In this document: positions 1-33,670 of the stretch, piece by piece
Layout of the letters: each line of letters begins with the position of its first letter
Numbering within the stretch: the stretch's first letter is position 1
Source of the DNA: Sulfurovum sp.
Lineage (GTDB): Bacteria > Campylobacterota > Campylobacteria > Campylobacterales > Sulfurovaceae
Length of the DNA stretch: 33,670 nt
Assembly (NCBI GenBank): GCA_026996325.1
Contig: JALWLU010000193.1
Location: forward strand, 1-33,670
Direction: 5' to 3'
Translations under genes and position numbers: made by a program
Notes under the pieces: model-generated
Database searches by the model: none
Told to the model about the DNA's origin: nothing
What the model saw: only the letters and a program-made list of their open reading frames with translations

Positions 1-19
1 AAAGATAACTGTACAGCAC

Positions 20-469
20 TCATAAATAGGTAGCTCCATATATTTTTATATAATCAGGATGTAATGGTTCACATCTATAATCTAATGTGATCTCAGTATC
101 CCTTTTAATATCATGTACTGCCACTATCCTTAATGGATATTTTTTGAGTTGTGTATTGGGATGCCTATCATGATTAATATAACTATATTTTGTTCGTAAA
201 GACCTAACCAATAAAGTTGTTTCATCCAATGCATTCCACTCCATAAAGAAGTATTGGTCATATGGTTCTTGAACTTTGTCACGTAAATTATTGACAAGTA
301 TTTGGTACATATCCCATGATACAATCTGACCATCCAAAGTACACAAAATATCCCCCTCATGTATATCAACTTTTGCAAACAGTCCATACCCATGTATTTT
401 ACTAGGTGCAATATACCCATGAGGAATATTATCGATAATATTTTTTTCTATAAAGTCATAAAGTTTCAT
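20..469 (-). CDS. SET-domain protein (putative protein lysine methyltransferase-like)
   Basis: ORF 149 aa with SET motifs: GYGLFAKVDIHEGDIL, YINHDRHPNT (NH motif), DTEITLDY; AT-rich compared with neighbours. Confidence 0.75.
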   Translation of the reverse strand: MKLYDFIEKNIIDNIPHGYIAPSKIHGYGLFAKVDIHEGDILCTLDGQIVSWDMYQILVNNLRDKVQEPYDQYFFMEWNALDETTLLVRSLRTKYSYINHDRHPNTQLKKYPLRIVAVHDIKRDTEITLDYRCEPLHPDYIKIYGATYL

Positions 470-473
470 TCAA

Positions 474-815
474 CTAAAAGTCCACTTTCTCTTTGGCACT
501 CTCGATCATGGAGATGACGATGGTGTAAACGTTGGCAACGACCGCACCAATGACAAGCCCCACTGCCAGCGTATGGTTCTCAGGAGAGAACTTCATGACA
601 AAGAAGGCCGGAATGAGATGTAAATCAGCCACCAGCGAACCCGCCAACAGCTCTGCAGAGAGCAGGTTTCTCACCCCGATCTTGAGAATGGTCGAAACGA
701 CATTGACCGAACCGGCAATGAAAAGCGCCACCAGCGCCTCATCGTACAGAAACGCCGCCGATGTCGTCAGTGACATCAATGTAAAAAAGATATAAAAAAC
801 CTTACCCCACTGCAT
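474..815 (-). CDS. conserved hypothetical integral membrane protein
   Basis: ORF 113 aa, several hydrophobic segments, downstream of secF on the same strand. Confidence 0.6.
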   Translation of the reverse strand: MQWGKVFYIFFTLMSLTTSAAFLYDEALVALFIAGSVNVVSTILKIGVRNLLSAELLAGSLVADLHLIPAFFVMKFSPENHTLAVGLVIGAVVANVYTIVISMIESAKEKVDF

Positions 816-879
816 ACCTACTCCTTCTTGCTAATGCTTTTTACTCAAAAGGCCAATATAATAGCATTTTCAATAAAAA

Positions 880-963
880 GCTTTTCCCATAGGAAAAGCA
901 TACCAAAACTCTTCACTCTTAATTCTTAACTCTTCACTCCTAAAAGCGGTAACCCGCTTTTAG
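880..963 (+). repeat. heptamer-hairpin element A: left hairpin GCTTTTCC-cata-GGAAAAGC (880-899), ATACCAAAA, heptamers CTCTTCA/CTCTTAA/TTCTTAA/CTCTTCA (909-936), right hairpin CTAAAAGCGG-taac-CCGCTTTTAG (940-963)
   Basis: Read directly: two perfect inverted repeats flanking four in-register degenerate 7-mers; same architecture as the elements at 4225, 12461, 12532 and 13462. Confidence 0.85.
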
Positions 964-1931
964 ACCGTTCCCTGTTCGTACATCGCTCTCATCTTCTCTT
1001 TCTCTTTCTCTCTTTTGAGCTTTTCAGCCTCTTTTTCACGGAAGCCTTTAACCGAGAAGCCAAGCCACATCAGAATCGGAGAAGCGACAAAGATAGAGGA
1101 GTAGGTACCGACGATGATACCCACCAGCAGCGTGAAGCTGAAGCCTCGAATGATCTCTCCACCAAAAAGGAAGAGTGTCAGGACCACGAAGAAGGTGGTC
1201 AGTGAGGTCAGCGTCGTACGTGAAAGGGTCTGCGTGACCGACTCGTCGATGATCTCGGAGAGGATCACGCGCTTGCTGGTCTTGATACCCTCACGGATAC
1301 GGTCGAAGACGATAATGGTATCGTTAAGCGAGTATCCCAAAATCGTCAGCAGCGCTGCCAGTGTATCGAGGTTGACCTCGACATTGAAAAGTACTACCGC
1401 TCCCATGGCAATGGTCACATCGTGCACCAGCGCCATCACCGAAGCGACGGCAAAACGCCACTCGAAACGGAAGGAGACGTAAATGAGAATACCCAGAATT
1501 GCCAGTACCAGCGACATGATCCCCTTCTCTCGCAGTTCCGAACCGACCTTCGCGCCGACCATATCGACCCTTCGTACTTCGAAGTTGCCTGTACCTTTGA
1601 GCAGTTCGCGCATCGTGTCACCCATATCCTTACCAAGCGATTTGGAGCTGGTCTTGGTACGGATGATCACTTCGTTGTCATTGTCGAAGTAGGTCACACT
1701 TGCATTCTCGTAATTCTTGTCTGCAGTGATCGCTTTTCGTATCTTGTCGATGGGGGCTTTCTGGTCATAGTGCACCTGCACCAGCGTACCGCCGGCGAAG
1801 TCAAGACCGTAGTTGAAACCCTTGGTGAAGATCAGTGCCAGAGAGATCAGTACCAGCGTCACGGAGAGGATACCGAAACGCTTCGCTTTGCTCATCAGTG
1901 CGATCGGTTTGTCATACTTGAAGATTTCCAT
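960..1931 (-). CDS. secF: protein translocase subunit SecF
   Basis: 323 aa; GLDFAGGTLVQV, LGYSLNDTIIVFDRIREG; follows secD with TAATG overlap. Confidence 0.95.
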   Translation of the reverse strand: MEIFKYDKPIALMSKAKRFGILSVTLVLISLALIFTKGFNYGLDFAGGTLVQVHYDQKAPIDKIRKAITADKNYENASVTYFDNDNEVIIRTKTSSKSLGKDMGDTMRELLKGTGNFEVRRVDMVGAKVGSELREKGIMSLVLAILGILIYVSFRFEWRFAVASVMALVHDVTIAMGAVVLFNVEVNLDTLAALLTILGYSLNDTIIVFDRIREGIKTSKRVILSEIIDESVTQTLSRTTLTSLTTFFVVLTLFLFGGEIIRGFSFTLLVGIIVGTYSSIFVASPILMWLGFSVKGFREKEAEKLKREKEKEKMRAMYEQGTV

Positions 1932-3514
1932 TACTTTTTCCCCTCCGTTTTAATACCGAACCAGAAGCCAAGCCGCTTTCTGTCGATCTTTGGCAGCAGC
2001 CACTGGTAGATACCGTGTGTTCCGACAATCGCCGTCAGCATCGAAGCGAGGATACCGATACCCATTGTCAGCGCGAAGCCCTTGAGCGGGCCCGTACCGT
2101 ACGCCCAGAGTACCACTGCGGCGATCAGCGTCGTCACGTTGGCATCGAGGATCGCGGTAAAGGCTTTGTCGTACCCCTCTTCGATCGCCTTGGCCACCGA
2201 CTTGCCCTCATGCAGCAGTTCACGTATACGCTCGTTGATGATGACGTTGGCATCGACTGCCATACCCACCGTCAGGACGATACCCGCCATACCCGGCAGC
2301 GTCAGCGTCGCGCCAAAGAGCGACATGATCGCCAGAATCAGGAACAGGTTGCCCACAAGCGCCACATCGGCAATGACACCCGCCATTCCGTAGTAGAGCA
2401 CCATGAAGATGACAACCAGAATGAAGCCCAGTGCCAGTGCCATAGAGCTTGCCTTGATGTTGTCCGCTCCAAGGCTTGGACCAACGGAGCGCTTCTCCAT
2501 GACATAGACCGGCGCCAGCAGCGCACCCGAACGCAGGGCAATGGCAAGGTCATGCGCCTCGTCAAGCTTGAAGTTCCCCGAGATCTGCACACGCCCGCCA
2601 CCGATACGCTCGCGTATGACCGGTGCGGAGTAGACCTTGTTGTCAAGCACGACCGCCATACGCTTGCCCACCGCCTTGGCTGTAAAGTCACCGAAGATCT
2701 TCGCGCCCTGTCCGTTGAGGGTGAAATTGATCACCGGCTGGTTGTTCTGATCGAACCCCACCTTCGCATCGGTAAGCATAGAGCCGTCAAGCACCGGAAT
2801 GGCACGCAGCAGATACTTCTGCGATTCGTTGTAGACATCGGGCAGAATGACATCACCGTAGCTTCGCGCTTCGTTGGGACTCATCGTTCCCACGCGTGCT
2901 GCACGGTCTTCATCCACCGCCATCAGCTGCAGGTTTGCCGCACGGGCGATGAGCTCACGGATACGCTGTTCATCCGCCTGTGTCTTGATACCTGGTACTT
3001 CGACAAGGATCTTGTCCTCGCCCTGTTTGGCGACCGTCGGTTCTGCCAGTCCGAACTCGTTCAGACGGTTACGGATCGTATCGACAGCCTGGCTGATGGC
3101 ATCTTTTTGGGTACGTGCAATCTCTTCGTGCGTCATTTTCAGCGTAAACTTCAGTCCATCGTATGTCAAGACCGTGCCGGGGATCTCCTTGCGCAGCAGT
3201 GCCGTCGCTTTTGCGACATCGTCCTTGTCGAGCAGTTCGAAGGTGACAACACCCTCTCCGGCGATGTGCAGATCGTCATAGATGATATCCGCATCGTCAA
3301 AGAGGTACTTGACACTTGCTGCGATCGACTTGGTACGCGACTCGATAGCCACATCGCTCTTGACGCCAAGCAGCATATGCAGACCTCCCTGCAGGTCGAG
3401 CCCCAGGGTGATCTTCTTTCCGCTCTCGCTCTGCGTCAGCGACGGAATGGAGAAGACCACCCCGAAGATGAGCGCAAAGGCGAAGAGTACCAGTCTGAAA
3501 TTAAGCGCTTTCAT
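1931..3514 (-). CDS. secD: protein translocase subunit SecD (likely start at MKALNFRL, 3514; ORF extends to 3538)
   Basis: LGLDLQGGLHMLLGV, GMAVDANVIINERIRELL motifs; adjacent to secF and yajC. Confidence 0.95.
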   Translation of the reverse strand: MKALNFRLVLFAFALIFGVVFSIPSLTQSESGKKITLGLDLQGGLHMLLGVKSDVAIESRTKSIAASVKYLFDDADIIYDDLHIAGEGVVTFELLDKDDVAKATALLRKEIPGTVLTYDGLKFTLKMTHEEIARTQKDAISQAVDTIRNRLNEFGLAEPTVAKQGEDKILVEVPGIKTQADEQRIRELIARAANLQLMAVDEDRAARVGTMSPNEARSYGDVILPDVYNESQKYLLRAIPVLDGSMLTDAKVGFDQNNQPVINFTLNGQGAKIFGDFTAKAVGKRMAVVLDNKVYSAPVIRERIGGGRVQISGNFKLDEAHDLAIALRSGALLAPVYVMEKRSVGPSLGADNIKASSMALALGFILVVIFMVLYYGMAGVIADVALVGNLFLILAIMSLFGATLTLPGMAGIVLTVGMAVDANVIINERIRELLHEGKSVAKAIEEGYDKAFTAILDANVTTLIAAVVLWAYGTGPLKGFALTMGIGILASMLTAIVGTHGIYQWLLPKIDRKRLGFWFGIKTEGKK

Positions 3515-3788
3515 TGCCTGTTTCGACCTTTCTGGCAACGAAGGCTCTGTCGAGCTTTACAACGGTTTCATCGTTGAGCTTGATCTTGAGGAAATCCTCT
3601 TCAGGCTTGACAATCGTCGCGATCAATCCGCCGTTGGTGATGATCTTGTCACCCTTCTGCAGCGATGCTAGCATCTCTTCGTGTGCTTTACGCTGTTTGT
3701 TCTGCGGTCTGATGATCAGAAAGTAGAAAATTGCAAAGAGGATCAGTAGCGGTACGAATGATCCCAGTAAACCTGCCTGTTGTTCCAT
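3501..3788 (-). CDS. yajC: preprotein translocase subunit YajC (start at MEQQAGLL, 3788)
   Basis: FYFLIIRPQNKQRKAHEEMLASLQKGDKIITNGGLIATI is typical of YajC; precedes secDF. Confidence 0.93.
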   Translation of the reverse strand: MEQQAGLLGSFVPLLILFAIFYFLIIRPQNKQRKAHEEMLASLQKGDKIITNGGLIATIVKPEEDFLKIKLNDETVVKLDRAFVARKVETGNESA

Positions 3789-3800
3789 TAGGAATCCTTT

Positions 3801-5228
3801 ATGAATAAAATGAGACAATATTTTAGCAGTAATATATTAACAGGAGCCTTTTTGAAGCACCTACCAGCCCTATGCAGCACCCACACCACCAAAGCCGCTC
3901 TCCTCTGCGCTGCAGCCATCGCAGTGACCGGTTCGGCATTTCTCTACCTCTCCCACTTTGGTATCACGATCCCGTGGCTCAACAGCCTGCTTGGCCTGCT
4001 CTTTTTCTACCTTCTGCTGCCGGCCAATGCACGCACCTGGTTCTTTACAGGAACTCTCCTCTCCCTGCTCTGGTTCTGGTGGATAGCGATGAGCTTCCTC
4101 CACTACAACATGGCATGGGCCATCCCGCTCGTGCTTCTCTTCATCGCCCTCGTCTACGGCACCCTCTTCTGGCTCATCGCCAAAACCGCCGAATTTCTCA
4201 CAAACAGACTATTCAAAAACAGAAGCGTTGCCACGCAACGCATACCAAAACTCTTCACTTTTCACTCTTCAGAAGGTGAATTGCAAAGCAAGAGAAGCTC
4301 CCCTGGGGGACTCTTCACTTTAAGCCTAAAGGGCCTCGGCCTTTTAAGTATGAGCTATATTCACCCTTTCACCTTCGACTGGTTCAAGCCGGAACTGGTC
4401 TTCACAGAGAGTGATTTTGGCATCCAGAAGTGGCAGTTTGCCATAATACTCGCAGCCCTTGTCCTTGTCCACTGGCGCAAAAGCCTGCTTTTCCTGCCGC
4501 TGGTACTGCTTGCCTGGCAACCCATACCGCAGAGCACCAAAGCCAATGGCGCCGATATTGCGCTGGTAACGACCTATACACCGGTAGAGGCGAAGTGGAA
4601 CAAAACACGTCATCCTGCACAGTTTCAAAAACTCTTTTCCGCCATCGACAAAGCCATCGATGCCAACAGAAGCCTTGTCGTACTGCCTGAATCGGTTTTT
4701 CCCGTCTTTCTCAACCGCGACCAGAAACTTTTCGATGCGTTGCATGCGCGCGCAAAACGCATCAACATCGTCACCGGAGCACTCTACTGGGATGGCAAAA
4801 CACCGCGCAACGCCGCCTACATCTTCACCAAAGAGGGCAAGGTGCGTGTGGCCAACAAGGTCATACTGGTTCCCTTTGGCGAAGCCAATCCCCTACCCGA
4901 CTTTCTCAGCGACTGGGTCAACAGGGTCTTCTACGACAATGCCGTCGACTACAAGGCCGATGCAGCCATCTCCGACTATACAATAGAGGGCAAAACCTAC
5001 CGCAACGCCATCTGCTTTGAAGCCACCAGCGAACCGCTCTACAAGGGGGGTCCGAAACGGATGGTGGTACTCAGCAACAACGGCTGGTTCGTCCCCTCCA
5101 TAGAGCCGACACTGCAGCGAATTTTGCTACAATACTACTCCAGAAAGTACGGTACGTCCATCTACCATGCAGTCAATATGGCATCTTCGTACACTATCAA
5201 AAAGGGAAAGGTATCCTACCGCCCATGA
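3801..5228 (+). CDS. lnt: apolipoprotein N-acyltransferase (alternative start TTG 3852)
   Basis: 475 aa; N-terminal TM helices then nitrilase domain with VVLPESVFP (Glu), VRVANKVILVPFGE (Lys), NAICFEA (Cys). Contains an in-frame low-complexity insert encoded by repeat element B. Confidence 0.9.
   Translation: MNKMRQYFSSNILTGAFLKHLPALCSTHTTKAALLCAAAIAVTGSAFLYLSHFGITIPWLNSLLGLLFFYLLLPANARTWFFTGTLLSLLWFWWIAMSFLHYNMAWAIPLVLLFIALVYGTLFWLIAKTAEFLTNRLFKNRSVATQRIPKLFTFHSSEGELQSKRSSPGGLFTLSLKGLGLLSMSYIHPFTFDWFKPELVFTESDFGIQKWQFAIILAALVLVHWRKSLLFLPLVLLAWQPIPQSTKANGADIALVTTYTPVEAKWNKTRHPAQFQKLFSAIDKAIDANRSLVVLPESVFPVFLNRDQKLFDALHARAKRINIVTGALYWDGKTPRNAAYIFTKEGKVRVANKVILVPFGEANPLPDFLSDWVNRVFYDNAVDYKADAAISDYTIEGKTYRNAICFEATSEPLYKGGPKRMVVLSNNGWFVPSIEPTLQRILLQYYSRKYGTSIYHAVNMASSYTIKKGKVSYRP
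4225..4348 (+). repeat. heptamer-hairpin element B, in frame inside lnt: hairpin GCGTTGC-cac-GCAACGC (4225-4241), ATACCAAAA, CTCTTCA/CTTTTCA/CTCTTCA (4251-4271), degraded second unit with CTCTTCA (4311-4317), imperfect right hairpin CCTAAAGGGCC-tc-GGCCTTTTAAG (4325-4348)
   Basis: GCATACCAAAACTCTTCACT is shared with element A (899-917); same hairpin/heptamer layout. Confidence 0.8.
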
Positions 5229-5605
5229 GATTCAAAAAATTCTTCATCGCCCCCATCCGCGGTTACCAGTACATCTCGAAGATGTTGCCGGCAAACTGCC
5301 GCTACTACCCAACCTGCTCGGAGTATGCCGCGTGGCAGTTTCAGTTCAATGCACCCCACAGGGCCCTTGCGGCAAGTACGCTTCGCATTCTGCGCTGCAA
5401 CCAGCTCTTTGCCGGGGGTATTGACTACCCAGTTGTGACATTCATACCGCCAAAGATAATTAAATCACTCGATATTAATGGACTTTGTGGCAAAATCAAC
5501 ATAGATTACTGGCTCGTCCCCAAAGAGGGAAGCACAGACCAATTTTACGTCATAAAGGATTTCGATGCCGTATCCAGACACGATCACTCTGACAAACCCG
5601 CTTGA
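5225..5605 (+). CDS. yidD: membrane protein insertion efficiency factor YidD
   Basis: [28 protein letters not shown] signature; ATGA overlap with lnt stop. Confidence 0.93.
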
Positions 5606-6593
5606 TATGCACCTGCATCTGCGCGACGGCGAGATGCTGCACAACATCGCAAAGGGCAGTGCCAAAAGCTTTTCGGGTGCGATCATCATGCCGAACCTCG
5701 TACCGCCTGTGAGCACCAAAGAGGATGTGACCGCCTACAAGGCGCGCATTCTTGAAGCCATAGGCGATGAGCGCTTCACCCCCTATATGACACTTTTTTT
5801 CAAACCAGGCTACGACAGAACCTTTCTTGAGAGTGTCAAGGAGGAGATTACCGCTATCAAACTCTACCCTGCCGGCATCACCACCAACTCAGAGGGTGGC
5901 GTGAGCGGATTTGACGTAGAAGAGCTGCGCCCCGCACTTGAGGCGATGGGCGAGCTTGGCATTCCGCTCTGCGTACACGGAGAGACCAACGGGTTTGTCA
6001 TGGACAGAGAAGCGGAGTTCGTGCCCATCTACGAAAAGCTTGCGGCAGCCTTTCCAAAGCTCAAGATCATCATGGAGCACATCACCACAAAAGAGAGTGT
6101 CGCAGCACTCGACCGCTTTGAGAACCTCTATGCCACCATCACCGTCCACCACCTTATCATCACCCTTGACGATGTTGCAGGAGGTATGCTGCGCCCGCAT
6201 CTCTTCTGCAAGCCCATCGCCAAACGTCCGGAAGACAGAGAGGCGCTGCTCAAGGTCGCGCTTGGGGCCCACCCCAAAGTGATGTTCGGATCCGACTCCG
6301 CACCGCATCCGCGCCATGCCAAAGAGAGCTGTGGCTGCGCAGCAGGCGTCTTCACCGCGCCCATCGCACTGCAGCTGCTGACACAGCTATTCGAACACCA
6401 CGGTGCACCTCTTGAGAATCTGCAAAAGTTCATCTCCAACACCGCTCAAAACATCTACGGCATCACGCCACCTAAAAAACGTGTCATACTGGAGAGAAAA
6501 CCGTTCACTGTACCGCAGGAGTACAACGGTGTCGTACCGATGTATGCAGAAGAGAACATTGACTACACCATCAAGGAGATCATCAATGGATAA
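5565..6593 (+). CDS. pyrC: dihydroorotase
   Basis: 342 aa; [30 protein letters not shown]. Confidence 0.95.
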
Positions 6594-7230
6594 CAGACTC
6601 AAAGACTTCGAAACCGGCCATGAGAACTTCAAAAAGGTCAAGTTCAACGAAAATAAGGACCGCTTTCAGGCACTGGTTGAAAAGGGGCAGCACCCCAAAG
6701 CACTCTTCATCGGCTGCAGCGATTCGCGTGTGATGCCGGCAATGATCACCGGCAGCAAGGCAGGCGACCTCTTCATTGTCCGAAACATCGGCAACTTCGT
6801 CGCCCCCTTCCGTCCCGATGCGGACTACCATGCCACCGCGTCTGCCATCGAGTATGCCGTCAGCGTGCTTGGCATCTCCGATATCATCGTCTGCGGCCAC
6901 TCCCACTGCGGCGCCATCGCTTCGCTCTACAAGGAGATAGAGGCGACACCGGAGAACATCCACACCATCAAGTGGCTCGAACTGGGGCATGCAGCCAAAA
7001 AGGTCGCACTGCTCTCACACAGAGACAGACCCCATGAGGAGCTGCTGCGCTACACCGAAAAGATCTCGGTCATCCATCAGCTTGACAACCTCCTTACCTA
7101 CCCAGCGGTAAAGCGGCGTGTAGATGAGGGGAAACTCTTCCTCCACGGCTGGCACTACAATATCGAAACAGGTGACATCGAATACTACGATGATGACGAT
7201 TACGAATTCAAGCCGCTGAGTCAAAAGTAA
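6586..7230 (+). CDS. beta-class carbonic anhydrase (start MDNRLKDF at 6586)
   Basis: [31 protein letters not shown] motifs. Confidence 0.93.
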
Positions 7231-7291
7231 TATTGGTGTATAATAATAAAATTGGTTATTAAATTATAAGTTTTTATTTAAAGGATGTCTC

Positions 7292-8212
7292 GTGATTGCT
7301 AATAACATCGAAGCCCTGGTAGGCAATACGCCGCTTGTACGTATCAACTCCCTTTCCAATGAAACGGGTACTACCATTCTTGGCAAGTGTGAATTCATGA
7401 ACCCCACCTCATCGGTCAAAGACCGTATCGCCTACAATATGATCAACGAGGCGATGAAGCGTGGTGAGATCACCAAAAATACTACCATCATCGAACCCAC
7501 CAGCGGCAATACCGGTATCGCGCTGGCAGCGATCTGTGCAGCCGAAGGGCTAAGGCTCATACTGACGATGCCCGAATCGATGAGTATCGAGCGGCGCAAA
7601 CTGCTCAGCCACTTTGGTGCCGAACTGGTACTCACCCCCGCTGCCGAAGGTATGAACGGTGCCATCAGCAAGGCTGCTTCTCTTGTCGAAGAGCTTGATG
7701 ACGCCGTTGTGCTCCAACAGTTTAACAACCCCGACAATCCGGCAATCCACCGCACGACAACTGCTGTCGAAATTCTTGACGATACAGAAAAAAATGTTGA
7801 CATCTTTATCGCCGCCGTTGGGACTGGCGGAACACTCACCGGCACAGCCGAAGTGCTCAAAGAACAGCTTCCCAATATCCAAATTATCGCAGTAGAGCCT
7901 GAAACCTCTGCCGTGCTTGAGGGAAAACCTGCCGGACCGCACAAGATTCAGGGCATCGGTGCGGGATTCATCCCCGAAATCCTCAACACCGACATATACG
8001 ACGAGGTGATGGCTGTCTCCAACGAAGCCGCGTTTGCAATGGCTGCAAAGATTGCCAAAGATGAGGGGCTGCTCATCGGCATCTCTGCAGGCGCGAATCT
8101 CGAAGCGGCATACCAGGCTGCCAAGCGTCCGGAAAACAGAGGCAAGACCATCGTCACCATTCTCTGTGACACGGCAGAGCGCTACCTCTCCACAGAGCTC
8201 TTCGACAACTGA
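7292..8212 (+). CDS. cysK: cysteine synthase (O-acetylserine sulfhydrylase), GTG start
   Basis: 306 aa; NPTSSVKDRIAYNMI (PLP Lys), TSGNTGIALA, GTGGTLTG. Confidence 0.93.
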   Translation: MIANNIEALVGNTPLVRINSLSNETGTTILGKCEFMNPTSSVKDRIAYNMINEAMKRGEITKNTTIIEPTSGNTGIALAAICAAEGLRLILTMPESMSIERRKLLSHFGAELVLTPAAEGMNGAISKAASLVEELDDAVVLQQFNNPDNPAIHRTTTAVEILDDTEKNVDIFIAAVGTGGTLTGTAEVLKEQLPNIQIIAVEPETSAVLEGKPAGPHKIQGIGAGFIPEILNTDIYDEVMAVSNEAAFAMAAKIAKDEGLLIGISAGANLEAAYQAAKRPENRGKTIVTILCDTAERYLSTELFDN

Positions 8213-8216
8213 GCCA

Positions 8217-8798
8217 ATGGCAAAAACGCTGCTTGAGACCATCCGCATAGAGGAAGGCAAAGCGCACAACCTCCACTACCATCAGGCACGTTTCGACAGG
8301 AGCCGAAAAGCGCTTTTTCGTGCCACTACCTCCATTGAGCTGCAAAAGCATATTGTCCCTCCCAAAGAGGGCCTCTACCGATGCCGTATCCTTTATATGG
8401 AAGATATCGAATCTGTCGAGTACCTTCCCTACACGCCGAAAACAGTTAACAGACTCAAGGTGGTCAGGAACGATACACTCGAATACCGCTACAAATACGC
8501 CGACCGTACGCCGCTTGATGCCATGCTTGAAGCACACCCCGATGCCGATGAGATCATCATCGAACAAAACGGTCTGCTGACCGATACCACCATCGCAAAC
8601 ATCGCTTTTTATGACGGCAGCCGGTGGCTTACGCCCAAAACCCCGCTGCTTGAAGGGACGATGCGCGCAAGCCTGCTAGAGAGCGGCAAGCTCCGGAAGG
8701 CTGATATCCGCGCGCATGACATAGCACGCTACACACACGTGGCTTTAATGAATGCTATGATAGGATTTAAAATTCTAAAAGCGGTGACCATCACATGA
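8217..8798 (+). CDS. aminotransferase class IV (aminodeoxychorismate lyase-like)
   Basis: TLLETIRIEEGKAHNLHYHQARFDRSR; ADEIIIEQNGLLTDTTIANIAFYDG; TPLLEGTMRASLLESG. Confidence 0.85.
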   Translation: MAKTLLETIRIEEGKAHNLHYHQARFDRSRKALFRATTSIELQKHIVPPKEGLYRCRILYMEDIESVEYLPYTPKTVNRLKVVRNDTLEYRYKYADRTPLDAMLEAHPDADEIIIEQNGLLTDTTIANIAFYDGSRWLTPKTPLLEGTMRASLLESGKLRKADIRAHDIARYTHVALMNAMIGFKILKAVTIT

Positions 8799-8829
8799 GA
8801 CTCTCCATCCCAACACAAGGCAGGCAGCT

Positions 8830-9276
8830 ATGACCATCAACCTCTTTCAGACCAAAGAGTACAAGGCGCTGATGACAGAGCATATCAGCAAAACCATCGC
8901 TTACCTTTTCAGCAAGAACCAGGAGTTCGCCATCGCTTGCGAGATAGAGCATATCGACTTCAATCCGCCGCTGCCAGCATCGATTATGGAGAGTTTTAAC
9001 GATATCGTACTCTTCGTTCTGAGTGGATATACTTTCGAGAGTGCCAAACTTGAGGAGGAGTATTTTATATTCGAAGCGGGATTTGGAGAGGAGAATTTCG
9101 GATCGACGGTAACCATTCCGCTGCTTGCCATCAAGCAGGTGATCGTTGGCGAGCACCCTATTGTGCTCAACCTTGCAAAGCCCTCACCCAAACAGGAGCG
9201 CTCCACACAGAACTCCATGGAAGCGCTGCTGAAGAATCCCGAGAACAAGAGGCTTTTGAAAAAGAAGAAGCGCTAA
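8830..9276 (+). CDS. conserved hypothetical protein, possibly SspB-like fold
   Basis: 148 aa; core YFIFEAGFGEENFGSTVTIPLLAIKQVIVGEHPIVLN resembles SspB by eye. Confidence 0.55.
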   Translation: MTINLFQTKEYKALMTEHISKTIAYLFSKNQEFAIACEIEHIDFNPPLPASIMESFNDIVLFVLSGYTFESAKLEEEYFIFEAGFGEENFGSTVTIPLLAIKQVIVGEHPIVLNLAKPSPKQERSTQNSMEALLKNPENKRLLKKKKR

Positions 9277-9284
9277 ACTTCGGC

Positions 9285-10187
9285 TTAGCACTGTCCTGCA
9301 AGGATATAGTCGACAACGTTGTCAACGTAAGCGTTATGCTTGTTCTCTTTGGTGTAGACAATGTAGAACTTGCGCTTCATCGTATAGCCGCGCAGTCTCG
9401 CTTCAAAAAGCTCCCCTTTTGCCACTTCATCTGCAATGGCATGCTTGGAGATGATGGAGACAACCGGATGCTCCGGATCTTTTTTCGCTCTTTTGATAGT
9501 CTGCAGTACCGCTGTGGTATTTCCTACTTCGGAAAGCACATTAAAGCTCTTACAGGAGACACCCAGCTCTTCAAAGACTTCGGCAACCACACGTCTTGTG
9601 TGTGAGCCCTCTTCACGACAGATCCACTGGAAGTCGTAGAGCTCTTCGGTTTTGACGATCTTTGGCAGAGGAGAGTTGCTTACCAGTACCAGCTCATCCT
9701 CCAGCCACTCTCTGTAGATCAGGTCGCTGTCCATTACCGGTGATTCGATAAGTCCTACATCAAGCTTTCTTTCTTTCAGTTTGGCAACGATATGGTCACT
9801 CGTGTCGATACTGAGGTTGATATCGTTGTTGATCGCTCTTCCCATAGTATTGAGACACTCGCCTGGGATGATGTAGGTCCCAATCGTGAACGATGCACCG
9901 AGTCTGAAGGTCATCTCTTTGTTGATGATCTTAAGTACATCTTTTTCCGCTGCGTGGATCTCTTTTTCAAGACGCGTAGCGATCTTGTAGAGCTCTTCAC
10001 CCTCGGCGGTCAGCTTGATACCGTTCTTTTTTCTCTCGATAATTTTGACACCGAGATACTTCTCGATGAATTTGATCTGCTGGGTCACTGCCGGCTGAGA
10101 GATACCCAGCTTGGCAGATGCCTTGGAGAAGCTTCTCTCTCTCGCTACAGTTAGAAAGGTTTCCAGTTTGACAAAATCTTTTAACAT
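9285..10187 (-). CDS. LysR-family transcriptional regulator (start MLKDFVKLETFL)
   Basis: N-terminal HTH LETFLTVARERSFSKASAKLGISQPAVTQQIKFIEKYLGVKIIER. Confidence 0.93.
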   Translation of the reverse strand: MLKDFVKLETFLTVARERSFSKASAKLGISQPAVTQQIKFIEKYLGVKIIERKKNGIKLTAEGEELYKIATRLEKEIHAAEKDVLKIINKEMTFRLGASFTIGTYIIPGECLNTMGRAINNDINLSIDTSDHIVAKLKERKLDVGLIESPVMDSDLIYREWLEDELVLVSNSPLPKIVKTEELYDFQWICREEGSHTRRVVAEVFEELGVSCKSFNVLSEVGNTTAVLQTIKRAKKDPEHPVVSIISKHAIADEVAKGELFEARLRGYTMKRKFYIVYTKENKHNAYVDNVVDYILAGQC

Positions 10188-10388
10188 TATATTTCCTTTG
10201 TAGTACATGTATAGCCATGTTTAATTAGTGGCATTATATCTGATTATACTTAATTGAACATAAGGGATGCTTATTGAGTTCGTCCTAATTCAACTTTACT
10301 TATGCACTTCAATCCTTGTGCAAGTATGGCATATATGGTTTAACCAAGAGTTGGATATAATCATAAGACTATAGGAGCAACAGAATAT

Positions 10389-12455
10389 ATGGAAGCAATA
10401 CTCAACACCCTCAACCCCGCACAGCGTGAAGCGGTCGAACATATCGACGGCGCGATGCTCATCCTTGCAGGGGCGGGAAGCGGAAAGACAAAAACCCTTA
10501 CCACACGCCTTGCCTACCTCATCGGCGAAGTGGGTATCGACCCGGCAAACACCCTGACACTGACATTTACCAACAAAGCTGCTGCCGAGATGCGTGAACG
10601 CGCACTCAAACTGATGCCAAACCGCGTCTCCTACCCTCCGCTGCTCTGCACCTTCCATAAATTCGGTCTGCTCTTTTTAAAGTTCCACATTGAAAAGCTC
10701 GGACGCAGCAACAACTTCGTCATCATCGACAGTGATGACAAGAAGCGCCTGCTTAGAAGCATTGCAAAAGAGCTCAAGATCGACCTCAATCTCTCCTTTA
10801 TCGCATCGGAGATATCCAAGTATAAAAACACCCTTCTCACCCCTGAAGTGGTCATTCAGAAAGCGGAACTACCAGACTACAAAAAAGTCGCACAGATCTA
10901 TGAAGCATACCAGTCGAATATCGTCGAGAACAACCTGGTGGACTTCGATGATCTTCTGATGCTGACATACCAGATACTCGAAAGCAACGACGATCTTAGG
11001 CGCGAGACGAGCGAGCGCTACAAGTACATCATGGTAGATGAGTACCAGGATACCAACGAACTGCAGTACCGCCTGCTCGAACTGCTTGCCAGCGAGCACG
11101 ACAACCTCTGCGTGGTTGGAGACGACGACCAGAGTATCTACGGCTGGCGCGGGGCGAACATCCGAAACATCCTGGAGTTTGCCGACAACTTCAAAAACTG
11201 CAAAACGGTCAAGCTCGAGACCAACTACCGTTCCACGGAGCCCATTCTCAAAGCGGCCAATGCGCTCATCGAACACAACTCCACCCGTCTTGGAAAAACA
11301 CTGACCTCCCACAAGGGTGAGGGGCCGGAGGTAAAACTGCTCCACTCCCTTGACGAGTCGATGGAGGCCAAAGCGATCGCACACCAGATACACGACCTCA
11401 TCGATCAGGGGGCGGACCCTGACGAGATCGCCGTACTCTACCGCATCAACGCCCTCTCCCGTTCGCTTGAAGAAGGATTTACCAAAGAGGGGCTCAACTT
11501 CAAACTTATCGGCGGCATACGCTTCTACGAACGCGCGGAGATCAAAGACATCATCTCCTACTTCAGGGTATTTGCCAACCCCACGGATGATTTCTCACTG
11601 CTACGCATCATCAACAAACCGAAGCGGGGCATTGGAAAAGCCTCCATCGAGAAGCTGCAAAAGGCCGCCTTCGATGCCCAGCTGCCGCTCTTTGTCTACA
11701 TCAAGGAGAGCCTCGAAGGGAAACAGCCGCTTGTCATCAGTAAGAAGGTAGCCGGCGCACTTGCCAAGCTCGTTGAAGACATCGAAGTACTGCGCGAAGA
11801 GATGGAAGAGAACCTCGAGAACTTCATTACCCTCTTTGAGGAGCGCATCAGACTCAAGGATCACTACGCCGGTATGGTGGACGGTTTTGACCGCATTCTA
11901 AATATCGACGAATTCTACGGTTACTTCCGCGACGCCGTCAGCAAGAACCCCGACCTCACACTCGATGAGTTCCTCAACGACATCTCTCTGCAGAGCGACC
12001 AGGACCAGATAGAGGAGGATGCCATCACCATTATGAGCATCCACGCAGCAAAAGGTCTCGAGTTCGAGCACCTCTTTGTCATCGGCATGGAGGAGGAGTT
12101 CTTCCCGCTGCTTGGAGAGGGCTGCAACATGGAAGAGGAGCGCCGTTTGGGCTATGTGGCCATCACCCGCGCCAAGAGCGACCTGACACTCTGCTACGTC
12201 GACAGCCGCTTCTACAAGGGTCGCCGAAAGATGCTTGACAAGAGCCGATTCCTTGGCGAAGCGGGCCTCATCCAGGATGCCTCACTGAAGATCACCAAAC
12301 AGGCCGCATTCAAAAAAGGCGATCTGGTCAAACACAAGATATTCGGCATCGGCCGCGTTCAGGCAGCCAACAAGTCGGGCAAAGAGTACAAACTGCTCAT
12401 CAACTTCGGCGGCAACAAGAAAGAGATCCTTAGCTCTTTCGTGCAAGCAGTCTAA
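10389..12455 (+). CDS. uvrD: UvrD/PcrA/Rep-family SF1 ATP-dependent DNA helicase
   Basis: 688 aa; ILAGAGSGKTKTLTTRLAYL, VDEYQDTNELQYRLL, GDDDQSIYGWRGA, SIHAAKGLEFEHLFVIGMEE. Confidence 0.95.
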   Translation: MEAILNTLNPAQREAVEHIDGAMLILAGAGSGKTKTLTTRLAYLIGEVGIDPANTLTLTFTNKAAAEMRERALKLMPNRVSYPPLLCTFHKFGLLFLKFHIEKLGRSNNFVIIDSDDKKRLLRSIAKELKIDLNLSFIASEISKYKNTLLTPEVVIQKAELPDYKKVAQIYEAYQSNIVENNLVDFDDLLMLTYQILESNDDLRRETSERYKYIMVDEYQDTNELQYRLLELLASEHDNLCVVGDDDQSIYGWRGANIRNILEFADNFKNCKTVKLETNYRSTEPILKAANALIEHNSTRLGKTLTSHKGEGPEVKLLHSLDESMEAKAIAHQIHDLIDQGADPDEIAVLYRINALSRSLEEGFTKEGLNFKLIGGIRFYERAEIKDIISYFRVFANPTDDFSLLRIINKPKRGIGKASIEKLQKAAFDAQLPLFVYIKESLEGKQPLVISKKVAGALAKLVEDIEVLREEMEENLENFITLFEERIRLKDHYAGMVDGFDRILNIDEFYGYFRDAVSKNPDLTLDEFLNDISLQSDQDQIEEDAITIMSIHAAKGLEFEHLFVIGMEEEFFPLLGEGCNMEEERRLGYVAITRAKSDLTLCYVDSRFYKGRRKMLDKSRFLGEAGLIQDASLKITKQAAFKKGDLVKHKIFGIGRVQAANKSGKEYKLLINFGGNKKEILSSFVQAV

Positions 12456-12460
12456 ATTAG

Positions 12461-12515
12461 TGAAGAGTGAAGAGTGAAGAGTGAAGAGTTCTTGTATGCT
12501 TTCCTATCGGAAAGC
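12461..12515 (-). repeat. heptamer-hairpin element C1 (reverse orientation): 4 x TGAAGAG (12461-12488) and left hairpin GCTTTCC-tatc-GGAAAGC (12498-12515)
   Basis: Reverse complement reads GGAAAGCATACAAGAACTCTTCACTCTTCA, matching the left end of elements A and B. Confidence 0.85.
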
Positions 12516-12531
12516 TCTTTTATAAATAGAA

Positions 12532-12611
12532 GCATTGCAAAGCAATGCATACCGACACTATTCACTACTCACTACTCACTACTCACTAAAAATTCTCCCA
12601 AGGAGAATTTT
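12532..12611 (+). repeat. heptamer-hairpin element C2: hairpin GCATTGC-aaa-GCAATGC (12532-12548), ATACC, ACTATTC + 3 x ACTACTC (12557-12584), right hairpin AAAATTCTCC-caa-GGAGAATTTT (12589-12611)
   Basis: Read directly; right arm contains the truB Shine-Dalgarno (AAGGAG). Confidence 0.88.
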
Positions 12612-12613
12612 CA

Positions 12614-13444
12614 ATGAACCGTCTTTTCGTCGTCAACAAACCCATCTTCGTCAGTTCCAACCGCTATATGGGATATGTCAAACGCAAGTACGGTACCAAA
12701 AAGGTAGGCTTCTCAGGTACGCTCGATCCCTTTGCCACGGGGTGTCTCATTGTCGCAACGGGGCAGTACACCAAACTCTTTCAGTACCTTGACAAAACAC
12801 CCAAAACCTACCGTGCGACACTCTGGCTTGGGGCGAACTCTCCAAGCCTTGACATCGAAAATGTCGATAGCATCAAAGAGGTGGCTTCTTTTTCCAAAGA
12901 GCAGATTCTCTCCGCACTCTCTTCACTCAAAGAGAAGCTTACCTACTATCCGCCAAAATTTTGTGCCAAGAAGATTAATGGCAGGCGTGCGTATGAACTG
13001 ATGCGCGAAGGCAGGGAGGTGAACCTCAAAACCATCACCTCCACCATTTACGACATCCAACTCCTGAACTACAACCACCCCTTCATCCACTTCGAAGCCA
13101 CGGTAAGCGAAGGTACTTACATCAGAAGTCTTGGTGCGCTCATCGCTGACAAGCTCGGTGTCGATGCGACACTCAGCTCCCTGCACCGCGTAAGGGAAGG
13201 AAGGTTCCACTATGACAATGAGAAAGCACTCAACCCCTTCGATCACCTTGCCATCCCGCGCAACACCTACACCGGAGATGACGAATATCTTGAGCTGGGG
13301 AAGAAACTCTCGCTTGCATATTTCGACACCAAAGAGAATGGTACCTACCTTGTAGAGACCAAAAACTTCTACAGCATCATCGCAATAGAAGACGGCACAA
13401 TAACCTACAAACTCAACCGCCTCGGAAAACCAAAGGAGTCATAA
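12614..13444 (+). CDS. truB: tRNA pseudouridine(55) synthase TruB
   Basis: NRLFVVNKPIFVSSNRYMGYVKRKYGTKKVGFSGTLDPFATGCLIVATG. Confidence 0.95.
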   Translation: MNRLFVVNKPIFVSSNRYMGYVKRKYGTKKVGFSGTLDPFATGCLIVATGQYTKLFQYLDKTPKTYRATLWLGANSPSLDIENVDSIKEVASFSKEQILSALSSLKEKLTYYPPKFCAKKINGRRAYELMREGREVNLKTITSTIYDIQLLNYNHPFIHFEATVSEGTYIRSLGALIADKLGVDATLSSLHRVREGRFHYDNEKALNPFDHLAIPRNTYTGDDEYLELGKKLSLAYFDTKENGTYLVETKNFYSIIAIEDGTITYKLNRLGKPKES

Positions 13445-13461
13445 ATGTATTATCCACCCAC

Positions 13462-13540
13462 CTGCTCCCTGCTCCCTACTACCTACTACCTATCTCCTAC
13501 CCTCTACTCCCTTTTTCATAAGGCAGTCGCCTTATGAAAA
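13462..13540 (+). repeat. heptamer-hairpin element D: ~7 degenerate heptamers 2 x CTGCTCC, 2 x CTACTAC, CTATCTC, CTACCCT, CTACTCC (13462-13510) and right hairpin TTTTCATAAGGC-agtc-GCCTTATGAAAA (13513-13540)
   Basis: 7-nt register holds across the array; 12-bp perfect arms; right arm includes the ispE ATG. Confidence 0.82.
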
Positions 13541-14304
13541 TAACCGCCCACGCCAAAGTCAACATCTTTCTAAAGATCACCGGCCACAAAAACGGCTACC
13601 ACACCCTCCTCTCACGCTTCATGCGCGTAGAGAGCCTCTACGATACGATCACACTTGTGCCGAAACACTGCGACAGCTTCACCATTGAGGGGTGCGACGG
13701 TGTACCGACAGCCTCAAACACTATCTACAAAGCTTATAAGGTCCTGCTGGAGTACACCGGTTCGAAAATACTTGAAACATTTTTTAAATCACACAAGGTG
13801 ACTGTAGAAAAACGTATCCCCTCCCAGGCGGGCCTAGGCGGGGGAAGTTCGGATGCGGCAGCCTTTATGCGTCTTGTTAATGAGGTGTGTGGGCTGAAAC
13901 TTTCTGTAGAAGCGCTTGCTGAACTTGGAAGCCGGATTGGCGCAGACCTGCCCTTTTTCATCCACAACTACCCTTCGGCAAACGTCTCCGGCTTTGGAGA
14001 GATTGTCGAACCCTTCGATGAGACACCGCTGCATATGGAGCTTTACACACCCGATATCGGCTGCGACACTGCCGTTGTCTACAAAACCTTCAAAGAGCAC
14101 TTTCTTAACGACATCACCCCCTGCAGTTTTATGGGGTGGGAGAAGTACAAAAGCAGTGAACTGCTTGAGCTCATCGGCGATCCTGTAATGCTCAACGACC
14201 TCTACGCCGCTGCACTAGTCGCATACCCTGAACTTGAAAGTGTCGCTCCTGACGGGTGGTTCTTCTCAGGGAGCGGCAGCACCTTTTTCAGACCAAAGGC
14301 TTAG
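13534..14304 (+). CDS. ispE: 4-diphosphocytidyl-2-C-methyl-D-erythritol kinase
   Basis: AHAKVNIFLKITGHKNGYHTLLS; PSQAGLGGGSSDAAAFM GHMP-kinase motif. Confidence 0.95.
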   Translation: MKITAHAKVNIFLKITGHKNGYHTLLSRFMRVESLYDTITLVPKHCDSFTIEGCDGVPTASNTIYKAYKVLLEYTGSKILETFFKSHKVTVEKRIPSQAGLGGGSSDAAAFMRLVNEVCGLKLSVEALAELGSRIGADLPFFIHNYPSANVSGFGEIVEPFDETPLHMELYTPDIGCDTAVVYKTFKEHFLNDITPCSFMGWEKYKSSELLELIGDPVMLNDLYAAALVAYPELESVAPDGWFFSGSGSTFFRPKA

Positions 14305-14882
14305 TGCTCCGCAGCGTTTGCCATGATCTGCTTTCGAATCTTCGCCGGGCTGATGTCGCTCTGCTCATCGAGCTCTCCAATGAGATCCTTACGGATGTAA
14401 ACGGTCAGCTTCGCCAGCGCTTCAGCCAGCAGGTTCTCGTCAGAATCACTGACATGCTTGTCTTTGGCTACTTTCCGGTGAAAGACTTTCAGAAAGTTGT
14501 GATACTCCTCGAGTACGGCGGGAGAGGCTACGATGGCCAGCCGGTGGGTATGAAACTGCAGCTGTGTCAGTTCATCCTGCGTGATGTCACGGTGCAGGAC
14601 GATCGACTCGATACGGTCTATCAGGTCACGGTAGGTTTCAGTCTTGAGTTCGATGAACTTGACACTCTGCTCCTTTTCAAGCTCGACAGAAGTCTGCTTG
14701 TTCAAAAGCATCGCGGTAATGAGAATGGTCGCCAGCGTTCCCAGAATGATGAGGATGATCTCCTGGGTAAAGGGCATTTTGTCCGACATATGGTAGGCAA
14801 GGCGCAGAAAAAAGTAGCCTCCGACAAAAAGAATGATACTCAGCAGCATCATTAAAAGATTGTTCTTGACAGCCTGATTCAT
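14301..14882 (-). CDS. hypothetical membrane protein with two N-terminal TM segments and a cytosolic helical domain (start MNQAVKNN)
   Basis: ORF; hydrophobic N-terminus then charged helical region; convergent 4-bp overlap with ispE. Confidence 0.65.
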   Translation of the reverse strand: MNQAVKNNLLMMLLSIILFVGGYFFLRLAYHMSDKMPFTQEIILIILGTLATILITAMLLNKQTSVELEKEQSVKFIELKTETYRDLIDRIESIVLHRDITQDELTQLQFHTHRLAIVASPAVLEEYHNFLKVFHRKVAKDKHVSDSDENLLAEALAKLTVYIRKDLIGELDEQSDISPAKIRKQIMANAAEH

Positions 14883-14962
14883 AGATAGCCTTTGGGGATT
14901 TATGGAATATGTGCAGATAGTAACACAAGGAAGGTCAAATGCGGGTAAATCCCGCATCCGGT

Positions 14963-15388
14963 CTATTTGACGGAGATGCTTTTGGCTTTGCGTGACTCCT
15001 CTTTCTCAAGCGAGATGTAGAGTCTGCCATCCTCATATTTGGCATCGATCTTCTCCTTGTCGATACCCTCAGGGAGAATGAAACTTCTGGAGATCAGGCC
15101 AAAGCTGCTCTCCATCAGGTAGTAGTCCTCTTTCTTGACTTCGTTTTTCATCTTTCGAACCGCTTTTACGGTTAGAATGTTATCTTCGACTTTCAGTTCG
15201 ATGTCCTCTTTCTTGACACCCGGAAGGTCAATCTCGATCTCGAAACCGTCACTTCCCTTCTTGGCAAGGTTGGCAAACGGAAGGTGGCTTGCGACGTTCG
15301 CAAAGGTCTCTTTGGCCACTTCAAGCCCCTTCTCAACCTTCTCCTCAACGGTACTTGCTACCTCTTTTGCAGTTTTTGCTACATCCAT
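14963..15388 (-). CDS. Hsp20/alpha-crystallin small heat-shock protein (start MDVAKTAKEV)
   Basis: Alpha-crystallin domain FEIEIDLPGVKKEDIELKVEDNILTVKA...; AAGGAGG SD upstream of 15388. Confidence 0.9.
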   Translation of the reverse strand: MDVAKTAKEVASTVEEKVEKGLEVAKETFANVASHLPFANLAKKGSDGFEIEIDLPGVKKEDIELKVEDNILTVKAVRKMKNEVKKEDYYLMESSFGLISRSFILPEGIDKEKIDAKYEDGRLYISLEKEESRKAKSISVK

Positions 15389-15421
15389 TTTAACCTCCTT
15401 ACTTTTTTTTATCTCAAAAAA

Positions 15422-15505
15422 GTGTTTGTGCGTTACGACAAACCTTGCGCCCAACCCGAAGGGCGGCTTTGCCGTTCGCAAGGTGCAGGAGCGACGCACA
15501 GACAC
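15422..15505 (-). other. strong nested inverted repeats between the two hsp20 genes (structured leader or intercistronic terminator)
   Basis: GTGTTTGTGCGT (15422-15433) pairs 11/12 with ACGCACAGACAC (15494-15505); ACCTTGCG (15442-15449) pairs with CGCAAGGT (15477-15484); minus-strand RNA has CCCUUCGGG tetraloop hairpin and a U6 run after the stem. Confidence 0.75.
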
Positions 15506-15508
15506 AAT

Positions 15509-15955
15509 TTACTTGATTTCGATCTTTCGAGGTTTCTTCTCTTCCTCTTTCACTTTCGGAATGACCACTTCAAGCACCCCATCTTTGCTCTCGGCCTGAA
15601 TGTGCTCTACATCCACCTTCTCAGGCAGAGTGAAGCTTCGGCTGAACTTGCCGTAGCGGCTCTCGACCTTGTAGTAGTCATCCTCCTTGACCTCATCTTT
15701 GTACTTTCTCTCTCCCGAGATAGTTAACACATTGTCTTCAGTCGTAATTTCGATATCCTCTTTCTTGATACCGGGAAGATCCACTTCAATGTAATAGGCA
15801 TCGTCACTCTCCCGTGTATTGACAGAGGGAACGAACGATGTGATGTTGCTCTCCTCTTTGACAGCAGGGTCAAACTGGTTCATCAAAGAGTGGAGCACCT
15901 CAAATCCTTTTCTAAGGTCCATATCGCTGTATGGGTTGTATCTTGTCACTAACAT
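15509..15955 (-). CDS. Hsp20/alpha-crystallin small heat-shock protein
   Basis: YYIEVDLPGIKKEDIEITTEDNVLTISGERK ... GVLEVVIPK. Confidence 0.93.
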   Translation of the reverse strand: MLVTRYNPYSDMDLRKGFEVLHSLMNQFDPAVKEESNITSFVPSVNTRESDDAYYIEVDLPGIKKEDIEITTEDNVLTISGERKYKDEVKEDDYYKVESRYGKFSRSFTLPEKVDVEHIQAESKDGVLEVVIPKVKEEEKKPRKIEIK

Positions 15956-15987
15956 TTTCGACTCCTTTTTCTCTTATTTCTACCGCT

Positions 15988-16016
15988 ATTATACACGCAG
16001 CTATGCCTGCAGGCAT
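15988..16016 (-). promoter_or_regulatory. candidate hsp20 promoter/operator: TATAAT (15988-15993, minus) with upstream perfect palindrome ATGCCTGCAGGCAT (16003-16016)
   Basis: Read directly; 77-bp intergenic region between yfdX-like stop and hsp20 start. Confidence 0.5.
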
Positions 16017-16031
16017 GCTACTTTGGTTGCA

Positions 16032-16925
16032 TTATTTGCTTTTGTCTGAAGAGACGATCTTAGACTTGAACTCTTTGAGCTTGGCTGAGAGCTCCTCGAA
16101 GAGTTTTTCAGCCTTGTTCTTGCCCTTGATCTCTTTTTGCACCGCTTTGATCTGCTCATGCAGCATCTTGTAGGTTGTCTCGCTCTCGCTTACATAGCCA
16201 AGTTTTTCTGCCACATCGAGCGCTTCGGATGCTGCATCGAGGTACTTCAGCGCACGCTCTTTGTCCTCTTTGGCAATGCGCGATGCCGCTGCGATCAGGT
16301 CCGCACTCTCAAGCAGCGGGATGGGCACTACTTCGGTCACTTCTGTAAAGGTACTCAGTGCTATGTAGAGCACCTCTTTTGCCTTGTCGAGTTTGTCATC
16401 GTGCACATAGGATGCTGCCAGCTTCAGCGCACTTGGATAGGAGGCAAGCGGCAGGTTCACGACAGTGATGTCGATCTCGCTTACCAGTGGTGCTATGAGT
16501 GCTCTGGCCTCCTGGACCTTGCCGTCATCGAGCAGATCCTTGACGGTTTTGACCGCCTTCTCCACATCTTCGGCTGTTCCGACGAACTCCTGCACTCTGA
16601 TGATGTTGTTGATAGGCAGCAGTTTTGGCGCATTCTTGGCCGCCATGATCACTTCGAGTTTTCCGATCGCCTTTTCAAGGTTTTCGGTAGCCGCTTTCTT
16701 GTCTTTGTGCTCGAGGGCAATGACTGCACCCTGTGCGAACTTCAGTGATTCAATCGCTTCATTGACCAGTTTTGCCTGATGGCTTCTGGCATCCTCTTTT
16801 GCGTTGCTTATGGCAATTCTGTTGACCTCTTTGACAGTGGCATCCTTGGCCGCCTGCTCTTTGGCGACACCTGCAGTTGTCAGCAGCAGTGACGCAGTAA
16901 TGGCTGAGAGTAGAACTCTTTTCAT
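16032..16925 (-). CDS. YfdX family periplasmic protein
   Basis: Signal peptide MKRVLLSAITASLLLTTAGVA; helical repeats, KLLPINNIIRVQEFVGTAEDVEKAVKTVKDLLDDGKVQEARALIAPL. Confidence 0.75.
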   Translation of the reverse strand: MKRVLLSAITASLLLTTAGVAKEQAAKDATVKEVNRIAISNAKEDARSHQAKLVNEAIESLKFAQGAVIALEHKDKKAATENLEKAIGKLEVIMAAKNAPKLLPINNIIRVQEFVGTAEDVEKAVKTVKDLLDDGKVQEARALIAPLVSEIDITVVNLPLASYPSALKLAASYVHDDKLDKAKEVLYIALSTFTEVTEVVPIPLLESADLIAAASRIAKEDKERALKYLDAASEALDVAEKLGYVSESETTYKMLHEQIKAVQKEIKGKNKAEKLFEELSAKLKEFKSKIVSSDKSK

Positions 16926-17007
16926 CGTTGACTCCTTTTTTCATCTTTTTGGAATATCGTTATTTAATCTGTTGCAATAATAAAAAGCGAAGCCAAACAG
17001 CCAATGC

Positions 17008-17029
17008 AACCGAAGTTGCATTTTTAAAA
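17008..17029. terminator. hairpin ATGCAAC-cgaa-GTTGCAT followed by T-run on the + strand
   Basis: inverted repeat AATGCAACCGAAGTTGCATTTTT in the crp-like/yfdX intergenic region. Confidence 0.45.
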
Positions 17030-17058
17030 AAAGGTAAAAAAGAAGAAGAAAAAAGGTA

Positions 17059-17748
17059 CTAAAAGAGGTTGATCTTGTCCAGAAGTCTGTTCGCATCGAG
17101 GATCTGGATATCCTTGTTCTTCGTCGCGATGGTACCGTCGGACTTGAGTGCTTTGAGGTGGCGCTCCACCACGTGGCGTACTGTACCGATCAGTTTGGCG
17201 ATCTCCGTGTTGGAGAGCCCCTGAATGAGTTTGTACTTGAGTCGGTTGTTGGGGTCGAGGTTCTGCAGCAGCAGTTTGATAAGGCGCTCCGAGGTCGAGT
17301 AGAGCGACAGGTCGGTGGCAAGCTCCTCCATATGGCGCATCTGCTGTGCCAGGTAGGGGAAGAACATCCGGTTGAACGACTCATTGGTCTGAAGCAGGTG
17401 CCGCACCTCCTCTATGGGAAGCTGCAGCAGCTCGGAGTCCTCGAGCGCTTCGTACATCACATCGTGGGGCTGTCCGTCAAGCAGCACGATCGTATCGAAC
17501 ATATCACCTTCCCGGTAGACGAAGATCGTCTGCTCCTTGCCGTTGTCGAAGTTGAGCTGGTAACTCTTGATCTTCCCGCTGATGACGATGTAGAAGTAGC
17601 GAAGCAGCTCATCGCCGTTGAAGAGTGTTTCACCCTTTTTGACGAAGAGGCGTTTGGTAAAGCGTGTGATCTCGCTCTGGGCTTTGGTATCGAGGTTGTA
17701 AAACGGTACGACGGTATCGGGCAACACGTCACTCCTTTGGATTTTCAA
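17059..17748 (-). CDS. Crp/Fnr-family transcriptional regulator
   Basis: cNMP-binding-like domain (FVKKGETLFNGDE...IVISGKIKSYQL) and C-terminal HTH LSNTEIAKLIGTVRHVVERHLKALKSDG. Confidence 0.88.
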   Translation of the reverse strand: MKIQRSDVLPDTVVPFYNLDTKAQSEITRFTKRLFVKKGETLFNGDELLRYFYIVISGKIKSYQLNFDNGKEQTIFVYREGDMFDTIVLLDGQPHDVMYEALEDSELLQLPIEEVRHLLQTNESFNRMFFPYLAQQMRHMEELATDLSLYSTSERLIKLLLQNLDPNNRLKYKLIQGLSNTEIAKLIGTVRHVVERHLKALKSDGTIATKNKDIQILDANRLLDKINLF

Positions 17749-17752
17749 TACG

Positions 17753-18496
17753 TTATTCTATCGCATCGATACCAAAATATTGCAGCATTCTTTCAAAATC
17801 GGCATCGAAGCCCGCCTCTATAGAGAGTACCTTGCCGGTAACGGGGTGCTTCAGCACCATACGGTACGCATGCAGGAGCAGGCGATTGATGCCGAACTTT
17901 TCACGAAAGAGCCTGTTGTGCTCCCCTCTGCCATGTTTCGTATCACCTACAATGGGATGGAAAATGTGCTTCATATGGCGGCGGAGCTGATGCTTCCTGC
18001 CGCTCTTTGGCTCAAGCAACAGCAGGGAATAGCGCGCTTGCGGGTAGCGGCTGACAGGATAGGGAAAGGCTACTGTGGCAAGCCTTCTGTAATATGTTTT
18101 CGCAGCCTGCGCCTCTTTTGTGATGCCGCGAAGCTTCTGCACCTTGGTATCGAGCATCTGCTTGAGCGGATGGTCTATGCAGCCCTCTTCGTCAGTGTAA
18201 CCGCGCACCACTGCCACATACGCCTTCTCTACTTCACCGTTTCGAAACGCAAGTGAAAGTGCGGCAGCGACCTCTTCATCGAAGGCAAACAGCAGCACGC
18301 CCGATGTAGGCTTGTCAAGTCTGTGTACGGGGTAGACGAACCTTTCCGTCAGCCTGCGAACCTCCTGCAGAGCAAAACGCCTCTCATGCCGGTCTATGGC
18401 AGAGCGGTGAACCAGAAGCCCGGAGGGTTTGTTGACTGCGACGATCCATGCATCCCGGTAGAGTATCTCCACCGCAGCCGGGACCTGTACCATCAA
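17753..18496 (-). CDS. truC: RluA-family tRNA pseudouridine synthase (TruC-like)
   Basis: [19 protein letters not shown] (HRLD motif), [20 protein letters not shown]. Confidence 0.88.
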
Positions 18497-19626
18497 AGCC
18501 TTTCTTGCAAAATCGCAGCGATACGTTCGGAGGCTTTCCCGTCTCCGTAAGGGTTGTGTGCCTGGCTCATTTGACGGTAGGCCGCTTCATCATCCAGCAG
18601 CCGCTGTGTTTGGGAGACGATCGCTTCGACATCGGTGCCTACCAGACGTACCGTACCCGCAGCGACCGCTTCGGGACGCTCCGTCTCATGGCGCATCACC
18701 AGCACCGGTTTGCCAAGGCTGGGCGCTTCCTCCTGGATCCCCCCACTGTCTGTCAGAATGAGATGGGCATGCTTCATCAAGTAGAGAAACACTTCATAAT
18801 CCAGAGGTTTCAGCAGATAGACATTTTCCAAACCTCCCAACAGACGGTTGACGGGTTCTTGTACATGCGGGTTCAGATGGACCGGATAGACGATATCCAC
18901 ATCGGGGTTGTCAAGTGCCAGCTGCTTGATGGCTTCGCAGATATGAATGAACCCCTCGCCGAAGTTCTCTCTTCTGTGGCCGGTGACAAGGATGAACTTC
19001 CGATTCGGGAATGCGGGGTAGTCAGTTTGAATCTTGCGGTCGATCTCTTCGCGCAGCGCTTCGTTCTTTTCGATATGCTCCAGCATCAAAAAGAGCGTAT
19101 CGATGACCGTGTTGCCCGTTACGGAAATCTTGTTGGCATCCACCCCCTCTTTGAGGAGATTTCCTTCGGCCTCCTGTGTCGGAGCGAAATGGTATGCCGC
19201 GAATATCGCCACCATCTTTCTGTTCGCCTCTTCGGGCCACGGGTTGTAGATGTCGCCTGTACGCAGTCCCGCTTCGACATGTCCTACCGCAATCTTCTGA
19301 TAGAACGCCGCCAGTGCCGTCATCGACGTAGTCGTCGTATCACCGTGTACCAGCACAAGATCTGGCCGATAGGAGGAGAGCACCTTTCTCATCTCCAGCA
19401 GAATGCGTGATGAGATATCGTAGAGGTCCTGGTCGGGCTGCATGATATCAAGGTCGAAGTCGGGTGCTATGTCAAACAGTGAGAGCACCTGATCGAGCAT
19501 CTGCCTGTGCTGCGCCGTCACACAGAGCTTCACCTCAAAACGTTCGATCTCCTTCAGAGCTTTCAGCACAGGGACCATTTTGATCGCTTCGGGACGCGTC
19601 CCGAAGGTTACCAGTATCTTCTTCAC
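18493..19626 (-). CDS. wecB: UDP-N-acetylglucosamine 2-epimerase (non-hydrolysing)
   Basis: [74 protein letters not shown]. Confidence 0.95.
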
Positions 19627-19638
19627 GAGAGCCCTTTG

Positions 19639-20547
19639 TTAAAGTTCCTGGAAATAGCCAAGACGAAAGTTGTATTTGTCATATTCACTGCCAAGATTGA
19701 AAAATCCGGTCTCTGCATAGAATCCACTGTCTTCCTCCAGCCATTTACGATATTTCAGATAAACTGCAGCAGTATCGTTACGTACGGTTTCATAGTTGGG
19801 TGTAACTGTAGAGAGGTATGCCGGATTTCCAAAGGCTACATCGATATAGATCCACTGGTCTTTTTCGTGTCCGATACCAAGGCTTATGATATGGGAGGTG
19901 GAGTTGACAGAGCCCGGATCGCTTTGGTTGAAGAATACCCTGTAGCCGATATTATAATCTTCGGAATAGTAGGTCACCCCCACAGAGCCGATGAAATCCT
20001 CATGTTCATCATGCTGATTGATGTAGGTAAATCCAAGCAGACCGACAATGTTTTTGTTTGCACCGAAAATATAGTTGAATTCATGATCTATTCTGAACGC
20101 AGGAAGATACTCCACATCTGTACCTGCCGAGATCTGTGTGAAGGTATAGAAACGGTCCCTCCATCCCTTGTAGATACCAACAGCCCCCAGAAACCCGTTC
20201 CCCTCGACCCGTGTAATGGCACTGCCCTGATAGAGCAGTGTTAAATCGTTCGATATCTTGTCATAGTAACTGAAGTTGAGTGCTGTCCAGTCTTCATAGA
20301 TACTGTACGGATCCAGATAGTCATAAGAGATATCCACTTCCAGCCTGTCATTTGGAAAACCAAAATCTATCTCTTCAAGGCTCTTCTGACTGCTTATCTG
20401 GGAAGCAAGCACATCCCTTTGTGTCTGCACGGCATTTCTGTATAGGGTACCGCCCTGATATGCCTCTGCTCCAAGGGTACACAGCACCATCCATGCAACG
20501 GCTTTCACTCCGACTATGCCAATCTCTCTCTCACCTTTCTGCTGCAT
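19639..20547 (-). CDS. predicted outer-membrane beta-barrel protein (YaiO-like)
   Basis: N-terminal hydrophobic signal, alternating aromatic-rich beta strands (YYDKISNDLTLLYQGS...GWRDRFYTFTQISAG), C-terminal strand ending YNFRLGYFQEL; precedes wecB by 12 nt. Confidence 0.6.
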   Translation of the reverse strand: MQQKGEREIGIVGVKAVAWMVLCTLGAEAYQGGTLYRNAVQTQRDVLASQISSQKSLEEIDFGFPNDRLEVDISYDYLDPYSIYEDWTALNFSYYDKISNDLTLLYQGSAITRVEGNGFLGAVGIYKGWRDRFYTFTQISAGTDVEYLPAFRIDHEFNYIFGANKNIVGLLGFTYINQHDEHEDFIGSVGVTYYSEDYNIGYRVFFNQSDPGSVNSTSHIISLGIGHEKDQWIYIDVAFGNPAYLSTVTPNYETVRNDTAAVYLKYRKWLEEDSGFYAETGFFNLGSEYDKYNFRLGYFQEL

Positions 20548-20807
20548 CGCTAACACCTTTCTGACCTTTTATATTATATCATCCTGTTCCATCCTCGACA
20601 CTTCCCTCCTTCTCAAGAGCCAAACAAAACCAAAATGCAATAAACACTTCCTCTCTAAAGATGCTTTGAATGAGTATAACACTTTTAAGCTCATTTTGTA
20701 ATAAAAGGACCTTACAGTGTCAAGACAGCAACTTTCTGATTTTGACCTCTCGCCAAAAGAATCTACCTCTGATTCGCAATGGAACTCTCATCGGACCTAT
20801 GCTATCC

Positions 20808-22643
20808 CTATTCATATCTAAACACCTTGTGATATTCGGTACGATTACCCTCAATCGGAACATAATAGAAAGCGTCATCTTTCTGCAAATCTTCAGGGAC
20901 CACTACACTTCTTCCCTGAAAGGTCTTCGGAATGGCAAGTACCATCGCCTCCAAACCCTGTTTTGCATACAGTGTTATTTCAAGCACACCGTCATGCCAC
21001 TCTATCTGCTTGTCCGTGTGAATGAGGCATATCAGAAAATCCCGAAAATAGCTCATTGTCTCCACTTTCAGGTTTCCGCTATTCTGCTGCAAAACACAGT
21101 AGTCGATAAATGATTTGGCTGCATGTTTGTAAGGTCCAAGGTAGATGTCATAAGGATGGGTATAAACAAGTCTTACCACACGGTTTCGAATGGTAAAGTC
21201 CACAACCTCTTTCAGCATCTTGGCAACATTTTCGTCCCGAATATTCTCTTTGGCGAACTCGTGCAGAGATATCTTGTTACCATAGGGGAGAACAGGAAAA
21301 GCAATCAAGTTTTCCGAAAGCATACGGCCCTGGTAGAATGTCCTGTTCGGTGAGGATCCGCTGTCCCCTGTATAGTAGTAACTTTTCATACCAAGAGAAG
21401 AGAGAATTTCGGTGGATTCCGGCTGAGGGAAGAGACCACTAGGTGCGGAGTATTCCCGGATAGGGTACCCAGTAATGGACTCGAGTATACGATTGTTCCT
21501 TTCAATACTCCTGCGAATCCCCCCCTTCTCCAACGTACCGTTTTCAATCCCGTCTGAAAACCAGTTATGGGCCCATCCGCCATGGGAACCAATAATCCCG
21601 AACGGAAGGAGTGCTTCAACAATCTTGCGTCCCTTTCCCGCTGCATCAAAACCTGCATTGTCTCCTGTTTTATAGCAATCCGGTCCGGCAGTGATATGAA
21701 AAGAGTATTTCAGTTGCGGGTCTACATACCCCTGTGCAATAAACCAGGGAAGAGATTTGTGCTCGGCGTTGGAATCGATATGAAGATTCAGCACAACCCC
21801 GCCTTTGGCATAGGGAGAGGAGACCAAGTGCGGCATTTTGACCATTTTGAACAGAAATGTCCGCAATGTGCTTCTGAGAAGCAGGTCATCACTGTTTCCT
21901 TTCAACGCGGCCAAAGGGAGGTTCACAAACAGGAGCATTCCCTTTCCGACACTTTTGCCGGCAAGCAGCGGAACTTCTGTATTTATGTCACTGTTACTTC
22001 TGCCAAAAGCAAACAGATGAACTTTTTTTTCTTTTACAAAATGCAGCACTGTATAGGGATAGGTCAAAGCACCATATTTATATCCGGTAATTGTATTGTT
22101 GGTATCACATTTCCCTGACGGTATGCCGAAATAATCGGCATCCTCCCTACTTTGGAACACCATCTTGCCATAGGAAAAGGGTTTCCTCTCTCCTGTCCCT
22201 CTCTCAACCCCGGTCAACACATCAAACAAGGCTCCCGAGTTACGATACACTCCCTTACTGTTTTTGCTGCCTGCATCGGAAGAGAGCAGCACAGCACCCC
22301 CTTCCTGAAGGTAGGATGCCACCCAGTCAACCGTATCGCTGCTGAGCATTGTAGCTGTTCCGTCGGGGTAGATAATGGCAGGTTTGTGTGCAGCAACCTT
22401 CTTTGGATCAGTGGCAATAAGCTGTCCGTTTGAAATAACGGCATAAGCGGCCCCCTCTTCCTCAAAAACACTGGCAAATGCCCGGATACCCAAAGTCTCG
22501 TTCCCCTCGGCTCCATATACCAGAAGTACCTCCACCAGGTCATTCGTAAGGGCGTTTATCTTCTGCTGAAGTCTAAAGGCATACAACCCTACCAGAAGAA
22601 CCCCCGCAACCAGGAGGGTGCCCAGCATCGTTTTCCGAATCAT
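20808..22643 (-). CDS. large exported protein with polysaccharide-deacetylase (NodB-like/DUF2194-like) domain
   Basis: 611 aa; N-terminal TM; LHIDSNAEH, GSHGGWAHN, EYSAPSGLFP, VYTHPYDI resemble CE4/NodB motif blocks. Confidence 0.65.
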   Translation of the reverse strand: MIRKTMLGTLLVAGVLLVGLYAFRLQQKINALTNDLVEVLLVYGAEGNETLGIRAFASVFEEEGAAYAVISNGQLIATDPKKVAAHKPAIIYPDGTATMLSSDTVDWVASYLQEGGAVLLSSDAGSKNSKGVYRNSGALFDVLTGVERGTGERKPFSYGKMVFQSREDADYFGIPSGKCDTNNTITGYKYGALTYPYTVLHFVKEKKVHLFAFGRSNSDINTEVPLLAGKSVGKGMLLFVNLPLAALKGNSDDLLLRSTLRTFLFKMVKMPHLVSSPYAKGGVVLNLHIDSNAEHKSLPWFIAQGYVDPQLKYSFHITAGPDCYKTGDNAGFDAAGKGRKIVEALLPFGIIGSHGGWAHNWFSDGIENGTLEKGGIRRSIERNNRILESITGYPIREYSAPSGLFPQPESTEILSSLGMKSYYYTGDSGSSPNRTFYQGRMLSENLIAFPVLPYGNKISLHEFAKENIRDENVAKMLKEVVDFTIRNRVVRLVYTHPYDIYLGPYKHAAKSFIDYCVLQQNSGNLKVETMSYFRDFLICLIHTDKQIEWHDGVLEITLYAKQGLEAMVLAIPKTFQGRSVVVPEDLQKDDAFYYVPIEGNRTEYHKVFRYE

Positions 22644-23674
22644 CCTACCTCTCCAACCTCATCGGTCAACAGATAATTGAAAATCGCAATATGCTCCGCC
22701 AGTCTAATCCGTTTTTTTGCTACAACCGACTTGGTATGTTCACTTGTTCCGACCTGGGAATAGGAACCGATCTCGATACTCTCTCTTGAGAAGAGGTCCC
22801 CTGCAATAAAACAGTTCTCCCCAATCGTTATGCTTCCTTCCGCGATGATATTGCCATCCACAAAACAGTCATCTGCCAGCGTCACATCCCCATTTACTTT
22901 GATATTTCCGAAAACTTTTGCCCCTCTTTCCATTTTCAGGTCACCCTGTGTCACCATAGACCTGAAAAGTATACTGTTTTCAGACAATGTATGGGTACGC
23001 TCCGATATGTACAGAAGATTTTTGTCGATCATCGCTTCATCCAGGTGTTCATCCCTGATATGCTGTAGACTCTTTTTGAAAGCAAACGTATGAGATGTCA
23101 AAATAGGATAGGCATAAAGACGATGAAACGTAACACCTTTTTCCAGGTGCATCGTGCTCGGAGTACTGGCAATATTGATATGGGAGTTTCTTCCTACATA
23201 GATCGCCCCTTCCGCATCTATCCACCGTACAATACAGTTCTCTTCACCAAGTATCAGCTTCTTTCCTGTTCTGACTACCCTTGCATAGCAATGGTCTCCA
23301 AAGACTACCTCGTCACGGGCGACAACCTCCCTTTCAAACTTTGTCTTCGGAGGTGCCACCGACTTGTGCGGAAGATAGACCATCCCGCTGTATACGTTTT
23401 TCTCAAATACCGGACCAAGTACTTCCAGCGTACCAAGTTTGTCACTCTCTATACGCGCTCCGGGCTCCAGAGCATCTATATCATATGCATCGGTAAAATA
23501 CCGGTCAAACTGTTTGGCAATCGCTCTGGGATCCTTCGTGTATTTGAGGTTCACAGGCAGCGGTGCATATCCCTCTTTACTCCATACTGCCTGAATGACA
23601 GGGATCATTGGAAGTACAATCAGAACGATGATTCCAATTGTATACTGCCATATCAACATATCTACACTATGCAT
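22640..23674 (-). CDS. membrane-anchored bactofilin/beta-helix-like polymer-forming protein (start MHSVDMLI)
   Basis: N-terminal TM; C-terminal repeats GDLKMERGAKVFGNIKVNGDVTLADDCFVDGNIIAEGSITIGENCFIAGDLFSRESIEIGSYSQVG. Confidence 0.7.
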   Translation of the reverse strand: MHSVDMLIWQYTIGIIVLIVLPMIPVIQAVWSKEGYAPLPVNLKYTKDPRAIAKQFDRYFTDAYDIDALEPGARIESDKLGTLEVLGPVFEKNVYSGMVYLPHKSVAPPKTKFEREVVARDEVVFGDHCYARVVRTGKKLILGEENCIVRWIDAEGAIYVGRNSHINIASTPSTMHLEKGVTFHRLYAYPILTSHTFAFKKSLQHIRDEHLDEAMIDKNLLYISERTHTLSENSILFRSMVTQGDLKMERGAKVFGNIKVNGDVTLADDCFVDGNIIAEGSITIGENCFIAGDLFSRESIEIGSYSQVGTSEHTKSVVAKKRIRLAEHIAIFNYLLTDEVGEVG

Positions 23675-24941
23675 GATTGGCTCCTCTCTGGTATCGTTTT
23701 GTCTTGTCCCAGTAAGGTTCGGCTTTGCGGAAAACATCTTTCACCGCATCCCAAAAACCGAGACTTACATAGAGCATATAGAACACAAAGTTAAATGCGA
23801 AAAGAGGAATCAGACGCAATGCTTTCGTTCTGCCGTCAATAAAGTTGGCAGCACCGATTTGAAAGAAGGGAGCAAAATTTCCGAATGCTCCCAGCGACAC
23901 AACAAAAATCAAAAAGAAGAGTCCTGCAACGATTTCCACATCTCCGGCCAAAAAGAGGAGAAGCGAACTCAAAATACCGAAGAAGAGCAGTGTCGGCATC
24001 ATATAGATAAAGATCAGAAGCAATCCGTCAAGCTTCTGTTTGAAGTTGAGATAGCGTGATGCAAGCAACGGAACAAGGTAGCGGAACATTACCTGGTTAT
24101 GCCCTCTCGCCCACCGGCGTATCTGCTTTGCCCTGTCCAGCCAATTCTCCGGCATCTCTTCATAACACTCCGCACGGTTGGCATAGGCGACATGCCATCC
24201 GTTCAGATACATTTTATAGGTCAGTTCGGTATCTTCTGCAAGTACCTGAGGATCGAAACCGCCCATTTTCAAAACAGCTTCTTTTCGGTAGGCTCCGACT
24301 GTACCGCCATACTGAGGGATAAGATCGAGGTTGTATCTTGCCTGTTGATCTACCTGGTACCCTCCAGAACGCTCCAGTTCCAGCATCATTGTCAGCATAT
24401 TTGTTGCACAGTTTTCAACCAGGACCCGTCCCATCACTGCACCGACTTCAGGATCCTTGAATCCGATGGCTAGTTCTCTGATAATGCCATCCGGCGGCTG
24501 ATAGTCCGCATCAAATACCACAACAATCTCACCTTCTGCGATCTCCATGGCGTCGTTCAGACTGTGCGCTTTGCCAGGCTTATCCTCCTTGTCCAAACGA
24601 TGAAAAGGCTTGACATGCCTATATGCTGCTGCATATTTTTCAATAATCTCCCCCGTCGCATCTTCGGAGTGGTCATTGACCGGAATGATCTCCAGTCTCT
24701 CCACAGGGTAATCACTTGAGACAAGTCTCTCCAGAATCTGACCGGCAACAAACTCTTCATTCTTCATCGGAATGATAACGGTAACAAACGGTACCTCATT
24801 ATCCATAATATCCTGATAGTATAGTTTCTGTTCACCAAACAGCCGATTGAATGTAAATACAAAATGTCTTATCATATAGAGTGTTACGATGGCAATGAAG
24901 ACCAAAAGGTACGCTTTGAGCAGAAAAATTACCACTTCCAT
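23667..24941 (-). CDS. processive family 2 glycosyltransferase (cellulose-synthase-like)
   Basis: VTVIIPMKNEE, DADYQPPD, AEDTELTYK, QIRRWARG (D,D,D,QxxRW) and C-terminal TM helices. Confidence 0.9.
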   Translation of the reverse strand: MEVVIFLLKAYLLVFIAIVTLYMIRHFVFTFNRLFGEQKLYYQDIMDNEVPFVTVIIPMKNEEFVAGQILERLVSSDYPVERLEIIPVNDHSEDATGEIIEKYAAAYRHVKPFHRLDKEDKPGKAHSLNDAMEIAEGEIVVVFDADYQPPDGIIRELAIGFKDPEVGAVMGRVLVENCATNMLTMMLELERSGGYQVDQQARYNLDLIPQYGGTVGAYRKEAVLKMGGFDPQVLAEDTELTYKMYLNGWHVAYANRAECYEEMPENWLDRAKQIRRWARGHNQVMFRYLVPLLASRYLNFKQKLDGLLLIFIYMMPTLLFFGILSSLLLFLAGDVEIVAGLFFLIFVVSLGAFGNFAPFFQIGAANFIDGRTKALRLIPLFAFNFVFYMLYVSLGFWDAVKDVFRKAEPYWDKTKRYQRGANHA

Positions 24942-25699
24942 AATGTATCCTTCTTTTTCAACAAAAGTGCACTTCTATAGAGGAAATAGCTATAGATGGA
25001 GACAAAGAAAATAAAGTCAAAATAGAGCGTAAAAAACATAATCGGCGCCATGACAATAGAAACCTGAGATGTCAGAAGGACCGCAAGACCATACCGTACA
25101 AGACTATACCCGACATAATAGAACACCATGATGAAAAATGTTGTCAGTTTCATCCAGTATGGTGCGGGAGTCAATGCAATCGCCAGACCGGTAATGATGA
25201 AAGAGAAGAGCATCATGCCTATCAATGCAGTCAGATAGAGTTCGAAATAAGAGACAAACGAATAGGGAAAGTGGTCTCCCCAAAACAGAAAATAGAGCAG
25301 GATCACCATGAACATCAGTAGAAAAAAGTTGATCCACATTGCGATATTGTAGGGTATGACCCGCTGCATCTTTAAAACAAAAAAGAGCACTATCATCCCA
25401 ACCAGTAGAAAAAAGAGTGTTAGAGGCTGACTGTGCGCAAAAGCACTATCCAGAAGCATAACAGGAAATCCTGCAATATCGATTGCGGTGGTTGAAACAT
25501 CCACATGCAGATCCTGAAGTATATTTTTGAAATAGAAAACATATTGATTGAACAGATATGTAATATAAAAATAGACGGTCCCTACCGACAAGAGCACATA
25601 GAAAGCCACCTCCGTCAAAAAATAGGCCTTGCTTATCTTCAGTCGCCGGTAGGATCTGTGAGGAATAATACTCTGTGCTTGACATTTTTGCATGTTCAC
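24929..25699 (-). CDS. polytopic membrane protein, first gene of EPS-like operon
   Basis: 256 aa, multiple TM segments; overlaps GT2 start. Confidence 0.65.
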   Translation of the reverse strand: MNMQKCQAQSIIPHRSYRRLKISKAYFLTEVAFYVLLSVGTVYFYITYLFNQYVFYFKNILQDLHVDVSTTAIDIAGFPVMLLDSAFAHSQPLTLFFLLVGMIVLFFVLKMQRVIPYNIAMWINFFLLMFMVILLYFLFWGDHFPYSFVSYFELYLTALIGMMLFSFIITGLAIALTPAPYWMKLTTFFIMVFYYVGYSLVRYGLAVLLTSQVSIVMAPIMFFTLYFDFIFFVSIYSYFLYRSALLLKKKDTLWKW

Positions 25700-25846
25700 T
25701 CCTTCTTTACAATTATTGTAACATAATTAATCAGTTTTTTTGAAAAAAAATATCTATATGCTTAATAAATAAGCAAGATACTTTCCGTTAAAGTATAACT
25801 ATAAGTTAAGCCAAAATCTTACACTGCACACGTGCAGAAAGGATAC

Positions 25847-27538
25847 ATGATGAAATATCTGCTTATTGCTATTGCCTCTCTTTTTATCGCTGGTTGTGGC
25901 GGCGGAGGCGGAAATTCTGAAAACACTGCAACAGAGAGGAAGGAAACGATCCAGATCAAGGTACCTGCCAACCTGCTGAAGGTCGTTTACCTGCCTCACT
26001 TTGAACTCTCCGGAACACTGCAATACTCTATTGAAACAGCTCCGACAGAAGGCGACTTGAAGCTTCTGGATGCCCATACCGGTCTTGCTTCCTATCAAAC
26101 CGCCAACAGCTCCAACACTACAGACCGCTTTCTCTACCGTGTCAAGAGCGGCACCAGAGAAATTCTTGTCACCGTAGACCTTACGATAGAAGCACTCTCT
26201 GTCTTGATAAATGGAACGGAAGAGAATAACTTCAGCTCCAATCTCCCCCTGGTAATCATTGATACGGGAAATGAACCTATCCCGGACGAGCCTAAAATAA
26301 AAGGTGCAATGGCGATTATTGAACCTGACACGACAACACACAGGGCTGATACCACCATGCTTCCCCGGTATTTTGGCTATATTGCTATAGAGATTCGAGG
26401 TAGCTCGTCACAGATCTACCCCAAGAAACAGTACAGTGTCGATACAGAAACCGAAAACGGAGAGGATGATGATGTCTCTCTGCTCGGAATGCCTCCTGAA
26501 CATAAATGGGTCCTGTATGCCCCCTATGCAGACAAATCACTGATGCGGAACTACCTGGCATACCATAAAACCAGGGAAATCAACCAAACACACTATTATG
26601 CGGTACGGTCACACTATGTGGAACTGCTCATACGAGACGGCGAGACATACCGCTATGACGGCGTCTATCTATTGATGGAGAAGATCAAACGTGACAGCAA
26701 TCGGCTCGATATCGCAAAACTGACAGCAGAAGACAATGCGGAACCTGAGGTTACAGGCGGTTATATTTTCAAACAGGATGGAGAACCGGATCCCGATGAG
26801 GAGGCATTTGCAGGAATCACAGGTACACCGTTTATCTATGTCTACCCCAAAAGCAGTAAAATTACAGATGACCAAAAATACTATATTGAGAACTATGTCC
26901 AGACGTTTGAAGGAGCCCTGAACCAAAATGATTTCAATGCAACAGCTTCAAGCAATTATTATGGGAACTATATCAGTGAAGAGGATTTCATTGTCCATTT
27001 CCTCTCACGGGAGTTCTTCATGGATGTCGATACCTGGTTGTTCAGTGAGTACCTCCATAAAGAGAGAGAAGGTACACTGGCTCTGAGTACCGTATGGGAC
27101 TTCAATGCCGGTATGGGGAATAACCATTTCCGTTTTAATGGCAGAACCGACGGATGGGCCTATGACCTGCTCCGTACAGAGTTCCCTGATACTGCACTCA
27201 GAAAATGGGTCGGCAGACTGATGAGCGATCCGACGTTCAGGACACATGTTGCCGACAAATGGGCTTCTCTCAGAAACACCGTATGGTCCGATGCCAACCT
27301 GAGCACATTTATCGATGAGACAAAAACCTTGCTTGATGAAGCCGCAGTGCGCAACTTTGAGCGATGGCCCGGAGTCCTTGGCCAATATGTGTGGCCCAAC
27401 AGGGCTGCCTGCCGGGATGGACAGGGAAATCCAATCTATTGTCCGACATTCGACAGTGCCGTTAACGAGCACCTGAAACAGTGGCTGCTTGACCGTGCCC
27501 ACTGGATCGACCAAAACCTTTCGGGTAATTCCCTCTGA
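25847..27538 (+). CDS. CotH-kinase family lipoprotein
   Basis: Lipobox LFIAGC; IEIRGSSSQIYPKKQYSVDT, APYADKSLMRNYLAY, YDGVYLLMEKIKRDSNRLDI, WDFNAGMGN are CotH-type motifs; SD AAAGGA upstream. Confidence 0.85.
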   Translation: MMKYLLIAIASLFIAGCGGGGGNSENTATERKETIQIKVPANLLKVVYLPHFELSGTLQYSIETAPTEGDLKLLDAHTGLASYQTANSSNTTDRFLYRVKSGTREILVTVDLTIEALSVLINGTEENNFSSNLPLVIIDTGNEPIPDEPKIKGAMAIIEPDTTTHRADTTMLPRYFGYIAIEIRGSSSQIYPKKQYSVDTETENGEDDDVSLLGMPPEHKWVLYAPYADKSLMRNYLAYHKTREINQTHYYAVRSHYVELLIRDGETYRYDGVYLLMEKIKRDSNRLDIAKLTAEDNAEPEVTGGYIFKQDGEPDPDEEAFAGITGTPFIYVYPKSSKITDDQKYYIENYVQTFEGALNQNDFNATASSNYYGNYISEEDFIVHFLSREFFMDVDTWLFSEYLHKEREGTLALSTVWDFNAGMGNNHFRFNGRTDGWAYDLLRTEFPDTALRKWVGRLMSDPTFRTHVADKWASLRNTVWSDANLSTFIDETKTLLDEAAVRNFERWPGVLGQYVWPNRAACRDGQGNPIYCPTFDSAVNEHLKQWLLDRAHWIDQNLSGNSL

Positions 27539-27581
27539 AGCATATGCAACTATGCTATAATGCCGAAAAAAAAGGATCGGT

Positions 27582-28043
27582 GTGGCCATCAACATCGTAG
27601 CACAGAACAAAAAAGCCAGACACGACTATGAGATACTCGAGAAGCTCGAAGCGGGTATCGTGCTGCAGGGCAGCGAGGTCAAGGCGCTGCGTGCAAAGCG
27701 CGCCAATCTCAGCGACGCCTACTGCCGCTTTATCCAGGGGGAGCTCTTCTTGATGAACGCGCATATCGCCGAGCTTGAGACCACCAACCGCCACTTCGCA
27801 CGTGACAGCCGTACGCCGCGCAAGCTTCTGCTGCACAAAAAAGAGCTGCTCAAGCTCCACAACAAAGTCCACAAAGAGGGGCTGACCATCGTGCCGCTGA
27901 TGATCTACTTCAACGAACGCAACATCGCAAAGGTCAGCATCGCTGTAGCCAAAGGGAAGAAGCTGCACGACAAACGTGCCGACCTCAAAGCAAAGACGCT
28001 TGACAGGGAAGCCAGAGCGGCGATGAAAAACCGCTCCTACTGA
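27582..28043 (+). CDS. smpB: SsrA-binding protein SmpB (GTG start)
   Basis: KKARHDYEILEKLEAGIVLQGSEVKALRAKRANLSDAYCRF. Confidence 0.96.
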   Translation: MAINIVAQNKKARHDYEILEKLEAGIVLQGSEVKALRAKRANLSDAYCRFIQGELFLMNAHIAELETTNRHFARDSRTPRKLLLHKKELLKLHNKVHKEGLTIVPLMIYFNERNIAKVSIAVAKGKKLHDKRADLKAKTLDREARAAMKNRSY

Positions 28044-28960
28044 CGCCTGCACCCCTCACGCAGCCTCTTGTAGCGTGATACCCTCTCGCCTCTTCGCTTC
28101 AGACGATACTCCTGCCGTTTCCTCTGTAGTTTCTGGTACCTGCTGGGCTGGTAGCTGCGCAGCGCTTTGAGCTGATAGTAGGCTGAGATGGGCTTGTAGC
28201 CGATGAATCGGTATATCAGCCGCCGTGTCCACCCGACCAGCCACCGGAATCCTCTTCGAAGCGGGATATGCAACACTTTTTCCAACACCCAGTCAAACTG
28301 TCTTGCCACCCATAAAAAGCGGTCGTAGATCCATCGTATACTCGAGGTGAGAAACGGCACTCTCTCCAGCAGTGCCAGCAGCCACGAAAAGAGCACCACT
28401 TCCAGAATGGGCCCAAGCCAGCTTCCCCAGAGATAGTCGGTAAAGAAGTAGAGCACCGCGCTTCCGGTTTTAAGCACGAGGGCGAGCAGAAAACTCCACA
28501 TCTTCGCCAGGAATATCTTGAACGCCAGCATCACCCCCATAAACTTGCTGACATACCCAAGCGATCCCAGAAAGGCAAACGCGGCAATGAGCTTCTTGGT
28601 CAGCGGGAACTTCATGAAGTTCTTTTTGATATGCTCCAGAAGCAGTTTGATATCTTTGGCGATATGGTCAAGAAAGTGCACCTTGAGGTGGTGGGTGAAG
28701 ACCTTCTCTATCAGGTAGCGCTTGCCAAGCCCGGTGGCTGAAAGCAGCGCTATTTTCTTGAGAAAAAGCTTCAGGATGAACTTTCCCTTTACAAGAAAAA
28801 AGGCGGTAAAGAGTGCAACAGAGTAGGACTTTACAAATTCGACACCCTCCTCGACCCAGTGCAACAACAGGTGCCGCACCGGCTCCACCACCACAGAGAG
28901 AAGCAGCAGAGAAAGGAAAATGGCGTTAAATATCCAGAACCACTTCGGATGCTTGCCCAT
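28037..28960 (-). CDS. hypothetical membrane protein with basic C-terminal tail
   Basis: 307 aa; several hydrophobic segments and tail QKLQRKRQEYRLKRRGERVSRYKRLREGCRRQ; coupled to 28960-29541. Confidence 0.65.
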   Translation of the reverse strand: MGKHPKWFWIFNAIFLSLLLLSVVVEPVRHLLLHWVEEGVEFVKSYSVALFTAFFLVKGKFILKLFLKKIALLSATGLGKRYLIEKVFTHHLKVHFLDHIAKDIKLLLEHIKKNFMKFPLTKKLIAAFAFLGSLGYVSKFMGVMLAFKIFLAKMWSFLLALVLKTGSAVLYFFTDYLWGSWLGPILEVVLFSWLLALLERVPFLTSSIRWIYDRFLWVARQFDWVLEKVLHIPLRRGFRWLVGWTRRLIYRFIGYKPISAYYQLKALRSYQPSRYQKLQRKRQEYRLKRRGERVSRYKRLREGCRRQ

Positions 28961-29541
28961 CAGCCCCTCTTCAATGTTGCTTTTATCGTCCTGTACAACC
29001 TCTTCAAACGCTGCACAAAGGGTGACTCTTTGGAGAAGTAGCGTATCTTCACCGCTCTGAAAAAGGCTTTTGTCCGCTGCTTCAGCGCCTTCAGACGCTG
29101 CATTGTCTTCCGGTAGATCTCAAGGGCCTTGAGCCAGTCGATGAATGCCATGATCTTCCCATAGAGCCACCGGAACCATCCAAAACGCATCAGCTTGCTC
29201 TCCGTTACACGGAACATCCAGAAGGTAAAGGCGGCGATGGGAATCTTGGAGAGGTAGAGCGCAAGCCCTGTAAGCACATGGCCGCTTACAAACATATATC
29301 CGGCATAGAGCCCGAAGGCCTCCACGAATACCAGCATTACCATAAAGATGACCAGAATCACATACCGGTTGACCGCCTGCAGTTTCGCCTCGATCCTCTG
29401 CAGGATCTTGAGCGAGTGGACATACCTGTAGACAGGATAGGCAACCCCCTCCCATATCACCTCTTCAAAGAGAATGAAGACAATGACCAGCAGCAGCTGC
29501 AGCAGTGTAAGAAGTTTGTGCTTGACGGCAGAGAGCATGGG
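28960..29541 (-). CDS. hypothetical membrane protein with basic C-terminal tail (start MLSAVKHKLL)
   Basis: TM segments followed by K/R-rich tail MQRLKALKQRTKAFFRAVKIRYFSK; stop overlaps next gene. Confidence 0.65.
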   Translation of the reverse strand, partial: PMLSAVKHKLLTLLQLLLVIVFILFEEVIWEGVAYPVYRYVHSLKILQRIEAKLQAVNRYVILVIFMVMLVFVEAFGLYAGYMFVSGHVLTGLALYLSKIPIAAFTFWMFRVTESKLMRFGWFRWLYGKIMAFIDWLKALEIYRKTMQRLKALKQRTKAFFRAVKIRYFSKESPFVQRLKRLYRTIKATLKRG

Positions 29542-29749
29542 TATGACCTTTGGTGATTTTAAAATGTTATTATAGCGGCAAAGGGTTAAGGGTAGCGCAT
29601 TTTTCATAGCTTAGTTGAAGTGAAGCTTAAAAGTCTATTTGGAACCGAAAGCTTTAGCTTCGGCTGTACGTTGCATCAGAAAAATAATTTTTGGCGGGGC
29701 TATCTCGCAAGGGGATACACTTCGATAAAGCCTCCGATTCCAAAATACC

Positions 29750-29826
29750 GTCATTCCTGCGAAAGCAGGAATCTTTGCGTCGATTAGTTGAAAAGCGTCA
29801 AGATCCCGTATCAAGTACGGGATGAC
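29750..29826. repeat. REP/MITE-like palindromic element GTCATTCCTGCGAAAGCAGGAAT...ATCCCGTATCAAGTACGGGATGAC
   Basis: Hairpins ATTCCTGC-gaaa-GCAGGAAT (29753-29772) and ATCCCGTA-tcaag-TACGGGAT (29803-29823), near-matching ends GTCATTCC/GGGATGAC. Confidence 0.75.
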
Positions 29827-29981
29827 AAAAGTTAAATAAAAGCGAGTAGCACGCTTATGTACTCTGGGAAAGCAAACATCTCTTTTGATTTTCTGTAGAC
29901 TTGTGGGTTATTGTGAAGGAGCTTACGATTAGTAAGTGACTGAATAATTCCCGCAAAGATGCAGGAAAGCAGAAAGAGAGA

Positions 29982-30341
29982 TTACTTTCTGCGGAGTTCT
30001 TTGATACGGGCAGCCTTACCCTTGAGCTCTCTCAGGTAGAAGAGCTTCGCACGTCTTACTCTACCGCGTCTGACTACTTCGATACTCTCGATAGACTCTG
30101 AGTAGAGCGGGAAGATTCTCTCGACACCTACAGAGTTCGCACCGATTTTTCTGACGATGAAGCTTCTGCCTGTACCCTGACCTCTGATCGCGATACAGAG
30201 ACCTTCGAAGTTCTGGACTCTTGTCTTGTCGCCCTCTTTGATTCTTACCGCTACTCTGACAGTGTCGCCGGCTTTGAATTCAGGAACGTTTTTACCTTCC
30301 AACTGCGCTTTTTCAAAGCTTTCAATGTATTTATTTCTCAT
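29982..30341 (-). CDS. rplS: 50S ribosomal protein L19
   Basis: [77 protein letters not shown]. Confidence 0.97.
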
Positions 30342-31026
30342 CTGTTATACCTTTTTTGTATAAGTCTGGCCGGAAATACTTCGTTTTGCACAAAGCCAAC
30401 CCTCTTTTTAAGTCCGTGATTTTACTATGATTACCCTTTAAGAACTCTGAAACAACTGCATTTTCTTCATAGACCGTGGGCTTTGTAAATGAAGGCGCCT
30501 CCAGAAGGGGCGCTTCGAAGCTCTCCACCTGCAGCGACTCGCTGTTTCCAAGCACTCCCTCCACGTTGCGGCTGATCGCATCGCACAGTACCATACTCGC
30601 CAGTTCACCGCCGGTAAGGATGTAGTCGCCTATGGAGAATACCTCATCTGCCTGCGCCTCAATGACCCGCTCGTCAATCCCCTCGTAGCGGCCGCTTACC
30701 AGTACGATGTGACGCTTTTTGGCAAGACGCTTCGCATCGTTCTGGGTGAAGCGTTTGGCTACGGGGGTGAGGAAAATAATGTGTGCTTCAGGGGAGGTTG
30801 CCTTGAGGGTATCGAGCGTATCCATCAGCGGCTGGGGTGTCATCAGCATTCCCGCACCGCCGCCGATCATCGGCGCATCGACACGGTTGAACTTGTCTTT
30901 GGTGTATTCACGCGGATTGCGAAAGTCGATGGAGAGCTTCTCCTCCTCTATGGCACGCCCGAGAATACTTGCAGAAAAGTACCCCTCGACAAGCTGGGGG
31001 AAGAGGGTTACGAAGGTAAAGCGCAT
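30331..31026 (-). CDS. trmD: tRNA (guanine-N1)-methyltransferase TrmD
   Basis: [69 protein letters not shown]. Confidence 0.97.
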
Positions 31027-31030
31027 ACGC

Positions 31031-31558
31031 CTAACTCGCCTCTAAGACATCTTTGGCATCTTTGACATCGATGCGCTTTGCTTCGGTGTCTGCATCAAGG
31101 ATGTAGCGGTCGATATAGGGAAGCAGAAACTGTTTTGGCATCCCTGCCTTGACAAGCGCTTCATCCGTATCGATGGCAAGGTAGTCCACGTCAGCCATAC
31201 GCTGTATGTCAGTCACGCACCCAAGCTTCTCATCCCCCTCCATTACATCACAGCCGATGATCTCGAACCAGAAGTGCTGCCCCGCATCCAGTTCGCAGTT
31301 GGCCTTGGTCTGTGCCTCGTCAGCATAGAGCTTAACGTTAGTAAGCTTCTTTGCCTCATCGATGTTCTCGTGACCGACAAAGCGGATGGTACCCCGTTTG
31401 GCATTGACTGCCGCAATTGTCAGCGGTCCGCGTGAACTCTGAAAGGTGCTTCCTTTTTTGAACTGTTCTGGAAAATCGGTATGGAGGTGGAGTTTGAGGT
31501 CGCCGTGAAGACCGACCGTACGCCCTATCTGGGCTATGAAGAATTTCTCTTGTGACAT
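31031..31558 (-). CDS. rimM: ribosome maturation factor RimM (start MSQEKFFIAQ)
   Basis: IAQIGRTVGLHGDLKLHLHTDFPEQFKKG; position in rpsP-khpA-rimM-trmD-rplS operon. Confidence 0.95.
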   Translation of the reverse strand: MSQEKFFIAQIGRTVGLHGDLKLHLHTDFPEQFKKGSTFQSSRGPLTIAAVNAKRGTIRFVGHENIDEAKKLTNVKLYADEAQTKANCELDAGQHFWFEIIGCDVMEGDEKLGCVTDIQRMADVDYLAIDTDEALVKAGMPKQFLLPYIDRYILDADTEAKRIDVKDAKDVLEAS

Positions 31559-31562
31559 TGTG

Positions 31563-31805
31563 TCAGCTGACCGCTTTGACATTGACGCGGTAGTTCTTGC
31601 CACCCTTGGCCTTGCAACCGGAGATGACGGTTTTGATCGCATTGATCATTTTGCCCTCTTTTCCGATGAGTTTTCCCATATCTTCACTGTTCGCGAAGAT
31701 CGTAATCTCATCGAATCCCTCATCCATCTGGGCGATCTCTACCGAGATATCGTCAGGATGGTTCACCAGCAGTGTGGCGTAGGCATAGAGGAACTCTTTG
31801 ACCAT
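31563..31805 (-). CDS. khpA: KH-domain RNA-binding protein
   Basis: 80 aa; IFANSEDMGKLIGKEGKMINAIKTVI (GxxG KH motif). Confidence 0.92.
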   Translation of the reverse strand: MVKEFLYAYATLLVNHPDDISVEIAQMDEGFDEITIFANSEDMGKLIGKEGKMINAIKTVISGCKAKGGKNYRVNVKAVS

Positions 31806-31810
31806 GTGGC

Positions 31811-32041
31811 TTATTTTTTGCCTGCAAGTCTCTTGACAGTCGGGCTCATCTGCGCGCCGACAGATACCCAGTAGTTGAGTCTCTCTTCGTCGATTTTGAG
31901 GTCTTTGTTTTCGCTTACGGGGTTGTAGTAACCGATAGATTCAATCCAGCCACCGTCTCTTCTCTTTCTGCTGTCTGTTACTACGATTCTGTAAAACGGC
32001 TTCTTCTTTCTACCCATTCTTGTCAGTCTGATTACTGTCAT
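31811..32041 (-). CDS. rpsP: 30S ribosomal protein S16 (start [15 protein letters not shown])
   Basis: [41 protein letters not shown]. Confidence 0.97.
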
Positions 32042-32195
32042 ATTCTTTTCCTTTTTGTTATATGCTTTTGTGAAGCGTCGCACCGGAGGATCGGCACACA
32101 ACCGCTTGCAAGTCCTGACAACTGCTTTTTAATGACCCAAAGCACTCATCAAGACTTTTGGAACGCGATTATACCCAAATCAATTTTAAAGGAGT

Positions 32196-32567
32196 CTAAA
32201 ATGAGGGAAGATAGCTGCAAATATCCTCTTTGCCAAGATCGCAGGCCCGTTTGAGGTAACGCCTGCCCGCCTCCTTGTCTGCAGCGATCTTCTCCCAGTC
32301 ATCCCCGTAGTAGAGTACCATCGCCGCAAAGAGGCAGCCGTCGGCATCTTCAAGCGCACAGCCGCGTTTGGCATACACAAGCGCCTTAGCAAGGCCGCCT
32401 TCCACACCCGCTTCATAGCGCTGCTTGGTCTCCATCAGGTAGTTGGCCGCCTGGGTACACGCCGCACCGTCACCCTTCTGGCACGCCTGCTTCTCTTCAA
32501 AAAAGCCCGCATGAAGCCCTACAGAAAACAGTAGTATAATCAGGGTCAGGTGATAACGATAATTCAC
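32196..32567 (-). CDS. small secreted Sel1-like repeat protein (GTG start overlapping the transposase stop)
   Basis: Signal peptide LTLIILLFSVGLHAG; cysteine-spaced repeats KGDGAACTQAANYLM, KRGCALEDADGCLFAAMVLYYG. Confidence 0.7.
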   Translation of the reverse strand: MNYRYHLTLIILLFSVGLHAGFFEEKQACQKGDGAACTQAANYLMETKQRYEAGVEGGLAKALVYAKRGCALEDADGCLFAAMVLYYGDDWEKIAADKEAGRRYLKRACDLGKEDICSYLPSF

Positions 32568-33397
32568 TTTTTACTCCTCTTTATTATCTCATGTACAGCA
32601 GGTTGCGATATGCCCAGTACTTTAGCGATGCTATGCTGTGAATAGCCCTGCTCAAATGCTTTGACGATTCTATCATTGCGCTCTTTTTTGTCTTTGTAAC
32701 CTGTTAGCATTTTTGTAAGTTTTTCAATATCCTGCTTTTTGTCAATATTGGACGCTTCTACCAAAGAAGATGCGTTTTTAAGCTCTTGCAGCTCGGAAGT
32801 ATCTACAATGCCATTAAGCACTGTCCGTATCGCTTCGTAGTCGTTTTGATGCTTTTGTGCTATCCATGCGTTTTGCAGGCATTCGGGTATAGTTTCATAA
32901 TCCAAAAAATAGTGGTAAGAGCTATAGGGGTACTCTTTGATATCCTGTACCATATTGGCTTTAAGCGGGTTTTGTTCTATGTATCGCATCAGGGTATAGA
33001 GATACGCTTCATTAGTGATATACCAAGATTTGAACCTGCCTTGCCAAAGGTGTCCTGTTCTGTTGTATTTTTTATTGAAGTAGATCGCGTAGTTCATATT
33101 GAGTTGTCGCATAAATTTGGAGAGATTGGGTTGCGTGATCTCTATGAGAAGATGATAGTGGTTGCCCATCAGAGAGTAGTTGTGAAGTGTTATGTCGTAA
33201 CTCTTCATATAAGAGCACATCAACTCTTCAAAATATTCATAATCGCACGCCTCTTTAAAGACAACCCTTTGCTCTACCCCTCTGTTGACGATATGATAAT
33301 ATCCTGGTATCTCTATGCGTGGTTTTCTTGGCATGAACGCTCCTTGGTGGAGTATTATAGTACAAATCCTATAAAGTTATTATTATCACCTGACCCT
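32542..33397. mobile_element. RAYT-type element bounded by 15-bp perfect inverted repeats AGGGTCAGGTGATAA / TTATCACCTGACCCT
   Basis: 32542-32556 and 33383-33397 are exact reverse complements and flank the Y1 transposase. Confidence 0.8.
32564..33334 (-). CDS. REP-associated tyrosine transposase (Y1_Tnp/IS200-like) with C-terminal HTH
   Basis: MPRKPRIEIPGYYHIVNRGVEQR, SLMGNHYHLLIEI (HUH), TGHLWQGRFKSWYI, MRYIEQNPLKANMV; C-terminal HTH HSIAKVLGISQPAVHEIIKRS. Confidence 0.92.
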   Translation of the reverse strand: MPRKPRIEIPGYYHIVNRGVEQRVVFKEACDYEYFEELMCSYMKSYDITLHNYSLMGNHYHLLIEITQPNLSKFMRQLNMNYAIYFNKKYNRTGHLWQGRFKSWYITNEAYLYTLMRYIEQNPLKANMVQDIKEYPYSSYHYFLDYETIPECLQNAWIAQKHQNDYEAIRTVLNGIVDTSELQELKNASSLVEASNIDKKQDIEKLTKMLTGYKDKKERNDRIVKAFEQGYSQHSIAKVLGISQPAVHEIIKRSKK

Positions 33398-33567
33398 TAT
33401 ATCCAAGCGCCTTTGCCAGGCCGCCTTCCACACCGGCCTCGTAGCGCTGCTTGGTCTCCATCAGGTAGTTGGCCGCCTGTGTACACGCCGCACCGTCACC
33501 CTTTTGGCACGCCTGCTTCAAGAAAACCGGCATGAAGCCCCACAGCAAACAGAATAATCAGGGTCAT
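33398..33567 (-). pseudogene. truncated, frameshifted second copy of the 32196-32567 secreted-protein gene
   Basis: Reverse strand reads ATGACCCTGATTATTCTGTTTGCTGTGGGGCTTCATGCCGG...; near-identical to 32383-32540 but with a 5-nt deletion giving an early TGA, cut off at the transposon border. Confidence 0.8.
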
Positions 33568-33578
33568 AATCAGGGTCA
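33555..33578 (+). repeat. 12-bp tandem direct repeat TAATCAGGGTCA x2 (third copy at 32537-32548)
   Basis: Read directly. Confidence 0.85.
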
Positions 33579-33670
33579 GTCGCTACCTTAAAATCTCCAT
33601 AGAAACACAACAATTCTACCGAATATTTTTTACTCTTTAACTGTGCGCTTTGTTTGTTACATCCTCCCTA

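Follow-up and report, generated by a model that had tools for sequence, protein, structure and literature searches.

Are the arrays of seven-nucleotide repeats that lie next to hairpins at five places in a 33,670-nt stretch of Sulfurovum sp. DNA (the window; contig JALWLU010000193.1 of the 1.84-Mb assembly GCA_026996325.1) copies of one dispersed element, and how did they come to be closed by hairpins at the edges of genes? All five units reported by the first-pass annotation, here named A to E, were found at their places. The arrays consist of contiguous heptamers with no unique spacers between repeats, in line with its statement that they are not CRISPR loci and, as it also held, no transposase adjoins any unit. 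Searches of the window and six loci with Rfam covariance models returned no match, and the heptamer strings were absent from the literature on bacteria as far as this was searched.

Unit A (plus strand) begins with a left hairpin of a conserved stem family, GCTTTTCC-cata-GGAAAAGC (880-899), which together with an ATACC tag spans positions 880-904. At 905-939 there is a spacer with an array of four degenerate heptamers, CTCTTCA CTCTTAA TTCTTAA CTCTTCA, and a gene-edge hairpin, CTAAAAGCGG-taac-CCGCTTTTAG (940-963), holds the stop codon of secF, which is encoded on the minus strand. The stem of this gene-edge hairpin covaries among species, and G110 and G144 have its loop in inverted form (GTTA). 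Unit A was found in most relatives, indicating an old, vertically inherited component of the family. Unit B (plus strand) is located in frame within the lnt coding sequence. Here, the left hairpin GCGTTGC-cac-GCAACGC (4225-4241) and ATACC (together 4225-4246) precede a heptamer array split by a 39-nt module, GAAGGTGAATTGC..CTCCCCTGGGGGA (4247-4318), and a weak, imperfect gene-edge hairpin formed by lnt codons (4319 to about 4347). The 39-nt module is common to two other units of the same genome; in three units of this genome the array and the nested module are alike, and divergence starts exactly after CTCTTCACT. The gene-edge hairpin of unit B is near-perfect in G092, G102 and G114 and weak in the element-free G112. 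The unit is missing from lnt in some relatives, an example of the presence/absence pattern that had been anticipated among relatives and was seen when their loci were compared.

Unit C (minus strand) comprises four heptamers (12459-12490; array at 12459-12489), starting within 6 nt of the stop codon of a UvrD/Rep-like helicase gene, and the hairpin GTAT-GCTTTCC-tatc-GGAAAGC (12493-12515, stem at 12498-12515), the inverted partner of unit D. The latter (plus strand) is composed of the hairpin GCATTGC-aaa-GCAATGC (12532-12548) with ATACC (together 12532-12553), a spacer and four heptamers (CTATTCA and three times CTACTCA) with a CT end (12554-12588; array at 12556-12588) and a gene-edge hairpin, AAAATTCTCC-caa-GGAGAATTTT (12589-12611), bearing the ribosome-binding site of truB. 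All five units are present but not as five separate ones: C and D, joined head to head, form a single dimer. Unit E (plus strand, 13460-13512) has a heptamer array (CTGCTCC, CTACTAC; 13460-13492) without a left hairpin, and a gene-edge hairpin, TTTTCATAAGGC-agtc-GCCTTATGAAAA (13513-13540), that includes the ispE start codon; a left hairpin is present in this spacer in the relatives G033 and G118. The missing left hairpin that had been assigned to the unit at 12532-12611 is thus a property of unit E.

Genome-wide, the pattern GCATACCN{0,10}CTNYTNMCTNYTNM detected 31 hairpin-GCATACC-heptamer units in the Sulfurovum assembly, while the same pattern reversed, used as the control, detected none. 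Relatives in a 150-genome sample of the family carried from 0 to 31 units, with 10-31 units vs. 0-2 controls in the unit-rich ones, and two units employed as BLAST queries had dozens of non-orthologous matches in relatives. The hairpin-heptamer layout is far beyond chance, and the prediction of a dispersed family with further copies was borne out. Contrary to the first-pass annotation, these copies share a conserved core, in which the left hairpin (GCNTTNC..GNAANGC) is followed by ATACC, three spacer nucleotides and (ACTNTTC)4ACT. The phase of the array relative to the hairpin is fixed at ACC-N4. Pairing in the left hairpin, complete in 132/167 cases, is kept via two-sided changes (97.7% of pairs vs. 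79.6% in shuffled sets), with TA, AT or GC at position 3 and GC, TA, CG or AT at position 6. A small pairing-conserved hairpin dispersed between genes is typical of REP and REPIN sequences, and head-to-head dimers, as expected of REPINs, were also found, such as that in the UvrD-truB spacer; in the Sulfurovum genome, 4/30 units were in dimers according to a strict script and two more were recognised by eye. The unpaired GTAG or CGTC tag of the REP/REPIN superfamilies was not found in the units, whose outward tag, seen from the heptamer side, is instead GGTAT or GGTTT (ATACC on the other strand).

The directional two-hairpin layout first proposed was upheld for the left hairpin and the array, but the right hairpin does not belong to the dispersed unit: it is locus-specific and derives from the border of the adjacent gene, whose own start codon, stop codon or ribosome-binding site is paired with an inverted copy. 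At the array end, 14/30 units of the Sulfurovum genome have a stem of 7 bp or more without mismatch, compared to 1.0% of random positions, and a right hairpin was observed in 28/59 units compared to 1.2%. Across the orthologous UvrD-truB spacer of 68 species, a gene-edge hairpin was detected in 10 of the 13 that bear heptamers and in none of the other 55. Inversion of the loop (TAAC/GTTA) was seen between close relatives, and the stem is preserved across species by changes on both arms. Selection for RNA structure could also account for these paired changes. Template switching is a documented source of hairpin stems and of their repair, and it inverts the spacers between the arms (PMC8794818, PMC8604942). 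The hairpins described in those studies are similar to the present ones with regard to perfect reverse-complement stems, made or repaired, and to loop inversion; unlike them, those of the Sulfurovaceae recur where a dispersed element joins a gene edge.

We therefore lean, with modest confidence, towards a REP/REPIN-like dispersed, non-autonomous element whose heptamer tail is fixed at 28 nt and whose gene-edge hairpins are made and kept by replication template switching. The units would be copies, mostly halves, of a palindromic element. In each half, a 7-bp hairpin whose stem covaries is followed by the outward tag GGT(A/T)T, three spacer nucleotides and, as the tail, about four heptamers, (ACTNTTC)4ACT; two halves placed head to head would constitute the full dimer. 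Copies, presumably mobilised in trans, are dispersed to the borders of genes and, in one case, in frame into a coding sequence. At the junction of tail and gene lies a hairpin that joins the start codon, stop codon or ribosome-binding site of the gene to its own inverted copy; the right hairpin probably arises when the nascent strand folds back and is copied at replication, and the same template switching would keep the stem perfect while the gene edge drifts. The heptamer tail may act as a length or binding ruler.

The dimer anatomy would also fit ordinary REPINs moved by a resident RAYT, with an odd tag and a decoration of slippage repeats, an explanation to which we assign a low probability. 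The genome has a single Y1 transposase, which is encoded in the window (32564-33334) and resembles REP_Tyr_transpos (NF047646; 70.4 bits, below the cut-off of 80), and a Y1 gene was tallied in 18/21 genomes with at least four units. However, the Y1 background is high (114/150 family genomes), and G014, G114 and G137 carry units without a Y1 gene, G014 being 100% complete with 4 to 9 units depending on the pattern used. No units flank the RAYT of the window, and at the Y1 loci examined for flanking units or GTAG repeats a few GTAG hairpins and zero units were observed; nor is either of the two Y1 matches in a Ruminococcaceae genome flanked by units. Neither cognate flanking repeats nor copy-number tracking, as expected of a RAYT-mobilised REPtron, was found. 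Further, the tag is not GTAG, and classical GTAG REPINs share spacers with the units without having heptamers or gene-edge hairpins. A RAYT/Y1 enzyme as sole cause was rejected, as Y1 counts over the 150 genomes do not track the units, and so was a reverse transcriptase, PF00078 being absent from the unit-rich G033, G090, G092 and G000; the suggestion that copy number might follow an enzyme thus fails for both. A viral carrier was likewise rejected (single viral-contig match).

We consider it similarly unlikely that the units are selected, immobile cis-regulatory elements that act at gene edges as terminator pairs or as hairpins controlling translation. On one strand the left hairpin is followed by TTTTATT, resembling a weak terminator, right hairpins cover start codons or ribosome-binding sites, and the two-arm changes described above maintain the gene-edge stem. 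This contrasts with the location of the units, which are about as numerous at gene starts as at gene ends and also occur inside lnt, and with the state of the UvrD-truB spacer: 24 of the 68 species have an empty or short spacer (0-45 nt), 22 have other palindromic or REPIN-type repeats in it and 13 have heptamer units, most of these 13 with the inverted pair. This state differs between sister species. Against the favoured mobile-element reading, the heptamer state on the locus tree requires 9 changes for 13 carriers vs. a shuffled mean of 12, which indicates some phylogenetic signal, and no target-site duplication, one of the features of a MITE, was noticed at the compared sites.

Four heptamers were counted in 94/179 Sulfurovaceae tails, five in 15 and more in 3, and a mode of four, as in Xanthomonas-type arrays, was found in both sets of arrays (94/179 and 24/57). 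That the arrays are plain slippage repeats with coincidental hairpin neighbours is very improbable: many bacteria have an excess of heptameric repeats (PMC4692102) and heptamers are more alike within arrays (0.49) than between them (0.24), but the fixed phase and the sharp four-unit mode with its steep drop at five refute the simple form of this explanation, and hairpin covariation also stands against it.

The dispersed REP/REPIN-like element that we favour is not without precedent, as had been supposed: dimers have been described for REPs (PMC3733652) and four-heptamer arrays in inverted pairs for Xanthomonas (PMC4692102), and GTAG/CGTC REPs and the Xanthomonas GGGAATC arrays are its nearest published relatives. 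REPs, for which dimers within palindromes are on record (PMC3733652, PMC3116915), resemble the units in having a small hairpin that covaries and bears an unpaired tag at one of its ends, in forming head-to-head dimers, in lying at gene borders and in occasionally being inserted in frame into ORFs, and CGTC REPs likewise have no dedicated transposase; they differ from the Sulfurovaceae units in the GGTAT/GGTTT tag, the four outward heptamers and the gene-edge inverted copy closing the unit. The GGGAATC arrays also form inverted four-heptamer pairs at gene ends, but they and Nostoc GGGGATT were explained by a G-quadruplex of four G-tracts, whereas GGG is present in only 3/179 Sulfurovaceae arrays, which thus do not supply such tracts; neither a hairpin core nor a gene-edge hairpin is described there (PMC4692102). 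The 49 copies of GGACCGG in Geobacter metallireducens (PMC2700814) are similarly dispersed with exactly four tandem heptamers; their heptamer is GC-rich, no hairpin flanks are described in the text consulted and a regulatory RNA is proposed. TAACTGA repeats of Beggiatoaceae, Cyanobacteria and Bacteroidetes, with no mechanism known, are likewise directly repeated heptamers that adjoin start codons and are patchily distributed among phyla, but have one heptamer sequence, mostly 2-6 copies and no described hairpin pair (PMC4679880).

The ACC-N4-heptamer layout was also observed, patchily, in Oscillospirales (gut Firmicutes), on unrelated hairpins and with the tag GGTGT/GGTAT. Only tentatively do we suggest a general REPIN-like class, defined by a 28-nt four-heptamer tail at a fixed distance from a GGT-hairpin rather than by the hairpin as such, that would be common to Sulfurovaceae and Oscillospirales and may include the four-heptamer families of Xanthomonas and Geobacter; some enzyme, or replication itself, may move it and leave an inverted gene-edge copy at the junction.

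Heptameric repeats in many bacteria have no agreed explanation, and their four-unit preference had been ascribed to G-quadruplexes. Since this preference is now found in arrays incapable of forming them, at a fixed hairpin distance, in two phyla and on unrelated hairpins, the role of the heptamers becomes directly testable. The gene-edge hairpins, in turn, constitute a natural replicate set across many species for the birth and upkeep of hairpins by template switching, including at start codons and in the interior of lnt.

Re-reading the sequence of the window bore out the five units located by the first-pass annotation, at 880-963, 4225-4347, 12459-12515 (reverse), 12532-12611 and 13460-13540. 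The missing left hairpin, however, had been assigned to the wrong unit: it is lacking at 13460-13540, while the unit at 12532 has one. A single anatomy was observed across the loci read, consisting, in order, of an AT-rich AATAAAAGC, a hairpin GCNTTNC-loop-GNAANGC, ATACC, three variable bases, (ACTNTTC)n, ACT and a locus-specific hairpin. The pattern GCATACCN{0,10}CTNYTNMCTNYTNM gave 31 matches vs. none for the reversed pattern in the window's own assembly (1.84 Mb, 223 contigs, 84.6% complete; the window is contig C193). The units are best read as a dispersed element of REP/REPIN-like type that has a heptamer tail of fixed length and hairpins at gene edges.

The left stem was paired at 7/7 positions in 132 of 167 distinct units; across the 167, position 3 occurred as TA, AT or GC and position 6 as GC, TA, CG or AT. 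Among stems with at least five of seven positions paired, 97.7% of pairs were intact, compared to 79.6% after shuffling arms among units (shuffle maximum 82.0%). This two-sided covariation indicates that structure, not sequence, is kept.

Tail length showed a sharp mode at four heptamers, found in 94 of 179 Sulfurovaceae tails (five in 15, more in 3) and in 24/57 Oscillospirales tails, counts that the search patterns bias on the low side but not on the high side. Identical heptamer pairs were more frequent within arrays (0.49) than between them (0.24). The G-quadruplex explanation published for the four-unit GGGAATC arrays of Xanthomonas (PMC4692102) cannot account for the four-unit preference here, since GGG was present in only 3/179 Sulfurovaceae arrays. 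Further 7-nt arrays lie beside units at two loci, with about ten CAGATAG copies (L007, about 1370-1460) and four GGGAAAA copies (L003, about 1455-1485).

The right hairpin differs from locus to locus and pairs the neighbouring gene's edge with an inverted copy, as at a tsaD-like start (ACTAAGGATCA-ctca-TGATCCTTAGT), a queH-like start (16-bp stem), a fabG-like gene end and the ispE start (TTTTCATAAGGC-agtc-GCCTTATGAAAA); tsaD, queH and fabG were named from reading translations, and ispE, truB, secF and lnt by NCBIfam. Perfect stems of at least 7 bp from the array end were found in 14/30 own units, vs. 1.0% of random positions and 6/130 ribosome-binding-site-like positions, and in 28/59 Sulfurovaceae units vs. 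1.2% of random positions. In the UvrD-truB spacer, 10 of 13 heptamer-bearing species had a gene-edge stem, compared to 0/55 others (raw species counts, kinship ignored). These stems vary by species, yet remain paired (AAATTCTCC/GGAGAATTT, GTGAACTCC/GGAGTTCAC, TTGATCCC/GGGATCAA, TGAATACC/GGTATTCA), and selection for pairing may maintain them. As to their origin, we infer template switching, in which inversion of the spacer between arms is expected (PMC8604942, PMC8794818); such an inversion is seen in the secF gene-edge loop, which reads TAAC in genome G000 and GTTA in G110 and G144. In lnt (apolipoprotein N-acyltransferase, 3801-5228), a hairpin-heptamer unit lies in frame, adding approximately 40 residues absent in some relatives: the unit is absent from G112 and G033, and the array alone occurs in G110 and G144. 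The lnt gene-edge stem spans 13-17 bp in G114, G092 and G102 and is only partly paired in G112. A short inverted repeat would already have been there and then been copied, with which the partial pairing in unit-less G112 agrees.

The units at 12459-12515 and 12532-12611 form one inverted pair, (AGTGAAG)4-TTCTT-GTATGC hairpin-AT-rich-hairpin GCATACC-GACA-(CTACTCA)n, whose head-to-head layout matches that of REP dimers (PMC3733652). Other hairpin and heptamer variants of this pair occupy the orthologous UvrD-truB spacer in G137, G156, G033, G112, G104, G160, G141 and others. Classified by eye, this spacer carried a heptamer unit in 13 of 68 congeners, repeats of other palindromic/REPIN types (frequently GTAGGGTGCG) in 22 and different content in 9; in the remaining 24 it was short or empty (0-45 nt). 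Classical GTAGGGTGCG REPINs fill it in relatives lacking the heptamer unit (L101, L102, L108, L117). Tree neighbours differ: unit-bearing G137 clusters with two REPIN carriers, G144 and G110, and G102, whose 21-nt spacer has two heptamers, clusters with unit-bearing G000. On a 357-column tree, unit state required 9 changes for 13 carriers vs. a shuffled mean of 12, suggesting some inheritance and much turnover. BLAST with the element alone matched dozens of unrelated places in relatives.

Three own units share the array, together with a nested 39-nt module that is almost the same in each. Their sequences diverge immediately beyond CTCTTCACT, the point that sets the right-hand limit of the dispersed unit. 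The 39-nt module, GAAGGTGAATTGCGAAGCAAGAGAAGCTCCCCTGGGGGA, is nested in heptamer arrays at six loci in three genomes (window 4271-4309; L363, L366, L364, L365, L367), as though it targeted them. Arrays of G137, G112 and G120 contain another module, GAAGTGACAAGTGCCCCTGGGG.

The only Y1 transposase gene in the own assembly (P0001, 32564-33334, minus strand) is REP_Tyr_transpos-like, below cut-off. It is flanked by two apparent copies of one small gene's 5' part, and CTGACCCTGATTAT recurs as a motif on either side. Y1 genes were found in 114 of 150 genomes of the family sample and in none of the unit-bearing G014, G114 and G137; many unit-rich genomes, among them the single-contig G033, lacked reverse transcriptases. 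These two surveys revealed no dedicated enzyme, as is also the case for CGTC REPs (PMC3733652). The units probably move in trans. In Ruminococcaceae genome G175, a RAYT-like (REP-associated tyrosine transposase) ORF at L297 1310-1840 carries GTAGGGGCGACC-type REPs in frame, with TTCGGAA heptamer arrays nearby (about 2470-2500).

The unit pattern matched 54/150 genomes of the family sample, some single matches of this degenerate pattern being due to chance; in the phylum sample, it matched about 10 own-family genomes and 1/367 genomes of other families. A separate scan of named genomes picked up MAGs of Sulfurovum, Nitratifractor and further Campylobacterales and, against expectation, the Ruminococcaceae MAG RUG13294 (29 ACC-N4-heptamer units vs. 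1 control), in whose family 9/201 genomes matched. Its layout, (AGTGAAG)n-TNNN-GGT hairpin-GGATNNNAATCC-hairpin ACC-N4-(CTCTTCA)n, shares ACC-N4-heptamer with Sulfurovum-type units, whereas its hairpins are GC-rich and unrelated in sequence. Gene-edge hairpins were rarer there than in Sulfurovaceae (5/54 units, with 1.1% at random positions). MAG contamination is an unlikely source, because GC content around these units is 0.62-0.64 and the hairpins differ; the common tail may reflect transfer or convergence. A single match on viral contig L320 (about 4540) combines a third, unrelated hairpin pair with the same GGT/ACC-heptamer layout. The surprising parts of the finding are the four-unit rule and the presence of the tail across phyla.
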